Shown one piece after another: positions 1-64,000 of a stretch of DNA of 64,000 nt. The DNA is from Lachnospiraceae bacterium (GTDB lineage Bacteria > Bacillota > Clostridia > Lachnospirales > Lachnospiraceae). A program made the translations under genes and the position numbers. The notes under the pieces are model-generated. The model was given only the letters and a program-made list of their open reading frames with translations, had not been told where the DNA came from and did not search any database. The stretch is taken from the NCBI GenBank assembly GCA_017552985.1, contig JAFZNO010000047.1, forward strand, positions 27,478 to 91,477, in the 5' to 3' direction. Within the stretch, counting starts at the first letter, position 1; each line of letters starts with the position of its first letter.

Positions 1-1
1 G

Positions 2-406
2 AAGAAGACGGACGAGTCAAGCGGCGGAACGGTATCGAAGGTTGAATACAAAGACATCGCGACGATCGCTAACTATGCGACGTTCGGCGCATCGGCAATT
101 AAGTCGGGCAATCAGGTCTTTGTATACAAGCCGGAGCTGAGTACTCCCGGAAAGCTGGTATATGAGGCTGCAAGTGCAAACTGTCATTTTGACAAGGGTT
201 ATTATCATTTCGACGTAGCCTTTAGCGTAAAGACGGGAGCGGGCTTCAAGGAGTATGCGAACTACCGCGTGGTTCTCCAGGCAGAGCTGATCAACACGAC
301 GCTTCAAAAGACCGTGGAAAACAGCTTGGTAAGTGATTACGTTGTATATACCAATGCAAAGGTGTACACGGACGTTATCAACCGCGGAGCAGTTCAAGGC
401 AATTAA
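2..406 (+). CDS. C-terminal part of an unrecognised protein (5' truncated by window edge)
   Basis: An open frame enters from the window edge and ends at TAA 404-406, giving at least 134 residues. The visible part has a Ser/Gly/Thr-rich start followed by alternating polar and aromatic strands (for example GYYHFDVAFSVK and NYRVVLQAEL), ending in VINRGAVQGN. This composition fits a beta-rich extracellular or cell-wall-associated domain, but no family motif can be named. The codon use is like that of the neighbouring genes. It ends 37 bases before the promoter of the rimP operon, so it belongs to a separate upstream transcription unit. The N-terminus, any signal peptide and the true function lie outside the window. 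Confidence 0.75.
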   Translation, partial: KKTDESSGGTVSKVEYKDIATIANYATFGASAIKSGNQVFVYKPELSTPGKLVYEAASANCHFDKGYYHFDVAFSVKTGAGFKEYANYRVVLQAELINTTLQKTVENSLVSDYVVYTNAKVYTDVINRGAVQGN

Positions 407-442
407 TTCGCTTATAATTTATAAGTTTTTGCGAGAATACCC

Positions 443-471
443 TTGACTTTTGCCCATTGCGGGCTTATACT
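443..471 (+). promoter_or_regulatory. Sigma-A-type promoter of the rimP-nusA-infB operon
   Basis: TTGACT at 443-448 and TATACT at 466-471 are separated by exactly 17 bases, a near-consensus housekeeping promoter. Transcription would start near 478, leaving a leader of about 100 nt before rimP. Confidence 0.85.
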
Positions 472-495
472 TACTTACGATCAATAATGTTTACT

Positions 496-563
496 AGATT
501 AAGAGTGGCGCGAGCCACTCTTAATCTTATGTTAGGGAAGATTTCCTAAGGATGTTAGGAAAT
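496..563 (+). promoter_or_regulatory. Structured leader upstream of rimP (two hairpins)
   Basis: The leader holds a perfect 14-bp inverted repeat with a GCGA loop (arms 496-509 and 514-527). A second 9-bp inverted repeat has arms ATTTCCTAA (541-549) and TTAGGAAAT (555-563). The second hairpin ends only a few bases before the rimP Shine-Dalgarno TAGGAGGA at 567-574. Neither is followed by a T run, so they are not intrinsic terminators. Inference: they may stabilise the transcript or control rimP translation. Confidence 0.7.
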
Positions 564-577
564 GTTTAGGAGGAAGC

Positions 578-1075
578 ATGTCAAAGCGAGAAACTTACGA
601 GGCAAAGGCTGAGGAACTGTTAGTCCCCATTGTCGAAAAGCTCGGGATCGAGATTTATGACGTGGAGTACGTAAAGGAAGGCAGCGACTATTACCTGAGG
701 GCCTACATTGATAAGCCTGAGGGCGTGAACATCAATGATTGTGAGACCGTGAGCCGCGCGTTCTCAGATGCGCTGGATGCTGCAGATCCCATCCCGGATG
801 CTTATATTTTGGAGGTTTCGAGCCCGGGACTTGGAAGGACGCTGAAAAAGGACAGGCATCTACAGAAGAGCATTGGACTGGAGGTTGAGGTCAAGCTGTT
901 CAAGGCCGTGGAGGAAAAGGGCAAGCAGAAGGAATTCAGCGGCATCCTGGAAAGCTTTGACGAGAAGACGATCACGATCCGTGAAGGCGCGGAGGAAGAT
1001 AATCCGGAGAGCGGAACCGTAAGGAGTTTTGAGAGAAGCAACGTTGCGCTGATCCGGTTGGCACTTGATTTTTAA
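578..1075 (+). CDS. rimP: Ribosome maturation factor RimP
   Basis: The 165-residue product is the usual size for RimP, which binds the 30S subunit during late maturation in the cytoplasm. The N-terminal alpha/beta domain is recognisable by LLVPIVEKLGIEIYDVEYV and by DYYLRAYIDKPEGVNINDCE; the VSSPGLGRTLKK segment (around residues 82-93) is a family hallmark. The C-terminal Sm-like domain follows, with FSGILESF. The ATG at 578 has a strong Shine-Dalgarno (AGGAGGA) 7 nt upstream. It is the first gene of the long translation operon, 64 nt before nusA, the standard order in Firmicutes. The identification is secure from motifs, length and context. Confidence 0.97.
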   Translation: MSKRETYEAKAEELLVPIVEKLGIEIYDVEYVKEGSDYYLRAYIDKPEGVNINDCETVSRAFSDALDAADPIPDAYILEVSSPGLGRTLKKDRHLQKSIGLEVEVKLFKAVEEKGKQKEFSGILESFDEKTITIREGAEEDNPESGTVRSFERSNVALIRLALDF

Positions 1076-1139
1076 CGAAAACAAACATAGTTAATTTTGA
1101 TAGATAAATTAAGGCGGAATGCCGGAAATGGAGGATATG

Positions 1140-2279
1140 ATGAACAAGGAATTAATGGAGGCACTTGATATTTTGGAGAAGGAGAAGGAGATCAGCAAAG
1201 AGACGCTGTTCGAGGCAATCGAGAACTCATTGCTCACGGCCTGCAAGAACCACTTTGGTAAGGCAGACAACGTGAAGGTTGAGATCGACCGCGAGACCTG
1301 CGACTTTTTGGTTTATGCTGAGAAGGAAGTGGTTCCGACCGCTGAGGACGTAGAGGATCCCGTGCTTCAGATCAGCTTGGACGATGCCCAGAAGATTTCT
1401 TCGAAGGCCTCCGTGGGCGACGTGATCCACGTGGAGATCAAGTCTAAGGAGTTTGGACGTATTGCAACCCAGAATGCAAAGAACGTGATCCTGCAGAAGA
1501 TCCGCGAGGAAGAGCGCAGCGTCATCTATAATCAGTATTTCGAGAAGGAGCGTGACGTGGTAACGGGTATCGTTCAGCGTTACGTTGGCAAGAACATCAG
1601 CATTAACCTTGGTAAGGCAGACGCACTGCTCACCGAGGCTGAGCAGGTGAAGGGCGAGGTGTTCCGTCCTACGGAGCGCATCAAGGTTTACGTGCATGAA
1701 GTGAAGAATACCCCTAAGGGACCCCGCATCAGCGTTAGCCGCACGCATCCGGAACTGGTAAAGCGTCTGTTTGAGGCTGAGGTGACCGAGATCAAGGACG
1801 GCACCGTTGAGATCAAGAGCATTGCCCGTGAGGCAGGAAGCCGTACCAAGATTGCGGTTTGGTCCAACAATCCTGACGTAGACGCGGTTGGCGCATGCGT
1901 CGGCATGAACGGTGCGAGAGTAAACGCCATTGTGGAAGAGCTTCGCGGAGAAAAGATCGACGTGGTGAACTGGGATGAGAACCCTGGTAACCTGATCCAG
2001 AATGCACTTTCTCCCGCAAAGATCGTGGCAGTGTTCGCTGATCCCGAGGAGAAGACGGCAAAGGTTGTCGTTCCTGATTATCAGCTTTCCCTTGCAATCG
2101 GTAAGGAAGGCCAGAACGCAAGACTTGCGGCAAGGCTGACCGGATACAAGATCGACATCAAGTCTGAGACCCAGGCGAAGGATGCTCCTGGATTCCGTTA
2201 CGAGGATTATATTGATGATGAGGATTACGAAGAATACGAAGGATATGAAGGCGAAGAAGGAAACTTCACGGAGCAGTAA
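1140..2279 (+). CDS. nusA: Transcription termination/antitermination factor NusA
   Basis: NusA binds RNA polymerase and nascent RNA, modulating pausing, termination and antitermination. The product (379 residues from this start) has the N-terminal polymerase-binding domain (MNKELMEALDILEKEK), the S1 domain (about 135-200, GIVQRYVGKNISINLGKADALL) and two KH domains with DPVGACVGMNGARV-like and LAIGKEGQNARLAARLTG signatures. It ends in a very acidic tail rich in Asp/Glu/Tyr. ATG codons also occur at 1119 and 1137. The ATG at 1140 was preferred because GGAGG at 1130-1134 is 5 nt upstream and the protein then starts at the conserved MNKE. It lies between rimP and ylxR in the canonical operon. In all ten places where Val follows Asp, Asn, Tyr or His the preceding codon ends in C (see findings). 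Confidence 0.96.
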   Translation: MNKELMEALDILEKEKEISKETLFEAIENSLLTACKNHFGKADNVKVEIDRETCDFLVYAEKEVVPTAEDVEDPVLQISLDDAQKISSKASVGDVIHVEIKSKEFGRIATQNAKNVILQKIREEERSVIYNQYFEKERDVVTGIVQRYVGKNISINLGKADALLTEAEQVKGEVFRPTERIKVYVHEVKNTPKGPRISVSRTHPELVKRLFEAEVTEIKDGTVEIKSIAREAGSRTKIAVWSNNPDVDAVGACVGMNGARVNAIVEELRGEKIDVVNWDENPGNLIQNALSPAKIVAVFADPEEKTAKVVVPDYQLSLAIGKEGQNARLAARLTGYKIDIKSETQAKDAPGFRYEDYIDDEDYEEYEGYEGEEGNFTEQ

Positions 2280-2336
2280 GCCTGCAGGAACGCCATAAAG
2301 ATTTTTATGAGAACGTAAGGAGAGGTAGAATAAAGC

Positions 2337-2609
2337 ATGACAAAAAAGCTTCCACTGAGACAGTGTGTTGGCTGCGGAGAAATGAAAACCAAAAAAGAAA
2401 TGATGCGCGTTCTGAAAGCGGAGGGTGAGGAAATATGTCTTGATCTTACCGGAAAGAAAAATGGACGGGGCGCATATCTATGTAAGAGCATGACTTGTCT
2501 GCAGAAGGCCAGAAAGAATAAGGGATTGGAAAGATCCTTTAAGATGAGCATTCCCGCGGAGGTTTATGACGCTCTGGAAAAGGAGTTCGCAGATGGGAGT
2601 ACCGAATAA
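2337..2609 (+). CDS. rnpM: YlxR/RnpM family RNA-binding protein
   Basis: The 90-residue basic protein begins MTKKLPLRQCVGCGEMK, containing the RxCVGC motif typical of the YlxR (DUF448) family, and has the GRGAYLC motif around residues 45-51. Family members bind RNA and have been linked to RNase P modulation in Firmicutes; this role is taken from the family. The gene lies 57 nt after nusA with Shine-Dalgarno GGAGAGG at 2320-2326, and its end overlaps the start of ylxQ by 17 nt, indicating translational coupling. Confidence 0.93.
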   Translation: MTKKLPLRQCVGCGEMKTKKEMMRVLKAEGEEICLDLTGKKNGRGAYLCKSMTCLQKARKNKGLERSFKMSIPAEVYDALEKEFADGSTE

Positions 2610-2907
2610 GATTTATTCCCTTCTGGGAATCGCCATGAAGAGTGGTAATGTGGTCAGCGGTGAGTATCAGACGCTGGAGGCAGTCAAAAAGCGGACGGCC
2701 AATTTGGTATTGGTTTCCGAAGACGCATCCGACAACACAAAGAAGCTTTTTACTGACAAATGTGCTTTTTATGCCGTTCCCGTGTATCAGTACGGGAAGA
2801 AGGAAGATTTAGGCCGGGCAATCGGAAAGGACCTGAGATCTTCAGTGGCGGTGTGCGAGGTTGGATTGGCTACTGCCATAAAAAAGCAACTTGAAATGGA
2901 GAAGTAG
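2593..2907 (+). CDS. ylxQ: L7Ae/L30e-like ribosomal protein family (YlxQ)
   Basis: The 104-residue product has the small alpha/beta L7Ae fold signature: [26 protein letters not shown] near the N-terminus, then [16 protein letters not shown]. Family members bind kink-turn RNA and are found between ylxR and infB in most Firmicutes. An ATG at 2566 is in the same frame, but the ATG at 2593 is chosen because AGGAG at 2581-2585 lies 7 nt upstream and [12 protein letters not shown] matches the usual family start. The gene overlaps the last 17 nt of ylxR and ends 37 nt before infB. Its exact role is unknown. Confidence 0.9.
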
Positions 2908-2944
2908 GGCCCAAGATGAGCTTGGAAAGGAGAAAATAGTTAGG

Positions 2945-5900
2945 ATGGCAAAAATCAGGATACATGAACTCGCAAAAGAGTTAAAGATGGAGAATAAAGA
3001 GCTGTTGCAGTTCCTTGCCGGAAAAGGAATCGAGGGGAAGACGGCATCCAGTGGCCTCGATCCCCAGGAGGAGCAGATGGTGAGGGCAGCCTTTGGCGGC
3101 GCGAAGGAGAAGAGTGCCGACAATGCAAAGAAGGCTGAGCCGGCAGCGAAGGCAGAGGATGCAAAGAAAGCAGAGCCTGAAAAGCCTGTGGAAGTTGCTC
3201 CCAAGAAGGAGGCACCCAAGGCAGAGGAAAGTGCACCCGCACCCAAGGCAGAGGAGCCTAAGGCTGCGCCTGAGAATGCAGCAAAGCCTGCACAGGGAAA
3301 TGCACAGTCTGCAATGCCCAAGAAGAAGAAAACCATCATCATTGTCAACAATCAGCAGAATGCCAGAGGCCAGCAGGGTCAGCGCCCCGGCGCGCCCGCG
3401 CAGCAGGGACGCCCTCAGGGTGGAAACAATGGCAGACCTGGTTTTGGCAATCAGGGATATAATAATGGCAGACCTCAGCAGCAGGCGCCCCGCACGCCCA
3501 TCAAGCCGCTGACCCCTCCGTCTCCCACGCCCAGCGTGCAGATGGTTCCGGGGAACGTTCAGCAGCCTAAGCGCGTGAATCCCGTGCCTGAGAAGAAGGA
3601 AGAGCCGCAGGTAAACGTAGCTCCCGTGAAGGAGACTCCCGCAGTGAACGTTACGCCTGAAGTGACGGTACCTAAGGAGAATAAGACGCCTGCACCTGTA
3701 GCTCCCGCAACGCCGGCAACGCCTGCGGTTCAGGAAAATCGTCCTCAGCAGGGCAATCAGTCCGCAAACCGCGAGGGACAGGTGAGAAGCGGTGCTCCCA
3801 CTGGACCCAGGGATGGTGCGCCTCGTCAGGGCGGCCAGGGACAGTACAATCGCGACGGCCAGGGCGGCTTCAACCGTCAGGGCGGCCAGGGACAGTACAA
3901 CCGCGACGGTCAGGGCGGCTTCAATCGTCAGGGCGGCCAGGGACAGTACAATCGTGATGGTCAGGGCGGCTTCAACCGTCAGGGCGGTCAGGGCAGTTAT
4001 AACCGTGACGGCCAGGGCGGCTTCAACCGTCAGGGCGGTCAAGGCAGTTATAATCGTGACGGTCAGGGCGGCTTCAATCGTCAGGGCGGTCAGGGCGGCT
4101 ATAATCGTGACGGTCAGGGCGGCTTCAACCGTCAGGGCGGCCAAGGTGGTTTTGGCAACCGCGACGGCCAGGGAAGAACTGGTCAGTATCAGGGCGGTAG
4201 CCGTGACGGCCGTGACGGACGTGGTGGCTTCGGCGGCCGTGACGGTCAGGGAAGACCTGGTCAGGGCGGTCAGTTTGGCGGTCGTGACGGTAGACCCGGA
4301 AAGAATAATTTTGGTGGTGATGCCGCTCCCGCAAAGGACATGGAAAAGAAGCGCGAGGAGGACAAGAGAAGGTTCTCCCAGGAGAAGGATAAGAGAAACA
4401 AGAAGGACTACATGTATGAGGAGGACGAGGCAGCGAAGAACAAGCCCGGCCGCTTCATAAAGCCTGAAAAGAAGAAAGAGGAAGTGGTGGAGGAAGTGAT
4501 CAAGGTGATCACCCTGCCCGAGACCATTACCATCAAGGATCTTGCGGATAAGATGAAGCAGCAGCCCGCAGCCCTGATCAAGAAGCTTTTCATGCAGGGT
4601 AAGATCGTGACCGTGAACCAGGAGATTTCTTATGAAGAGGCTGAGGAACTCGCCATGGAATATGAAATCCTCTGCGAGAAGGAAGTCAAGGTAGACGTGA
4701 TCGAAGAACTCCTAAAGGAGGATGAGGAGGACGAGAAGGATCTCAAGGAGAGACCTCCCGTAATCTGCGTTATGGGTCACGTTGACCATGGTAAGACCTC
4801 CCTGCTGGATGCGATCCGTAAGACGAACGTGACGAAGGGCGAGGCAGGCGGAATCACGCAGCACATTGGTGCGTACACCGTTACCTTGGACGGAAGAAAC
4901 ATTACCTTCCTTGACACGCCCGGACATGAAGCATTTACCGCAATGCGTATGCGCGGTGCTAACTCCACCGACATCGCTATTTTGGTGGTGGCTGCGGATG
5001 ACGGCGTAATGCCTCAGACCATCGAGGCAATCAACCATGCAAAGGCAGCAGGCATTGAGATCATCGTTGCCGTAAACAAGATCGATAAGCCCTCCGCAAA
5101 CATCGAGCGCGTTAAGCAGGAGCTCACCGAGTATGAGCTGGTTGCTACCGACTGGGGCGGAAATACTGAGTTTGTTCCCGTGTCCGCAAAATCCGGACAG
5201 GGTATTGAGGATCTGTTGGAGACCATCCTTCTGACCGCTGACATTCTGGAGCTGAAGGCTAATCCGAACAGAAAGGCAAGAGGTCTCGTGATCGAGGCAG
5301 AGCTGGATAAGGGACGCGGTCCCGTTGCAACCGTTCTGGTGCAGAAGGGTACGCTTCACGTTGGCGACTTTATCTCCGCAGGCGCTGCTCACGGTAAGGT
5401 AAGAGCAATGGTGGACGATAAGGGCAGACGCGTGAAGGAGGCAGGGCCTTCCACTCCCGTTGAGATCTTGGGTCTTAGCGACGTTCCCAGCGCAGGCGAG
5501 GTGTTCCTTGCGCATGACAGCGACAAGACGGCGAAGAGCTACGCTGATACTTATCTTGCGCAGAACAAGGAGAAGATGCTTGAGGAGACCAAGAGCAAGA
5601 TGTCCCTGGATGATCTGTTCTCGCAGATCAAGGAGGGTAACCTTAAGGAACTCAACCTGATCGTGAAGGCTGACGTACAGGGTAGCGTGGAGGCCGTGAA
5701 GACTTCCCTTTTGAAGCTCTCTAACGAGGAAGTGGTTGTTAAGTGCATTCACGGCGGCGTAGGTGCCATCAACGAGTCCGACGTGGTACTTGCAAGTGCT
5801 TCCAACGCGATCATCATTGGATTTAACGTGCGTCCTGACGCGGTGGCAAAGGCTACGGCCGAGAGAGAGGGCGTTGACGTTCGTCTCTATAAGGTGATTT

Positions 5901-6250
5901 ACCAGGCAATCGAAGACATCGAGGCAGCCATGAAGGGCATGCTGGATCCCATCTTCGAGGAGAAGGTCATCGGTCATGCAGAGGTTCGTCAGATCTTCCG
6001 CGCGTCCGCGATCGGAAACATTGCAGGTTCCTACGTGCTGGATGGTACGTTCCAGAGAGACTGCAAGGTTCGCATCACCCGTGAGGGCGAGCAGATTTAC
6101 GAAGGCAAGCTGGCTTCCCTGAAGCGCTTCAAGGACGACGTGAAGGAAGTGAAGGCCGGATTCGAGTGCGGTCTCGTATTCGAGGGCTTCGATCAGATGC
6201 AGGAGCTGGATATCGTAGAGGCTTATATCATGGTGGAAGTACCTAGATAG
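2945..6250 (+). CDS. infB: Translation initiation factor IF-2 with extended repeat-rich N-terminus
   Basis: This GTPase brings fMet-tRNA to the 30S subunit and promotes 70S joining. The ATG at 2945 ([14 protein letters not shown]) gives 1101 residues and has GGAGA 11-15 nt upstream; an in-frame ATG at 2891 is unlikely. Domains in order: an IF2 N-terminal helical module (1-50), a Lys/Ala/Glu/Pro-rich linker (50-200), a Gln/Gly/Arg/Asn-rich region (about 150-460) with six exact-length 17-residue repeats (299-400), a second IF2_N module (about 515-570), then the GTPase domain with [14 protein letters not shown] at 611, DTPGHEAF and NKIDKP, and the EF-Tu-like and C-terminal fMet-tRNA-binding domains. 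The catalytic core is intact. The N-terminal region, about 600 residues, is long even for this family. It ends with TAG, showing that TAG is a normal stop here. Confidence 0.97.
3839..4144 (+). repeat. Six tandem 51-bp repeats inside infB
   Basis: Six head-to-tail 51-bp units encode the 17-residue motif [17 protein letters not shown], with the second and third positions varying (GQY, GSY, GGY). Units are closely similar at the DNA level but differ by scattered synonymous changes such as AAC/AAT, GAC/GAT and GGC/GGT. A seventh, diverged copy starts at 4145 and grades into a Gly/Arg/Asp-rich region to about 4320. The unit length preserves the frame. Confidence 0.95.
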
Positions 6251-6261
6251 TAAGGAGTATT

Positions 6262-6732
6262 ATGAGAAAAAACAGTATCAAGAATACCCGTATCAACGGG
6301 GAGGTTCAAAAGGTCCTTGCGGAGATCATCCGCAAGGAAATAAAGGATCCCAGGATCAGTCCCTGGACAAGCGTGGTGGCCGTGGAAGTAGCTCCTGACT
6401 TAAAGAGCTGCAAGGCATGGATCAGCGTGCTTGGCGGGGAGGATGCCTGCAAGAAGACCATTGAGGGATTGAATTCCGCCATGGGTTACATTCGCAGGCA
6501 GCTCGCGCATACCATCAATCTGCGCAATACGCCGGAGATTAAGTTTTTGATGGATCAGTCCATTGCCTATGGCGTTGACATGTCGCACAAGATTGACGAA
6601 GTCATGGCGCAGGACCGCGAGAGCGCAAGGCTTCGCGGCGATGAGGTGGAAGAGTCGGACGAGGAGTTCGATGAGGAAGCATTCGAAGACGAAGAGTTTG
6701 ACGAGGATGAGTCCGGCGAAGAAGAGCAATAA
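6262..6732 (+). CDS. rbfA: 30S ribosome-binding factor RbfA
   Basis: RbfA binds the 30S subunit during 16S rRNA 5'-end maturation and cold adaptation. The 156-residue product has the KH-type fold signatures NGEVQKVLAEIIRKEIKDPRIS (residues 11-32) and the C-terminal IRRQLAHTINLRNTPEIKFLMDQS, both characteristic. After about residue 120 comes an unusually acidic tail (repeated Glu/Asp with Phe), longer than the usual RbfA end. It starts 11 nt after infB with Shine-Dalgarno AAGGAG at 6251-6256. It is the sixth gene of the operon. Confidence 0.95.
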   Translation: MRKNSIKNTRINGEVQKVLAEIIRKEIKDPRISPWTSVVAVEVAPDLKSCKAWISVLGGEDACKKTIEGLNSAMGYIRRQLAHTINLRNTPEIKFLMDQSIAYGVDMSHKIDEVMAQDRESARLRGDEVEESDEEFDEEAFEDEEFDEDESGEEEQ

Positions 6733-6772
6733 GAACTTGGGGTTTGTGGATAGTAAGGGGTTTGTTGGAAAT

Positions 6773-7738
6773 ATGGAATTAGATTTATTAAAAGAGTGTG
6801 CGGACGCGCGGCGCATTGCCATTACGGGACATCAAAAGCCCGACGGCGACTGCGTTGGCGCATGTCTTGCTACGTGGTATTATTTGAAAAACAACCTTAA
6901 GGACGCTGAGGTTCTCACGTTCCTTGAGGAGCCGGATCCCGTGTTTGCGGAGCTGGCGGGTTACGATGAGATCATCACGGATTTCCCGGAGGAAGCTCCG
7001 TTTGACGTGCTGTTCATTTTGGATTGCAATCTGGAACGCACGGGTCTTGCGGCAAAGTATGCGAACGGCGCCGGAAAGATCATCAACGTGGATCACCACG
7101 TGACAAACGCGAACGGCTGCGGGGATCTGAATTACGTGAACCCGAAGGTGGGATCTGCGTGTGAGCTGATCTATGACCTCGTGGAGAAGGACCGGCTGGA
7201 TGCAGAATTGGCCAAGTCCATTTACGTGGGAATGGTGCATGACACGGGCGTGTTCCAGTACGAGAATACGACGCCGGAAACAATGCGCAAGGCGGCGCAC
7301 CTCATCAGTTTTGGCTTTGATTTCTATCGGATCATTCAGGAAACGTTTTATCAGAAGACCTACGTACAGGCGCAGATCATGGGCAGGGCGCTCATGGAGA
7401 GCGTTCGCTTTATGGATGGCAGGTGCATTGTCAGCGTGATCGACCGCAGAACCATGGATTTCTATGGCGTGACCAACCGGGATTTCGAGGGCATTGTCAA
7501 TCAGCTTCGCAACATCAAGGGCGTGAGCTGTGCAATCTTTATGTATGAGACGGACACACTTGAATTCAAGGTGAGTCTGCGCACGGACCAAAGCGTTGAC
7601 GCGGCGAAGGTTGCAGCATATTTTGGCGGCGGCGGGCATGCGCGCGCGGCCGGATGCACCATGAAGGGCACCTTTTATGATTGCGTGAATAACCTGTCGG
7701 CTGAAATCGAGAAGCAGTTGGAGTGGCAGACATGTTGA
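6773..7738 (+). CDS. nrnA: DHH-family oligoribonuclease/pAp phosphatase (NrnA type)
   Basis: NrnA-type enzymes degrade short RNA oligonucleotides and dephosphorylate pAp. The 321-residue product has the DHH domain (GHQKPDGDCVGA at about 19-30, DCNLERTG, and NVDHHVTN containing the DHH triad) and the DHHA1 domain ending with GGGGHARAAG. Metal-binding Asp/His residues are present. The frame is open far upstream across rbfA, but MELDLLKECADARRIAI at 6773 is the usual family start; its Shine-Dalgarno (AAGGGG at 6755-6760) is distant, so a GTG at 6746 cannot be excluded. It overlaps truB by 7 nt. The NrnA-TruB-RibF order is common in Clostridia. Confidence 0.93.
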   Translation: MELDLLKECADARRIAITGHQKPDGDCVGACLATWYYLKNNLKDAEVLTFLEEPDPVFAELAGYDEIITDFPEEAPFDVLFILDCNLERTGLAAKYANGAGKIINVDHHVTNANGCGDLNYVNPKVGSACELIYDLVEKDRLDAELAKSIYVGMVHDTGVFQYENTTPETMRKAAHLISFGFDFYRIIQETFYQKTYVQAQIMGRALMESVRFMDGRCIVSVIDRRTMDFYGVTNRDFEGIVNQLRNIKGVSCAIFMYETDTLEFKVSLRTDQSVDAAKVAAYFGGGGHARAAGCTMKGTFYDCVNNLSAEIEKQLEWQTC

Positions 7739-8781
7739 ATGGAATTATCATTGTCAATAAAGAACCAGGCTTCACGTCGAATGACGTGGTGGCGAAGATG
7801 CGCGGTATCTGCAGGCAAAAGAAGGTTGGCCATACGGGAACGCTGGATCCGGACGCCACGGGCGTTTTGCCCGTATGCCTGGGAACCGGAACCAAGCTCT
7901 GCGACATGCTCACCGATAAGGAAAAAGAGTATGTGACAGAGCTTCTTTTGGGCGTGACGACGGATACGCAGGACATATCGGGAACAGTGCTTTCCGAACA
8001 GCCCGTGGACGTGACGGAGGATCAGGTGCGTGAAGCGATCATGAGCTTCCTGGGTGCCTATGATCAGATTCCGCCCATGTACAGCGCGCTGAAGGTGAAT
8101 GGAAAGAAGCTGTATGAACTGGCCAGGGAAGGGAAGGAAATCGAACGCAAGGCAAGACGCGTGGAGATCCTGGAACTGGAAATCCTGGAGATGAAGCTTC
8201 CCGTGGTAAAAATGAGGGTTGGCTGCACGAAGGGAACCTATATCCGCACGCTCTGTTTTGACATAGGCGTAAAGCTTGGGTGCGGCGGTACCATGAAATC
8301 CCTGGTGAGAACCAAGGTGGGGAGATTTACGCTGGAGCAGGCGCATACCCTCGCGGAGATCGAGCAGATCCGGGACGGAGGGCTGGAACTAGACGTGGAT
8401 CGGACTGCGGGACGTGATATTGTAACGGGGCTGGATGCTCAAAAGAATGCGGTTGCGACTGGACTTGAGAGGGTTGTGATTCCTACGGAGGCTGCATTTT
8501 CGGATTTGCGAAGAATTTGTGTAAAGCCTGAGGCGGACAAGCTTTTGCTGAACGGAAATACGATACCGGCGGACAAGCTTTTGGAGAATGGTGAAGCGAT
8601 GCCGTTTGACGCGCTTTCATTAAACGGTAACATAATGTCGACGGGTAAGAATTTAATGACGGTCGCTTCGGTTTCAGATGGTGAGCGAGTTCGAATCAGC
8701 ACCTCTGACGGCAGGTTCCTTGGCGTATATGAATTTATCGAGGCGGGAGGAAGCTTTCGGCCCGTGAAAATGTTTTTGTAA
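7732..8781 (+). CDS. truB: tRNA pseudouridine(55) synthase TruB
   Basis: TruB converts U55 of tRNA to pseudouridine. The 349-residue product starts MLNGIIIVNKEPGFTSNDVV and contains the catalytic motif GHTGTLDPDATGVLPVCLG (around residues 34-52, catalytic Asp in LDPDA), PPMYSALKVNGKKLYELAR, and CTKGTYIRTLCFDIG. An in-frame GTG at 7723 exists; the ATG at 7732 is preferred with GGAG at 7720-7723. After about residue 235 the C-terminal region departs from the family: a segment at about 8530-8640 contains a degenerate 12-residue repeat around the sequence ADKLLLNGN, which enlarges the PUA-like tail. The last residues (RFLGVYEF) return to a normal ending. Confidence 0.95.
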   Translation: MLNGIIIVNKEPGFTSNDVVAKMRGICRQKKVGHTGTLDPDATGVLPVCLGTGTKLCDMLTDKEKEYVTELLLGVTTDTQDISGTVLSEQPVDVTEDQVREAIMSFLGAYDQIPPMYSALKVNGKKLYELAREGKEIERKARRVEILELEILEMKLPVVKMRVGCTKGTYIRTLCFDIGVKLGCGGTMKSLVRTKVGRFTLEQAHTLAEIEQIRDGGLELDVDRTAGRDIVTGLDAQKNAVATGLERVVIPTEAAFSDLRRICVKPEADKLLLNGNTIPADKLLENGEAMPFDALSLNGNIMSTGKNLMTVASVSDGERVRISTSDGRFLGVYEFIEAGGSFRPVKMFL

Positions 8782-8829
8782 AGTAATTAACTTGAATGTA
8801 GTTTTGAGTTGACTTAATCATTGTAATAC

Positions 8830-9070
8830 TGGGTATATATAGTATTTTGGGAAGCATTTACCCATGGTAAAATATGATTGTGGGTATATATTTATTATTT
8901 GAGCCGCTTTACCCAGCTGTTTTGGAAGAAATTGGGTAAATAAGCAGGGATTAAATGATTATACCCAATATTCCTTAAAAATGTTGGGTAAATCATGGAG
9001 AAAACGTGTTTTATACCCAATAATGTCTGAACGGGTGGGTATTCTGCGCACAAAGGAAGGTATATACCCA
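8830..9070. repeat. Array 1 of phased TGGGTA-N23-TACCCA elements (five units)
   Basis: The 359-bp truB-ribF gap holds five 35-bp elements at 8830-8864, 8881-8915, 8933-8967, 8985-9019 and 9036-9070. Each begins TGGGTA and ends TACCCA, always 29 bp start to start. The gaps between elements are 16, 17, 17 and 16 bp, so the period is 51-52 bp. Interiors and gaps are not conserved in sequence. An asymmetry (TATAT beside one end, TTT beside the other) orients the units as + + - - -. No ORF or promoter of note was seen here. A second array with the same geometry is at 24214-24402. No known element family was recognised. Confidence 0.93.
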
Positions 9071-9140
9071 ACAGGGTTGCTCTGGAAGTCGCGCGGGCGT
9101 GGCAAAATCAGACAAAAGCACAAAAAAGTGAGGACTTGTT

Positions 9141-10061
9141 TTGGAAATCATTTCAGAGAGCGTTGATTTTCAATTGAATAGAGAGACGGCCATTGCGATC
9201 GGCAAGTTCGATGGCGTGCACGTGGGACACAGGCGCCTTTTGGAGGAAATCCTGGAAAAGAAGAAGGACGGATTTGAGGCCTGCGTGTTCACGTTTGACG
9301 TTTCGCCGGCTGTTTTGTTTGGCTTCGGCGACGGAAAGGTTTTGTCTACCCGCGAGGAGAAACGAAGGATCTTTAAGGAGCTTGGCATTGACGTGCTGGT
9401 GGAGTTCCCGATGACGCATCAGACAGCAGCCATTCCGGCAGAGGATTTTGCACGCAGATATCTTTCCGGCGCACTGTGCGGCAGATTTATTGCAGCAGGT
9501 GACGATCTTTCCTTTGGACAATATGGCAAGGGAGACGCAAAGCTCCTGCAGAGTCTTTCCTCTGAGTTGGAATTTGAAGTGAAAACGATCTCAAAGGTAG
9601 AGATCGAAGGGATCCCCGCCAGCTCAACTTACGTACGCTCTCTGGTAGAGGCGGGAAAAATGGAAGAGGCGTCGACGTTCCTTGGCGAGCCGTATTGCAT
9701 TGACGGAACGGTGGTGCATGGAAGGCATTTGGGGCACGAACTTGGTTTCCCCACGATTAATATACTCCCGCAGGAAGATAAGCTTCTTCCGCCCTTTGGC
9801 GTTTATGCATCCAAGGTCCGGATCGATGGGAAGCTTTACTGCGGCATTACCAATATTGGCAGAAAGCCGACCGTGGACGGGAATGCCGGTTTGACGGGCG
9901 TGGAAACCAATCTCTTTGATTTTGACGGTGATCTGTATGGACGGGAAGTGCAGGTGTATCTTCATCACTTCCAGCGCCCGGAGCGGAAATTTGAGAACGT
10001 GGACGCATTGAAGCGACAGATTGCGTTAGACGTGGAGAAATGCAAGGAATTACTGGAATAA
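9141..10061 (+). CDS. ribF: Bifunctional riboflavin kinase/FAD synthetase RibF
   Basis: RibF phosphorylates riboflavin to FMN and adenylylates it to FAD. The 306-residue product has the N-terminal nucleotidyltransferase domain (AIGKFDGVHVGHRRLLEE with the GxxHxGH-type motif at about residues 22-33, and SSTYVRSLVEAG) and the C-terminal riboflavin kinase domain (GTVVHGRHLGHELGFPTINI at about 188-207, GVYASKV, and ETNLFDFDGDLYG). The start is TTG at 9141: an in-frame stop lies at 9129-9131, no ATG is available, and GAGGA at 9130-9134 is 6 nt upstream. It follows repeat array 1, which separates it from truB; it may be transcribed from truB or from an unseen promoter in the array region. Confidence 0.94.
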   Translation: MEIISESVDFQLNRETAIAIGKFDGVHVGHRRLLEEILEKKKDGFEACVFTFDVSPAVLFGFGDGKVLSTREEKRRIFKELGIDVLVEFPMTHQTAAIPAEDFARRYLSGALCGRFIAAGDDLSFGQYGKGDAKLLQSLSSELEFEVKTISKVEIEGIPASSTYVRSLVEAGKMEEASTFLGEPYCIDGTVVHGRHLGHELGFPTINILPQEDKLLPPFGVYASKVRIDGKLYCGITNIGRKPTVDGNAGLTGVETNLFDFDGDLYGREVQVYLHHFQRPERKFENVDALKRQIALDVEKCKELLE

Positions 10062-10076
10062 CTTTAGAAAAAAGGC

Positions 10077-10105
10077 TTGTATCTTTCCGGAAAATCCTTT
10101 AAAAT
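10077..10105 (+). promoter_or_regulatory. Candidate promoter for the Na/phosphate transporter
   Basis: TTGTAT at 10077-10082 and TAAAAT at 10100-10105 with a 17-base spacer, 76 bases before the transporter start. Confidence 0.55.
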
Positions 10106-10180
10106 AATTATGTATGTGATTTGGGGATAAACGAAGCAGCCTCCCGCGGTTGGGAGGAATATGAAGGGAAAGTAAGCTAT

Positions 10181-11818
10181 ATGAGTACGAGCGTTCTATT
10201 AACAATGGCAGGCGGTTTGGGGCTCTTTTTGTTTGGCATGCGCGTCATGAGTGACTCCATCGAAAAGGTGGCAGGCGCAAAATTGAGGCACATACTGGAA
10301 ATCTTTACGACAAACCGGTTCTCCGGCATGATCGTCGGCGTCATCTTTACTGCCATCATTCAATCGTCTTCGGCCTGTACGGCCATGGTCGTCAGCTTTG
10401 TAAATGCCGGTCTGATGAATCTCTTTCAGGCGGCCGGCGTCATCTTTGGTGCCAACATCGGTACCACCGTTACCTCACAGCTAGTTTCATTAAATCTGTC
10501 CGCATATGCGCCACTCATTTTGCTTGCCGGCGTTCTTGGCGTGATGTTTATAAAGAATGACAAGGTCAAGAAGTTTTCGGAGATCATCATTGGATTTGGC
10601 GTGCTGTTCCTTGGAATTAGCACCATGTCGAACGCAATGTCGGCGATGAAAAGCGAACCGGCAGTTCAGAATTTGTTAACGTCCCTTACGAATCCTTTTA
10701 TTGCGACGCTGGTAGGCTTGTTTTTGACCTCCGTCATTCAAAGTTCTTCCGTGACGGTCAGCATCGTCCTGCTCCTTGCAAATCAGGACATGTTGTCATT
10801 ACACATTACCCTCTACATTATTCTTGGATGTAACATTGGTGCTTGCTCGACGGCGCTGCTCGCTTCCCTTGCCGGTAAGAAGGATGCAAAGCGTACGGCA
10901 CTCATTCATTTTTGGTTTAACGTGATCGGCACGCTGTTAATTTACGTGATCTTATTTATTGCGGAAGAACCGATCATTCACATGATCCAAAAGATTTCTG
11001 CGGACAACGGTCGTTTTGTTGCAAACGCACATACCCTGATCAAGATTTTCCAGGTAATCGTGCTGTTCCCGTTCTCGAATCTGATCGTAAAGCTGGCATG
11101 CCTCTGCGTGCCTGGCGAGGACAAGAAGGTTGGCTACCGCGAGAGCTATCAGCTGAAATACATTGGTGACAAGGTGGTGTTCAACCCTGCAACGGCAGTG
11201 GTCGAGGTTGTCAAGGAGCTTGACAGAATGGCATCCCTTGCAAGCGAGAACCTGAACCGCGCCATGAATGCGCTGATCACGCTGGATGAAGAGGACATTG
11301 AGGAAGTCTATGAGGTGGAGAAGAACATCAACTTCCTAAATCACGCCATTACGGACTATCTGGTGAAGATCAACCAGTCGACGCTGCCCATCGAAGACTT
11401 AAAGAGCATCGGTGCCCTGTTCCACGTCGTGAACGACATTGAGCGTATCGGTGACCATGCAGAGAACGTGGCGGATTGCGCAAGACAGCGTAAGGAAGAG
11501 GGTTCTAACTTTAGTAAGGAAGCCCAGCGCGAGATGGGTGAGATGTTGGAAATGGTAAACAAGATCGTGCAGTATGCGATCGAGATGTTTGTAAAGAGCG
11601 AATATAAGCACATGCAGGACGTGGTGGATCTGGAGGACCGCGTGGATGAGATGGAGCGTGAATTCCAGAGGGCGCACGTGGAAAGACTTACCAAGGGCGA
11701 GTGTACGCCGGCGGCAGGAATGCTGTTCTCCGACGTGATCTCGGGTTTGGAAAGAGTCTCCGACCACGCTACGAACATTGCATTTGCAATCATGGATCAG
11801 GAGAAGGAAGCCTCATAA
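10181..11818 (+). CDS. Na+/phosphate cotransporter family protein with PhoU-like domain
   Basis: The 545-residue membrane protein belongs to the Na/Pi cotransporter (NptA/YjbB) family, which moves phosphate with sodium across the cytoplasmic membrane. Two copies of the family signature are present: IIQSSSACTAMVVSF (about residues 56-70) and VIQSSSVTVSIVLLL (about 185-199), each in a hydrophobic half, as expected for the inverted repeat fold. About eight hydrophobic segments fill residues 1-310. From about 350 onward comes a soluble helical PhoU-like domain (DRMASLASENLNRAMNAL; FHVVNDIERIGDHAEN; SGLERVSDHATNIA). The ATG at 10181 was chosen; a TTG 20 codons upstream is in frame but lacks a good ribosome site. 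It appears to be a single-gene unit. Confidence 0.9.
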   Translation: MSTSVLLTMAGGLGLFLFGMRVMSDSIEKVAGAKLRHILEIFTTNRFSGMIVGVIFTAIIQSSSACTAMVVSFVNAGLMNLFQAAGVIFGANIGTTVTSQLVSLNLSAYAPLILLAGVLGVMFIKNDKVKKFSEIIIGFGVLFLGISTMSNAMSAMKSEPAVQNLLTSLTNPFIATLVGLFLTSVIQSSSVTVSIVLLLANQDMLSLHITLYIILGCNIGACSTALLASLAGKKDAKRTALIHFWFNVIGTLLIYVILFIAEEPIIHMIQKISADNGRFVANAHTLIKIFQVIVLFPFSNLIVKLACLCVPGEDKKVGYRESYQLKYIGDKVVFNPATAVVEVVKELDRMASLASENLNRAMNALITLDEEDIEEVYEVEKNINFLNHAITDYLVKINQSTLPIEDLKSIGALFHVVNDIERIGDHAENVADCARQRKEEGSNFSKEAQREMGEMLEMVNKIVQYAIEMFVKSEYKHMQDVVDLEDRVDEMEREFQRAHVERLTKGECTPAAGMLFSDVISGLERVSDHATNIAFAIMDQEKEAS

Positions 11819-11887
11819 TCTGCGTGCCGAAAAAGAAGGCGGAGAGACGGACTGATTGACCGCACGGGTCGATTTGACGGTTTTGGG

Positions 11888-11917
11888 TTGACATGGGGAC
11901 AAATCGTAGGTTATAAT
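11888..11917 (+). promoter_or_regulatory. Promoter for the NlpC/P60 gene
   Basis: TTGACA at 11888-11893 and TATAAT at 11912-11917, 18-base spacer: both hexamers are perfect consensus. The leader of about 100 nt begins with TGTAACA-type direct repeats (11920-11948) of unknown meaning. Confidence 0.85.
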
Positions 11918-12026
11918 CTGTAACAGGTTGTAACAATTTTGTAACAAATTAGAAGATGGGGTGCGTTAGGAGGTCGAAACGCCTTTGGGGTAGGAGGTTC
12001 GATCAGTGGCGCGAGGTTATTGAAGA

Positions 12027-13067
12027 ATGAAGAACAATCAGTTTAAAAATATAGTAAAATTTTCTGCAATGGCAATGGCAGTGGCATGTGTTGCCGCTCT
12101 TCCCATGCACGTAAGTGCGGCGGAAGAAGAGGCGGCTTTTGGCAGCATTGGCGTTGCGTCTTTTTTTGAAATGAATTATACCGAGGAAGAATTGGTGGCT
12201 TTTGCTGATGCCGCGAAAGGTGCGCATTGGGGATATACGAAGCTAGGCATTGCAAACACGGAAGGTGCGAACTTAAACGTTCGCGAGACGCCCTCCACCA
12301 GCGGAAAGCTGGTTGGCAAGATGCCAAACCATGCAGCGGCCGAAGTGATCGAGACCGAGGACGGCTGGGCAAAGATCGTCTCCGGTGAAGTGGAAGGATA
12401 CGTAAGCCTGGATTATCTGTTGGTTGGCGCAGATGCAGTGAACGTGGCGAAGGATTTTGTGTCGACGGTAGCCATTGCAAAAGAAAATGGTTTGAACATT
12501 CGTCAGGAGCCCTCTACGGAGAGCGGGGTCATGACCCAGGTGGCCAAGGGCGAGGAACTTGAATTTGTGGAAGATCTTGAGGATTGGATCCACGTTACGA
12601 TCGATGATGAAGATGCCTACGTATTCTCTGATTACGTTACGGTAGAAACGAAGCTTGACGTGGCGATCACCATGTCGGAGCTGATGTATGGTAACGGCGT
12701 GTCAGACGTTCGCGTGGACATGGTGGAATATGCGAAGCAGTTCCTTGGCAATCCTTATAAGTATGGCGGAACGAGCCTGACCAAGGGAATTGACTGTTCG
12801 GCATTCGTACAGGCCATCTACAAGAAGTTTGGAATGAGCCTTGAGCGTACCTCCGGCGCACAGTCGAAGCAGGGTACAAAGATTGACGTTTCCGACTTGA
12901 AGCCCGGCGACCTGATCTTCTACAGCAAGAACGGTTCCATCAACCACGTGGCAATGTATATCGGAAACAATCAGGTCATTCACGCAAGCTGTCCGAAATA
13001 CGGCATTAGGATCAATAAGTACAATTACAGAACTCCTACGAAATGCGTGAGAATCATTAAGGATTGA
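12027..13067 (+). CDS. Secreted NlpC/P60 peptidoglycan endopeptidase with two SH3 domains
   Basis: The 346-residue product begins with a signal peptide (KNNQFKNIVKFSAMAMAVACVAALPMHVSA, cleavage near residue 32). Two bacterial SH3 domains follow (about 75-135: NLNVRETPSTSGKLVGKMP; about 150-212: GLNIRQEPSTESGVMTQV), which usually bind the cell wall. The catalytic NlpC/P60 domain covers about 230-346. The catalytic residues are visible: Cys257 in GIDCSAFVQ, His307 in NHVAMYIG and His319 in VIHAS. Such enzymes cut gamma-D-Glu-diamino acid bonds in peptide stems. The consensus promoter upstream and terminator downstream make this a single-gene unit, probably for cell separation or wall turnover. 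Confidence 0.92.
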   Translation: MKNNQFKNIVKFSAMAMAVACVAALPMHVSAAEEEAAFGSIGVASFFEMNYTEEELVAFADAAKGAHWGYTKLGIANTEGANLNVRETPSTSGKLVGKMPNHAAAEVIETEDGWAKIVSGEVEGYVSLDYLLVGADAVNVAKDFVSTVAIAKENGLNIRQEPSTESGVMTQVAKGEELEFVEDLEDWIHVTIDDEDAYVFSDYVTVETKLDVAITMSELMYGNGVSDVRVDMVEYAKQFLGNPYKYGGTSLTKGIDCSAFVQAIYKKFGMSLERTSGAQSKQGTKIDVSDLKPGDLIFYSKNGSINHVAMYIGNNQVIHASCPKYGIRINKYNYRTPTKCVRIIKD

Positions 13068-13071
13068 TAAC

Positions 13072-13106
13072 AAATGAGGCTGCCAAAAACAGCCTCATTT
13101 ATTTTT
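13072..13106 (+). terminator. Intrinsic terminator after NlpC/P60 gene
   Basis: An 11-bp stem, AAATGAGGCTG (13072-13082) and CAGCCTCATTT (13090-13100), followed by ATTTTT. Confidence 0.9.
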
Positions 13107-13116
13107 AGAAAAGTAG

Positions 13117-13145
13117 TTGACAAATGCGTAACCCCATTGTATACT
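13117..13145 (+). promoter_or_regulatory. Promoter of the tRNA-Val/tRNA-Met pair
   Basis: TTGACA at 13117-13122 and TATACT at 13140-13145 with a 17-base spacer, 28 bases before the first tRNA. Confidence 0.85.
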
Positions 13146-13172
13146 AATCAAGTCGGCTGTGGAAGCCGAAAT

Positions 13173-13245
13173 GGAAGTTTAGCTCAGCTGGGAGAGCATC
13201 TGCCTTACAAGCAGAGGGTCATAGGTTCGAGCCCTATAACTTCCA
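13173..13245 (+). tRNA. tRNA-Val (UAC)
   Basis: The 73-nt sequence folds as a cloverleaf: acceptor GGAAGTT paired with AACTTCC, D-arm with AGCTCAGCTGGGAGAGC, anticodon loop CTTACAA (anticodon TAC), T-loop GGTTCGAGCC, discriminator A. CCA is not encoded. Confidence 0.95.
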
Positions 13246-13266
13246 CTCCAACGAAAGTTGGCAAAT

Positions 13267-13340
13267 GGCGAAGTAGCTCAGCTGGCTAGAGCACACGGTT
13301 CATACCCGTGGTGTCGAGGGTTCGAGTCCCCCCTTCGCTA
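13267..13340 (+). tRNA. tRNA-Met (CAU)
   Basis: The 74-nt cloverleaf has acceptor GGCGAAG with CTTCGCT (one G-U pair), anticodon loop TTCATAC (anticodon CAT), T-loop GGTTCGAGTCC and discriminator A. The absence of three G-C pairs in the anticodon stem argues for elongator Met rather than initiator; a lysidine-modified Ile tRNA cannot be fully excluded. A T-rich stretch follows immediately and may end transcription. CCA is not encoded. Confidence 0.88.
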
Positions 13341-13427
13341 TTTTTTTTATTTTAAATTTTTATGGAACTGGAACGGATGGATCTGGATGCATGGAAGACC
13401 GGTTGCGGTCTTACGGAGGAATGACTC

Positions 13428-15215
13428 ATGGCAGAGAAGTTTATTTCGGACATTCATTTGCAGAATTATGCGGCAGGATATGAAACCATTCAGGCATTGT
13501 ATGACGACGTGATTTTTATGGGCGGACGCAAGACGCGTTCCTTGAACGGCGAATGGAACTATGCCGTTGATCAATATGATACCTGCATCCGGCAAAAATG
13601 GTATTTGGAAAATTACGAAGATCAAAACGGTTTTTCCCTGCCCGTTGATTTTTCCTTTGAAGAGTGGCCCAAGATGGAGCTTCCCTGTTGTTGGAATACG
13701 TTTGCCAGGGAATACATGCTCTATGAAGGGCCGATGGTGTTTTTTAAGTCGTTTTCGATGAGTGAGGAAGAACTGGAATGCATTGAAAAGCATATGAAGC
13801 GTTATATTCTGCGGATCGGCGCGGCTTCCATGCTCTGCAGGGTCTTTCTAAATGGACGTTACGTTGGCATGCATCGGGGCGCGTCCACGCCATTTTATTT
13901 TGACCTCACTTATTTCTTGAAAGAGGAAAACCGTTTGTTGATCAGCGTTGATTCCACGCGCCGGCCGGAGCAGGTTCCCACGGAGAATACGGACTGGTTT
14001 AATTACGGCGGGATCTTCCGTGACGTTGAACTGATATCTGCCCCCAGCCTTTACGTGAAGGATTTCAAGACGGCACTGGTCAGGGATGGGGAATTCAACA
14101 AGATCAAAGTAAAAGTTCTTTTGTCAGAGCGCGCCGAAGGCGAGGCGGAATATGAGATCCCAGAGCTTGGCATTCACGAACGCATTGAGATCAAAAGAGG
14201 AGTCGGCCATGCGATCATTGACGCGCAGCCGGAGCTTTGGGCGCCGGAAAACCCGAAATTGTATGACGTTACGCTTCGGTTTGAGGAAGACGAGGTCACG
14301 GACCGGGTGGGATTCCGTGAGATCCGGACGGAGGGCAGAGACCTTCTGTTAAATGGCAAGCCCATTTTTCTTAAGGGGATCAGTGCGCATGAGGAGAGCG
14401 TGGCCCATGGCCGCGCGTTGACGGATGAAGAACGCGTGGAAAACATTCAGCTGGCGAAAGAGCTGGGCTGTAATTTCATGCGGGTGGCGCATTATCCTCA
14501 TCACGAGAACATGGCGAAGCTTGCAGATGAACTTGGGATTTTGCTTTGGGAGGAGATTCCGGTTTACTGGGCCATTCGTTTTGACCGGGAAGAAACCTTT
14601 CAGGATGCAAAAAATCAGCTTGCTGAGTTGATTACGAGAGATTACAATCGCGCCAGCGTGATCATCTGGTCCGTGGGAAATGAAAATGCGGATACGGACG
14701 AAAGACTTAGCTTCATGTCACGTCTGGCAGATTATGCCCATGGCGTTGACCACACGAGGCTGGTGTCAGCGGCATGTCTGGTGGACGAAGAGAATAACCG
14801 GATCGCGGACAGATTGGCGGACTCGCTGGATGTGATCGGACTCAATGAATATTGCGGCTGGTATAATCCGGATTTTGGAAGGCTTCCCAAAATGCTGGAA
14901 AACAGCAATCCTGACAAGCCCGTGATCATCACGGAGTTTGGCGCGGATGCCATGAAGGGGAACCGGGGATCGGCGGACGTAAAGGGAACGGAAGAATATC
15001 AGGCAAAGATTTATGAGATGCAGATGGAGACGTTGCTAAAGATCGAGTATGTCAAAGGCATGTCGCCGTGGATCCTGTATGATTTCAGATGCCCGAGGCG
15101 AACCAGTTCCATCCAGAAATACTATAACCGCAAGGGCCTTTTGGACGAGACAAAGACCTACAGAAAGCCTGCATTTTACGTACTCCAGAAGTATTACCGC
15201 GAAATCAAAGAGTAA
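13428..15215 (+). CDS. Glycoside hydrolase family 2, probable beta-glucuronidase
   Basis: The 595-residue protein has the family 2 layout: jelly-roll sugar-binding domain (about 35-190), an immunoglobulin-like domain (about 190-290) and a TIM barrel. The acid/base Glu is E419 in WSVGNEN, and the nucleophile is E503 in ITEFGAD. The segment [31 protein letters not shown] matches the glucuronidase/galactosidase barrel start. YNRKG near residue 567 supplies an Asn-x-Lys pair as used by beta-glucuronidases to bind the sugar carboxylate, so a glucuronidase is preferred over a galactosidase (inference). There is no signal peptide, so it acts in the cytoplasm. GGAGG lies 8 nt before the ATG. It follows the tRNAs with no separate strong promoter seen. 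Confidence 0.85.
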
Positions 15216-15260
15216 CATAGAGATATTCAAGGAATGCAAGAAAATCAAGAATGCGTAAAC

Positions 15261-15289
15261 TTGCCATATTCCACGCGGGATGATATGAT
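15261..15289 (+). promoter_or_regulatory. Candidate promoter for the aldolase-like gene
   Basis: TTGCCA at 15261-15266 and TATGAT at 15284-15289, spacer 17 bases, 32 bases before the start codon. Confidence 0.6.
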
Positions 15290-15320
15290 GGAATATAGAG
15301 AAAGTTTAGGAGTGTTTTCA

Positions 15321-16358
15321 ATGTGTAACTTAAAGGAGATTCAAATTGTAGATGCCACGTTGCGTGACGGCGGCCTCGTAAATGACTTTTATTTCGAGGA
15401 CGAGCTTGTGAAGGCGCTTTACCGGACAAACAGATTGACCGGAGTGGATTACATGGAATTCGGATACAAGGCATCGAAAAAGATGTTTGATCCAGCCCAA
15501 AACGGGAAGTGGAAATATTGTGATGACGAGGAGATCCGCAAGGTGACGGAGGCTGCGAAGGCATCCTGGGAATGCGGACCTGACGGAGAGGGCAAAGGTG
15601 GTCATGGAAGCGATGCCGCAGGGAATGATTGGCCAAAGATTGCCGTCATGGCGGACGTGGGACGTTGCGATTATCAAGAAGACATACGGCCCAAGGCGGA
15701 AAGCCCCATCGATATGATCCGGGTTGCGACGTATCTGGACACGATTCCAGGAGCCGTAGAGATGATCGAAGACGCGGCGACGAAGGGCTATGAAGTGAGC
15801 TGCAACGTTATGGCGATCTCAAAGTCGGATGAGTATGATTTAAAAGGTTCCCTCGAGACCTTGGCGAAGACGCCCGCAAGCGTTCTGTACGTGGTGGACA
15901 GCTACGGCGCGCTGTATCCGGATCACGCAAAGCGCGTGGTGGATACGTATCTCGAGGTGGCGGCGAAGTATGGAAAGAAAGTGGGAATGCATGCCCATAA
16001 TAATCTGCAGCTTGCATTTTCCAACACGATCCTTGCCAAGAAGCTTGGCGCAACCTGGCTGGACGGCACCTATGATTCCATGGGGCGCGGGGCTGGGAAC
16101 TGCGCAATGGAATTGCTGTTAAGCTATTTGGAGAGAGAGGGCTTCGAAAAGTATCACGTGACGCCTGCACTCCCGTTTCTGGATGATTACATGGAGAAGT
16201 TGAAGGCAAAGGGGATTGTCTGGGGATATGACTTGCAGTATCTCCTGACGGGACGTTTGAACCAGCATCCAAGGGCCGCCATCAAGTTTACGAAGGAAGG
16301 CCGCAGGGATCATGAGGCTTTTTATCATGAAATCCGGGAAGGGAATATTGGAAAGTAA
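15321..16358 (+). CDS. DRE-TIM metallolyase (HMGL-like) aldolase-family enzyme
   Basis: The 345-residue protein begins with VDATLRDGGLVNDFYF, the metal-binding D-x-T-L-R-D-G-G motif of the DRE-TIM family that includes 4-hydroxy-2-oxovalerate aldolase, HMG-CoA lyase and isopropylmalate synthase. HAHNNLQLAFSNT (around residue 226) supplies the two metal-binding His residues, and WLDGTYDSMGRGAGN is the family glycine-rich motif. The substrate is not evident; a stand-alone aldolase rather than a synthase is likely since no regulatory domain follows. The frame is open 29 codons upstream, but ATG 15321 has TAGGAG 8 nt upstream. The gene has its own promoter and terminator. Confidence 0.82.
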   Translation: MCNLKEIQIVDATLRDGGLVNDFYFEDELVKALYRTNRLTGVDYMEFGYKASKKMFDPAQNGKWKYCDDEEIRKVTEAAKASWECGPDGEGKGGHGSDAAGNDWPKIAVMADVGRCDYQEDIRPKAESPIDMIRVATYLDTIPGAVEMIEDAATKGYEVSCNVMAISKSDEYDLKGSLETLAKTPASVLYVVDSYGALYPDHAKRVVDTYLEVAAKYGKKVGMHAHNNLQLAFSNTILAKKLGATWLDGTYDSMGRGAGNCAMELLLSYLEREGFEKYHVTPALPFLDDYMEKLKAKGIVWGYDLQYLLTGRLNQHPRAAIKFTKEGRRDHEAFYHEIREGNIGK

Positions 16359-16374
16359 TAATGGAAGAAATGAG

Positions 16375-16410
16375 CTCAGCTGAGTCTGGAAGACTTGGCT
16401 GAGTTTTTTT
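16375..16410 (+). terminator. Intrinsic terminator after the aldolase-like gene
   Basis: The stem has outer arms CTCAGC (16375-16380) and GCTGAG (16398-16403) and inner arms AGTCT and AGACT, followed by seven T. Confidence 0.88.
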
Positions 16411-16422
16411 GATTTAAAACGC

Positions 16423-16467
16423 TTGACTTTAAACTGTTTATGGTGTATATATAACATATAAACAGTT
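16423..16467 (+). promoter_or_regulatory. Promoter with palindromic operator for the GntR/ABC operon
   Basis: TTGACT (16423-16428) and TATATA (16446-16451) are 17 bases apart. A perfect 10-bp inverted repeat, AACTGTTTAT (16432-16441) and ATAAACAGTT (16458-16467), encloses the -10 box. This is placed as an operator for the GntR protein encoded directly downstream, giving autoregulation (inference). Confidence 0.85.
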
Positions 16468-16482
16468 GAAAGGAGAACCGGA

Positions 16483-16863
16483 ATGATACTTTTACAGAAT
16501 TCAGGGATACCGATTTATCAGCAGATTGCTGATTCCATAAGAGAAGACATCCTTTCAGGGAAACTGAAGCAGGGAGAATATCTGCCGTCCATCAGGAGTC
16601 TGGCGAAGGATTTAAAGATCAGCGTCATCACGACCATGAAGGCATATGAGATCTTACAGGAAGAGGGCTTGGCCACGGGCGTGCAGGGCAAGGGCTTTTA
16701 CGTCAACGCGCAGGATACGGAAATGCTTCGGGAGCAGCACCTGCGGAAGGTGGAGGAGAGCCTTGGAGAGGCGATCCGCGCGTCAAAGATCGCAAAGCTA
16801 AGCGGTGAGGAAGTACAAGAGATGTTGCGGATCCTTTTGACGCAATATGAGGAAGAGGCGTAG
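16483..16863 (+). CDS. GntR-family transcriptional regulator, YtrA type
   Basis: The 126-residue protein has an N-terminal winged helix typical of GntR (PIYQQIADSIREDILSGKLKQGEYLPSIRSLAKDLKISVITTMKAYEILQEEGL, residues 9-62) and only a short helical C-terminal part, as in the YtrA subgroup. Such regulators repress the ABC transporter operon in which they sit. The gene is first in an operon with an ATP-binding protein and two membrane proteins, and a palindrome overlaps its promoter. GAAAGGAG lies just before the ATG. The inducer is unknown; in related systems cell-wall-active compounds are involved. Confidence 0.92.
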   Translation: MILLQNSGIPIYQQIADSIREDILSGKLKQGEYLPSIRSLAKDLKISVITTMKAYEILQEEGLATGVQGKGFYVNAQDTEMLREQHLRKVEESLGEAIRASKIAKLSGEEVQEMLRILLTQYEEEA

Positions 16864-16942
16864 ACGAAAGCGCTGGAAGAGCGTTTGTTGACGAAAAGTC
16901 GGCGCCAAAATGGGAGTAAGCGCTGACGTGGAAAGGAAAAGT

Positions 16943-17848
16943 ATGAACGAGAAAATGGAAGCGGCATTGGAAGTGAAAAATTTATGCAAGAAATTCAAGG
17001 ATTTCGAGCTGAGCGTAGAAGAGTTGGAGATTCCCCAGGGCTTTGCGACGGCGCTGATCGGCGAGAACGGTGCTGGTAAGACGACGCTCCTAAATTGCCT
17101 GTCGGGGATCCGGCTGGATTATAAAGGTGAGATCAAGTACTTTGGGAAATACGTAAATGACGAGCGGGAGAAGCCGGAGAATCAAGTCCGCGAAAACATT
17201 GGATGCGCCGGGCCGTCAGGGTATTTTCTTTCCACTTGGACGGTAGGGCAGGTGGCTGAGCTGGGCGAGGTTCTCTTCGAGCATTTTCACGGGGACAAAT
17301 TCTGGAAGCTCTGTGAGGATCTTGGCGTCATCAAGGAAGGAAAGAAGGGAACCAAGGTCTCTGAACTGTCAGACGGTAATCGGATGAAGCTGACTTTGGC
17401 CTCAGTATTTGCAAGAGACACGAAGCTACTTTTGCTGGATGAGCCGGCTTCTTCCTTGGATCCTCTGATGAGAGAGAGACTCTGTCGAATGATCCAGGAT
17501 TATCTGGAACGGGGCCAGGGAGAGAGCACGGTGCTTTTTTCCACGCATAACGTGGCGGACATGGAGGACGTGACAGATTACTGTGTCATCATTGAACAGG
17601 GAAGGGTTGTGGAGAAAGGCTTTGTGGAGGACTTAAAGGAAAAGTACGTTTTGGTAAAGGGCGAGGCGGAAGATCTCGAGGCTGCAAGACCAGCGTTGTT
17701 CACGGTCTCCGAGGGAAAGTACGGGTTTGAAGGAATTTGCCTTGCGGAGAACTTAGATAAACTTGCGGGCCTTAAGGTGAGCAAGGAGACCCCGAGTTTA
17801 TTCCAGATCAGCGTGGCAGTTCTCAAAAAGTATACGACCGTAAAATAG
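16943..17848 (+). CDS. ABC transporter ATP-binding protein (YtrB-like)
   Basis: The 301-residue ATPase has Walker A GENGAGKTT (about residues 40-48), a signature region ELSDGNRMKLTLAS in place of the canonical LSGGQ, Walker B KLLLLDEPASSLDP, and the switch His in FSTHNVADME. The ATG at 16943 is preferred, with GGAAAGGA 5-12 nt upstream; an ATG at 16910 is in frame. It is the second gene of the GntR-controlled operon and would energise the two membrane proteins that follow. The substrate is unknown; the context suggests an exporter or resistance-type system. Confidence 0.9.
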   Translation: MNEKMEAALEVKNLCKKFKDFELSVEELEIPQGFATALIGENGAGKTTLLNCLSGIRLDYKGEIKYFGKYVNDEREKPENQVRENIGCAGPSGYFLSTWTVGQVAELGEVLFEHFHGDKFWKLCEDLGVIKEGKKGTKVSELSDGNRMKLTLASVFARDTKLLLLDEPASSLDPLMRERLCRMIQDYLERGQGESTVLFSTHNVADMEDVTDYCVIIEQGRVVEKGFVEDLKEKYVLVKGEAEDLEAARPALFTVSEGKYGFEGICLAENLDKLAGLKVSKETPSLFQISVAVLKKYTTVK

Positions 17849-17876
17849 AACTGGATGGAATGGGAAAGGAAAGCTT

Positions 17877-18590
17877 ATGTGGAAGAGTTATAAGGTTTTT
17901 ATGAGAAAAAGGGATCGCATGATGTTTTATCTGATCTTCCCGCTGCTTTGCATGATTTTATATGCCATTTTACTGATCAAGTTGGCGCCGGGATTGAAAT
18001 CGGGCGAACTCATTAATTTCTTTGACGTAAATTCCAAACGCACGGAAATGAAAATGTTTGTTATTTTACTTAGCATTCTGCCATGCGTTCCCTTCTTTAT
18101 AACGGATGAGTGCTCTCTGGGAGAACTGTTTTGGAAAAAGAAGGAAAACATGGACTTCTTAAGACGTTCCCGTAAGGGAAAAGAAGTTTTTATTGATGCC
18201 GTGAAAATGGATTACGTACTAAGATTTGCAACCTTGGCGTTGATTTTTGGCGGAGCCGCGATCGTCGAAATTCTGATCGGAGCGTGGCATGGTTATGAAT
18301 TCAGAAGTTGGAGCGTTCGAGGAATCTTTTTTCTGCTGGAAACAGTGACCTGCTTTATGGTGACCACGTTGGTAAATACGCTGGGACGCCTGATTTCCAA
18401 CGGAATCTTGAGAGGCGTAATAATATATTTTGGAATGGCAATTGTTGTCAGCCTCATGACGGTGGAAGCAGGGCTCTATCTTTGGATGATCCCGATCATG
18501 GTAATCTTAAGTCTGTTGCTGTTGTGCATCAACGTTCACGTGGCAAAGCGGAAATGGGAGGAGGATGCAAGCGATGATCAAGAGGGTTAA
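17877..18590 (+). CDS. ABC-type membrane protein of the GntR operon (first)
   Basis: The 237-residue protein has about six hydrophobic segments, beginning at MMFYLIFPLLCMILYAILL (residues 14-32) and ending at WMIPIMVILSLLLLCINV. It has the size and topology of an ABC-2 type permease subunit but no conserved motif that gives a substrate. It begins 28 nt after the ATP-binding protein, with Shine-Dalgarno GGAAAGGA at 17861-17868, and overlaps the next gene. Function is inferred from the operon only. Confidence 0.75.
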   Translation: MWKSYKVFMRKRDRMMFYLIFPLLCMILYAILLIKLAPGLKSGELINFFDVNSKRTEMKMFVILLSILPCVPFFITDECSLGELFWKKKENMDFLRRSRKGKEVFIDAVKMDYVLRFATLALIFGGAAIVEILIGAWHGYEFRSWSVRGIFFLLETVTCFMVTTLVNTLGRLISNGILRGVIIYFGMAIVVSLMTVEAGLYLWMIPIMVILSLLLLCINVHVAKRKWEEDASDDQEG

Positions 18591-19305
18591 AAAAGATTTG
18601 GCATTAGGCATTCATTTAGTCCGCATGGCCCCGGCATTCAAGAAAAGATTACAGCTTTGTTTTCTTGGGGAATTTCTCGTGGGACTTGCGGTATTGACTG
18701 TGGAGGCGATTGCCGGGAATCCTTTTCGGAATGGTTTCCTAACGTGCTACGGAGCGATGTTTTATGCACTTGGATGCATTGAAATTACGTATGACTATCA
18801 TTACGTATTCTTTTCGGATTTTGTTTTGACCAGTGCGCATTCCAAAAAGATCCAGACAGGGCTCAGCTCCTTGTTAAGCGCGGTGGTAAGTATTTCAGGA
18901 TTCACCCTGATCGCGGTCATGGAATTGATTTTTGCAAAAGACTGTAGCGGTGACGTGGTTTTTTTCGTTGGTTTTATGTTTACGATGCTGCCACTCATAA
19001 GCGCAAGCAGCAGAAAGCGATATGATGTTTTGCTCATGGCATTGCTAGTACCGATGTTTTTGGTGGTGATTGGAGGAACTCTTTATTTCTTTACGGGTTA
19101 TCAACAAAAAGAAATTGACATAACTTCGTTTTTACTCATTGGGACGAAATGGATTGGCTTTTTCCGGGATAAATACTGGGCGGCGACGGGCTCGGGATAT
19201 TTGCTCCTGCTTGTGGCGCATCTCTTCCAATACGTATGGAAACGTTACGATTGGAAAAAGGGGCCGGGTAAATTTTTCAGCGTCATGAAAAAGAAGTATA
19301 CTTAA
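18574..19305 (+). CDS. ABC-type membrane protein of the GntR operon (second)
   Basis: The 243-residue protein has about six hydrophobic segments (for example FLVGLAVLTVEAIAG, VVFFVGFMFTMLPLI, ALLVPMFLVVIGGTLYFF). No family motif was recognised. The start at 18574 (MIKRVKK) is supported by GGAGGAGG 10 nt upstream; an in-frame ATG at 18565 lies too close to it. The gene overlaps the preceding membrane protein by 17 nt, so the two are probably co-translated and may form a heterodimeric permease. It is the last gene of the operon. Confidence 0.75.
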   Translation: MIKRVKKDLALGIHLVRMAPAFKKRLQLCFLGEFLVGLAVLTVEAIAGNPFRNGFLTCYGAMFYALGCIEITYDYHYVFFSDFVLTSAHSKKIQTGLSSLLSAVVSISGFTLIAVMELIFAKDCSGDVVFFVGFMFTMLPLISASSRKRYDVLLMALLVPMFLVVIGGTLYFFTGYQQKEIDITSFLLIGTKWIGFFRDKYWAATGSGYLLLLVAHLFQYVWKRYDWKKGPGKFFSVMKKKYT

Positions 19306-19314
19306 ATCTGTCTC

Positions 19315-19344
19315 TTGCCAAAAGTAGTGTTTAATGCTATACTT
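19315..19344 (+). promoter_or_regulatory. Promoter for the DEAD-box helicase gene
   Basis: TTGCCA (19315-19320) and TATACT (19339-19344), spacer 18 bases. The predicted start near 19351 lies just before a terminator-like hairpin. Confidence 0.65.
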
Positions 19345-19367
19345 GCGGTTGATAGGTGAGATGATGA

Positions 19368-19407
19368 AGGAGAAATCATTGCAACTGGGATGATTTCTCC
19401 TTATTTT
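19368..19407 (+). terminator. Terminator-like hairpin in the helicase leader (attenuator or upstream terminator)
   Basis: A 13-bp stem, AAGGAGAAATCAT (19368-19380) and ATGATTTCTCCTT (19390-19402), with a 9-nt loop, followed by ATTTT. It may end the upstream ABC operon. It also lies downstream of the helicase promoter and could attenuate that gene. Confidence 0.75.
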
Positions 19408-19466
19408 CTGTTGTTTGGAATTAGGGAACGTGGGTATTGGGATAGTTTTGTCGCATTAAGAAAGGT

Positions 19467-21887
19467 TTGGAAAGAGATTTGGAAGAGAATTTGAAGGAGC
19501 AGTACGAAAAGAAGTTGGAGGAGATGCTTGCGGAAGCCGGCATTGGGGAAGTCGTAAACGATGAGGAAGAGGGCGACCTGGATTCCTTGGAGGCGGAAGA
19601 GGTTGAGGCAATGAAGGAGCTGGGAATCTCTGACGAGGCAGAGGAACAGGAGGAGTCTGGCGCAGCAGATAAGAATGAATCTATTGCTACTGCCGGTACG
19701 GAAAGCAAAGCAAGCACTTCCGCGGTAAGCGGTGCTTCCGGCGTGGATGACGCGAAAATGGATGATTTAAGGGATCAGTTGGATCCCAGGATTCAGCGCG
19801 CGCTGGATGACATGGGCTTTGCGAAGCTGACCCCCATTCAGGAGCAGGCAATCCCTGCACTTTTGGATGATCAGGACATCATTGGCCAGGCGCAGACGGG
19901 AACGGGAAAGACGGCGGCATTTGGTATTCCGCTGATCTCCCGCGTGGATGCGAGTCTCCAGAAGCTTCAGGCCATCGTACTTTGCCCGACGAGAGAGCTT
20001 GCGATTCAGGCGGCATTAGAGCTCCGCAAGATCGCAAAATATATTGAAAGTCTCCGGGTGTTGCCCGTATATGGCGGACAGGAGATTGGACGCCAGATCC
20101 GCGCGCTTCCCGGCACGCAGATCATTGTTGGCACGCCAGGACGCGTGATGGATCACATGAACCGTCACACGATCAAGCTGGATGACGTGAAGATGGTGGT
20201 TCTGGACGAGGCGGACGAGATGCTAAACATGGGCTTCCGCGAGGACATGGAAGTCATTCTTGGCGCCATTCCCGGAGAGCATCAGACAGCTCTGTTTTCC
20301 GCGACCATGCCCAAGCCCATTTTGGAGATCACCGGAAAGTTCCAGAAGGAAGATACCAAGCATATCCGCGTGACGACGGGCGAACTGACGATCCCGCTGA
20401 TCAGCCAAAGATATTTCCTGATCAAAAACGCAGACAAGGACGCGGCAACCGTGCGTCTTTTGGAATATTATGATCCCAGGCTCTGCCTGATCTTCTGTAA
20501 CACGAAGGCGAAGGTGGAGGAGCTTTCGGAGGTGCTGAAAAAGAACGGATTCCAGGCAGAAGGCCTGCATGGCGATCTGATCCAGCATCAGCGTGACATT
20601 GTCATGAACCGTTTTAGAAACGGAAGCACGAACATTTTGATCGCAACGGACGTGGCGGCGAGAGGAATCGACGTGGACGACGTGGAGATCGTGATCAATT
20701 ATGACGTTCCGCTGGATAATGAGTATTACGTGCACCGCATTGGCAGAACCGGACGTGCGGGAAAGACGGGCATGTCCTTTACGTTTGCAAATGCAAGGGA
20801 GCTTCGCAGGATCCGTGACATTGAACGGTTCTGCAAGACCACCATCGAGGAAAAGAAGCTTCCAGATGCGTCCAAGGTATTGAAATCCAAGGCGAGAAAG
20901 GTTTTGAACACTGCTTGGGAGCTTAAGGATCATGAAGACATCGGCCTGATGAAGGTTTATTTGCAGCGCATGATGGACAAGAATGAGTGTGACATTTTTG
21001 ATCTTGCGGCGTGCATGTTAAAGCAGGAGATCGGTGATAAGGGCGAGGAGATCCTCGAGGACAAGCCCCAGCCCAGAAAGGGCCGCGGCGGCAGAGACGA
21101 CAGGGGCGGCAGAGGCTTCGGACGCAGAGAGGACGGCAGAGGCGGCAGAGGATTTGGCCGCAGGGACGAAGAAGGCCGCGAGGAAAGACGCGGACGCTTT
21201 GGCCGTAAGGACGATGAGAACCGCGAGGAAAGACGCGGACGCTTTGGCCGTAAGGACGACGAGAACCGAGAGGAAAGACGCGGACGCTTTGGCCGTAAGG
21301 ATGATGAGAACCGCGAGGAAAGACGCGGACGCTTTGGCCGTAAGGACGACGAAAACCGCAAGGAAGGCCGTCGGGAGAGAGGCGATAGAAGCGATAGAAG
21401 CTTTGGCCCCAAGGACGGCGAGAAGCGTGGGGAAAGACGCGAAGAGAGACGCGGCGGAGAATTTGGCCGCAGAGACGATGGCAGAAGCTTTGGCCGCAAG
21501 GATGACGCAGAACGCACGGAAAGAAGGGGCGACAGGGAAAAGCGCCCTGAGAGAGAAGGCGAAAAGAAAGCTTCCCGCAAAAAAGAGGAAAGCTTCGGCG
21601 AAAAAATCTTTGGCAAGAAGCAGGTGAAATTCTGGGAGATGGAGAAGCCGGAATTCGTGGAAAAGGCTGATGCCATTGAGAAACACATGGCGAAGAAGGA
21701 ACGCAAGAGTGGCGCCAAAGATATGAATGCCAAAGCCGCCAAGTCGGGTAATACGGATAAGAAAGGCCGCGGTGAGAAAAAAGATAAGTCAGGCAAAGAA
21801 GGCAAAACAGGAAAGAATGAAAAAATAGACGTGCGTAAAGTTATGGACGTAGATTATTCCGGAAGGCCTACGCGCATAAAGAAATAA
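19467..21887 (+). CDS. DEAD-box ATP-dependent RNA helicase with RNA-binding repeat tail
   Basis: The 806-residue protein resembles CsdA/DeaD-type helicases that remodel RNA in ribosome assembly or decay. An acidic N-terminal extension (about 100 residues) precedes the core: Q motif LTPIQEQAIP, motif I AQTGTGKT (142-149), PTRELAIQ, TPGRVMDH, DEAD in VLDEADEM, LFSATMP and HRIGRTGRAG. After about residue 530 the C-terminal 270 residues are Arg/Gly/Glu/Lys-rich with tandem 15-residue repeats and no typical folded RNA-binding domain. No ATG is available: the frame opens after TAG at 19443-19445, so the start is a TTG (19467, 19479 or 19491). AAGAAAGG at 19458-19465 fits 19479 better by spacing. 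Confidence 0.9.
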   Translation: MERDLEENLKEQYEKKLEEMLAEAGIGEVVNDEEEGDLDSLEAEEVEAMKELGISDEAEEQEESGAADKNESIATAGTESKASTSAVSGASGVDDAKMDDLRDQLDPRIQRALDDMGFAKLTPIQEQAIPALLDDQDIIGQAQTGTGKTAAFGIPLISRVDASLQKLQAIVLCPTRELAIQAALELRKIAKYIESLRVLPVYGGQEIGRQIRALPGTQIIVGTPGRVMDHMNRHTIKLDDVKMVVLDEADEMLNMGFREDMEVILGAIPGEHQTALFSATMPKPILEITGKFQKEDTKHIRVTTGELTIPLISQRYFLIKNADKDAATVRLLEYYDPRLCLIFCNTKAKVEELSEVLKKNGFQAEGLHGDLIQHQRDIVMNRFRNGSTNILIATDVAARGIDVDDVEIVINYDVPLDNEYYVHRIGRTGRAGKTGMSFTFANARELRRIRDIERFCKTTIEEKKLPDASKVLKSKARKVLNTAWELKDHEDIGLMKVYLQRMMDKNECDIFDLAACMLKQEIGDKGEEILEDKPQPRKGRGGRDDRGGRGFGRREDGRGGRGFGRRDEEGREERRGRFGRKDDENREERRGRFGRKDDENREERRGRFGRKDDENREERRGRFGRKDDENRKEGRRERGDRSDRSFGPKDGEKRGERREERRGGEFGRRDDGRSFGRKDDAERTERRGDREKRPEREGEKKASRKKEESFGEKIFGKKQVKFWEMEKPEFVEKADAIEKHMAKKERKSGAKDMNAKAAKSGNTDKKGRGEKKDKSGKEGKTGKNEKIDVRKVMDVDYSGRPTRIKK
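21180..21359 (+). repeat. Four tandem 45-bp repeats inside the DEAD-box gene
   Basis: Units begin at 21180, 21225, 21270 and 21315, each encoding EERRGRFGRKDDENR. DNA copies are almost identical. Diverged copies continue on both sides in the Arg/Gly-rich tail. Confidence 0.93.
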
Positions 21888-21944
21888 GGCATGCGAGGCA
21901 TTGATCCGGAACGGACTGGCAGAAGAGACATGGAGGTGGCTTGA

Positions 21945-22502
21945 ATGAGAGTAGGCATGGGATATGACGTACACAGGCTGACGGAGGGCAGGGACCTCAT
22001 CATTGGGGGCGTGAAGATCCCTTATGAAAAAGGGCTTTTGGGGCATTCGGACGCGGACGTGCTGTTGCATGCCATCTCAGACGCGCTCCTTGGCGCGGCG
22101 GCGCTCGGTGACATTGGAAAGCATTTCCCTGACACGGATTCTGCTTACAAGGGGATTTCATCGATGATCCTGCTGGAGAAGGTGGGAGACCTGATCGCGG
22201 AGAAGAGCTTCCTGATCGAGAACGTGGACGCAACCATCATTGCGCAGGCACCCAAGATGCGTCCTTATATTGATGAAATGAGAGAGAATATTGCAAAGGC
22301 GTTGAAGATTGACGTATCTCAGGTGAACGTGAAGGCCACGACGGAAGAAGGACTTGGCTTTACTGGCACGGGTGAGGGGATTTCTTCCCAGGCCGTATGT
22401 CTTTTGACTAGTCCATTTGATCTCTCAGCGTCGCCCGTACAGATGGGCTGCGCAGGATGCAGCGGATGTGCCGGGGCTGGCCAGCGCATGCAAGAAAAAT
22501 AA
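21945..22502 (+). CDS. ispF: 2-C-methyl-D-erythritol 2,4-cyclodiphosphate synthase IspF, with Cys-rich tail
   Basis: IspF makes the cyclic diphosphate in the non-mevalonate isoprenoid pathway. The motifs are present: GMGYDVHRL (residues 4-12, with metal-binding Asp8 and His10), [31 protein letters not shown] and the C-terminal [18 protein letters not shown]. Standard IspF is about 157-160 residues; this one has 185 because a tail follows with CAGCSGCAG (three Cys spaced two apart), not a normal part of the family. GGAGGTGG lies 5-12 nt before the ATG. It is 57 nt after the helicase and 94 nt before rarA. Confidence 0.95.
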
Positions 22503-22596
22503 TGCGGAAGTGAGCCTAATATAGGCAAACGCGAAGAGAAGGAAACTATCATTCAGGGAAGTAAAAGGTTGGTCTGTATGCCGGGAGGACGGTAAA

Positions 22597-23979
22597 ATGG
22601 AACAATTGTCCTTATTTGATCAGTCGCAAGGGTTTAATGGAATACAAGAGATGAATGGCGCCCCCGCTGAAGTGGAAAGCAGCGGAGGCGTGGATTTTAC
22701 GCAGCCCTTGGCAAACCGTCTGCGCCCGAGATGCCTTGATGATTTCGTGGGCCAGGAGCATTTGCTTGGAAAAGGGAAGATGCTGAGGCAGCTGATCGAA
22801 CGCGATCAGATTTCTTCCATGATCTTTTGGGGGCCGCCCGGCGTGGGTAAAACAACCCTTGCCAGCATCATTGCGGGACAGACAAAAAGCGCCTTTATCA
22901 ATTTCAGTGCCGTGACCAGCGGCATCAAAGAGATCAAGGAAGTCATGCAACAGGCTGAAAACGACAGGCGAAGGGGCCGCCGGACAGTGCTTTTCGTGGA
23001 CGAGATCCATCGCTTTAATCGCGCCCAGCAGGACGCCTTTTTGCCTTACGTGGAAAAGGGAAGCATCGTGCTGATCGGCGCAACGACGGAGAATCCGTCC
23101 TTCGAGGTCAACGGGGCACTTTTGTCCAGGTGTAAGGTGTTTGTGTTAAAGGAGCTCACGGAGGAGAATCTTTGCAGGCTTCTTCACAGGGCACTCACGG
23201 CGCCGGAAGGTTTTGGGCGGCAGGGCGTTGCCATGACGGATGACCAGATCCGTGCGGTCGCGGCGTTTGCAAACGGGGACGCGCGCACGGCCCTGAATAC
23301 TTTGGAGATGGCAGTCTTAAACAGCCAGATCCAACCTGACGGCAGCATGGTCGTGACAAATGAGGGACTGGAGCAATGCGTTAGCAGAAAGTCCCTGTTA
23401 TATGATAAATCAGGGGAAGAGCATTACAACATGATCTCCGCGCTGCATAAGTCCATGCGCAATTCGGATCCGGACGCGGCCATCTATTGGATGCTTCGCA
23501 TGCTGGAGGGCGGTGAAAATCCCTTGTATATTGCAAGGAGACTGATCCGTTTTGCGAGCGAGGACGTGGGCATGGCGGATCCGAAAGCGCTGGAGCTTGC
23601 CGTAAACGTCTATCAGGCCTGTCATTTCCTGGGAATGCCGGAGTGTGACGTGCATCTGACGCATGCCGTGACGTACCTTGCGATGGCGCCGAAATCTAAC
23701 GCATGTTACGTGGCATGTGAGGAGGCAAAGCGGGATATCAAGGAAAAACCCGCGGAACCCGTGCCCCTGCAGATCCGGAACGCCGTGACAAAACTCATGG
23801 CAGATCTGGATTATGGAAAAGGCTATGAATATGCCCACAATGCCGAGGAGAAACTAACCAAGATGAAGTGCCTGCCGGAAAGCCTACGGGATCGCGAGTA
23901 TTATCGCCCGACGGAGCAGGGTGCGGAGGCGGCCGTGAAGGAGCGCCTGGAAGAGATCAAGGCCTGGAAGGCAAAGTAA
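22597..23979 (+). CDS. rarA: Replication-associated recombination protein A (RarA/MgsA AAA+ ATPase)
   Basis: RarA acts at stalled replication forks. The 460-residue product contains LANRLRPRCLDDFVGQEHLLGKGKMLRQLIE, Walker A GPPGVGKTTLA (about residues 84-94), Walker B TVLFVDEIHRFNRAQQDAFLPYVE, sensor GATTENPSFEVN and the C-terminal MgsA oligomerisation domain (AIYWMLRMLEGGENPLYIARRLIRFASEDVGMADP; VTYLAMAPKSNACYVA). The first 30 residues are a low-complexity extension. It ends AWKAK, and the DNA for those last codons is the first unit of a 41-bp tandem repeat that runs past the stop. Confidence 0.95.
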   Translation: MEQLSLFDQSQGFNGIQEMNGAPAEVESSGGVDFTQPLANRLRPRCLDDFVGQEHLLGKGKMLRQLIERDQISSMIFWGPPGVGKTTLASIIAGQTKSAFINFSAVTSGIKEIKEVMQQAENDRRRGRRTVLFVDEIHRFNRAQQDAFLPYVEKGSIVLIGATTENPSFEVNGALLSRCKVFVLKELTEENLCRLLHRALTAPEGFGRQGVAMTDDQIRAVAAFANGDARTALNTLEMAVLNSQIQPDGSMVVTNEGLEQCVSRKSLLYDKSGEEHYNMISALHKSMRNSDPDAAIYWMLRMLEGGENPLYIARRLIRFASEDVGMADPKALELAVNVYQACHFLGMPECDVHLTHAVTYLAMAPKSNACYVACEEAKRDIKEKPAEPVPLQIRNAVTKLMADLDYGKGYEYAHNAEEKLTKMKCLPESLRDREYYRPTEQGAEAAVKERLEEIKAWKAK

Positions 23980-24168
23980 GCAAGTACCTTTGAGTGGCTA
24001 AGACCTGGAAGGCGCAGTAAGAAAATGCCTTTGAGCAGTCAAGATCTGGAAGGCGCAGTAAGAAAATGCCTTTGAGCAGTCAAGATCTGGAAGGCGCAGT
24101 AAGAAAATGCCTTTGAGTGGCCAAGGCCAGGAGGGCATGGTAGCAGATTCCTTGTGACGTCATACTTG
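23964..24168 (+). repeat. 41-bp tandem repeat spanning the rarA stop codon
   Basis: Units begin with CTGGAAGGC at 23964, 24005, 24046 and 24087, exactly 41 bp apart; a decayed fifth unit starts at 24128. Units 2 and 3 are identical. Unit 1 includes the last four sense codons and TAA of rarA, so later units repeat the gene's end, including TAA. Each unit could form a small AAGGC/GCCTT hairpin. Confidence 0.92.
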
Positions 24169-24213
24169 CGGAAAGTAAAAAAGTAACGTAGAATAGATTC
24201 TGTATTTATTGAT

Positions 24214-24402
24214 TGGGTATATATCGCATGGATGAAATAAAATACCCAATGAAATTGGACTTGTGGGTATAGTTCCAATACTTTGCCTGTTTTACCCAGA
24301 TGAAAAGCGTAAATTGGGTAAAACATGAAATGTTTATACCAAAATACCCACGGGATATTAAGGGTATGGGTATATTCTCTAAGACAGTTTCATTTTTACC
24401 CA
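24214..24402. repeat. Array 2 of phased TGGGTA-N23/24-TACCCA elements (four units)
   Basis: Four elements lie at 24214-24248, 24264-24298, 24315-24350 and 24367-24402, of 35, 35, 36 and 36 bp. All begin TGGGTA and end TACCCA, with gaps of 15, 16 and 16 bp (period 50-52). The sequence-specific asymmetry orients them + + - +. Together with the 41-bp repeats it fills the 552-bp gap between rarA and the next gene. Short ORFs through this stretch are spurious. No promoter was identified with confidence. Confidence 0.92.
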
Positions 24403-24531
24403 TGGAATTATGTCATGCAGATGAAGAACAGAGGACGATAAGTAGAAAATTCGCGCATGGCGTGAAAAGATACGAAACATGTTATTAAGTGAATTGGAAA
24501 ATTGGGGATAAAGGATACGGGAGAGGGAGTT

Positions 24532-25452
24532 ATGGCGGAAAAGAAAGAAGTATTTTGGCATTTGCCGGGACTTTGTTATTTCAGATTGCTGAATCAGGTG
24601 CTGATCAATACGATGAAGGATTATCCTGACAAGTTCCGGGATGGGTATCGCATCGGTTCCGTGTACGGGACGATCCCCGGGGCCATTTGGAATGGCGGGC
24701 GGGCCGTTTTTGGCATCAGCAACAAGGCGGAGATCGAGAGAGTGATCCATACCTATAATCAGTATGGCATTCCGGCGCGTTTTACCTGGTCAAATTCCCT
24801 GCTGGAAGAAAAGCACGTATATGACACGTACTGCAACATGATCATGAAGGTTGCGGACAACGGACTCAATCAGGCAATCGTGAACAGCCCGGCTTTGGAA
24901 GAGTATATCCGCCGGGAATATCCGAATTATAAGCTGATCTCTTCGACGACAAAGCGCATGACGGACTTTGATCGGCTGAAGGAGGAAGTGGCAAAGAATT
25001 ACTTCCTTGTGGTGCTTGATTATGACTTGAACCGCAATGAGGAAGTGATCAAGCAGCTGGAGCCCGTTGCGGATAAGATCGAGATTTTGGTCAACGAGAT
25101 CTGTTATCCCGGATGCCCGAAGCGTGCGGAGCATTATCGCGAGGAATCCAGGTCGCAGCTGGAGTTTGACAACCGGACAACCTTCCGTTGCCCGAACAAT
25201 TCCAGGGACAATCGCACCTTTGAAGAGTGCATGAAGCGTCCGGCGTTCATGTCCACGGAGGAAGTGGATCGCTACATTGAACGCGGCTTTTCGAATTTCA
25301 AGATTGTCGGCAGGGGACTTCCGCAGCAGTTTGTACTCGATTCGTACGTCTACTTCCTTGCGAAGGAGGAGGCGAGGGACTTTGTGCGTAAGCGCATCAC
25401 GGGAACCATGGAGCAGTTGATGGCAGCCCAGCGCGCGCAAATGCGGCGCTAA
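24532..25452 (+). CDS. Conserved protein with U32-peptidase-like Cys motif, function unknown
   Basis: The 306-residue soluble protein was not firmly identified. EILVNEICYPGCPKRAEHYREE (about residues 183-204) resembles the Cys-containing segment of U32 (collagenase-like, TIM-barrel) proteins. The order of segments (GGRAVFGISNKAEIERVIHTYNQYGIPARFTWSNS; KYFLVVLDYDLNR-like strand; STEEVDRYIERGFSNFKIVGRG) also fits an (alpha/beta) barrel, with further Cys in TFRCPNN and FEECMKRP. Known U32 relatives act in hydroxylation of tRNA or ubiquinone or are called peptidases; which applies here is unclear. The ATG at 24532 has GAGAGGGAG 3-11 nt upstream. The last codons form the start of a 51-bp tandem repeat. 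Confidence 0.7.
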   Translation: MAEKKEVFWHLPGLCYFRLLNQVLINTMKDYPDKFRDGYRIGSVYGTIPGAIWNGGRAVFGISNKAEIERVIHTYNQYGIPARFTWSNSLLEEKHVYDTYCNMIMKVADNGLNQAIVNSPALEEYIRREYPNYKLISSTTKRMTDFDRLKEEVAKNYFLVVLDYDLNRNEEVIKQLEPVADKIEILVNEICYPGCPKRAEHYREESRSQLEFDNRTTFRCPNNSRDNRTFEECMKRPAFMSTEEVDRYIERGFSNFKIVGRGLPQQFVLDSYVYFLAKEEARDFVRKRITGTMEQLMAAQRAQMRR

Positions 25453-25629
25453 GGCAGATGCCATGATGGACGGAACGTTAATCGCGCGGCGATGCGGCGC
25501 TAAGACAGGTGCCATGACGGGAGAGACGTTAACCGCGCGGCGATGCGGCGCTAAGACAGGTGCCATGACGGGAGAGACGTTAACCGCGCGGCGATGCGGC
25601 GCTAAGATAACGTTTCATTGACGGGAGAG
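25441..25629 (+). repeat. 51-bp tandem repeat spanning the stop of the U32-like gene and reaching the lgt ribosome site
   Basis: Units start with ATGCGGCGCTAA at 25441, 25492, 25543 and 25594, exactly 51 bp apart. Unit 1 contains the final codons and TAA of the upstream gene. Each unit also carries GCCATGACGGGAGAG, which resembles the lgt ribosome-binding region at 25619-25629. Because 51 is divisible by three, one frame stays open across the repeats (MTGETLTARRCGAKTGA repeated), ending at TGA 25619-25621. No ribosome site precedes that frame. Confidence 0.92.
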
Positions 25630-25638
25630 GATGACGAC

Positions 25639-26466
25639 ATGTTTAATGATTTGTTTTCGATTGGTCCCATAACGCTTCACACCTATGGCCTGATGATCGC
25701 CATCGGCGTTTTTGCGGCCTTGTATATTGCGGAATACCGGGCACCCAAAAATGATTTGGATAAAGAATTGATCTTCCCGCTGACCATGTACTGCGTGATC
25801 ACGGGAATTGCCAGCGCAAAGATCATGTTCTGCATTGTCGGCTGGCGTGATTTTATCAAGGATCCGCTGTCCATGCTTGGATCCAGCGGACTTGTGGTCT
25901 ACGGCGGCATCATCGGAGGAATTCTCTGCGGCTACTTATATTGCAAAGTCCGTAAGGTCAGCTTTTGGGATCTGTTTGACATTGTGCTTCCTTCCGTTGC
26001 AGTGGCGCAGGCCTTTGGACGTATCGGATGCTTTATGGCAGGATGCTGTTACGGACGGGCGACGGACGCATGGTACGGCATTGCCTTTGTGCATTCGCAC
26101 TATGCACCCAATGGCGTGAAGATGATCCCGACGCAGCTGATCTCCAGCGCAGGCATGTTTACGATAGCGGGACTTCTTTTCTGGTATGCATATCACGCCA
26201 AGAAGGCCGGACAGATCGGCGCGGCTTACATGATCCTGTACAGCATCGGAAGATTTTGCGTGGAATTCCTCCGCGGCGACCTTGCCCGCGGCAGCGTGGG
26301 CGCGCTTTCCACGTCCCAGTTTATTTCCATATTCATCGTTGTTTGCGGCGTGGCATTATGGTTTTGGAGGGGAAAGGCCGGTGCCGACAGGCCCCAGGCC
26401 ATGAAGAAAGCTAAGGCGGTAAAGAAAGCTGAGAAGGACGAAAAGGCCGAAGATAACAAAGAATAG
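25639..26466 (+). CDS. lgt: Prolipoprotein diacylglyceryl transferase Lgt
   Basis: Lgt transfers diacylglycerol to the lipobox Cys of prelipoproteins in the cytoplasmic membrane. The 275-residue protein has about seven hydrophobic segments and family motifs: ITLHTYGLMIAIG near the N-terminus, SSGLVVYGGIIGGILCGYLY, AFGRIGCFMAGCCYGR (about residues 124-139, the Lgt GRIGCF... signature in its clostridial form) and GRFCVEFLRGD. The C-terminal 30 residues are very Lys/Ala-rich. The ATG at 25639 is preferred over the in-frame ATG at 25618 because GGGAGAGG lies 9 nt upstream. Its substrates in this window include the sugar- and peptide-binding lipoproteins. Confidence 0.92.
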   Translation: MFNDLFSIGPITLHTYGLMIAIGVFAALYIAEYRAPKNDLDKELIFPLTMYCVITGIASAKIMFCIVGWRDFIKDPLSMLGSSGLVVYGGIIGGILCGYLYCKVRKVSFWDLFDIVLPSVAVAQAFGRIGCFMAGCCYGRATDAWYGIAFVHSHYAPNGVKMIPTQLISSAGMFTIAGLLFWYAYHAKKAGQIGAAYMILYSIGRFCVEFLRGDLARGSVGALSTSQFISIFIVVCGVALWFWRGKAGADRPQAMKKAKAVKKAEKDEKAEDNKE

Positions 26467-26555
26467 TGAGAACGTAACGAAGGCCAATTCATCAATGATA
26501 AATGAAAAAACGGCTAGACAAGCCAGTTGAAAAAAAGACCTAGGGAGAGGACAAC

Positions 26556-27890
26556 ATGGAAAGAACTTATGCGCAGGAAGCATTTCAAAAAGCAGGAGAG
26601 ACGGTGTTGGTGAGGGGATTTGTTGACAACTTGCGTGACAGCAAATACATGACCTTCATCGTATTAAAGGATATTACGGGAAAGATCCAGGTGACGATCG
26701 AAAAGGAGCAGCATCCGGAGTGGGAGGAACTGCTCGCGGGACTTACGGGAGATTCCGTAATCAGCGTCGTTGGACAGGTGAACGCGAATGAGTACGTAAA
26801 GCTGGGCGGTGCGGAGATTCTTCCGGAGAGCATCACCGTGGACAGCCTTTCTGAGGCGCTTCCCATTGCGCGCAAGGCGATTCCCGCAACCAAGAAAAAG
26901 AAGGAAGTGGAGCGTTCAAGCATTGATCAGCGCATTGATTACCGTTGGATCGACCTCCGCACCGAGGAGAACCAGATGATGTTCAAGGTGCAAACCGTCA
27001 TGGTGAATGCCATGAGAAAGTTCCTCTTGGACAGAAACTTTATTGAGATCCATACCCCCAAGCTGATCGGCGCGGCAAGCGAGAGCGGCGCTGACGTGTT
27101 TGAGGTGAAGTATTTTGACAGGAACGCCTATCTGGCGCAGAGCCCGCAGTTTTATAAGCAGATGGCCATGGCAGCAGGCTTCGAGCGGATCTTCGAGACG
27201 GGTCCCGTGTTCCGCGCGGAGAAGTCCTATACCAACCGTCATACCACTGAGTTTACCGGATTCGATCTGGAGTTCAGCTACATTGACTCCGTGAAGGATG
27301 TCATGAAGATGGAGGAGGATCTCCTGACCGACATGCTTGCAAAGGTGAAGGAGGCATACGGGGAAGAGATCAAGGAGCTCTTTGGCAAGGAAGTCATCGT
27401 TCCCACCACGCCTTTCCCGGTTGTAGACCTGCAGGAGCTTTATGACGCACTCGAGAAGGAATATGGTTACGTTGCGCCGGAAGAGGAGAAGGGAGACCTG
27501 ACCACCGAGGCAGAGCAGCTTTCCTTCCGGTATTCCATGGAGAAGTTCGGATCTGAATTCCTGTTTGTGACGGGTTACGGCGTGGAAAAGAGACCGTTCT
27601 ATCACATGCGTGACGAGAAGGGCATGCCCCAGGGCTATGACCTGATCTGGCGCGGCGTGGAGATCACGACGGGCGCACAGCGCGAGCACAGATATGAGAT
27701 CCTGAAAAAGCAGGCTGAGGAGAAAGGCTTGGATCAGGACGTGCAGTTCTATCTTTAGTTCTTCAAGTACGGGTGTCCTCCCCACGGCGGCTTTGGAATC
27801 GGCGTGGACCGCATGACGATGCTGCTTCTTGACCTGAGCATCAAGGAAGCCATGTTCCTGTTCAGGGGACCGAACCGCCTGACCCCGTAA
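26556..27890 (+). pseudogene. aspS: Aspartyl-tRNA synthetase, archaeal-like (nondiscriminating) type, interrupted by an in-frame TAG
   Basis: The first 400 codons encode an N-terminal OB-fold anticodon-binding domain (ETVLVRGFVDNLRDSKYMTFIVL), then a class II core with motif 2 FRAEKSYTNRHTTEFTGFDLE and WRGVEITTGAQREHRYE. A TAG at 27756-27758 follows QFYL. The same frame then continues for 43 codons to TAA 27888-27890: FFKYGCPPHGGFGIGVDRM and FLFRGPNRLTP, the normal motif 3 and C-terminal end. Family members have Glu at the stop position (GAG to TAG is one base). A product ending at TAG would lack the motif 3 Arg and be inactive. Possible explanations are a nonsense mutation, a sequence error or readthrough. 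TAG serves as a normal stop in infB, ylxQ and lgt here, so genome-wide recoding is unlikely. GGGAGAGG precedes the ATG. Confidence 0.88.
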
Positions 27891-27900
27891 AGTAGACCAG

Positions 27901-27947
27901 GGGGACGGGGTTAGTGGTTCAAAAAATGGTCCGCAAACCCCGTCCCC
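27901..27947. repeat. GGGGACGGGGTT inverted repeat (REP-like)
   Basis: A perfect 12-bp inverted repeat, GGGGACGGGGTT (27901-27912) and AACCCCGTCCCC (27936-27947), begins 10 bases after the aspS reading frame ends. No T run follows, so it is a poor terminator. Similar GC-rich palindromes are common intergenic repeats in clostridial genomes (recalled, not checked). Confidence 0.75.
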
Positions 27948-27959
27948 AAAAGATCGGGC

Positions 27960-27988
27960 TTGACAAATTTTCAAAATTTGCATATTCC
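27960..27988 (+). promoter_or_regulatory. Promoter of the cysS T-box leader
   Basis: TTGACA (27960-27965) and TATTCC (27983-27988), spacer 17 bases. Confidence 0.7.
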
Positions 27989-28012
27989 GTCAATAAGCAT
28001 TAAAATTGATCG

Positions 28013-28275
28013 CGGGTGAAAAAGAATGGTTTTCACCTTGGGAAATGCGGAGAACGGAGAGAGTACTTTTCCGAAAGGGATCACAGAGAGGGCTTGTCAT
28101 TGGCTGAAAGCTTGCCCGGTCTTGGGAGAAGGAAGTGCATCCGGGAGCTGACCTGGGGAAGCTTAGTATCCAGGTACGTATGGGCGCGTTAAGCCGTCAA
28201 GGGAAGGGGCATGCCCCTTAAGTAGAGTGGAACCGCGGAACAATTCGTCTCTTAGATGGATTGTTCCTTTTTGTT
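28013..28275 (+). promoter_or_regulatory. T-box riboswitch for cysS (tRNA-Cys sensing)
   Basis: The leader has the stem I elements AGAGAGTA (28048-28055) and the distal AGAGAGG ... TGGCTGAAAGC pair. A candidate specifier, TGC (Cys), sits at 28136-28138 within GAAGTGCATCC. The T-box AGTAGAGTGGAACCGCGG is at 28221-28238. Its bulge reads TGGA; the final A would pair with a U discriminator, as tRNA-Cys has. A terminator follows: a 13-bp stem (28237-28249 with 28255-28267) and a T run. Uncharged tRNA-Cys would favour antitermination. The pairing logic is established for T-boxes; the specifier placement is my inference. Confidence 0.92.
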
Positions 28276-28343
28276 TTAAATCGCATGACGGATCTTACGG
28301 TAAGTGCTTTATGAATTTAGCAATAGAAGGAGAGAATGAAGCT

Positions 28344-29759
28344 ATGGAGAACAAGGTAAGGTTTTACAACACGCTGACAAAGAAGGAAGAGCTGTTTGTG
28401 CCGAACGTTGACGGAAAGGTGAACATGTACACCTGTGGCCCGACCGTATATCATTTTGCACATATTGGAAATCTTAGAACTTATATTTGCGAGGACATTC
28501 TGGAGAAGACGCTCCGCTACGTGGGATATGACGTAAAGCGCGTCATGAACGTCACGGACGTGGGGCATCTTTCCAGCGATGCGGATACCGGCGAGGACAA
28601 GATGCTCAAGGGCGCAAAGCGCGAGCACAAGACCGTCATGGAGATCGCGAAGTTCTACACGGATGCTTTCTTCTCTGATTGTGCAAAGCTGAATATCAAG
28701 ACGCCTGACGTGGTGGAGCCCGCTACCAACTGCATCCCGGAGTTCATCAAGATGATCAGCGGCCTGATCGATAAGGGCTATGCTTATCTGGCAGGCGGCA
28801 ACGTGTATTTTGACACTTCGAAGTTAAAGGAGTATTACGTTCTTTCCAATCACAGCGAGGAAGAGCTTCTCGTGGGCGTTCGCGATGACGTGGAAGAGGA
28901 TGGGAATAAGAAAAACAAGAGCGATTTCGTGCTTTGGTTTACAAAGTCGAAGTTTGAGGATCAGGAACTTAAGTGGGAGAGCCCCTGGGGCGTTGGGTAT
29001 CCCGGATGGCACATCGAGTGCTCCTGCATCAGCTTAAAGCACCTCAGCGAGTTTATGGACATTCACTGCGGCGGCGTGGACAACATTTTCCCGCACCACA
29101 CGAACGAGATCGCGCAGAGCGAGTCCTACCTTGGCCACAAGTGGTGCAACTACTGGTTCCACGTACATCACTTAAATGACAAGACGGGTAAGATGAGCAA
29201 GTCCAAGGGTGATTTCCTCACCGTATCCCTTTTGGAGTCCAAGGGCTATGATCCTTTGGCATACCGCATGTTCTGCCTGCTGAGCCACTATCGCAAGCCC
29301 CTGGAGTTCTCTTATGAGAATCTGGACAACGTGGCACAGGCGTATGACAAGCTGGTAAAGAGGGTCGCTTCCCTGAATAAGGAGGGCGAGGTGGATCAGA
29401 AGGCGTTCGCTGAGTACCGCGAGAAGTTTGAGGCGGCACTTTGCGATGATTTCAATACTTCCATGGCCATCACCGTACTGTATGACGTGCTGAAGGCTGA
29501 CGTTAACGATGCGACGAAGTTTGCGCTTGCAGAGAGCTTTGACGAGGTGCTGTCCCTGAAGCTGACCACCGCGGTGGCAGAGAAGGCAGAGAGCGTGGAC
29601 GAAGAGCTTGCAGCTTACGTGGAGGGCAAGATCGCAGAGCGTGCGCAGGCCAAGAAGGACAAGAACTTTGCCCTGGCAGATTCCATCCGCGCGGAGCTTT
29701 TGGAGAAGGGCATCGTGCTCAAGGACACCAGAGAAGGAACACTGTGGGAGAAGGCCTGA
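28344..29759 (+). CDS. cysS: Cysteinyl-tRNA synthetase
   Basis: This class I synthetase charges tRNA-Cys. The 471-residue protein has MYTCGPTVYHFAHIGNLRTY containing the zinc Cys and the HIGH-like HIGN motif (about residues 27-46), GWHIECSCISLKHL and HCGGVDNIFPHHTNEIAQSE (zinc ligands), and KMSKSKGD (the KMSKS loop, about 282-289). The C-terminal DALR-like and anticodon-binding parts are present. The frame is open 39 codons upstream through the T-box terminator, but ATG 28344 with GAAGGAGAG 9 nt upstream is the normal start. The cysS-mrnC-rlmB-sigH order is typical of Firmicutes. Confidence 0.97.
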   Translation: MENKVRFYNTLTKKEELFVPNVDGKVNMYTCGPTVYHFAHIGNLRTYICEDILEKTLRYVGYDVKRVMNVTDVGHLSSDADTGEDKMLKGAKREHKTVMEIAKFYTDAFFSDCAKLNIKTPDVVEPATNCIPEFIKMISGLIDKGYAYLAGGNVYFDTSKLKEYYVLSNHSEEELLVGVRDDVEEDGNKKNKSDFVLWFTKSKFEDQELKWESPWGVGYPGWHIECSCISLKHLSEFMDIHCGGVDNIFPHHTNEIAQSESYLGHKWCNYWFHVHHLNDKTGKMSKSKGDFLTVSLLESKGYDPLAYRMFCLLSHYRKPLEFSYENLDNVAQAYDKLVKRVASLNKEGEVDQKAFAEYREKFEAALCDDFNTSMAITVLYDVLKADVNDATKFALAESFDEVLSLKLTTAVAEKAESVDEELAAYVEGKIAERAQAKKDKNFALADSIRAELLEKGIVLKDTREGTLWEKA

Positions 29760-29774
29760 GTTTGAGGGCTGAGA

Positions 29775-30227
29775 GTGATTGATCAATTGGAGGAAGCTTT
29801 GGAATCTCAGGAAATCTTAGATAAAATCAAAGAAACGTTTCCGTGTCCGCCCCAGGACGTGCGTGCATACTCACCGCTTGCGCTGGCATTTATCGGCGAC
29901 GGCGTGTACAGCCTTGTGGTCCGCACCATGGTGGTCTGCCAGGCGAACCGCGCGAACAATGCTTTGCACAACGTGACGGTGAAGTACGTGAAGGCGGAGA
30001 ATCAGGCCAAGATCGTCGAGATCATCAAACCTCTTCTGTCGGAAGAGGAGGCGGACGTGCTTCGCAGGGGGCGCAACGCAAAGCCTCACACGACGGCAAA
30101 GAACGCCAGCATCAGCGACTATCACAAGGCAACCGGATTGGAAGCGCTGGTTGGATATTTGTATCTCGCGGGCCGGACAGATCGCATGCTGGAGCTGATG
30201 AAGATTGGTTTTGACGGACTGGATTAG
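29775..30227 (+). CDS. mrnC: Mini-ribonuclease 3 (MrnC)
   Basis: Mini-III trims 23S rRNA precursor ends. The 150-residue protein has the RNase III catalytic fold without a double-stranded RNA-binding domain: YSPLALAFIGDGVYSLVVRT (residues 31-50, with the catalytic Asp region) and VLRRGRNAKPHTTAKNASISDYHKATGLEALVGYLYLAGR (about 93-132, containing the second acidic motif EALVGYLY). The start is GTG at 29775 with GAGGG 7 nt upstream. It is 15 nt after cysS and 20 nt before rlmB. Confidence 0.95.
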   Translation: MIDQLEEALESQEILDKIKETFPCPPQDVRAYSPLALAFIGDGVYSLVVRTMVVCQANRANNALHNVTVKYVKAENQAKIVEIIKPLLSEEEADVLRRGRNAKPHTTAKNASISDYHKATGLEALVGYLYLAGRTDRMLELMKIGFDGLD

Positions 30228-30247
30228 GATCAAAAAAGGAGAGTGCC

Positions 30248-30991
30248 ATGGGTTATCAGGAGTTTACGATAGAGGGACGCAATGCCGTGATCGAGGCATT
30301 CCGTTCAGGAAAGACCATTGACAAGTTATACGTGCTGGACGGCTGTCAGGATGGCCCCGTCATGACTATCAAGCGTGAGGCGAAGAAGCAGAACGTTCTG
30401 ATGAAGTTTGTGACGAAGGAGCGTCTGGACCAGATGTCCGAGACGGGAAAGCATCAGGGCGTCATTGCCGTGGCGGCTGCCTATGAATATGCGGAAGTGG
30501 ACGACATGCTGAAGGCGGCGAAGGAAAAAGGAGAGCCTCCGTTCCTTATTTTGCTTGACAACATTGAGGATCCTCACAATCTTGGCGCCATCATCCGTAC
30601 TGCCAACCTTGCGGGGGCTCATGGCGTGATCATTCCCAAAAACCGCGCGGCAGGTCTTACGGCCACGGTGGCGAGAACGTCCGCCGGAGCACTGAATTAC
30701 GTGCCGGTTGCCAAGGTGACGAACCTCGCAAAAACCATAGAGGAACTGAAGAAAGAGGGACTTTGGTTCGTATGCGCCGACATGGGCGGGACAACCATGT
30801 ATGACCTTAACCTGAAGGGCCCCATCGGCCTCGTGATCGGCAATGAGGGAGAGGGCGTGGGAAGACTTGTCAAGGAAAGCTGTGACATGATCGCCTCCAT
30901 CCCCATGAAGGGCAACATTGATTCCCTCAACGCATCCGTGGCAGCAGGCGTTCTCGCATATGAGATCGTGCGCCAGCGTCTGCAGGCATAG
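30248..30991 (+). CDS. rlmB: 23S rRNA (guanosine-2'-O-)methyltransferase, RlmB/TrmH family
   Basis: The 247-residue SPOUT methyltransferase has an N-terminal substrate-binding part (YQEFTIEGRNAVIEAFRSGKTIDKLYVLDG) and the knotted domain with motif 1 LDNIEDPHNLGAIIRTANLAGAHGVIIPKNR (about residues 99-129), motif 2 GLVIGNEGEGVGRL and motif 3 IPMKGNIDSLNASVAAGVLAYE. It transfers methyl from SAM to a ribose in 23S rRNA. Shine-Dalgarno AAAAAAGGAGAG lies 6 nt before the ATG. Its place between mrnC and sigH supports the assignment. Confidence 0.94.
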   Translation: MGYQEFTIEGRNAVIEAFRSGKTIDKLYVLDGCQDGPVMTIKREAKKQNVLMKFVTKERLDQMSETGKHQGVIAVAAAYEYAEVDDMLKAAKEKGEPPFLILLDNIEDPHNLGAIIRTANLAGAHGVIIPKNRAAGLTATVARTSAGALNYVPVAKVTNLAKTIEELKKEGLWFVCADMGGTTMYDLNLKGPIGLVIGNEGEGVGRLVKESCDMIASIPMKGNIDSLNASVAAGVLAYEIVRQRLQA

Positions 30992-31080
30992 TTCCTGCAG
31001 GGGCACTGCGACGTCAGTGGGATTGCAGGTTCTGTGCGGAATGCTGGGAAATGCCAGGGATCTCAGGAGGAAGAAAACAG

Positions 31081-31704
31081 ATGGATCATGGAATCAACGA
31101 CTATCAGGGATATTCGGACGAGGAACTGATCGATCGCCTGCGGGCGGGAGAGACGGAGATCACGGATTACCTTTGCGACAAGTATAAGGACTTGGTGCGT
31201 AAGGGCGCGCGGAGCATGTTCATCTTGGGCGGAGATACCGAGGATCTGATCCAGGAGGGCATGATCGGCCTGTTTAAGGCCGTGCGCGATTACGACAGCG
31301 GCCGTGACGCCAGCTTCTTTACCTTCGCGGAGCTTTGCATCAACCGCCAGATCTATACGGCAGTGCAGGCCTCCAGGCGAAAGAAACACGTGCCCTTGAA
31401 TGAAGCCGTTTCCCTTTATAGCCAGGTGGATGGCGCCGGTGACGGGGAAGGACGATTTTTGCTTGAAGAGCTTGCGGACGATTCCAGACAGGATCCCGAG
31501 AGCCTGCTGCTGGACAAGGAAAGGGTCAAGGAACTGGAGCAAACTATCGAAGAATCCCTCAGTCCCTTTGAAAAACAAGTGCTGGATCTTTACCTCGCCC
31601 AGATGACCACGTCACAGATCGCCAGGATCCTCGGAAAAAATGAAAAATCCACGGACAATGCGCTGCAACGTCTGAAGGGAAAATTGAAAAAAATACTCAA
31701 ATGA
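31081..31704 (+). CDS. sigH: RNA polymerase sigma factor, SigH-like
   Basis: The 207-residue sigma-70 family protein has region 2 (LRAGETEITDYLCDKYKDLVRKGARSMFILGGDTEDLIQEGMIGLFKAVRDYDSGRDASFFTFAELCINRQI, with the polymerase-binding DLIQEGMIGL) and region 4 (LSPFEKQVLDLYLAQMTTSQIARILGKNEKSTDNALQRLKGKL). In spore-formers SigH directs early sporulation or competence genes; position after rlmB matches Bacillus and Clostridia. An in-frame ATG at 31051 exists, but 31081 follows AGGAGGAAG 9-11 nt upstream. It is the last gene of the cysS operon. Confidence 0.92.
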   Translation: MDHGINDYQGYSDEELIDRLRAGETEITDYLCDKYKDLVRKGARSMFILGGDTEDLIQEGMIGLFKAVRDYDSGRDASFFTFAELCINRQIYTAVQASRRKKHVPLNEAVSLYSQVDGAGDGEGRFLLEELADDSRQDPESLLLDKERVKELEQTIEESLSPFEKQVLDLYLAQMTTSQIARILGKNEKSTDNALQRLKGKLKKILK

Positions 31705-31725
31705 CAAAAAGTAAAAAAGACAGGG

Positions 31726-31765
31726 AAAAAAGTGGCTGAAAACGGCCACTTTTTATGTTTTTTTT
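31726..31765 (+). terminator. Intrinsic terminator after sigH
   Basis: A 10-bp stem, AAAAAGTGGC (31726-31735) and GCCACTTTTT (31745-31754), followed by a T-rich tract. Confidence 0.92.
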
Positions 31766-31921
31766 ATGATTTTATCAGTATTACGTTATTGTATCTTACG
31801 GTGGTAACGTGGTATTCTTTGGGTTGAGAAGAAATGACCGGATGCTTATTGGGGGAAGCTGGCGGCTTATGGGGGGAGAAGATACTTGTAAAAAGAGATC
31901 GGACCTCGGAGGATTTGATAA

Positions 31922-34900
31922 ATGTCAGGTTTTAGCGTTAGAAAACCATATACCGTGCTTGTGGGCGTCATACTGGCCATCGTGCTGGGCGTCGTGTCCT
32001 TCACAAAGACGACAACGGACCTGTTGCCCAACATTAGCTTACCATACGTGATCGTTGTCACGACTTACCCGGGAGCCAGCCCGGAGACCGTGGAGACCGT
32101 TGTTACGCAGCCCGTGGAGGCAGGCATGGCGACGGTTAGTAACATTGAGAGCATACAATCCGTGTCCTCGGACAGCTATTCCATGGTCATCCTGGAATTT
32201 GCGCAGTCAACGAACATGGATTCCATCTCGTTGGAGATCCGTGAAAAACTGGATCAGATCAAGGGATATTGGGATGATTCCGTTGGAAATCCCATGATCA
32301 TGAAGCTGAATCCCAACATGCTCCCCGTCATGATCGCCGCGATCGGCGTGGACGGCATGGATGACGCGCAGATCAGCTCCTACGTAGAGGATGAGCTGAT
32401 GCCGGAGCTGGAGAGCCTTGAGGGCGTTGCTTCCGCGTCTGCCACGGGACTTTTGGAGAAGAGCGTGCACGTAATGATCCGCCAGGAAAAGGTGGACCAG
32501 GTGAATGAAAAGATCCGCGCCGCCATCGACAAGAAGATGGAGGATGCGGCGAAGGAATTGGCGGACGGACGCCAGAAAATAGAGGATGGTCAGAAGGAAC
32601 TGGACGACGGAAAGCAGGGCATCCTGGACGGAAAACAGGGACTTCTGGACGGACAAAAGCAGTTGGAGGAAGGAAAGCAGCAGCTTGCGGAAAAGCAGGA
32701 AGAGACCTTAAAGCAGCTGGCCGCAACGAAATCCATGCTCTCGACTGCAAAGACGCAGCTGGAGGCGACCAAGGTCACCATGACCCTTGCGAAGGGCGTG
32801 ATCGACCCGCTGATGGTGCAATTAAATGACCTGGAAAAGCGTCTCAATACCTTCCGTGAGAACATGGAAAAGCTTAGGGACCAGGTGCAGAATCCGGATA
32901 ACGGCAATTCTGAACCCGGAACGGAGGAAGGCGGCGAGGAAGAAAGCGGCGAAGGAACCGGTGAAGGAACTGGCGAGAGCGGAACCGGGGAGGCTTCAGG
33001 CGAAGGTCAGCAGGAGGAAAAGCCTGCGGAGGAACCTGACGAGGAACAGCAGATCAGGGAGGCTCTAAAGGCGCTTCGTGAACAGATCCTGCAGAGTCAG
33101 TTCTTAAAGGACGCGGCTGAGCAGGTTCCGGCACTGAAGGATGCGCTTACGCGATTGGAGCAGATGAATCCGGACGAAGATCCCGTGACGCTTCTTGGCG
33201 TACTCAAGAATACCATCCAGACGCTTCAGAACACTATTGAGTCCACTTCGAAGATGTTGGACGTGAACCTCGCAACGGTGAACCAGGGGTTGGAGGCCGT
33301 TGAAAAAGGAGAGTTGACCGCGGCCATTGAATTTGCAAATGCATCCGCAGGCATCTCCCTTGGCGAATACAAGATGGAGCTTGGCAAGTCCCAGCTTGAC
33401 GCTGCGGAGGAGCAGTTAAAGAGCGGCCAGGAGCAGTTAGATCAAGCTCTGGAAAAGATTGAAGAGGGTGAAAAGCAGCTGCAGGAAGCACGCGAGAGCG
33501 CTTACGAGCAGGCTGACGTAAAGAACGTCCTCACGGTGGCTACCGTGGAGGGACTTTTGAAGGCACAGAATTTCTCCATGCCGGCAGGCTACGTGACGGA
33601 GGAAGGCGTGTCCTATCTGATCCGCGTGGGCGACAAGCCCCGTTCCGCAGAGGAGTTGCAGGCAATGCCTTTGATCGACCTGCACATGGAGGGCCTGGAG
33701 GCCATCACTCTCGGCGACGTGGCTGACGTATTCTATGCGGACAATTCCGACAGCATTTACACGAACGTAAACGGCAGCGCCGGCGTGATGTTATCCCTGC
33801 AGAAGCAGACGGGATATTCCACGGGCGACGTATCCGACAAATTAAAGGAACGCTTTGACAAGCTGATGAAGGAGGATTCCAACCTTCACGTGATCACGCT
33901 GATGGATCAGGGCATCTACATTGACATGGTCATGGATTCCATCATCAAGAACATCTTGTTCGGCGGCGGACTTGCCATCTTGATCCTGCTGATATTCCTT
34001 AGGGATTTAAGGCCCACCATGGTCGTGGCCTTCTCCATCCCCATCAGTTTGGTGACGGCGATCGTCTGCATGTATTTCTCGGGCGTAACGCTGAACGTCA
34101 TCTCGCTTTCGGGCCTGGCGCTAGGCATAGGAATGCTGGTGGACAACTCCATCGTCGTAATAGAAAACATTTACCGAATGCGCGGCGAGGGCGCGTCCAT
34201 GAAGGATGCGGCCATCCAGGGCGCAAAGGAAGTGGCGGGCGCCATCATGGCATCCACCCTGACCACCGTATGCGTATTCCTGCCCATCGTGTTTACGGAG
34301 GGCATTACGAGGCAACTCTTTGTGGACATGGGTCTTACGATCGCGTTCTCGCTGTTTGCCAGCCTTGCGGTCGCACTTACCGTGGTTCCGGCCATGGCAT
34401 CCAAGATGCTTACGGGCTCCAGTCTCAAGAAGGAGACGAAGTTCTTTGAATGGATCATCAAGGGATATGGTAAGCTCCTGGCAGGCGCATTGAAGGTGAA
34501 ACCTTTGGTGTTCCTTCTGGTGATCGGCCTGCTGGCCCTGAGCGGATATGCGGCATATTCCAAGGGTACGGCTTTCATGCCCGCCATGGATTCACCGCAG
34601 ATGACCGTGAACGTGACCTTGGATGACTCGGCGAAGCTGTCGGAGACGGCGGAGCTTACGGATCAGATCGTGGACATGCTGCTTGCGATGGAAGACGTCA
34701 CGGATGCAGGCGCCATGACCAGCTCCAGCAATTCTATTCTGGGCATGTTGGGCGGAAGCGGCGCAGAGAATGCTTCCACCATCTACGTCGTGACCAAGGA
34801 AGACAAGAAATATACCAATGATGAGCTTGCGGCGCAGATCCTGCAGATGACGGAGGACCTTCCCGCAAAGATTTCCGTGGAAACGTCCAGCATGGACATG

Positions 34901-36058
34901 TCGGCGCTGGGCGGAAGCGGCATTTCCATCCAGGTGCGCGGACGTGACCTGGATACCCTGCGCACCATCGCCAGGGACGTGGCAGCCATCGTGAGGGAGA
35001 CGGAAGGAACCACGGAGGTTTCGGACGGACTTGCGGAATCCGGAACGGAGCTCCGGATTCACGTAAAGAAGGAAGAGGCTGTGAAATATGGTCTCACCGT
35101 GGCACAGGTGTTCTCGCAGGTGATGGAGAAGGTGGCGGCTGCCAACGCATCCACCGTGCTTTCCGGAAATGACCAGGATTACAGCGTATACGTAAAGAAT
35201 GACAGCGATGAGGAACTGACCAGACAGCTGCTCAAGGAGATCGAGGTGACCGGAACTGGCGAAAACCAGGCACCCGTAAAGGTGAAGCTCTCGGAGATCG
35301 CCGACTTTGAGGATGAGAAATCCCTGGATTCCATCAGCAGAATCGATCAGTCCAGATACATATCCGTTACCGCGCAGATTGCAGACGGTTACAATATTGG
35401 TAAGGTTTCGACGGTGCTTGAGGACCAGTTGAAGGATTATCCTATGCCGGAGGGATACCGCCTGGTATATTCCGGTGAGAACGAGACCATCAATGACGCA
35501 TTGGAGCAGCTCCTTTTGATGCTTCTTTTGGCGGTTGTGTTCATGTACCTGATCATGGTGGCACAGTTCCAGTCCCTTTTGTCACCGTTCATCATCATGT
35601 TTACGATCCCGCTGGCATTTACGGGTGGCTTCTTCGGACTGTACTTTAGCAACAGTGAGATCAGCGTAGTCGCAATGATTGGTTTCGTCATGTTGTCCGG
35701 CATTATCGTGAATAACGGCATTGTGCTGATCGATTACATGAACCAGCTCAGGGATGAGGGCATGGATCGCAAGACCGCCATTCTGACCGCAGGAAAGACG
35801 AGACTCCGTCCCGTTTTGATGACGGCACTGACGACGATCCTCGCATTGTCTACCATGGTATTTTCCAACGACATGGGATCTGCAATGGGCAAACCCATGG
35901 CCATCGTTACCATCGGCGGACTGCTCTACGGAACCGTGCTTACCCTGGTGGTGATTCCTTGCGTATATGACATATTTACGCGGGGCCGCGACAGGAAGAA
36001 GGAGAAGGCGGAAAAGCAGGAAAAGGCAGTGGAATCCGTTGTATTCACGGAAGAATAA
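31922..36058 (+). CDS. RND-family efflux transporter with large coiled-coil insertion
   Basis: This 1378-residue protein is an AcrB/SwrC-type RND permease, which uses the proton gradient to export substrates. N-terminal TM1 is followed by TTTDLLPNISLPYVIVVTTYPGASPETVE (about residues 29-57). The central membrane bundle includes NILFGGGLAILILLIFLRDLRPTMVVAFSIPISL and ALGIGMLVDNSIVVIENIYRMRGEG, and the second bundle GFVMLSGIIVNNGIVLIDYMNQLRDEGMDRKTA. Family members are about 1000-1060 residues. Here about 330 extra residues (about 200-550) are inserted in the first extracytoplasmic domain: repeats of the type DGKQGLLDGQKQLEEG, a Gly/Glu-rich linker and a second coiled coil. No adaptor or outer-membrane gene is adjacent, as expected for a Gram-positive cell. 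GGAGG is 9 nt before the ATG. Confidence 0.92.
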   Translation: MSGFSVRKPYTVLVGVILAIVLGVVSFTKTTTDLLPNISLPYVIVVTTYPGASPETVETVVTQPVEAGMATVSNIESIQSVSSDSYSMVILEFAQSTNMDSISLEIREKLDQIKGYWDDSVGNPMIMKLNPNMLPVMIAAIGVDGMDDAQISSYVEDELMPELESLEGVASASATGLLEKSVHVMIRQEKVDQVNEKIRAAIDKKMEDAAKELADGRQKIEDGQKELDDGKQGILDGKQGLLDGQKQLEEGKQQLAEKQEETLKQLAATKSMLSTAKTQLEATKVTMTLAKGVIDPLMVQLNDLEKRLNTFRENMEKLRDQVQNPDNGNSEPGTEEGGEEESGEGTGEGTGESGTGEASGEGQQEEKPAEEPDEEQQIREALKALREQILQSQFLKDAAEQVPALKDALTRLEQMNPDEDPVTLLGVLKNTIQTLQNTIESTSKMLDVNLATVNQGLEAVEKGELTAAIEFANASAGISLGEYKMELGKSQLDAAEEQLKSGQEQLDQALEKIEEGEKQLQEARESAYEQADVKNVLTVATVEGLLKAQNFSMPAGYVTEEGVSYLIRVGDKPRSAEELQAMPLIDLHMEGLEAITLGDVADVFYADNSDSIYTNVNGSAGVMLSLQKQTGYSTGDVSDKLKERFDKLMKEDSNLHVITLMDQGIYIDMVMDSIIKNILFGGGLAILILLIFLRDLRPTMVVAFSIPISLVTAIVCMYFSGVTLNVISLSGLALGIGMLVDNSIVVIENIYRMRGEGASMKDAAIQGAKEVAGAIMASTLTTVCVFLPIVFTEGITRQLFVDMGLTIAFSLFASLAVALTVVPAMASKMLTGSSLKKETKFFEWIIKGYGKLLAGALKVKPLVFLLVIGLLALSGYAAYSKGTAFMPAMDSPQMTVNVTLDDSAKLSETAELTDQIVDMLLAMEDVTDAGAMTSSSNSILGMLGGSGAENASTIYVVTKEDKKYTNDELAAQILQMTEDLPAKISVETSSMDMSALGGSGISIQVRGRDLDTLRTIARDVAAIVRETEGTTEVSDGLAESGTELRIHVKKEEAVKYGLTVAQVFSQVMEKVAAANASTVLSGNDQDYSVYVKNDSDEELTRQLLKEIEVTGTGENQAPVKVKLSEIADFEDEKSLDSISRIDQSRYISVTAQIADGYNIGKVSTVLEDQLKDYPMPEGYRLVYSGENETINDALEQLLLMLLLAVVFMYLIMVAQFQSLLSPFIIMFTIPLAFTGGFFGLYFSNSEISVVAMIGFVMLSGIIVNNGIVLIDYMNQLRDEGMDRKTAILTAGKTRLRPVLMTALTTILALSTMVFSNDMGSAMGKPMAIVTIGGLLYGTVLTLVVIPCVYDIFTRGRDRKKEKAEKQEKAVESVVFTEE

Positions 36059-36087
36059 AAAATAAATCGAAAAAGTAAATTTTCATA

Positions 36088-36116
36088 TTGACAGAATCGA
36101 AAACATTTGTTAAGAT
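36088..36116 (+). promoter_or_regulatory. Promoter of tRNA-Thr
   Basis: TTGACA (36088-36093) and TAAGAT (36111-36116), spacer 17 bases, 33 bases before the tRNA. Confidence 0.8.
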
Positions 36117-36148
36117 GGTACACGGTGATTGCGAAAGCAAGTCCTAAT

Positions 36149-36221
36149 GCTGCTGTGGCTCAGTCGGTAGAGCGTCACATTGGTAATGTGGAGGTCACCG
36201 GTTCGATTCCGGTCAGCAGCT
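36149..36221 (+). tRNA. tRNA-Thr (GGU)
   Basis: The 73-nt cloverleaf has acceptor GCTGCTG with CAGCAGC, D-arm GGCTCAGTCGGTAGAGC, anticodon loop TTGGTAA (anticodon GGT), T-arm CCGGTTCGATTCCGG and discriminator T. CCA is not encoded. Confidence 0.95.
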
Positions 36222-36234
36222 CACTTAAGAGAGA

Positions 36235-36270
36235 GAGTCATGAGACATTTTTGTCCCATGACTCTTTTTT
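36235..36270 (+). terminator. Intrinsic terminator after tRNA-Thr
   Basis: A stem of GAGTCATG-A-GAC (36235-36246) with GTC-C-CATGACTC (36253-36264), followed by six T. Confidence 0.9.
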
Positions 36271-36287
36271 CACGCAAAAAAATCCTG

Positions 36288-36315
36288 TTGCTAACTTTAC
36301 CCTAATTGATATAAT
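36288..36315 (+). promoter_or_regulatory. Promoter of the sugar-sensing operon
   Basis: TTGCTA (36288-36293) and TATAAT (36310-36315), spacer 16 bases. The predicted start near 36322 excludes the in-frame ATG at 36314 as the translation start of the next gene. Confidence 0.75.
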
Positions 36316-36349
36316 GGATTTAGCAACGTTTTGCTTATGGAGTAAGGAC

Positions 36350-37360
36350 ATGAGAGGAAGAAAGAGGTATTTGGGAATTTCCGTTTTTACGGGAATTTTC
36401 TTCCTGCTGACGCTGGGAATCGGACTTGCTTTTTTTTATAATGCCCGCGAATTACAGCAGGAACAGGAAAAATTATATAAAGCACGCTATGCGATGATCG
36501 TTGAAGATAGAAAAACGCCGTTTTGGCAGTCAGCGTACGAAGGAGCAAGACAGGAAGGCGCAAACAGGGACATCCTTGTGGAGCTTGCCGGAACGGAGCT
36601 TTCCAAGGACTATTCCGTGGCAGATCTCATGCGGATCGCCATTTATTCAAAAGTGGACGGCATCATCCTCGAAGCGGATGAAAGCCGTGAGATGACTGCC
36701 CTCATCAATGAGGCCGTTGCCCAGGGGATCAACGTGGTGACGATCTACAGCGACAACGCACAGAGTGACAGATGCAGCTTTGTCGGCGTTGGCGGCTACA
36801 AGCTGGGACAGGAATACGGCCGCGAGGTATTAAAATGCGCGGTGGAAGGGGAGACCCTGAAGGTTGCCGTTTTGGTGAGCTCCACGGCGAATGACACGGG
36901 GCAGAACATTCTGTATTCCGGCATTCAGGATACGGTGGACAGGCGTGAAAACAAGGACGCACAGATTGAACTCGCCTTGGTCCAGGTCGACAATACGAAC
37001 GCCTTTTCCGTGGAAGAGTCCATCCGTGACCTGTTTATGGAGGAAGAGCTTCCGGACGTGATCGTGTGTCTGGACGAACTGAATACAACTTGTACCTATC
37101 AGGCAGTGGTTGATTACAACAAGGTTGGATTGGTAAAGATCCTTGGGTATTATGAGTCGGATACCATATTAAAGGCGATCGAGCGTAAGGTAATCGGAGC
37201 CACGCTGACCGTCAACACGGAACAAATGGGAAGGTATTGCGTGAAGGCACTGACGGAGTATCGTGAGATTGGGACGACCAGTCAGTACAGCACCGTTGAC
37301 GTGAAAATGATCGATAACAGCAACGTGTCGCAATACGTGGTGGATGCCCATGCAAAGTAG
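36350..37360 (+). CDS. Membrane-anchored sugar-binding protein (periplasmic-binding-protein fold) linked to a two-component system
   Basis: The 336-residue protein begins with a basic segment and one long hydrophobic helix (YLGISVFTGIFFLLTLGIGLAFFY, residues 7-30) without a lipobox. It is therefore probably anchored by an uncleaved signal helix and faces outward. The remainder has the type I periplasmic-binding-protein (LacI/RbsB-like) fold: AYEGARQEGAN, IAIYSKVDGIILEADES, GINVVTIYSDNA, CSFVGVGGYKLGQEYGRE, VAVLVSSTANDTGQN, DVIVCLDELNT and GYYESDTILKAIERKVIGATLTVN. It overlaps the histidine kinase gene. Likely role: ligand-binding partner of the kinase, as in other Clostridia where such a protein precedes a YesMN-type pair (inference). 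Confidence 0.85.
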   Translation: MRGRKRYLGISVFTGIFFLLTLGIGLAFFYNARELQQEQEKLYKARYAMIVEDRKTPFWQSAYEGARQEGANRDILVELAGTELSKDYSVADLMRIAIYSKVDGIILEADESREMTALINEAVAQGINVVTIYSDNAQSDRCSFVGVGGYKLGQEYGREVLKCAVEGETLKVAVLVSSTANDTGQNILYSGIQDTVDRRENKDAQIELALVQVDNTNAFSVEESIRDLFMEEELPDVIVCLDELNTTCTYQAVVDYNKVGLVKILGYYESDTILKAIERKVIGATLTVNTEQMGRYCVKALTEYREIGTTSQYSTVDVKMIDNSNVSQYVVDAHAK

Positions 37361-38816
37361 AATACAAAACCTTTCCGTACAGGGAAAGATCACCTGGATC
37401 CTGGTCACCGCGAATCTGTTGATCTTTATTACGATCCTCCTGTTGTTTGGAGGCATCAATCAGATTTCCGACCGCATTGACGCGGTGTACCGGGAGAATC
37501 TAAAACTGAATGAACTGTCTTCGGCGCTTCTTGGCGTACAGGACAGCATGGAAGCTTATCTAAGCGCAAGAACGTCTGACTCGCTGGAAGAGTTTTTCCG
37601 GAATGAGCAGATCTTTTCCACCATGATCCAGGAGCAGGAGCAACAGGTTACGGGAACGGCCTTTGGATACATGGAAAAGAGCATCTATGAGATGTCCGGG
37701 ACGTACGTGGAGCTGGTGGACCAGACGATCGAGGCAAAGCGCGGAAGAAACGTGGAAAAATACCGCATCCGCTATGAGAACGCAACGCAGGTGTATGATT
37801 ACATCCAGTCCCATATCGAGAGTCTGAACCAGAAGCGTTTTGAAGAGAACTCCAAGACCTACAGCGTCGTGCTTGAGCGGTTCCGTACGTTTGAGACTGC
37901 AGGAAGCTGGCTCATGACGTTTGTGCTTGTGGGTAACATCTTTATCATCGTAAAGCTGATCGGAACGATCATCAGCCCGCTAAAACAGCTTGCGGGATTT
38001 GCGGATCAGGTTTCCGCAGGTAACTTTGACATCGAGATCACGCCTACGGAAAGCAAGGATGAGATCGGCGTCGTTACAAGGGCCTTCCAGAAGATGGTGG
38101 TGAGCATCCGGCAATACATTGAGAAGCTTAGACAGAGCATGGAGGTCGAGCAGGAGCTGAAGGAGAAAGAGCTCCTGATGGAGACCCACTTAAAGGATGC
38201 CAAGCTCAAGTACCTTCAGGCGCAGATCAACCCACACTTTCTGTTTAACACGCTGAACGCCGCCGCGCAGTTATCCATGCTGGAGGAGGCGGACAGAACC
38301 TATGATTACCTGCAGAACGTGGCGAATTTCTTCCGCTATAACGTGAAAAACGCGGACGAGATCGTGACCCTCGGGCAGGAATTGGACCTGATCGATTATT
38401 ACATTTACATCCTGAACGTGCGCTTCTCGGGAGACATTCATTACGAGAAGCAGGCGGATGAGAAATACCTTATGATGAACATGCCCGGCATGATCCTGCA
38501 GCCCATCGTGGAAAACTGCGTGCGCCACGGGATTCATGAGATGGAAGGCGATGGCAAGATCTGGCTGACCGTCGGTGAAAAGAATGGCAGGGTTTACGTC
38601 TCCATCAGGGATAACGGCGTCGGCATGAGCCAGGACGTCATCCGGAAGGTGCTTGACGGAGAATGGCGCCCGGATGAGAACGTGACGAACTCTAACGGCG
38701 TCGGCATGGACAACGTTATTGCAAGGCTAAGGCTGTATCACAAGAGGGATGACGTGATGGAGATCCACAGCGCCGGGGAGAATCTGGGCACGGAATTTAT
38801 TGTTTACGTTCAATAG
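37350..38816 (+). CDS. Sensor histidine kinase, YesM type
   Basis: The 488-residue membrane kinase has TM1 (ITWILVTANLLIFITILLLFGG), an extracytoplasmic helical domain (about 40-185), TM2 (GSWLMTFVLVGNIFIIVKLIG), a HAMP linker (ISPLKQLAGFADQVSAGNFDIEI), the His_kinase segment LKYLQAQINPHFLFNTLNAA with phosphoacceptor His at about 296, and the ATPase domain (LQPIVENCVRHGI; VSIRDNGVGMS; GVGMDNVIARLRLYH). ATG at 37344 is in frame; 37350 is better spaced from GTGGTGG. It overlaps the preceding binding protein by 11 nt and precedes its response regulator by 12 nt. Confidence 0.93.
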   Translation: MQSRIQNLSVQGKITWILVTANLLIFITILLLFGGINQISDRIDAVYRENLKLNELSSALLGVQDSMEAYLSARTSDSLEEFFRNEQIFSTMIQEQEQQVTGTAFGYMEKSIYEMSGTYVELVDQTIEAKRGRNVEKYRIRYENATQVYDYIQSHIESLNQKRFEENSKTYSVVLERFRTFETAGSWLMTFVLVGNIFIIVKLIGTIISPLKQLAGFADQVSAGNFDIEITPTESKDEIGVVTRAFQKMVVSIRQYIEKLRQSMEVEQELKEKELLMETHLKDAKLKYLQAQINPHFLFNTLNAAAQLSMLEEADRTYDYLQNVANFFRYNVKNADEIVTLGQELDLIDYYIYILNVRFSGDIHYEKQADEKYLMMNMPGMILQPIVENCVRHGIHEMEGDGKIWLTVGEKNGRVYVSIRDNGVGMSQDVIRKVLDGEWRPDENVTNSNGVGMDNVIARLRLYHKRDDVMEIHSAGENLGTEFIVYVQ

Positions 38817-38828
38817 GGAGTATGACGC

Positions 38829-40424
38829 ATGTACAAAATTATGTTGGCTGACGATGAGGGAATCGTGATCGATTCCCTGAAGTACGTCATCGATAAGGAA
38901 TTTGGCAAGGAATGTGAAGTTGCATTCGCCAAGACGGGAAGAAAGGTGATCGAGCTTGCGGAGGCCTTTCGTCCGGACATTGCCATCGTGGACATTCAGA
39001 TGCCAGGCATCAACGGAATCGAAGCGATGAAGGAAATACGCCGTACCAACGACAAAGTGATCTTCATCGTGATGAGCGCTTATGATAAATTTGACTATGC
39101 CCAGGAAGCAATGAAGGTGGGCGTGCTTGAGTATATCATGAAGCCCATGGACAAGAACAAGATCATCGCAACCCTTAGGAAAGCCATGGAGATCGTGGAC
39201 CGTGAGAGAAGGAGAAGGAGCGATGACCTGAAGATCCGCGAGAAGTTAGAGACGGTGGTTCCCATCATCGAGAGCGGCCTGATCTACAACCTGTTGTTCC
39301 AGAAAATGGACGGCGAGGCGGTGGAGAATTACAAGACGCTGCTTGGCTTGGAGCAGGATCACTTTTACATGCTGGCCATGGTCTTTGGGGATGACCAGGA
39401 GGGAAATCACTTGACCAACATGGTGGGCAGCAGCGTAAAGATGCAAAAGTTCTATCGCGACGTCAGGGAGTACGTGAAAGAGGAATTCCCCTGCGTGATG
39501 GGGAATGCCATGGCGAACAAGATCGCGGTGCTGGTCCCTTACGCGCAGACGGAGATGGATTACAACGAAAGGATTTTCCTGATCGAGCGTGCCAGGGAGT
39601 TGGTGCGCCGCATGCGGGGACGCGTTGACATTCGTTTCCGCATTGGCATTGGAGGCGTCGGGACCCTTGACGAGATGGCGAGATCCTATGAGGATGCGCT
39701 TCGCGCGCTGTCCCTTGATGAGGGAAGCGTCGTGCACGCGGACGACATGCAGCTTCACGGAACCTATGATGAAGATTATCCCGTGGAACTGGAAAAACAG
39801 CTCTTTGACCGCATGGAACAGGGAGATCTGAACGGAGCCATCACGGCGGCAAGGAATTTCTTCTCCTGGATGAAGGAGAGCAATTCTTCGGATCTCATGG
39901 ACATCCGGTTAAAGATCTTGGAGTTTGTGTTGCTGGCGGAAAAGCTTGCCTTCTCCAAGGGCGGCAGGGTGTATCATTTCAACGACAGGAAGGATTACCT
40001 GCCGGAGATCATGGGAAGCAGCGATCTTTCAGAGCTTCAGACGTGGTTCCTGAACAAGATCACGGACGCCTGCCAGCTGATCATTGGCAATCAGCAGGAG
40101 AAGGCTCAGGGAACCATCGATCAGGCCGTGCAATACATCAAGACGCATTATCAGAAGGACATTTCACTTGTGGACGTCTCGAGACAGGTAGACGTGAGTC
40201 CTTATTACTTTAGCAAGATCTTTAAGGATTCTACGGGAGAAAACTTCATTGACTACCTGACGAACCTTAGGATGGAAAAGGCGAAGGCGCTTTTGAAGGA
40301 GACGGATTCCTCCATCAAGGAGATCTGCGTGCAGGTGGGATATTCCGAGCCGAATTACTTCAGCCGTACTTTTAAGAAGAACGTGGGAGTGACGCCGACG
40401 GAGTACAAGGAAGGGATCCGATAG
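38829..40424 (+). CDS. AraC-type response regulator, YesN type
   Basis: The 531-residue regulator has a receiver domain (MLADDEGIVIDSL; phosphoacceptor Asp55 in IVDIQMPGINGIEAM; IVMSAYDKFDYAQEAMKVGVLEYIMKPMD), a long central domain of unknown ligand (about 125-425) and a C-terminal AraC double helix-turn-helix (QYIKTHYQKDISLVDVSRQVDVSPYYFSKIFK and SIKEICVQVGYSEPNYFSRTFKKNVGVTPTEYKE). It is paired with the kinase upstream. Expected target: the binding-protein and ABC-transporter genes just downstream (inference from order). Confidence 0.94.
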   Translation: MYKIMLADDEGIVIDSLKYVIDKEFGKECEVAFAKTGRKVIELAEAFRPDIAIVDIQMPGINGIEAMKEIRRTNDKVIFIVMSAYDKFDYAQEAMKVGVLEYIMKPMDKNKIIATLRKAMEIVDRERRRRSDDLKIREKLETVVPIIESGLIYNLLFQKMDGEAVENYKTLLGLEQDHFYMLAMVFGDDQEGNHLTNMVGSSVKMQKFYRDVREYVKEEFPCVMGNAMANKIAVLVPYAQTEMDYNERIFLIERARELVRRMRGRVDIRFRIGIGGVGTLDEMARSYEDALRALSLDEGSVVHADDMQLHGTYDEDYPVELEKQLFDRMEQGDLNGAITAARNFFSWMKESNSSDLMDIRLKILEFVLLAEKLAFSKGGRVYHFNDRKDYLPEIMGSSDLSELQTWFLNKITDACQLIIGNQQEKAQGTIDQAVQYIKTHYQKDISLVDVSRQVDVSPYYFSKIFKDSTGENFIDYLTNLRMEKAKALLKETDSSIKEICVQVGYSEPNYFSRTFKKNVGVTPTEYKEGIR

Positions 40425-40464
40425 GGGTCTGCGGTGGTTTTAGAGGGGGAAAGGGAGTTTCGTT

Positions 40465-41577
40465 ATGTGGAAGGTTTGGAAGCAAAAAAGAAAGGGCATA
40501 TACAGGAAGATCGCGGGACTGTGTCTCATGGCGGGCGCGTTATGTCTTCTGGGGGCTTGCAAGGGTGTGGAAAAGAAAAGCGCCGGCGCCGCGGATCAGG
40601 CGGACAAGCCCATACGCATAGGCATGTCCTTTGACTCCTTCGTCATTGAGAGATGGCAGAGGGACAGGGACGTCTTCGTGTCCGTTGCCAAAGAATTGGG
40701 CGCTGAAGTGAACGTGCAGAGCGCAAACGGAGAGATCGAGCAGCAGGAAAAGCAGATCCAGTACTTTATCGATCAGGGAATGGACGTCATCGTCATCATC
40801 TGCATTGATTCCCAGTCGCTGAAGGAGAGCGTCAAGAAGGCGAAGGCGGCGGGAATCAAGGTCATCGCCTATGACAGACTCATCATGAACGCCGACGTGG
40901 ATCTCTACATTTCCTTCGACAATGAGATGGTTGGAACGATGATGGGGCAGGCGCTCATAAATAACGGACTGGCGGGAAAGAAGGTGTTGATGCTGGGAGG
41001 CCCGCTGCAGGATAACAACGTACCGCTGGTGGAGAGTGCCTTCCGTTCCGTTATGGATGCCAACAACGTAGAGATCCTGGATTCCTTCCACGCGGAAGGA
41101 TGGAGGGCTGAGGAGGCGGCTGAATATATCTACCGTAATCCGAGAATGGCAGAGCAGGCAGACGCCGTAATGTGCGGAAATGACAATCTTGCCAGTTCCG
41201 TCGTGAGGGCGCTTGCGGAGAGCAGACTGGCGGGAACGATCCCGGTGACCGGTCAGGACGCTGACCTTGAGGCCTGCCAGAGAATCGTCGAGGGAACGCA
41301 GATCATGACGGTATATAAACCCGTGGAGCGCCTGGCAAAGCAGGCGGCGGAATGTGCGATCTATCTGGCAAAGGGTGAGAGCCTGTCGGATGCTTTGGGA
41401 CTGGAACAGGTGTCATCGATCGATGACGGATCGCATTACGTACCCTTTGTGAAACTGGCTCCGATCAGCGTGACGAAGGAAAACATTGACGAAGTGATCA
41501 TTGGCAGCGGATTCCACATGAAAGAGGACGTGTATCTGAACGTACCGGATGAGATGAAAAAGGATAAGAAGAAATAG
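40465..41577 (+). CDS. Sugar-binding lipoprotein, XylF/ChvE-like
   Basis: The 370-residue protein has a lipoprotein signal with a basic N-terminus and lipobox LLGAC (Cys32). The mature part is a type I periplasmic-binding fold of the xylose/multi-sugar subfamily: IRIGMSFDSFVIERWQRDRDVF, IDQGMDVIVIICIDSQSL, GIKVIAYDRLIMNADVDLYISFDNEMVGTMMG, AVMCGNDNLASSVVRAL, IPVTGQDADLEACQRI and IMTVYKPVERLAKQAAE. It resembles the ChvE-like protein encoded 175 nt downstream. AAGGGAG lies 9 nt before the ATG. It may serve sensing or feed the shared ABC transporter. Confidence 0.88.
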   Translation: MWKVWKQKRKGIYRKIAGLCLMAGALCLLGACKGVEKKSAGAADQADKPIRIGMSFDSFVIERWQRDRDVFVSVAKELGAEVNVQSANGEIEQQEKQIQYFIDQGMDVIVIICIDSQSLKESVKKAKAAGIKVIAYDRLIMNADVDLYISFDNEMVGTMMGQALINNGLAGKKVLMLGGPLQDNNVPLVESAFRSVMDANNVEILDSFHAEGWRAEEAAEYIYRNPRMAEQADAVMCGNDNLASSVVRALAESRLAGTIPVTGQDADLEACQRIVEGTQIMTVYKPVERLAKQAAECAIYLAKGESLSDALGLEQVSSIDDGSHYVPFVKLAPISVTKENIDEVIIGSGFHMKEDVYLNVPDEMKKDKKK

Positions 41578-41596
41578 AACAGCAAATAATTGCGAT

Positions 41597-41640
41597 AAAG
41601 ACCGTGTCGGCACAAAAAAGTGCTAGCACGGTCTTTTTTT
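41597..41640 (+). terminator. Intrinsic terminator after the sugar-binding lipoprotein gene
   Basis: A 10-bp stem AAAGACCGTG (41597-41606) and CACGGTCTTT (41627-41636), with an internal GCAC/GTGC hairpin and a T run. It separates the sensing genes from the ABC genes. Confidence 0.92.
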
Positions 41641-41667
41641 GGCGTTTTAAAAGCGTAAAAATATACA
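41639..41667 (+). promoter_or_regulatory. Candidate promoter of the chvE-mmsA-mmsB operon
   Basis: TTGGCG (41639-41644) and TATACA (41662-41667), spacer 17 bases, 84 bases before the start codon. The weak -35 fits activation by the upstream AraC-type regulator (inference). Confidence 0.5.
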
Positions 41668-41751
41668 GAAGGCCGTAAGATAATCCTATTTTATCCATGC
41701 TAATATTTAGTCGTCAACAAAAACAAAGCTTGCTTAGGGAGGTATAAGCAC

Positions 41752-42909
41752 ATGAAGAGAAAGTTATGTAGTATTCTGCTGGCGGGTGTCCTGGCATTAG
41801 GTACCCTGGCAGGATGTGGTTCCGCGACGGGTTCCACGGATGGTTCTACGAACGCTGGAAATGATTCCGGCAAGGTAAGTCAGGAAGCTGCTGCTTCTTC
41901 AGAGGCTGGCGGACAGGAAGCAACGACGAAGACTGGCAAGGTTGGCGTGGCAATGCCTACCAAGGATCTCCAGAGATGGAATCAGGACGGCGCCAACATG
42001 GAGAAGGAACTGAAGGCAGCTGGTTACGAAGTTGTTTTGGACTACGCTTCCAACGACATCGCAACGCAGGTTACCCAGATCGAGAACATGATCAACTCCG
42101 GATGTGACATCCTGGTTATCGCTTCCATCGACGGTGATTCCCTTGGAACCGTTCTGGATCAGGCGAAGGAGAAGAACATTCCCGTTATCGCTTACGACCG
42201 TCTGATCATGAACTCCGACGCAGTTACTTATTACGCAACGTTTGATAACTATATGGTTGGCACCAAGCAGGGCGAGTACATCAGAGACAGCCTGAAGCTT
42301 GACAGCACCTCTGGCCCTTACAACATCGAGCTGGTTACCGGTGACCCTGGTGACAACAACGCAAGATACTTCTTCGGCGGCGCAATGGACGTTCTTCAGC
42401 CTTACATCACTGCTGGTAAGCTGGTTGTTAAGTCCGGCCAGACCGAGTTCAAGGAAGTTGCTACCGCTAGCTGGGCAACTGAGAACGCACAGAGCAGAAT
42501 GGATGCAATCATTTCCGCATATTACGCAGACGGAACCCAGCTGGATGCAGTTCTTTGCTCCAACGACTCCACCGCACTTGGCGTTACCAACGCTCTGGAA
42601 GCTAACTATGTTGGAAGCTGGCCCATCATCACCGGTCAGGACTGTGACGTTGCTAACGTAAAGAACATGCTCAATGACAAGCAGTCCATGTCCATCTTCA
42701 AGGATACCAGAACTCTGGCATCCAAGGTTGTTGAAATGGTTGACGCCATCCTTAAGGGCGGCCAGGCACCCGTTAACGACACCGAGACCTACGACAATGG
42801 CGTGAAGGTTGTTCCTTCCTTCCTTTGCGAGCCGGTATTCGCAGATAAGAACAACTACAAGAAGATCCTTATCGAGTCCGGTTACTACAAGGAAGACGAG
42901 CTGAAGTAA
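41752..42909 (+). CDS. chvE: Multiple-monosaccharide ABC transporter substrate-binding lipoprotein (ChvE)
   Basis: The 385-residue lipoprotein has signal peptide MKRKLCSILLAGVLALGTLA and lipobox LAGC, a Ser/Thr/Gly-rich linker (about 25-65), and the ChvE-type binding domain: VGVAMPTKDLQRWNQDGANMEKEL, LVIASIDGDSLGTVLDQA, IPVIAYDRLIMNSDAVTYYATFDNYMVGTKQGEYI, ELVTGDPGDNNARYFFGGAMDVL, LCSNDSTALGVTNAL and ITGQDCDVANVKNM. It delivers sugars such as galactose, glucose or arabinose to the MmsAB transporter (family knowledge; actual sugars unknown). Its codon use looks strongly biased toward GTT/GCT/AAC-type codons, suggesting high expression. Two hairpins follow the stop. Confidence 0.94.
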   Translation: MKRKLCSILLAGVLALGTLAGCGSATGSTDGSTNAGNDSGKVSQEAAASSEAGGQEATTKTGKVGVAMPTKDLQRWNQDGANMEKELKAAGYEVVLDYASNDIATQVTQIENMINSGCDILVIASIDGDSLGTVLDQAKEKNIPVIAYDRLIMNSDAVTYYATFDNYMVGTKQGEYIRDSLKLDSTSGPYNIELVTGDPGDNNARYFFGGAMDVLQPYITAGKLVVKSGQTEFKEVATASWATENAQSRMDAIISAYYADGTQLDAVLCSNDSTALGVTNALEANYVGSWPIITGQDCDVANVKNMLNDKQSMSIFKDTRTLASKVVEMVDAILKGGQAPVNDTETYDNGVKVVPSFLCEPVFADKNNYKKILIESGYYKEDELK

Positions 42910-42919
42910 TACAACGTCT

Positions 42920-42981
42920 CATCATCTTGCCAAAACGATGATTGACACATAACAAGCTAGGCGGGCGGGTTTATCCCGCCT
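42920..42981 (+). promoter_or_regulatory. Intercistronic hairpins between chvE and mmsA
   Basis: Two inverted repeats lie in the 152-nt gap: ATCATC/GATGAT (42920-42941) and AGGCGGG/CCCGCCT (42959-42981). Neither has a T run. Such structures often protect the upstream binding-protein mRNA and lower expression of the downstream ABC genes (inference). Confidence 0.65.
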
Positions 42982-43061
42982 GCTGTCTGTAAAAACGCAG
43001 CGCATGGCGCGGAAATAATCATTTTAGAGTAAATGCTGGCGACCGGCAGGGAGGAAAGTAA

Positions 43062-44624
43062 ATGGCAAAGATTTTGCTGGAAATGAGAAACATCACAAAG
43101 ACGTTCCCCGGCGTAAAAGCACTTGATCAGGTTAATTTGCAGGTGGAAGAGGGAGAGATCCATGCACTCGTTGGAGAAAACGGTGCGGGAAAGTCGACCT
43201 TGATGAATGTTTTGAGCGGAATCTATCCGTATGGGAGTTATGAAGGAGACATTGTCTATGATGGAGAGATCTGTGAATTCCATCAGATCAAGGACAGTGA
43301 ACACAAAGGAATCGTCATCATCCATCAGGAGCTGGCACTGATTCCTTACATGAGCATTGGTGAAAACATGTTCCTGGGTAATGAGCAGGGCAAGAGTTAT
43401 AAGATTAATTGGAATGAAACGTATGCCAAGGCGGCAAAGTATTTGAAAACCGTGGGACTGAAGGAGTCGCCTGAGGTGTTGATCAAAGATATTGGCGTGG
43501 GTAAGCAGCAGCTCGTGGAGATCGCGAAGGCGCTTGCAAAGAATGCAAAGCTCCTGATCCTCGATGAGCCTACGGCATCCCTGAATGAGGAGGATTCCAA
43601 AGCGCTTCTGGATCTGTTGTTACAGTTCAAGAAGGACGGAATGACCTCCATCATCATCTCGCATAAGCTGAATGAGATTTCCTATGTGGCAGACAAGATC
43701 ACCGTCATCCGTGACGGTACCACCATTGAGACGCTGGACAAGGCGACGGATGACGTCTCCGAGCAGCGGATCATCAAGGGAATGGTTGGACGAGAGATCA
43801 ATGACCGTTTCCCGAAGCGTGACAAACAGATCGTGACCGACGAATCCGAAAGAGTCATGATGGAAGTAAAGAATTGGAACGTTGACCATCCCATCTATGC
43901 AGAGCGCAAGGTGGTAAACGACGTCAGCCTGCACGTGTGCAAGGGCGAGGTTGTTGGCATCTACGGACTGATGGGAGCAGGCCGCACGGAGCTTGCCATG
44001 AGTCTCTTTGGAAAGAGCTACGGCAGCAATATCAAGGGCCAGCTGTGGATCAATGGCAAGGAAGTTCACTTGAATACCGTGCAGGAGGCGATCAAACATA
44101 AGCTCGCCTACGTTACGGAAGACCGTAAGGGAAATGGACTGATCCTGAGCAATCCCATCCGCGTGAACACGACGCTGGCGAATCTCGGCGCGATCAGCAA
44201 ACACATGGTGATCGATCGCGACATGGAATACCATGCAGCTGAAACCTATCGGGATAAGCTGAAGACAAAGTGCCCGACCGTGGAGCAGAACGTTGGAAAC
44301 CTTAGTGGCGGTAACCAGCAAAAGGTGTTGCTTGCGAAATGGATGTTCGCGGATCCTGACATATTGATCCTTGACGAGCCGACCAGAGGTATTGACGTCG
44401 GCGCGAAGTATGAGATTTATTGCATTATCAATCAGTTAGTAGCAGAAGGAAAGTCAGTTATCATGATTTCCTCTGAGTTGCCGGAGATTATTGGTATGTG
44501 TGACCGCATCTATATCATGAACGAAGGCAAAATTGTTGGCGAAGTGAACGGAGAAGAGGCTTCCCAGGAATCGATCATGTCTCACATTGTAAGCAATACG
44601 CGTGAGAAAGGAGAACAGAAATGA
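43062..44624 (+). CDS. mmsA: Multiple-monosaccharide ABC transporter ATP-binding protein (two ATPase domains)
   Basis: The 520-residue protein holds two ABC ATPase domains in tandem, as in RbsA/XylG/MmsA (GguA). Domain 1: Walker [20 protein letters not shown], signature region [14 protein letters not shown], Walker [13 protein letters not shown]. Domain 2: [19 protein letters not shown] (degenerate Walker A), [15 protein letters not shown] and [14 protein letters not shown]. As usual in this family, domain 2 lacks the normal Lys in Walker A. It energises sugar import with MmsB. GGGAGG is 10 nt before the ATG, and its end overlaps mmsB by 4 nt (ATGA). Confidence 0.95.
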
Positions 44625-45811
44625 ATAAAGCAAAGACCTTGGAGTTAGTAAAGAAATATACAATGATCATCGTGTTGGTCCTGGTGACGTCCTTTTTCGC
44701 ATGGAGATCTGACGGAGCAATCCTTCTCCCGATGAACGTCAGCAGTTTGATTTCCCAGAATGCGTACGTGTTCATTCTGGCAACGGGTATGTTACTCTGT
44801 ATCCTCACGGGTGGTAACATCGATCTGTCGGTTGGTTCCGTAGTATGTTTTGTCGGTGCTGTCGGCGCAATTCTTATGCAGACCTTCCACGTAAACGTAT
44901 TCGTGACCATTCTGGCAATGTTCGCCGTTGGCGCGCTGATCGGTGCATGGCAGGGTTTCTGGATCGCATTCGTGAGGATTCCTCCTTTTATTGTTACGCT
45001 GGCCGGCATGTTGATCTTCAGAGGATTAAGCAACGCGGTTCTGGACGGCAAGACGATCAACATCAAGAACCAAGAGCTGTTTGTAAAGTTGTTCGGCGGC
45101 GGAGCTAACTGCTACATTCCGGATTTCTTCCATGGGAACGGATTCAATATCACCTGTATGGTGGCAGGCGTTGTGGCAGTAGTCATCTACGTTCTCCTTC
45201 AGGTAAAGAACTATATTAGCAGGAAGAAAAAGGGTTATGAGACTGGCAACCTGGCCGGCATCATTGCAAAGACGGTTGCGATCTGCGCAGTCATTTTGGT
45301 ATTCTGCTATAAGCTTGCATTACACAAGGGCATTCCCAGCGTTCTGGTATGGGTATTGGTAGTCGTTCTGGTTTACGGTTTCATCACCTCCAACACCACT
45401 GTTGGCCGTCACTTCTATGCAGTGGGCGGTAACGAGAAGGCAACCAAGCTTTCCGGTATCAACACCAACAGAGTATACTTCCTTGCATACATGAACATGG
45501 GCTTCCTGTCCGCACTGGCAGGCATGGTTACCATCGCCCGCATGACGGCATCACAGCCTACCCTCGGTACCAACTACGAGATGGACGCCATCGCATCCTG
45601 TTTCATCGGCGGTGCTTCCGCATACGGCGGAATCGGTACGGTTCCCGGCGTTATCATCGGTGCATTCCTGATGGGTGTCATCAACCTCGGCATGTTCCTG
45701 ATGGGTGCTAACGCAGACCTTCAGAAGATCGTAAAAGGCCTTGTACTTTTGGCAGCAGTTATCTTCGACGTTGTTTCCAAGAGAGGCGGCAAATTCATCG
45801 CTAAAAACTAA
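44621..45811 (+). CDS. mmsB: Multiple-monosaccharide ABC transporter permease
   Basis: The 396-residue membrane protein belongs to the branched/monosaccharide permease family (BPD_transp_2). It has about ten hydrophobic segments and family motifs [21 protein letters not shown] (about residues 65-85), [41 protein letters not shown] and [35 protein letters not shown]. It forms the channel with MmsA. Start and stop overlap tightly with mmsA, and a terminator follows. Confidence 0.95.
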
Positions 45812-45837
45812 TCTTCTCCTCCCAGATTTACAAAAAG

Positions 45838-45867
45838 CCTTCCTGCCACCGGCAGGGAGGTTTTTTT
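45838..45867 (+). terminator. Intrinsic terminator after mmsB
   Basis: A 10-bp stem CCTTCCTGCC (45838-45847) and GGCAGGGAGG (45851-45860) with a 3-nt loop, followed by seven T. Confidence 0.93.
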
Positions 45868-45937
45868 GCACCATGGGGACGTGACGGTAGACGTGGCCCC
45901 GTGACACATGGTAGTATGGAGGGAGAGGAAAGGCGAG

Positions 45938-46654
45938 GTGAAGGACGTGGAAGAAGGCAGGCAGTTAAAGATCATAGCGCGGATCCATACGGATTTTGCA
46001 ACGAAATTTGGAGTGCCGAGGCAGAGCGGCCTGGTGGAGGAGCTGACGGCGGAGATCGTGTTTGAGCCGGAGTACCGGCAGCAGGAGGCTTTTATGGGGC
46101 TGGAAGAATATTCGCATCTGTGGCTCCTTTGGGATTTCTCTGAGGTTCGGCGCGAAAACTGGACGGCCACGGTGCATCCGCCAAGACTTGGCGGAAAGGA
46201 AAAGCGCGGCGTTTTTGCGACGAGATCGCCATTCCGGCCCAATCCCATCGGACTTTCCTGCGTGAAGCTCTTGGAGGTTGTCACGGAGGGAGCGGACGCG
46301 CCCAAACTCATCGTTGCGGGTGCGGACCTCATGGACGGCACTCCCATCTACGACGTTAAGCCCTACCTGCCCTATGCGGACGCCATTCCGCAGGCGAGGG
46401 GCGGATTCGGAGAGGAACATAAAGGGGACGGAATCGAAGTGAGCTTTCCGGAAGAACTGTTAAACAGATTCCCCGAGGAGAAGAGAAAGGCAGTTCTGGC
46501 AACGCTGGCTCAGGATCCCCGGGCGGCTTATCACAAGCAGCCGGACTACGTCTACGGCATGGCGTTTGCAGGCTGGGACGTGAGGTTTACGGCGGAGAAC
46601 GGAAAACTGGTAGTGAAGGACGTAGTGCCCGGTGGTACTCGGAACGTAAAATAA
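45938..46654 (+). CDS. trmO: TsaA/TrmO-family tRNA t6A37 N6-methyltransferase
   Basis: TrmO methylates N6 of threonylcarbamoyl-adenosine at position 37 of tRNA-Thr. The product (238 residues from this start) has the TsaA beta-barrel motifs: ARIHTDFATKFGVPRQSGLVEELTAEIVFEPEY, GLEEYSHLWLLWDFS, KRGVFATRSPFRPNPIGLSCVKLLEV (the family hallmark) and GADLMDGTPIYDVKPYLPYAD. A C-terminal extension follows, with DPRAAYHKQPDYVYGMAFAGWDVRF as in longer TrmO forms. The start is uncertain: GTG 45938 (GAGGAAAGG 5 nt upstream) is preferred to ATG 45908, which has no ribosome site. Confidence 0.9.
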   Translation: MKDVEEGRQLKIIARIHTDFATKFGVPRQSGLVEELTAEIVFEPEYRQQEAFMGLEEYSHLWLLWDFSEVRRENWTATVHPPRLGGKEKRGVFATRSPFRPNPIGLSCVKLLEVVTEGADAPKLIVAGADLMDGTPIYDVKPYLPYADAIPQARGGFGEEHKGDGIEVSFPEELLNRFPEEKRKAVLATLAQDPRAAYHKQPDYVYGMAFAGWDVRFTAENGKLVVKDVVPGGTRNVK

Positions 46655-46683
46655 TGCCATGAGCGGCGAAAAAACCTCAGGAC

Positions 46684-47229
46684 GTGGCAGGGTTTGTGAC
46701 CGCGGTGAAGGAGGAAGCCCTTCGGTTTGCCAAGGATTTTATTGGCGAGGTCTTTACCTCCGGCAACGACGTCCTTAGGAAAAGCCCCGTCAGAAGGGCA
46801 ACGTGGGAAGTCGTGCGGACGGACGAAAAGACGCTGATTACATCCATTGGCAGCGTAAGGTATGAAAAGACGCTGTTTAAGAACAAGAAGTCCGGCGAGC
46901 GAAGATACCTTGTTGACGCGGCAATGGATATCGACTCCCACGAAAGGATCAGCGAGGATGCCGTGGCGCAGATGCTGGAGGAGAGCGTACAGACCTGTTA
47001 CAGGAAGGGCGGCGACATGCTGGAACTGGCAAGGTACCAGAAACAGGTTTTGCCGAAGGCGGTTGGCGAAGAAGAACTCGTGTTGTCAGCCGGTCAGATG
47101 TACCATGACGAGGTAAACAGGAATCCCAAGTGGGCAAAGTATGCCGAGAGGATGCAGGTTCAGGTGTCGCCTCAGATCAAGAAGATGCTTGCCATTGGCA
47201 TGCACGATTTTATCTGGACGTTGCGATAA
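46684..47229 (+). pseudogene. Collapsed ISLre2-family (UPF0236) transposase: N- and C-terminal parts joined, middle deleted
   Basis: The 181-residue frame combines what looks like the N-terminal part of an ISLre2 transposase (TLITSIGSVRYEKTLFKNKKSGERRYLVD and HERISEDAVAQMLEESVQTCYRKGG) with its extreme C-terminal part (GGDMLELARYQKQVLPKAVG and MYHDEVNRNPKWAKYAERM). Full family members are about 450-500 residues. The catalytic middle, about 280 residues, is missing and the two ends are joined in frame at GG-DMLEL. No good ribosome site precedes GTG 46684, and the normal first 20-25 residues are also absent. The fragment is therefore inactive. No terminal inverted repeats could be assigned. Family assignment is from memory. 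Confidence 0.75.
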
Positions 47230-47342
47230 ACGGGAAAAAGTGGTATTGTGGGAAAAAGAGTCTGACAACGCACGTCACAAGGGGCACCTCTGCCCGATTA
47301 AATCCTACAGTAAGTTTACGCCGCCAAAACATCAGTATTGTC

Positions 47343-47372
47343 TTGACGTATTAATGAACATAGGTATATCAT
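47343..47372 (+). promoter_or_regulatory. Promoter of the double-glycine peptide gene
   Basis: TTGACG (47343-47348) with TATCAT (47367-47372, spacer 18) or TATATC (47365-47370, spacer 16), about 50 bases before the start codon. Confidence 0.7.
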
Positions 47373-47422
47373 AAAAATGCAACATGATTTGCGCATAAAA
47401 TATTTTATACAGGAGGGGAATT

Positions 47423-47632
47423 ATGTTAAAAAAGTTATCGGATTTTGATTTGGTAAAGATAAACGGAGGAATAATAGATAGTCATTATTCCATTATCAGA
47501 AATACTATGAGTGTTGATATAGGAGATAGTGGAAGGATGAATAAACCGACTAATGCCCGAAGTGTTGCTCCGAATTATGGTGAAAGAAGCTTGCAAAGAT
47601 ATAATAATTATCTTTCTTTGGGACATTATTAA
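47423..47632 (+). CDS. Small secreted peptide with double-glycine leader (bacteriocin or signal peptide candidate)
   Basis: The 69-residue product starts with MLKKLSDFDLVKINGG, a good match to the double-glycine leaders recognised by peptidase-containing (C39) ABC exporters (LSxxELxxIxGG pattern). Cleavage after Gly16 would release a 53-residue peptide that is polar, rich in Ser, Asn, Tyr and Arg, and without Cys. It does not resemble a hydrophobic pore-forming bacteriocin. AGGAGGGG lies 6-13 nt before the ATG. The gene has its own promoter and terminator and is clearly more AT-rich than its neighbours, suggesting recent acquisition. No exporter or immunity gene is nearby. Function unknown. 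Confidence 0.8.
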   Translation: MLKKLSDFDLVKINGGIIDSHYSIIRNTMSVDIGDSGRMNKPTNARSVAPNYGERSLQRYNNYLSLGHY

Positions 47633-47641
47633 GCAAGGAGT

Positions 47642-47677
47642 AAAAAGCCTCTAAGGTTTTCAGATTAGGGGCTTTTT
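47642..47677 (+). terminator. Intrinsic terminator after the peptide gene
   Basis: A 13-bp stem AAAAAGCCTCTAA (47642-47654) and TTAGGGGCTTTTT (47665-47677), including one G-U pair, with trailing T. Confidence 0.9.
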
Positions 47678-47756
47678 TGATTTGGGGAATTCTTATGAAA
47701 AACAGATTTATTGACAACTGAAACCGCGAGTTTTGACAACAAGTTTGGGAAACATA

Positions 47757-47785
47757 TTGACTTTTTCGGGTTTCCTAACTATAAT
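47757..47785 (+). promoter_or_regulatory. Promoter of the oligopeptide transporter operon
   Basis: TTGACT (47757-47762) and TATAAT (47780-47785), spacer 17 bases. The leader would be about 215 nt. The 375-bp gap from 47633 to 48007 otherwise holds the peptide-gene terminator and no recognised gene; additional TTGACA strings at 47711 and 47733 lack matching -10 boxes. Confidence 0.75.
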
Positions 47786-48007
47786 ATTTATGTTACGTGC
47801 GTTATCTGCCTATATGACGTTTACTTGCATTGGATTCTTACGATGATGAAGGAATTCAATGCCCTTTTTATTTTGCAGGCCGTTTTAACGGGGTGAAGTG
47901 TTAACACAGTAATACGTTGAATGGAATTTGCAGAATAAAGGTAAACGTCATAGAGGCAGGGCGCAAAAAACTAAATATCTATATCGAGAGGAGTAGGTAA
48001 CGAAGTT

Positions 48008-50596
48008 ATGAAGAAGAAAGTATTAAGCATTCTGCTGGCTTCTGCCATGGTTCTGAGCCTTGCTTCCTGTAGCAATCAAGGCGCGGGCGGCGAGAGTTCC
48101 GGATCAGAAGAGACCGGCAGCAGCGAAGTAACCGAGAGCTCTCAGGGTGGCGGAGACATTGACGTTACGCCTTCAGAGGACTCTGACGAGTGGACGGTGG
48201 ATTATGCAAATAACACCGTTTACGCAGGCAGTGCGGATCTCAAGACCGGCAGCGGCAGTTCAGGAACCCTGAATTACAACATTTATGCCGGCGAGAACGG
48301 AAAGGATTATACGGATCCCAAGGTATATACCTTCCATGATTACACCGCAGGAATGACGAACATGAAGTGGTCCACCCATACTTGGGAAACCGCAGATGAT
48401 TCCTACGTACTTGGATTCATCAGCCAGGGCTTCTATGATTTTGTTCTGAATTCCACGAAGGACAGCTGGGCAATCACCTGCGAGATGGCTGCAAAGCTTC
48501 CTGAGGACGTTACGGCTGACTTTGTTGGTCAGTATGGCATTAAGTCCGGCGATAAGGCTAAGGCATTCAAGGTTGCCCTTAACCCGGATGCATGCTGGGA
48601 AGATGGTACGCCCATCAATGCTGACAGCTACATGTATTCTTATAAAGAGCTTCTTGATCCCGTAATGCTGAACAGACGTGCAGATTCCCTGTACGCTGGT
48701 GATTTCGAGATCTATGGCGCAAAGGCATATTTCTATCAGGGCAGCGAGGCGTTTGGCGCGATCGGCATGCCCGTTAGTGATTGGCTTGCTGCAGGCGGAG
48801 ATGCTTCCACTCTGTACGTTGACATGAGCTTCTGGGGCGTAACCGCAGCAGACGGTTCCAATTACGCATCCGTAACGGATGACACCATGGTTCGTGACGA
48901 GGCAGTTGAAGATGAGACTGCTGACGAAGCATACGTATCCGCAAAGTATCTGTATGACACCTATCTTGGCGCAGGCTGCCCTTACGAGGCTTATTCCGAG
49001 CAGTATCTTGGAACGCTTGAGAAGTATGAGGACGGATATCCCTTCGAGAACGTTGGTATCGTAAAGACTGGTGAGTACGAGCTGGTATTCATCACCACGA
49101 CCTCCATCGATCAGTGGGAGTACTACGTTCCTTACAACCTGGGCGGCGTATACCTTGTTTATCCTGAACTGTGGGAGAAGTGCAAGACTTACTTCAACTC
49201 TCAGGGCGCAAAGGTAAAGGCTGATTCCGCTGACATCGCAAGCATCACCACCAACTATTGTACGGATGCTGCGACCACCATGTCCTTTGGTCCTTATCGT
49301 CTGGCTTACTTCGAGTTGGACAAGCAGATGACCTTCGAGAGAAACGAGAACTGGTATGGTTACAAAGATGGAAAGCACAAAGGTCAGTACCAGACCGACG
49401 TGATCTCCACGCAGGTAATCGGCGAGCAGGCTACCGCGCTTCTGGCATTCCAGAAGGGTGAGATCGACAACGTAACCCTGGTGGCTGCAAACATGGCAAC
49501 CTATGGTTCCAGCGATTACATCAGATATACCCCTCAGTCCTACACCACGAAGCTTTCCTTCAATACCGACGTTACCAAGACGACGGAGAGAGGAACCCAG
49601 ATCATGTGCAATCCTACGTTCCGTAAGGCATTTGCACTTGCCATCGACAGAAACAAATTCGCAAGCTCCTATACTGCAGCAGGTTCCGCAGGTTACGGTC
49701 TTCTGAACTATCTGTACGTATATGATCCCTTCACCGGCGAGACCTATCGTGATACCGACGGCGGTAAGGAAGCCCTGGTTCATCTGTATGGCCTGACCTA
49801 CGGTGATGACGGTGATTACGATGATCTTGACGAGGCATATGAGGCAATTACCGGTTATGACATTGAACTCGCACAGAAGCTGATGAAGCAGGCATATGAC
49901 GAGTGCGTTGCATCCAAGCTATATGACGGAAGCTCCAAGGTAGAGATCGAGCTTCGCGTATATCAGGGAGACGATACCTACGTTCAGATGTTCAACTACT
50001 TAAAGGACGCTCTTGAGAACGCATGCAAGGGCAGCGGCTTCGAGGGCAAGGTTACCATGACCATGACCGTTGACGCTGATTACTATGAGACCAACTACTC
50101 CGGCGGCGCAGACATGATCTTCACCACTTGGGGCGGTGCTGCATATTCTCCTTGGACCATGCTGTATCAGTGCTACTGTGACGCATCCGATGGAAGCGGC
50201 CAGCAGATGGAGTACGGCTTTGATACTTCCAAGATCAACGTTACCATGAACCTTAGCGGAGATAAGTATACTGCAAGCCTTCAGACTTGGGCTCTTTGGG
50301 CAAACGGCGACGTGAACACCAAGATCCAGTCCGATAACAACAAGACGCTTGCTAGTTTCGGTGAGTACGATTCCGAGACCAAGGCAAAGATCTTTGGTAA
50401 GCTTGAGTATGCATACCTTTCCTTCTTTACCACGACTCCCATTTACTATCGTAACGCTGGTAGCCTGGTATCCCAGAAGGGTGATTATGCCGTGAAGCAG
50501 TACATCGACATGATCGAGTTTGGCGGATTACGTTTCTACACCTACGCTTATGATGATGAAGCATGGGAAGGCGTAAGAAATAATCTGACCTACTAA
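48008..50596 (+). CDS. oppA: Oligopeptide-type ABC transporter substrate-binding lipoprotein, very large
   Basis: The 862-residue lipoprotein has signal MKKKVLSILLASAMVLSLAS and lipobox ASC (Cys near residue 21), followed by a Ser/Gly/Glu-rich linker. The type II binding fold of the family 5 extracellular solute-binding proteins is visible: AFKVALNPDACWEDGTPINADSYMYSYKELLDP (typical DGTPxTADD-like motif), SFGPYRLAYFELDKQMTFERNENWYG, NPTFRKAFALAIDRNKF and the C-terminal part. Usual OppA proteins are 530-600 residues. The extra length includes segments around 48780-49060 and 49690-49870. It is first in the opp operon, and a strong intercistronic hairpin follows. Likely ligands are peptides, inferred from family and partners. 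Confidence 0.9.
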   Translation: MKKKVLSILLASAMVLSLASCSNQGAGGESSGSEETGSSEVTESSQGGGDIDVTPSEDSDEWTVDYANNTVYAGSADLKTGSGSSGTLNYNIYAGENGKDYTDPKVYTFHDYTAGMTNMKWSTHTWETADDSYVLGFISQGFYDFVLNSTKDSWAITCEMAAKLPEDVTADFVGQYGIKSGDKAKAFKVALNPDACWEDGTPINADSYMYSYKELLDPVMLNRRADSLYAGDFEIYGAKAYFYQGSEAFGAIGMPVSDWLAAGGDASTLYVDMSFWGVTAADGSNYASVTDDTMVRDEAVEDETADEAYVSAKYLYDTYLGAGCPYEAYSEQYLGTLEKYEDGYPFENVGIVKTGEYELVFITTTSIDQWEYYVPYNLGGVYLVYPELWEKCKTYFNSQGAKVKADSADIASITTNYCTDAATTMSFGPYRLAYFELDKQMTFERNENWYGYKDGKHKGQYQTDVISTQVIGEQATALLAFQKGEIDNVTLVAANMATYGSSDYIRYTPQSYTTKLSFNTDVTKTTERGTQIMCNPTFRKAFALAIDRNKFASSYTAAGSAGYGLLNYLYVYDPFTGETYRDTDGGKEALVHLYGLTYGDDGDYDDLDEAYEAITGYDIELAQKLMKQAYDECVASKLYDGSSKVEIELRVYQGDDTYVQMFNYLKDALENACKGSGFEGKVTMTMTVDADYYETNYSGGADMIFTTWGGAAYSPWTMLYQCYCDASDGSGQQMEYGFDTSKINVTMNLSGDKYTASLQTWALWANGDVNTKIQSDNNKTLASFGEYDSETKAKIFGKLEYAYLSFFTTTPIYYRNAGSLVSQKGDYAVKQYIDMIEFGGLRFYTYAYDDEAWEGVRNNLTY

Positions 50597-50620
50597 TTTT
50601 AGCTTTAGAATTGATTGTCA

Positions 50621-50695
50621 CAGGCAAGGAAAGCCTTGCCTGTGGCTTATCGTACGCGCGTGAGCTTTCGCAGGAGTTCGCGCCCGTACGATAAG
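50621..50695 (+). promoter_or_regulatory. Intercistronic hairpins between oppA and oppB
   Basis: There are two stems: CAGGCAAGG (50621-50629) with CCTTGCCTG (50634-50642), and CTTATCGTACG (50646-50656) with CGTACGATAAG (50685-50695). No T run follows. They likely stabilise the oppA message relative to the permease genes. Confidence 0.8.
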
Positions 50696-50716
50696 TCAGT
50701 AAGAAAAAAAGGAGAG

Positions 50717-51691
50717 ATGTCAAGAGCTATGCGAACTCTGAAATACGTCATTAAGAGAATCCTTTTGATGATCATGACCTACGTTATCATCATGACCATC
50801 TGCTTTGTGTTAATCAAAATGTTGCCGCTTCCCGCCGTCAGGGAAATGGGGAAGGACATTAACCTGATTTTGGCAAAGCGTGAGGCCATGGGTTATAACA
50901 AACCCATTCTCGTTCAATATTTCCTGTTCTGGAAGAATTTATTGCTTTACGGGGATTTCGGCCTCGGAGAGCAGATGTACGTTGGACAGGACGTCATGAA
51001 GATCATGCTTCAAAAGATCCCTTATTCCGTTACGGTCAATCTGTATTCCATTCTGATTGCCGTTCCTTTGGGCATTATGTTTGGTATCTATGCGGCGCTG
51101 AAGAAGAATAAGTGGCAGGATCACTTTATTTCTACGCTGGTCATGGTTTTTATTTCCGTACCATCCTTCGTGTACGCATTCGTCGTACAATATTTCCTTT
51201 GCTTTAAGACCGGTTGGTTTTCATTGACGGCAGCGTCAAGGGAGACGACGCCGTTCATCAGCCTTGCCATGTTCAAATCCATGTTCCCGGCAGTCATTTC
51301 CATGGCATTTAGTACGATTGCGGGACTTTGCCGTTTTACGAGGGCGGAGTTGGCCGAGGTGCTTACCAGCGATTATCTGCTTCTGGCGAGAACCAAGGGA
51401 CTGACAAAAAGGCAGGCAATCATCAGGCATGCAATGCGTAACGCGATGGTGCCGATCCTGCCCATGATCCTTGGCGAATTCATTGGCATCCTTGGCGGTT
51501 CCCTGATCATCGAAAAAATCTTTTCCATTCCAGGCATTGGAGCATTGTTCCTGACTTCCATAGGACTGAGGGATTACAATTTCTTCATGGCCCTGAACAT
51601 GTTCTATACGCTCATCGGTCTGGTGGGCAACCTGATCGTGGATCTGAGCTATGGATTTATAGATCCCAGAATTAAGATGGGCGAGAGGTGA
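50717..51691 (+). CDS. oppB: Oligopeptide ABC transporter permease OppB
   Basis: The 324-residue protein has an N-terminal TM segment (RILLMIMTYVIIMTICFVLI), an extracytoplasmic loop and the binding-protein-dependent permease domain (SVTVNLYSILIAVPLGIMFGIYAAL; the EAA-like loop RAELAEVLTSDYLLLARTKGLTKRQAIIRHAMRNAMVPI). It has about six TM segments and normal length for OppB. ATG 50717 follows AAGGAG closely (2 nt spacing); ATG 50729 (MRTLKYVIKR) is an alternative at 14 nt. It overlaps the oppC region, ending at 51691. Confidence 0.93.
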   Translation: MSRAMRTLKYVIKRILLMIMTYVIIMTICFVLIKMLPLPAVREMGKDINLILAKREAMGYNKPILVQYFLFWKNLLLYGDFGLGEQMYVGQDVMKIMLQKIPYSVTVNLYSILIAVPLGIMFGIYAALKKNKWQDHFISTLVMVFISVPSFVYAFVVQYFLCFKTGWFSLTAASRETTPFISLAMFKSMFPAVISMAFSTIAGLCRFTRAELAEVLTSDYLLLARTKGLTKRQAIIRHAMRNAMVPILPMILGEFIGILGGSLIIEKIFSIPGIGALFLTSIGLRDYNFFMALNMFYTLIGLVGNLIVDLSYGFIDPRIKMGER

Positions 51692-51696
51692 TGACG

Positions 51697-53250
51697 ATGG
51701 AAAAGAAAATGAAATTTGATAACATTCCCGTCGAAAAGTTTCAGTTTGCAAGACGCGATAATGACGTCATTTTGGATAAAAAATTCAGCACGAAGCCAGT
51801 GGGATATTTTAAGGATTGCATGCGCCGTTTCCGAAAGAATAAGTCATCCGTTATTGCGGCATACATTATTCTGCTTTTATTTCTGTTTGCTTTGATTGTT
51901 CCCTTTGTTTCGCATTATAACGTTTCCTTTAGAGACGGATATTATAAGCTGGCGCCGCCAAAATTTGCTCCGCTGGCGTTCCTTGGGTGGGACGGATGCA
52001 CTGACCGGACCGAGGGCCAGGCCGGATATGACTACTACAAGTCCATCGGCGTTGAGTATGGTTCTTCCAGCGTGAAGAAAGTCAAGAACGTAAAGACGGA
52101 CGAAACCACGGGAAAACCGTTCTATACGATTTACGTGGACGATTACGAGAAGGTCGGATTTGTGTACGTGGATCTTTCTGAGAAAGAATACAACGCATTA
52201 AAAGAGTATCAGAACAAGACGAAGATCCAGGTGGCATATCCCATCCCTGAGAATTACAAGACAAATTTCCTGGCAGTTAACGGCGCAAATCTTTGGTATG
52301 AGCTTGCGGACAATACGCCGTCCACTTCAGGCGCATCCAAGTATCATGACGACAACGGAGACCCTATTTATAAGGCAGCTTACCGCACTTCAAAGAAGGA
52401 GACCAGCGCCAAGTACGACAGCTTAAAGCTTGCAGAGGATAAGGGCGGCGAGGACGGAAAGTCTTGGTACGTATATGCCGTTAAGAACCAGTCCGGTTAC
52501 CGCATGCGCGTGCTTTACAAAGAGTATTACATGTATCAAAACGGTTTTTATCCGGAGCATATTTTTGGAACGAATCAGGATGGCCAGGATCTATTTGCCT
52601 GCATGGCGGTGGGTGCCCGTGTTTCCTTCCTTATCTCCTTGTCCGTTGTGCTCGTGGTTATTCCTTTTGGTCTTTGCTATGGAGCAATTGAAGGATATTA
52701 CGGAGGCGCAATTGACCTTTTCCTTGAGCGTATTTCCGATATCATTTATGGTATTCCCCTGATCGTAGTGGCAGCGCTCTGTAACATGCACCTTCTGAAG
52801 AAGATAGGACCTGTGCTTACGACGTGGCTCATCTTTATCATTGTGGACTGGCTTGGCATTGCGGCGCGCGTTAGAACGCAGTTCTACCGTTTCAAAGGGC
52901 AGGAGTACGTTCTCGCGGCCAGAACGTTGGGCGCAAGTGACAAACGCTTGATTTTCCGTCACATTCTCCCAAACTCACTGGGTACGATCATCACGGGAAC
53001 CATTTTGATCATTCCCGGAGTCATCAGTTCGGAGATCATGTTTGCTTACCTTGGAATCGTAAGCTTCCAGACCTCGAACATTATTTCCATGGGTACGCTT
53101 TTGTCACAGGGTGAAAGCTATCTGGCCACTTATCCGCACATTTTGCTGTTCCCCGCATGCTACATTGCATTGCTGGAGATTGCGTTTAACCTGTTTGGTA
53201 ATGGACTGAGAGATGCCTTTAATCCATCCCTGAGAGGAGCAGACGAATAA
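51697..53250 (+). CDS. oppC: Oligopeptide ABC transporter permease OppC with large extracytoplasmic insertion
   Basis: The 517-residue protein has an OppC N-terminal cytoplasmic part, TM1 (SSVIAAYIILLLFLFALIVPFVSHY, about residues 45-70) and, from residue 288, the conserved HIFGTNQDGQDLFACMAVGARVSFLISLSV followed by the permease core and the EAA-like loop YRFKGQEYVLAARTLGASDKRLIFRHILPN. Ordinary OppC is about 300 residues with a short loop between TM1 and that motif. Here about 215 residues are inserted at that point, rich in Tyr, Lys and Asp, and expected outside the membrane where OppA docks (inference). ATG 51697 follows GAGAGG by 8 nt. Confidence 0.92.
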   Translation: MEKKMKFDNIPVEKFQFARRDNDVILDKKFSTKPVGYFKDCMRRFRKNKSSVIAAYIILLLFLFALIVPFVSHYNVSFRDGYYKLAPPKFAPLAFLGWDGCTDRTEGQAGYDYYKSIGVEYGSSSVKKVKNVKTDETTGKPFYTIYVDDYEKVGFVYVDLSEKEYNALKEYQNKTKIQVAYPIPENYKTNFLAVNGANLWYELADNTPSTSGASKYHDDNGDPIYKAAYRTSKKETSAKYDSLKLAEDKGGEDGKSWYVYAVKNQSGYRMRVLYKEYYMYQNGFYPEHIFGTNQDGQDLFACMAVGARVSFLISLSVVLVVIPFGLCYGAIEGYYGGAIDLFLERISDIIYGIPLIVVAALCNMHLLKKIGPVLTTWLIFIIVDWLGIAARVRTQFYRFKGQEYVLAARTLGASDKRLIFRHILPNSLGTIITGTILIIPGVISSEIMFAYLGIVSFQTSNIISMGTLLSQGESYLATYPHILLFPACYIALLEIAFNLFGNGLRDAFNPSLRGADE

Positions 53251-55436
53251 TGGAATCAAAGTTAAAAGTACAAAATTTAGTCATATCGTTCCGTACGGCA
53301 TCCGGAAAGCTCCAAGCAGTCCGTGACGTCAGCTTCGATCTGTATAAGGGAGAAACGTTGGCGATCGTAGGAGAATCCGGATCCGGTAAATCCGTGACCA
53401 GCCGTGCCATCATGGGTATTCTTGCGAACAACGCCATTGTTGAGGGCGGCAAAATCCTGTATGGCGACAAAGATCTTCTGAAGATATCGGAGGAAGAGTT
53501 CCACAGACTTCGCGGAGACAAGATCGCCATGGTATTCCAAGATCCCTTGTCCAGCCTGAATCCCATTATGCGCGTCGGTAAGCAGCTGACGGAGGCCATG
53601 ATCTTAAAGAACAAGGCATCCAGACGCGAGAGCAAGGCGAACATGAAGGAAATGTTCAATAATCTGGAGAAGTACATGGCTGCCGTTGGAGAAGGAAACT
53701 CCATTCACGCGGACATTGAGAAGTTTAAGAAATTCGAGGAAAAACACTGCGAGTTGGAATCTGCTTACCAGAATGCCAGGATCTGCGCCCAGGAAGTGGT
53801 TTCCCTTTCCCAGAATCTGATGCTTCGGATCCAAAAGAATTCATGGCAGGGCGTATCGGCTGACGTGAAGGAACTGGCCCGTGCCGCAAAGGGAGCTTGC
53901 TCCCGCTTCGTGATCTGCAAGGAGGAAGCGGAAGTGAGAAAGGCTGCTGAGGAGCTTCCCGGTACTTATCAGATCGGCCGCAAGGAGAAGGAGTTCAAAA
54001 AGGTATTTGAACTGCTGACCATCATGAGAAACGCAGCGGAAGATGCATTGAAATTTGAGGAACCCAACATGTTTGCGCTGGGATACTATCTCACCTTCGT
54101 GGACGGAAGCATTCCCGAAAAACCTGTATCGGAAATCAACAAAATGTCCTCAGAGAAATTGAACGTAGATTTCCTTGACGGTTTCCTGAAAAAGATCGAA
54201 AAGGCAGTTCGTTACAGTGCCGGACAGGCAGATCAGGGCAGAAAAGATGCCCTTGCCCTTTTTGAGGAAAAGCTTCCCCTCTTCAAGGAAAAGCTGTTGG
54301 GTGGCGAAAGCGGCAAGGCCGAAGCGGAAGTTCCAAAGGACCTGATCAAAAAGGAAACGGACGCGATGAAGGCTGCCGTATTAAAGGGAATCGATCCGTT
54401 GGAGGTAGAACTTGACAGCATAATGCATACGTTCGGCACTTCCATGGATTACGCGTTGGATCTTTTCTTTACGGCAGGACCCAGAAATGCAGCTGAGAAG
54501 AAACGTTACGAGACGCAGCTTGCAAAATATAACAAGATGAAAGAGAGCGGAAAGGAACTGGCCTGGGAGGTCGTTCCTGCCAGCTATATTGACGTGGATG
54601 CCGCGCGTGAAGGCGTGACGGACATCATCGCGGAAATGATCGCACACCTGAAGGCAAAGCTTGCCCAGAACGAGCAGGCTGACTTTGGCGCGAGAACGGC
54701 GGAAATCGTGGAGTATTTGAAGCAATGTGCCGCTGAATCCGCATATAAGGTGAGCCGCCAGGTTGCCAAGGAGAAAGCCATTAAGCTCATGGAGGGCGTA
54801 GGCATCGATGAGCCGCGAAGGAGATTTTATCAGTATCCCTTCGAGTTTTCCGGCGGTATGAGACAGCGTGTCGTGATCGCCATCGCGCTGACGGCAGATC
54901 CTGACGTGCTGATCTGCGATGAGCCCACGACCGCACTTGACGTGACGATCCAGGCACAGATCCTGGAACTGATCAACAATCTGAAAAAAGAGAGAAATCT
55001 TTCGGTAATCTTTATCACGCACGACCTTGGCGTTGTTGCCAACATGGCAGACAGGGTTGCCGTGATGTATGCCGGCAAGATCGTGGAGACCGGTACTGCG
55101 GAAGACATTTTCTACAGACCCGCGCATCCTTATACGTGGGCGCTTTTGTCGTCCGTTCCGGATTTGGACACCAAGGACAAACTGGAATCCATTCCGGGAA
55201 CGCCGCCTAACATGATCTATCCTCCCGTGGGAGATGCTTTTGCGGATCGAAACAAGTATGCGCTTGAGATCGATTTTGAAAAGCAGCCGCCCATGTTCCA
55301 GATCAGTGAGACGCATTATGCCGCAACTTGGCTGCTTCATCCCAATGCTCCGAAGTTGGAGGTTCCTGCCATTATTCAGGCTAGGATCGAAAAGATGAGA
55401 AAGAACGGAAAGGGTGACACGGATGGGCAAGAATGA
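53250..55436 (+). CDS. oppD: Oligopeptide ABC transporter ATPase OppD with about 370-residue insertion
   Basis: The 728-residue protein has Walker A GESGSGKSVTS (about residues 41-51), Q-loop FQDPLSSLNPIM (about 97), then a long, mostly helical Lys/Glu-rich region (about 115-500). The ATPase resumes with YQYPFEFSGGMRQRVVIAIAL (signature at 534), Walker B VLICDEPTTALD, FITHDLGVVA and the OppD C-terminal oligopeptide motif (HPYTWALLSSVPDLD, IPGTPPNM). Ordinary OppD is 330-360 residues, with about 65-70 residues between Q-loop and signature; here about 437. Catalytic motifs are intact. The start overlaps the oppC stop (TAATG). The C-terminus keeps a shortened Cys-poor version of the usual oppD end. 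Confidence 0.93.
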   Translation: MESKLKVQNLVISFRTASGKLQAVRDVSFDLYKGETLAIVGESGSGKSVTSRAIMGILANNAIVEGGKILYGDKDLLKISEEEFHRLRGDKIAMVFQDPLSSLNPIMRVGKQLTEAMILKNKASRRESKANMKEMFNNLEKYMAAVGEGNSIHADIEKFKKFEEKHCELESAYQNARICAQEVVSLSQNLMLRIQKNSWQGVSADVKELARAAKGACSRFVICKEEAEVRKAAEELPGTYQIGRKEKEFKKVFELLTIMRNAAEDALKFEEPNMFALGYYLTFVDGSIPEKPVSEINKMSSEKLNVDFLDGFLKKIEKAVRYSAGQADQGRKDALALFEEKLPLFKEKLLGGESGKAEAEVPKDLIKKETDAMKAAVLKGIDPLEVELDSIMHTFGTSMDYALDLFFTAGPRNAAEKKRYETQLAKYNKMKESGKELAWEVVPASYIDVDAAREGVTDIIAEMIAHLKAKLAQNEQADFGARTAEIVEYLKQCAAESAYKVSRQVAKEKAIKLMEGVGIDEPRRRFYQYPFEFSGGMRQRVVIAIALTADPDVLICDEPTTALDVTIQAQILELINNLKKERNLSVIFITHDLGVVANMADRVAVMYAGKIVETGTAEDIFYRPAHPYTWALLSSVPDLDTKDKLESIPGTPPNMIYPPVGDAFADRNKYALEIDFEKQPPMFQISETHYAATWLLHPNAPKLEVPAIIQARIEKMRKNGKGDTDGQE

Positions 55437-56517
55437 GAATGAAGTAATACTTAAGGTAGACCATCTTTGCATGTATTTTGGCAAGGGTAATTACGTGAAA
55501 AAGGCCGTAAACGACGTCTCCTTTGACATCAAAAAGGGAGAGGTCTTTGGTCTTGTGGGCGAATCCGGCTGTGGAAAGACGACGACGGGCCGTACCATCA
55601 TCCGATTGTATGACGCCACGAGCGGAAGCGTATATTTCAAAGGCCAGAGGATCGTTGCTGGAACAAAATCCTACAAAGATGAGATCAAGAAAATCCGTGC
55701 GGAGATCAAGAAGCTGAATCAGAATCAGCCCTCCGGTTACGCTGAGGAGATCAAAAAGAAGGAAGCGCGGATCGAAGAACTCCGGAAAGAGATAAAGAGT
55801 GCGATCTCAGATCATAAAAAGGCCGGCGGCAGCAAGCTGGCAACCAACATTCAGATGATCTATCAGGATCCCGTGGCATCCCTCGATCCCAGAATGACAG
55901 TTCGCGAGATTATCGCCGAGGGACTTGTGATCCAAGGCATAAAGGACAAAAAGCTGATCAACGAGAAGGTGTATGAGATTCTGGAGACCGTTGGACTGGT
56001 GCGGGAGCACGCAGACCGTTATCCGCATGAGTTCTCCGGCGGACAGAGACAGCGTATCGGCATCGCGCGTTCCATTATCATGCAGCCTGAGATGATCATC
56101 GCGGATGAGCCCATTTCCGCACTTGACGTGTCCATTCGCGCGCAGGTCATCAACCTTTTGAATGACCTTAGAAATACCATGGGGCTTACCATCATGTTCA
56201 TCGCTCACGACCTTTCCGTCGTAAAGTATTTTTCGGACAGGATCGGAGTAATGTATTTTGGTAATCTGGTGGAGCTGGCGACGTCCGACGAGCTCTTTGC
56301 GTACCCGCTTCATCCCTATACGAAATCGCTCCTTTCGGCGATTCCGCTTCCTGATCCCCAGGCAGAAAAGGGCAGAAAGAGGGTTCGCTACAATCCTTTG
56401 GAGGATCACGAGTTTTCCGAGGAGGAGCCCACGCTTCGCGAAGTAAGCGAGGGACATTTCGTTCGTTGCACGCAGAAGGAATTCGAGAAATATCAGGAGA
56501 TCAGAAATGCAAAATAA
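55423..56517 (+). CDS. oppF: Oligopeptide ABC transporter ATPase OppF with coiled-coil insertion
   Basis: The 364-residue ATPase has Walker A GESGCGKTTTGRTI (about 46), then about 55 extra residues forming a predicted coiled coil (KDEIKKIRAEIKKLN and EIKKKEARIEELRKEIKSA), Q-loop YQDPVASLDPRMTV (147), signature FSGGQRQRIGIARSI, Walker B MIIADEPISALDVS and the switch His in FIAHDLSVVKYF. The ending HPYTKSLLSAIPLPDP is typical of OppF. GTG 55414 is in frame, but ATG 55423 follows AAAGGG by 9 nt. It overlaps oppD by 14 nt and the next gene by 11 nt. Confidence 0.94.
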   Translation: MGKNENEVILKVDHLCMYFGKGNYVKKAVNDVSFDIKKGEVFGLVGESGCGKTTTGRTIIRLYDATSGSVYFKGQRIVAGTKSYKDEIKKIRAEIKKLNQNQPSGYAEEIKKKEARIEELRKEIKSAISDHKKAGGSKLATNIQMIYQDPVASLDPRMTVREIIAEGLVIQGIKDKKLINEKVYEILETVGLVREHADRYPHEFSGGQRQRIGIARSIIMQPEMIIADEPISALDVSIRAQVINLLNDLRNTMGLTIMFIAHDLSVVKYFSDRIGVMYFGNLVELATSDELFAYPLHPYTKSLLSAIPLPDPQAEKGRKRVRYNPLEDHEFSEEEPTLREVSEGHFVRCTQKEFEKYQEIRNAK

Positions 56518-56914
56518 CAAGCATCGCGCAATGATCATTAGCGCCGTCATTGGTCTGTGCATGGCCGTGCTGATTTCCGTTGCCAGGGGAGCGTTTTCGG
56601 CAGGGACGACGGCAGATCGCATACTTGCCTTTTGCGACGGGTTTTCCGTCAGCGGCGTGCTCCTGTTATGTTTTGGAATCATGATCTGGATCTCCAACGA
56701 AGGCTTTTTCGACGTTCTGTCCTATGCCGCTCAGAAAGGCCTTCATCATCTGATTCCCGGCAGGGCTTCAGAGGATCTGGGATCCTTTTATGACTATAAA
56801 ACGTCCAAGGCAAATGGAAAGAGGGCGGGTTCCGCATTCCTGGTCGTGCCAGGCATCGTCATCCTGGCCCTGGGACTGATCCTCATGGGAATCTGGTATT
56901 CATTCAGTTCTTGA
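56507..56914 (+). CDS. Small membrane protein, DUF3899-like
   Basis: The 135-residue protein has three hydrophobic segments (MIISAVIGLCMAVLISVARGAF, FSVSGVLLLCFGIMIWISNEGFFDVLSY and AFLVVPGIVILALGLILMGIWY). The segment NEGFFDVLSYA together with a basic cytoplasmic loop (YDYKTSKANGKR) resembles the DUF3899 family. It starts inside the last codons of oppF (11-nt overlap), so it is translated with the opp operon. Its role is unknown; it may be an accessory of the transporter. Confidence 0.75.
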   Translation: MQNNKHRAMIISAVIGLCMAVLISVARGAFSAGTTADRILAFCDGFSVSGVLLLCFGIMIWISNEGFFDVLSYAAQKGLHHLIPGRASEDLGSFYDYKTSKANGKRAGSAFLVVPGIVILALGLILMGIWYSFSS

Positions 56915-56925
56915 CATAATAAGAA

Positions 56926-56957
56926 AACCTCTTGGTCACTTGAGACCAAGAGGTTTA
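56926..56957. terminator. Bidirectional terminator between the opp operon and the minus-strand gene
   Basis: A 13-bp perfect stem AAACCTCTTGGTC (56926-56938) and GACCAAGAGGTTT (56945-56957), T-rich on the plus side and A-rich upstream, so it can serve both converging units. Confidence 0.9.
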
Positions 56958-56978
56958 TTTTATTCCCGGTGGGATTTC

Positions 56979-57269
56979 TTACAGATAATTGTTCTGGGAT
57001 TGGCGGAGCAGGAATTTCACCTGATAGCCGGCATCGTCACAGATGGAGCGAACGATTTCTTCCGCAGCTTCCTTGGAATTGTCATTCACGCAAATAATGC
57101 AGTTCTGACGCTTGGAAAAAAAGGAGGCCTTCGTCCAGCGCACGTAATAGGAGATGCGGTTTTGAAGGAATGCTTTTTCGATGAGTTTCTTGCATTCTTC
57201 GTCATTTACCTCACACAGTTCAATCTCATTATTCACTTTTAAACTGGTATAAATGGGCTGCTGCATCAT
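56979..57269 (-). CDS. Hypothetical small protein
   Basis: The 96-residue soluble protein has two segments that look like an alpha/beta ferredoxin-like or DUF2007-like unit: YTSLKVNNEIELCEVNDEECKKLIEKAFLQNRISYYVRW and NCIICVNDNSKEAAEEIVRSICDDAGYQVKFL. The second ends with Asn/Tyr. GGAGG stands 8 nt before the ATG on the minus strand and a promoter lies upstream, so it is a real gene. No function could be assigned. It converges with the opp operon, sharing its terminator. Confidence 0.8.
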   Translation of the reverse strand: MMQQPIYTSLKVNNEIELCEVNDEECKKLIEKAFLQNRISYYVRWTKASFFSKRQNCIICVNDNSKEAAEEIVRSICDDAGYQVKFLLRQSQNNYL

Positions 57270-57295
57270 GTCGCGTACCTCCTAAAGCTAGCTTC

Positions 57296-57325
57296 AGTAT
57301 AGCACAGTTCCTCATAAAAGTGCAA
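57296..57325 (-). promoter_or_regulatory. Promoter of the small minus-strand gene
   Basis: On the minus strand, TTGCAC (57325-57320) and TATACT (57301-57296), spacer 18 bases. Confidence 0.75.
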
Positions 57326-57333
57326 TGAAATAC

Positions 57334-57362
57334 TTGAAGGTTTTTGCAAAAAAAGGTACAAT
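57334..57362 (+). promoter_or_regulatory. Promoter of the coiled-coil protein gene
   Basis: TTGAAG (57334-57339) and TACAAT (57357-57362), spacer 17 bases, 51 bases before the start codon. It is divergent from the minus-strand promoter. Confidence 0.7.
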
Positions 57363-57412
57363 AAACCTAGATTTGGGGTTAGTAAAGGCCATGGAAAGGA
57401 GTGGATGGGGTT

Positions 57413-57772
57413 ATGGAGCGGTTTGAGACCGTAAAAGCGACGATCGTGAATACAAAGCGCAAGGTACAGGAGAGCGCTAAGGATTTCGCGGAGATTTCGA
57501 GATTAAAGATGCAGATCAGCACCTGTGAGGAAGTGATCCGGAAGAACCAGCTTGAGATCGGCCAGATGGTGTTTGCGCAGTATGAGGAGCGTGTGGAAGC
57601 GGAAGAGAACGGCGAAGCGCCCTGCCCGGAGGAATTGGGCGTCGAAGTGGGAAAGCAGACGGAAGCCGAACGCTTTAGCAAACAGTGCGTTGCCATTGCA
57701 AATGCCAAGAAGGCGATCGCCGACTTAAACAAACAGATCAAAGCCATTCGGAAGAAGTCGAAGACAAATTAA
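57413..57772 (+). CDS. Hypothetical coiled-coil protein
   Basis: The 119-residue product is almost entirely helical and charged: ERFETVKATIVNTKRKVQESAKDFAEISRLKMQISTCEEVIRKNQLEIGQMVFAQYEERV, an acidic middle, then KQCVAIANAKKAIADLNKQIKAI. The arrangement resembles the N-terminal coiled-coil part of zinc-ribbon proteins in Lachnospiraceae but lacks the ribbon itself. ATG 57413 follows AAAGGAG by 11 nt; an in-frame GTG at 57401 is less likely. It has its own promoter and a terminator shared with the PBP gene. Function unknown. Confidence 0.78.
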   Translation: MERFETVKATIVNTKRKVQESAKDFAEISRLKMQISTCEEVIRKNQLEIGQMVFAQYEERVEAEENGEAPCPEELGVEVGKQTEAERFSKQCVAIANAKKAIADLNKQIKAIRKKSKTN

Positions 57773-57812
57773 TGCAATGGATCGGCGCGTTGTCTTGACG
57801 AGCAGAACAAAT

Positions 57813-57847
57813 AAAACCGGATCAGGATTCACCTGACCCGGTTTTTT
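57813..57847. terminator. Bidirectional terminator between the coiled-coil gene and the PBP gene
   Basis: The stem AAAACCGG-A-TCAGG (57813-57826) and CCTGA-C-CCGGTTTT (57832-57844) has one internal mismatch, with T on one side and A on the other. Confidence 0.88.
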
Positions 57848-57864
57848 AATGCATAAATTTTGAA

Positions 57865-60552
57865 TTATTGTCCTGCGTTTGCGGCAGCGATCCTCTGTTG
57901 CAGGATGATCTGCTGCTCTTGGATGATTGCAGACGCATTCGGTTGCTTGAAGAAATTTGCGTCATGCTGACAGCGATTGGTGGTGGGCGGCGTTACAAGC
58001 GTCTGACCGCCTTCAGGTGTTTTTACGATCCTGGTGGAGCCCTTCGTCAGAGAGGGGTCTTCTACCAGAGGAAGCTCAGCATATCCGTGATACTTAAACG
58101 GACATTCATCGCAGGCGATCAGGTTATCATACGCACAAATATCACCTTCGTAATGGATGTTACAGTATTCCGTGGGCTGCGTTCCCTGGGCGTACAGCTC
58201 CGTTATCACGCAACCTGCGGCGTCGCAAAGGCCTTCTCTCGGAAGCAGACCGGACTTGGAGCAGATCTTGCATTTTACAATGCCGTTCGGAACGGTGAAC
58301 TCCTGATTGGGAAGATCCTCATGGATTCTGGTCATAACGGCCTTCCAGATCGTCTTGGAGATGTCGGACTGCTTGTTCGCACCGGAGGTTACCATGGCGA
58401 TGTTGTTGTCATAGCCAGTCCATACGGTACAGGAGTAGTAAGGCGTGAAGCCTGCAAACCATACGTCATGGGTCTTGGTCGTGGTACCGGTCTTTCCGGC
58501 TGCGTTCATGTTAGGAAGCTTACACATGGTCGCCGTTCCCTTATTGATAACGTCCTTCATGGCGTCCGTCAAAAGGTAAGCGGTGGTCTCCTTGAGCACC
58601 TGGCGGCTCTTGGGATTAATGTTGTCCAGGATGACGTTGCCTTCGGAGTCAGTCACGCGGGAGTAAAGCTTGGGCGTAATGTAAGCACCCTGGTTTTCGA
58701 TGGCTGCGTAAGCCGCATTCAACTCGAAGGGCGATACGCCGCGAGTGATGCCGCCCAGGGCCAAAGGCTGGATGATGTCGGTTTTCCACTCGCTGCCGTA
58801 GTAATTTCCGGGCTCCAAAGTCGTAAATCCGAAATTGATCAAGTAGTCAAATCCCAACTGAGGCGTGATCACGGTCAAGTTCTTTACTGCCACGATGTTC
58901 AGCGATTCACGGATGGCATCGCGGAGAGAGCAGATGCCCCAGTAGGTGTTTCGTCCATACCAGTTGCTAACCGGCGTACCATTGCTGTAATTGAATGCCG
59001 CGTCGTTGTAAACGGTTCCCAAGGTCATTCCGCAGCAATCCAGCGCAGGTGCGAAGGATGCCAGTACCTTGAACGTAGAACCGGGAGAACGGGTTGAGGA
59101 TACGGCACGGTTGAGGGTACGTCTTCCCACCTTGGTACCGCGTCCGCCTACCACGGCTACCACGTAACCGGTTTTGGGATCACTTACGACAAATGCTACC
59201 TGAGGCTGGGGAGTCATGTTGATGCTTTCCTCGTAGTTATCGGGATCATCTTCAACGTTCAGTTCCTCCAGCATTGCAGTTCTATATTCTTCGATTGCTA
59301 AGTATGCATCTTCCTGGGACTTAAAGATCAGGTTGAAATCCTTGTCCTTATGGCTCTTAAACCAGTTGGCCATGTTTTCCTTACTGAAGTTCTTTTTGGA
59401 AACTGCATCCAGTTTCACCGTGAGAGCGTAGTTCAGATACCAGTCCGTCTGCGCGGGATAATTCTTGGGATTAGCCGCCTCTTCGTCACAGATTCTCTGG
59501 ATCGTGGGATCCAAAGTGGATTCGATCCGGAGACCGCCGCTGGTCAACATGGTCTCTGCCACGCTGGCGGTATAACCGGCTTCCACGAGGTCATCAAACA
59601 CCTGCTCATACACGGCGTCGGAGAAATAGGACGCGGTGGAAGCGGAGTTGACAAGGTGTGCCGTATTGTAAAGGCCGATTCGCAAATAAACGGCGTTGGT
59701 GTCCTCGATTGCCTCGGTATACTGATCCTCCGTGATAAAGCCAAGTTCCTTCATCTTGTCCAGACAGTTCTTACGTCTTCTTGCGTTGTTGTCCGGATGG
59801 CTGATGGGATTGTAACCGGTAGGGTTCTGCGTGATCACGGCGATCACGGCCGACTCCGAAATGGTAAGTTCAGCGCAATGCTTTCCAAAGTAACGAAGGG
59901 ATGCGGATTCCACGCCGAGGGTACCCTGTCCGAGGTTAATTGCGTTCATGTAGCGGAGCAGGATCTCGTCCTTGGTGAATTTCTTGGTGGCTTCTATCGC
60001 AAGGTACTGTTCCTGGATCTTACGCTTGATCTTCTTGACCAGATTGTGACCTTCCTCCGTCCAGGTAGTGAATACCGTGTTCTTTAAGAGCTGCTGGGTA
60101 ATGGTACTTCCGCCCTGGGTCTGACGGAACCCGGATTTCAGGTACTGGAAACCGGAACGGCCAATTGCGATGTAGTCGATTCCGTTGTTTTGATAAAAAC
60201 GCTCATCCTCGCAGGCTACGAAGGCCTGACCAAGGTGCTTCGGGATCTTGTCCCAGCCGACCTGGATTCTGTTTGAGTTCATGGAAATGTAGCTGTCGAT
60301 CTCATTTCCTTCGGCATCGTATACGATGGTGGCCTGTCCTGACGCGATGATGTCTCCCAAACTTACGCGGGGCGTATCCTCCAAAATAGCCTTAAACAGA
60401 CCGGAAGCAAGCTCTCCTCCGAAGACCGCCAGGGCGATGGCGACAAGAATGCCCGCCCAGAGAATCAGGATCAGCATGGAATGCCATAGCTTATTTGTTT
60501 TGGAATTCAGCGACCTTTGGATCTCGCGAACCCCACTTCTGCCATAATTCAT
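57865..60552 (-). CDS. Class A penicillin-binding protein (transglycosylase/transpeptidase)
   Basis: The 895-residue membrane protein polymerises and cross-links peptidoglycan outside the membrane. A cytoplasmic N-terminus precedes one TM (SMLILILWAGILVAIALAVFGG). The glycosyltransferase domain shows AFVACEDERFYQNNGIDYIAIGR (catalytic Glu in EDERF) and TQGGSTITQQLLKNTVF. The transpeptidase domain shows the SxxK motif in SPGSTFK and KTGTTTKTHDVWFAGFTPYYSCTVWTGYD. A Cys-rich C-terminal segment (about 790-860: VKCKICSKSGLLPREGLC, CNIHYEGDICAYDNLIACDEC) resembles a redox or metal-binding extension. ATG at 60552 has AAAGGAC 8 nt upstream; an in-frame ATG 11 codons earlier is not preferred. Confidence 0.94.
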   Translation of the reverse strand: MNYGRSGVREIQRSLNSKTNKLWHSMLILILWAGILVAIALAVFGGELASGLFKAILEDTPRVSLGDIIASGQATIVYDAEGNEIDSYISMNSNRIQVGWDKIPKHLGQAFVACEDERFYQNNGIDYIAIGRSGFQYLKSGFRQTQGGSTITQQLLKNTVFTTWTEEGHNLVKKIKRKIQEQYLAIEATKKFTKDEILLRYMNAINLGQGTLGVESASLRYFGKHCAELTISESAVIAVITQNPTGYNPISHPDNNARRRKNCLDKMKELGFITEDQYTEAIEDTNAVYLRIGLYNTAHLVNSASTASYFSDAVYEQVFDDLVEAGYTASVAETMLTSGGLRIESTLDPTIQRICDEEAANPKNYPAQTDWYLNYALTVKLDAVSKKNFSKENMANWFKSHKDKDFNLIFKSQEDAYLAIEEYRTAMLEELNVEDDPDNYEESINMTPQPQVAFVVSDPKTGYVVAVVGGRGTKVGRRTLNRAVSSTRSPGSTFKVLASFAPALDCCGMTLGTVYNDAAFNYSNGTPVSNWYGRNTYWGICSLRDAIRESLNIVAVKNLTVITPQLGFDYLINFGFTTLEPGNYYGSEWKTDIIQPLALGGITRGVSPFELNAAYAAIENQGAYITPKLYSRVTDSEGNVILDNINPKSRQVLKETTAYLLTDAMKDVINKGTATMCKLPNMNAAGKTGTTTKTHDVWFAGFTPYYSCTVWTGYDNNIAMVTSGANKQSDISKTIWKAVMTRIHEDLPNQEFTVPNGIVKCKICSKSGLLPREGLCDAAGCVITELYAQGTQPTEYCNIHYEGDICAYDNLIACDECPFKYHGYAELPLVEDPSLTKGSTRIVKTPEGGQTLVTPPTTNRCQHDANFFKQPNASAIIQEQQIILQQRIAAANAGQ

Positions 60553-60595
60553 AACCTTGTCCTTTCTGAATGGATAAAAGTCCATTATCTGCTAT

Positions 60596-60624
60596 AGTAT
60601 ACCAAAAAAAACGGAAAATGGAAA
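60596..60624 (-). promoter_or_regulatory. Promoter of the PBP gene
   Basis: On the minus strand, TTTCCA (60624-60619) and TATACT (60601-60596), spacer 17 bases; the -35 is weak. Confidence 0.6.
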
Positions 60625-60673
60625 GCACTTATTTTACCTTAAGAAAAAGTTAAGCTTTTCGGCGTGCCTTGAC

Positions 60674-60702
60674 TTCACAAAAATAATTGTTTGTGATATG
60701 AT
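60674..60702 (+). promoter_or_regulatory. Promoter with spacer palindrome upstream of the IMPACT-family gene
   Basis: TTCACA (60674-60679) and TATGAT (60697-60702), spacer 17 bases. A perfect 7-bp inverted repeat, TCACAAA (60675-60681) and TTTGTGA (60690-60696), fills the spacer and touches both boxes, so a repressor bound there would block the promoter (inference). Confidence 0.6.
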
Positions 60703-60751
60703 AAAATTGATTGTATTTTGGGATATTATGTGCTTTTGGAGGAAACGATAC

Positions 60752-61402
60752 GTGGCAGACGCAGGAAACTCGTCCTATCGCGTCCTCTTGTCTGGGGGAC
60801 AGGGGGAATACGAAGAAAAGAAATCCCGATTCATTGCAACGGTGAGAAGCTGCCAGACGGAAGAAGAGGCGGTCTCCTTCATTGAAGAAATGAAAAAGAA
60901 GTACTGGGATGCCAGGCATAACTGCTCTGCCTTTTGCATAGGGAGCAGGGGAGAACTGACGAGATGCAGTGATGACGGGGAACCGTCGGGAACGGCGGGA
61001 AGGCCCATGCTGGAGGTGCTCCTTGGCTCCGGGATCCGCAACGTGGCAGTGGTCGTCACCAGATACTTTGGAGGCGTTCTTCTGGGAACCGGCGGTTTGG
61101 TGCGTGCCTACACCCAGGCAGTAAAGGAAGGCTTGGCGGCCTGTGAGGTCGGCGTGATGCGGCAGGGAACGGAGCTTTTGCTGGAAGCGGAATACAATGA
61201 CGTGGGAAAGGTGCTGTATCTGCTTGGAAACCGCGGCGTGCAGCCGGCGGAGAGCGAATATGCCGAAAAGGTCAGGCTGAAGGTGCTCCTTCCAAAGGAG
61301 GATGCGGAAGGCTTCCAAAAGGAGCTGACGGAGGCGACGGCCGCCCGGGTCAAGGCAGAAAAGCTTGGAGAGACGGAATTTGTCCAAAAAGAAGGGACGT
61401 AA
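60752..61402 (+). CDS. yigZ: IMPACT/YigZ family protein
   Basis: The 216-residue protein starts at GTG 60752, with GGAGG 9 nt upstream; the longer frame from ATG 60698 lacks a ribosome site and overlaps the promoter. The UPF0029 N-terminal domain includes YEEKKSRFIATVRSCQTEEEAVSFIEEMKKKYWDARHNCSAF, RCSDDGEPSGTAGRPMLEVL and VVVTRYFGGVLLGTGGLVRAYTQAV, the defining motifs of the family, followed by a small C-terminal ferredoxin-like domain. Members are implicated in translation or stress control; bacterial function is not settled. It is first in a four-gene run to the window end. Confidence 0.92.
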   Translation: MADAGNSSYRVLLSGGQGEYEEKKSRFIATVRSCQTEEEAVSFIEEMKKKYWDARHNCSAFCIGSRGELTRCSDDGEPSGTAGRPMLEVLLGSGIRNVAVVVTRYFGGVLLGTGGLVRAYTQAVKEGLAACEVGVMRQGTELLLEAEYNDVGKVLYLLGNRGVQPAESEYAEKVRLKVLLPKEDAEGFQKELTEATAARVKAEKLGETEFVQKEGT

Positions 61403-61459
61403 ATCTAAAACAGCGCGTTGAAACAGACGAAAGAAACAAGGAAAAGGTTGATTGGGAAC

Positions 61460-62266
61460 ATGAAGACGGAAGAGAAGGATTGTTGGAAAATTGAACTTTT
61501 GGGCGTACGCGGCTCCATGGCCGTCACGCCCAAGGAATATCAGGAATTCGGCAGTGACACGCTCAGCATCCGCATTCAGGTTGGAGAGACCGTGATCTTT
61601 CTGGATGCGGGGAGCGGGATCATGTACGGGCAGGCCGGCGCTGAGAACCACGTTCTGATCGGCCACCCGCATCTGGATCATTTGCTGGGACTTTGCAAAT
61701 GGCCTGCGCTGGGCGATCCGTCAAAGAAAATGAAGATATACATGGCAGACCATGAAGGCATGTCATGTCAGGAAATATTGCACGCCCTGTATGGACCGCC
61801 GTTCTGGCCCATTCATCTGGAGGACGTCTCCAAGGGCCTTGAGTACGTATCAGTTAAGGGAGCGTTCCACATAGGGGACGTCACCGTCGACGTCCTTTCG
61901 GGAAACCATCCCGGAGGCGTGACGCACTATAAGCTGTCGGACGGAAAGCGCAGTTTGGTTTATGCCGTGGACAGTGAGCTTACGGAGCAGGCGGAAAGGG
62001 ATCTTTTGGAGTTCGCTAAGGGGTGTGACCTTCTTTTCTGTGACGGTCAGCTGACGGATGAGGATGCGGAGGAAAAGCGCGGCTGGGGACACAGCACGCA
62101 GCTTCAGGTAGCAAGCCTCGGACAAAAATGCGGCGCAAAGCATACGGTTCTGGTGCATTTTGATCCCTCTTCAACGGACGTGCAGCTGGATGCGTTGGAG
62201 CAAAAAGTAAAGGGTAAGTATCCGAATAGCAGTTTTGGGAGACAGGGAGAGATCCGATATTTATGA
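61460..62266 (+). CDS. MBL-fold metallo-hydrolase
   Basis: The 268-residue protein has the metallo-beta-lactamase fold of the RNase Z/PhnP-like group: LGVRGSMAVTPKEYQEFGSDTLSIRIQVGETVIFLDAGSGI near the N-terminus, a divergent HxHxDH-type metal motif in IGHPHLDHLLGL, NHPGGVTHYKLSD and VYAVDSELT, and a late His in RGWGHSTQLQVA. The first motif reads HPHLDH, with His, His and Asp/His ligands present. The substrate is unknown; a cyclic nucleotide or phosphodiester is possible. ATG 61460 is chosen; its ribosome site is weak and an in-frame TTG at 61418 is possible. It overlaps the next gene by 4 nt. Confidence 0.85.
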   Translation: MKTEEKDCWKIELLGVRGSMAVTPKEYQEFGSDTLSIRIQVGETVIFLDAGSGIMYGQAGAENHVLIGHPHLDHLLGLCKWPALGDPSKKMKIYMADHEGMSCQEILHALYGPPFWPIHLEDVSKGLEYVSVKGAFHIGDVTVDVLSGNHPGGVTHYKLSDGKRSLVYAVDSELTEQAERDLLEFAKGCDLLFCDGQLTDEDAEEKRGWGHSTQLQVASLGQKCGAKHTVLVHFDPSSTDVQLDALEQKVKGKYPNSSFGRQGEIRYL

Positions 62267-63720
62267 GTACCATGAATACCATGGAAATAGAGAGATTATT
62301 AAACATAGGCATAGCACTCTCGGCGAACGCTGACAGCGACAGCCTGATGCGGGAGATCGTGGACGTTGCGATGGATCTGACCGACTGTGACGGCGGAACC
62401 TTGTACATTCTGGAAGACGGCGCCCTGTCCTTCCACATCATGGTGACGCTTTCCCTCGGAATTGACCGCGGTGGTCACGGCCAAAAGATCGAGCTTCCGC
62501 CCGTGGAGCTTCGCGCGACCAACGTCTGCGCGAGGGCGGCGATGGACAAGACGCTGATCAGCGTGGCAGACGTTTACGAGGACCAGCGGTTCGACTTTTC
62601 GGGGCCGAGAAGATATGACGAGATGACGGGCTACCGCACGCAGTCCATGCTGGTGATCCCCATGCTGGATGATAAGGGAGACACCATTGGCGTGCTTCAG
62701 CTTTTGAATGCGAAGGATGAGAAGGGGAACGTTACGCCCTTCCCGAAGGACTGCGAGCAGGTGATCCAATCCCTTGCGTCGCAGGCAGCCATCCGGTTGA
62801 CAAACTTAAATTACAGCCGTGAGATCACAAGCCTTTTGGAATCCATGGTGCAGGTGCTCTCAACGGCCATCGACGCGAGAAGCCCGTACAACGCGAACCA
62901 CACGAGAAACATGGCGAGGTACGGAAAAAACTTTCTTGCATGGCTTCGGAAGCATGCGCCGGACAAGGCGATGACGCCGCAGGAGGAACGCGAGTTTTTG
63001 ATGGCGGTCTGGCTGCATGACGTCGGAAAGCTTGGAATTGCGCTGTCCGTAATGGATAAGGCTTCCAGAATAGAAGGATTCGAGGATGCCATCTGCCAGA
63101 GGTTTGAACTGATCGAACTCCTTTCAGAGATCAGTTACCTGCGCGGAGAGATCCCTTTGGAATCCTATGAAAAGACTAAACAGGAATTGCATGAAGGACT
63201 TGAAACGATCCGCAGCGCCAACAGTGCAGGGTTCCTTTCGGACGAACTTCTGGCCGGGATCCAGGCCATCTCGCGCAGAAAATACGTTGACCGGGACGGC
63301 ATCACAAAGAACTGGCTGACGGCGAGCGAGACGGAGACCCTTTCCATCCGGAAGGGAACGCTGACGCCGAAGGAACGCGAGATCATGGAGAGCCACGTGG
63401 TGCTGACCAGGAAGATGTTAGAGAGGATCCGGTTCAGCAAGGAATACAGTCACGTGACGCAGTGGGCGTCCAATCACCATGAGCTCGTAAATGGCTCGGG
63501 ATACCCGCAGCACCTGGCGGGAAGGGATCTTTCCTTCCAGGAAAGGCTTCTTACGATCTTGGACATTTTCGACGCGCTGACGGCCAGCGACAGACCATAT
63601 CGAAAGGCGATACCGCGTGAGAAAGCGTTTGAGATCTTGCGCAGCATGGTCAAGGAAGGAAAATTAGACGGAGAAATCCTGGAATTATATTTACAAAGCA
63701 ATGCTTGGGAGGAGGAATAG
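62263..63720 (+). CDS. GAF domain-HD-GYP phosphodiesterase family protein
   Basis: The 485-residue cytoplasmic protein has an N-terminal GAF domain (about 10-180: DLTDCDGGTLYILEDGALSFHIMVTLSLG and QSMLVIPMLDDKGDTIGVLQLLNAKD) and a C-terminal HD-GYP domain: the HD pair in LHDVGKLG (His252, Asp253), NHHELVNGSGYPQHLAGRDLSF (about 404-425) and ILDIFDALTASDRPYRKAI. HD-GYP enzymes hydrolyse cyclic di-GMP or related dinucleotides; GAF probably senses a small ligand. An insertion of about 100 residues separates the HD and GYP parts (about 265-385). Start and upstream stop overlap (ATGA), so it is coupled with the MBL-fold gene. Confidence 0.92.
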   Translation: MSTMNTMEIERLLNIGIALSANADSDSLMREIVDVAMDLTDCDGGTLYILEDGALSFHIMVTLSLGIDRGGHGQKIELPPVELRATNVCARAAMDKTLISVADVYEDQRFDFSGPRRYDEMTGYRTQSMLVIPMLDDKGDTIGVLQLLNAKDEKGNVTPFPKDCEQVIQSLASQAAIRLTNLNYSREITSLLESMVQVLSTAIDARSPYNANHTRNMARYGKNFLAWLRKHAPDKAMTPQEEREFLMAVWLHDVGKLGIALSVMDKASRIEGFEDAICQRFELIELLSEISYLRGEIPLESYEKTKQELHEGLETIRSANSAGFLSDELLAGIQAISRRKYVDRDGITKNWLTASETETLSIRKGTLTPKEREIMESHVVLTRKMLERIRFSKEYSHVTQWASNHHELVNGSGYPQHLAGRDLSFQERLLTILDIFDALTASDRPYRKAIPREKAFEILRSMVKEGKLDGEILELYLQSNAWEEE

Positions 63721-63724
63721 AGAA

Positions 63725-64000
63725 GTGAGCAAGAGAGTGGGGAAGATTTTGCTTGCAACGATGGCACTCTGCCTGATGACGGCATGTTCTTCCGGTAAGG
63801 AAGGACAGACGGAGGCGTCGGGGGATGCAGGCGCTTCGCAGGAAGGCATCGTGACCGTCCAGAAGGGCTACGAGACGACGGCGATCAGCGTCGAGCTCTC
63901 CAAGACGGAGGGCGACGTGGGCGTGGCCAACAAGAGCGGAAACGCGGTGAAGACGGTTGCGGGAATGCACCTGTACAACGGCAACAAGGTGACGACGAAC
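63725..64000 (+). CDS. Lipoprotein, FecR-like N-terminal part (3' truncated by window edge)
   Basis: A frame opens at GTG 63725, with GGAGGA 8 nt upstream, and runs off the window end (92 residues visible). It starts with a lipoprotein signal, KRVGKILLATMALCLMTACSS, whose lipobox is MTAC. After a Glu/Gly/Ala-rich linker comes VELSKTEGDVGVANKSGNAVKTVAGMHLYNGNKVTTN, which resembles the start of a FecR-type domain (a sigma/anti-sigma or surface sensing module). It begins 4 nt after the HD-GYP gene and is likely co-transcribed. The remainder lies outside. Confidence 0.75.
   Translation, partial: MSKRVGKILLATMALCLMTACSSGKEGQTEASGDAGASQEGIVTVQKGYETTAISVELSKTEGDVGVANKSGNAVKTVAGMHLYNGNKVTTN

Follow-up and report, generated by a model that had tools for sequence, protein, structure and literature searches.

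The truB-ribF and rarA loci

The window, i.e. the whole 64-kb stretch of DNA that was analyzed, carries two phased arrays of the hexamer TGGGTA, neither of which is assigned a strand. Array 1 spans positions 8830–9070 and consists of five TGGGTA-N23-TACCCA units that start at positions 8830, 8881, 8933, 8985 and 9036. The inner stretch is 23 bases in all five units, the gaps between units are 16, 17, 17 and 16 bases, and the ten perfect hexamers follow a repeat step of 51–52. The array is located between a truB-like gene (7723–8781, + strand, named from sequence reading), whose 3′ end is 48 bp before the array, and an open reading frame at 9141–10061 (+ strand), which starts 70 bp past the array and which we take to be ribF-like from its GxFDGxHxGH motif. 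The truB-like gene is present in all 37 genomes of the genus set, the genome of the window included. Genome G011 displays a shorter orthologous array with three exact hexamers at the same truB-ribF position. The truB-ribF interval of G018, which has the next TruB score after the genome of the window itself, contains no TGGGTA hexamer. A long open reading frame at positions 2891–6250 reads like initiation factor 2 (a name from reading) and has a Gly/Gln/Asn/Arg-rich repeat region within its N-terminal half.

Array 2 is at positions 24214–24402 and has four units (eight hexamers) with inner gaps of 23, 23, 24 and 24. Upstream of it is a rarA/mgsA-like AAA+ ATPase gene (22597–23979, + strand; PF12002, PF16193). 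The downstream gene (24502–25452, + strand) shows a weak match to peptidase U32 (PF01136, E-value = 3.3e-05). A 41-bp tandem repeat with three copies in register is found at positions 24000–24157 and stops just short of array 2.

The pattern TGGGTA-N21–27-TACCCA occurs nine times in the window, whereas 100 dinucleotide shuffles give a mean of 0.01 and a maximum of 1. These counts confirm the five-unit array with N23 interiors and 16–17 bp gaps that was described in the first-pass annotation of this DNA; the four units of array 2 escaped that annotation. The orientation + + − − − proposed there holds for units 1–4 but fails for unit 5, which is unpolarized, with T at each inner end. There is a polarity tendency in G011 and in G000, the genome of the window: the first inner bases are complementary in a fraction of 0.20 of 50 units, where 0.49 is expected. 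The annotation had also set the array apart from CRISPRs, and this statement stands. A CRISPR array consists of identical direct repeats of some 20–50 bp between unique spacers; the sole direct-repeat family reported at positions 8600–9200 is 12 nt in length with three copies. Rfam gives no gathering-threshold match over array 1, and over the whole window it finds a T-box and three tRNAs only, with nothing on the arrays. The T-box leader is at positions 28041–28255 (117.5 bits).

Distribution of TGGGTA arrays

The G000 genome contains 44 TGGGTA units versus three for the reversed pattern. A three-hexamer pattern gives 35 forward and 32 reverse matches in G000, and its control none on either strand. 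There are at least 12 arrays with at least three hexamers, on 10 contigs (C26, C40, C47, C52, C53, C78 with two, C79, C89, C127 and C137 with two). Among 61 relative genomes, G000 included, the exact three-hexamer pattern is found only in G000 and G011; the reversed control has one match, in G018. A four-hexamer scan of 84,980 species found 27 stretches, all in Lachnospiraceae, with record titles of Acetatifactor, Lachnospiraceae or Butyrivibrio and no others. The suggestion of a dispersed element family is thus borne out, as the genome-wide frequency is far above random and the spacing is fixed. Across genomes the inner gaps are 22–25 bases, with 23 in 104 of 137 and two of 17. The outer gaps are 15–18, and some genomes also have gaps of 34–36 (12 cases), 46–47 (three) and 56 (one).

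Genes beside the G000 arrays include truB/ribF, rarA, spoVAD, a serpin gene, a traX-like gene, GH67, a beta-CASP protein gene, ispG and a gltD-like gene, and no common functional theme is seen among them. Two of the arrays, at the truB-ribF and serpin loci, are orthologous in G011, where unit numbers differ and spacers have diverged. Copying of units between loci is not visible in a comparison of the 44 units of the 12 arrays: the best between-locus similarity is 0.74 versus a maximum of 0.78 in 20 shuffled sets. Decay of the TGGGTA arrays in G011 from absence of the gene was considered, however a hand count shows no clear difference from G000.

Genome RGIG4653 displays a three-unit form at many places (L046–L068, e.g. 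L049:4804–4959). It has a fixed design, with unit steps of 51 and then 70 bp and internal A/T tracts. In RGIG4230 and SIG328, TGGGTA units are flanked or separated by a second motif, TATGTAAAC (L054:4750–4907, L065:504–743 and L044:2302–2457). The sole IMG/VR contig with an array, L070, is not counted as viral since it has the same array and flanking open reading frame sizes as SIG328 DNA (L044).

A nuclease-like protein family adjoins the arrays

Comparison of neighboring genes across genomes shows that one protein adjoins arrays in G000, RGIG4653 and SIG328. In G000 its gene (contig C137:50191–50973) comes directly after comEC and a TGGGTA array of its own. The protein has two domains, the first with the order helix, three strands, helix, and the second a PD-(D/E)XK nuclease domain that displays the core fold and the conserved acidic residues of this superfamily. 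The active-site-type residues are invariant in all 47 aligned rows. No family covering the whole protein is present in Pfam, NCBIfam or PHROGs, with PHROGs giving weak nuclease matches for some members. PADLOC PDC-S68 profiles match the C-terminal domain in 47/47 members (best E-value = 8.4e-33). A sequence search of solved structures gives E-values of 0.24 or worse, and Foldseek against the PDB yields no match below 0.001. Matches of the N-terminal domain to prefoldin, Rad50 and flagellar rods look like common helix arrangements and were set aside. The tie of the array to this family, whose other members have other hexamers, is not foreseen in the first-pass annotation, and no description of such a gene and phased array pairing was found in the PMC literature searched.

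The family profile is positive in 10 of 11 array-bearing genomes, with 1–8 copies, in one case solely as a contig-end fragment. It is also positive in 10 of 35 same-genus genomes that have no TGGGTA matches; in several of these ten (G004, G006, G018) the gene adjoins an array with a different hexamer, and the others have a partial gene or yielded no array. In the order Lachnospirales 84 of 392 genomes, representing 38 of 173 genera, are positive. A phylum sample gives 15 positives in 398 genomes, where full-length matches are confined to five genomes of the same bacterial family; in the other ten mainly the nuclease part is matched, mostly within longer reading frames. The TGGGTA-linked protein matches five plasmid records, every match being confined to the nuclease part, and the ACTTGCCT-linked protein matches two phage records at 53% and 43% cover.

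Paralogs and their upstream arrays

The surroundings of the family genes were scanned blindly for phased inverted hexamers, and the arrays detected have many different hexamers. All seven G000 paralogs have a phased inverted-hexamer array directly upstream, and the seven hexamers are different, i.e. TGGGTA, TATGAC, ACTTGCCT, TACCGC, TACGGG, CGCCGT and GTAGTC. Over 95 loci from across the order with enough upstream DNA (three more had under 250 bp), the upstream score is at least 5 in 49, 4 in 10, 3 in six and 2 or less in 30, so that a looser cut gives an upstream array in 59 of 95. Each of the 1,900 shuffles scores 2 or less. Downstream regions score at least 5 in four of 94 and 4 in another four. 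Control regions upstream of other genes score 2 or less in 67 of 68, the exception being the window array before ribF.

By set, upstream scores of at least 5 are found in 18/45 (A), 14/27 (B), 14/20 (C) and 3/3 (D). Sets A and B are loci returned by searches, C was hand-picked from the order listing and D completes G000. Set A began with array-linked genes and contains the loci that led to the family; apart from these starting genes, array presence was no selection criterion. The 95 loci leave aside L140 and L168 (partial, no gene called), L142 (start unclear), L169, L170 and L173 (partial, fused or broken), and L184 and L185 (the same places as L154 and L167).

The best six-letter words of the 49 arrays include 41 distinct ones, however shifted registers of a single motif (e.g. 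ACCGTA/AACCGT) are counted separately and the number of different motifs is therefore below 41. In 26 loci there is a conserved co-directional upstream gene and the array fills the intervening gap. The upstream gene is of the comEC type in seven, guaA type in six, RNA methyltransferase type in five, carboxylase type in four and rpsI type in four, names that are based on one or two members per cluster. The seven comEC-type loci, where the family gene directly follows (L132, L152, L158, L163, L174, L241 and L246), span different hexamer classes.

A protein tree of 47 paralogs shows two main clades, several of its hexamer labels being weak. In the first clade most hexamers are rich in G (TGGGTA, TGGGCA, CGGGGC, GGGTAC). 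Closely related paralogs have hexamers in common (ACTTGCCT, TACCGCC, CGGGGC, CCGACT). Over 46 loci the correlation of protein score with hexamer match is weak (0.068, reached by 64 of 2,000 permutations) and its excess sits in pairs over 300 bits. Thus the hexamers seem to turn over quickly. The agreement between protein and hexamer may reflect co-evolution or inheritance of the whole locus.

Helical phase and hexamer conservation

Distances between hexamers of the same orientation were collected from 49 arrays over the range 35–85 bp. These distances, which are non-independent within an array, fall at 41–43, 50–55, 60–65, 71–76 and 81–84 bp in 442 of 443 cases, with one outlier at 48 bp. The clusters lie at about 42, 53, 62, 72 and 82 bp, i.e. 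in steps of about 10 bp. A coarse period scan has a shallow peak with its maximum at 10–10.25 bp (vector strength 0.81, compared with 0.79 at 9.5 and 10.5 and 0.63 at 12), therefore the step is approximately one helical turn. This suggests that the hexamers lie on one face of duplex DNA. A fixed helical relation of the hexamers had been noted for the single window array; the phasing extends well beyond it. A protein-binding array had been suggested as well, and the comparison of orthologous arrays argues for it.

In the ACTTGCCT arrays that are orthologous between G011 and G000, hexamer bases are changed at 1/144 or 0/138 positions versus 111/458 gap-free spacer positions. The linked gene is changed at 30/849 positions. 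The TACCGC arrays show 3/60 and 5/66 hexamer changes versus 75/204 in spacers, and the CGGGGC arrays 0/30 and 1/36 versus 40/103; in these two pairs array lengths differ and many spacer columns are gaps. Over the three pairs 0–8% of hexamer bases and 24–39% of spacer bases are changed. Conserved hexamers together with free spacers are the strongest evidence for a putative site-binding function.

Dispersal of arrays

Scattered arrays are seen for four hexamers, TGGGTA, TACCGC, CGGGGC and TACGGG. They occur, with exceptions, in genomes that have the cognate gene. TACCGC arrays are scattered in G018 (C19, C73) and G011 (C12, C60), and one more is in G338. The G011 arrays are short (L294, L295), have an array score below 4 and are based on exact pattern matches. 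G006, a genome of one contig, has CGGGGC arrays at eight places, of which one is gene-linked. TACGGG matches number 28/28 in G000 and 98/100 in G011; the locus number is uncertain since many arrays are at contig ends and two ends may represent one array. G018 has zero TACGGG matches, and no TACGGG-linked gene is among its paralogs examined.

Three of the G006 arrays lie at the center of the three copies of a repeat that has long inverted ends (L258:2252–3003, L259:2208–3114, L261:2213–3428). Identity is 92–93% over the longest matches between pairs of copies. In G011, a common end module, about 95 bp in length, borders the array at five of ten fetched TACGGG places, and the module is also at one G000 place. 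Thus arrays can be copied with larger repeats.

Proposed function of the arrays

The window array is probably a cluster of cognate binding sites for the two-domain nuclease-like protein encoded elsewhere in G000, on contig C137, as judged from sequence comparison. Several lines of evidence give good support to the view that a nuclease-like gene goes together with a phased array of its own. Direct binding of the protein to the array is likely, and autoregulation and satellite behavior are plausible. Dimers or larger oligomers of the protein would bind the hexamers through the N-terminal domain on one DNA face, the binding repeat being about five helical turns and in some cases four, six, seven or eight. 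An array upstream of a family gene would autoregulate it and concentrate the protein there, and scattered arrays, including those of the window, would be satellite sites. These may be kept as tolerated selfish copies, as a nuclease store or for chromosome organization.

More tentatively, the pairs may form a general gene-array class in which each family nuclease recognizes a hexamer of its own and forms a filament along one face of the array. The arrays could then act as operator, depot and propagating satellite, and possibly as a sensor that frees the nuclease upon loss or invasion of chromosomal DNA. If this is correct, the family represents a large natural collection (seven proteins in G000, 38 of 173 sampled genera of the order) of related DNA-binding domains that read dozens of short words, each word lying beside its gene. 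The code by which a new domain recognizes DNA could then be read directly from sequence, and the family would be a source of orthogonal array-binding modules.

The arrays could instead be operators only. The protein would then be a regulator that represses its own gene and whose nuclease domain is dead or irrelevant, and scattered arrays would regulate their neighbors. The positions of the arrays fit this: they lie directly upstream of family genes, the called start being at a median distance of 64 bp from the last hexamer (range −53 to 488), and nine of the 12 G000 arrays are between co-directional genes (the other three are unclear or divergent). However the invariant active-site-type residues and the varied neighbors of scattered TGGGTA arrays argue against it. 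In addition, three of the eight G006 arrays are between convergent frames, two of these cases resting on open reading frames of 101–110 residues, and between convergent frames no promoter is expected. This explanation is considered unlikely.

That the arrays are in the main explained by selfish or hitch-hiking spread within miniature inverted-repeat elements, with the nuclease gene incidental, is quite improbable. The G006 inverted-end repeat and the TACGGG end module are what would be expected, but strong constraint acts on the gene-linked hexamers, orthology is seen for other arrays (G000 with G011, G006 with G066), and the G000 TGGGTA spacers differ between loci.

An RNA role, in which transcribed hexamer pairs form hairpin chains that stabilize transcripts or bind a protein, is very improbable: the array folds better than shuffles (z = −5.57 and −3.65 for the two strands), the inverted hexamers are able to pair and complementarity exceeds expectation at single offsets, mostly in the small third group of 14 units, but there is no consistent hexamer-adjacent excess in the G000/G011 and RGIG4653 groups (50 and 48 units), Rfam shows no match as noted, and the quantized spacing points to duplex DNA, so that the two alternative hairpin chains proposed in the first-pass annotation are not upheld.

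Comparison with known systems

The proposed pairing of a binding protein with its own array resembles REP-RAYT systems in organization. As described in PMC6006769 and PMC3686654, these have a nuclease-type gene beside its own repeat class, several pairs per genome and intergenic repeat copies. Similarly, there are several gene-repeat pairs per genome here, each gene with its own class (7/7 G000 paralogs and about half of the loci examined), and copies of the four scattered hexamers lie between genes. The parts are unrelated, however. The protein is of the PD-(D/E)XK type, whereas the REP-RAYT enzyme is a Y1 tyrosine transposase. Y1 transposase (PF01797) has no matches in G000, G018 and G061; some matches are present in four of seven array-bearing genomes searched. 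REP is a hairpin with a GT[AG]G foot, whereas the repeat here is made up of phased hexamers and its spacers are free; TGGGTA-N23-TACCCA displays no complementarity excess just inside the hexamers in G000/G011. The pairs are therefore not classed as REP-RAYT, since both enzyme and repeat differ. They would represent a second, independently built nuclease with a private dispersed repeat, and would bear on why bacteria keep REP-like elements.

STAR, BOX and BIME are repeats dispersed between genes. Their constant parts are short, and some of these repeats are arrayed with variable spacers; in this they are like the present arrays. We know of no PD-(D/E)XK nuclease with its own hexamer for any of them.

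The nuclease domain resembles that of I-Bth0305I, an EDxHD (Vsr-like) homing endonuclease. Endonucleases of this type cleave the allele that lacks their own gene and then copy themselves there. The present family of putative nucleases differs in its fused N-terminal domain and private upstream array. The PDC-S68 candidate defense proteins of PADLOC are alike in the C-terminal nuclease domain. PDC-S68 is helicase-like and its profiles have about 1,200 positions, whereas the family proteins have a short N-terminal domain followed by the nuclease domain.
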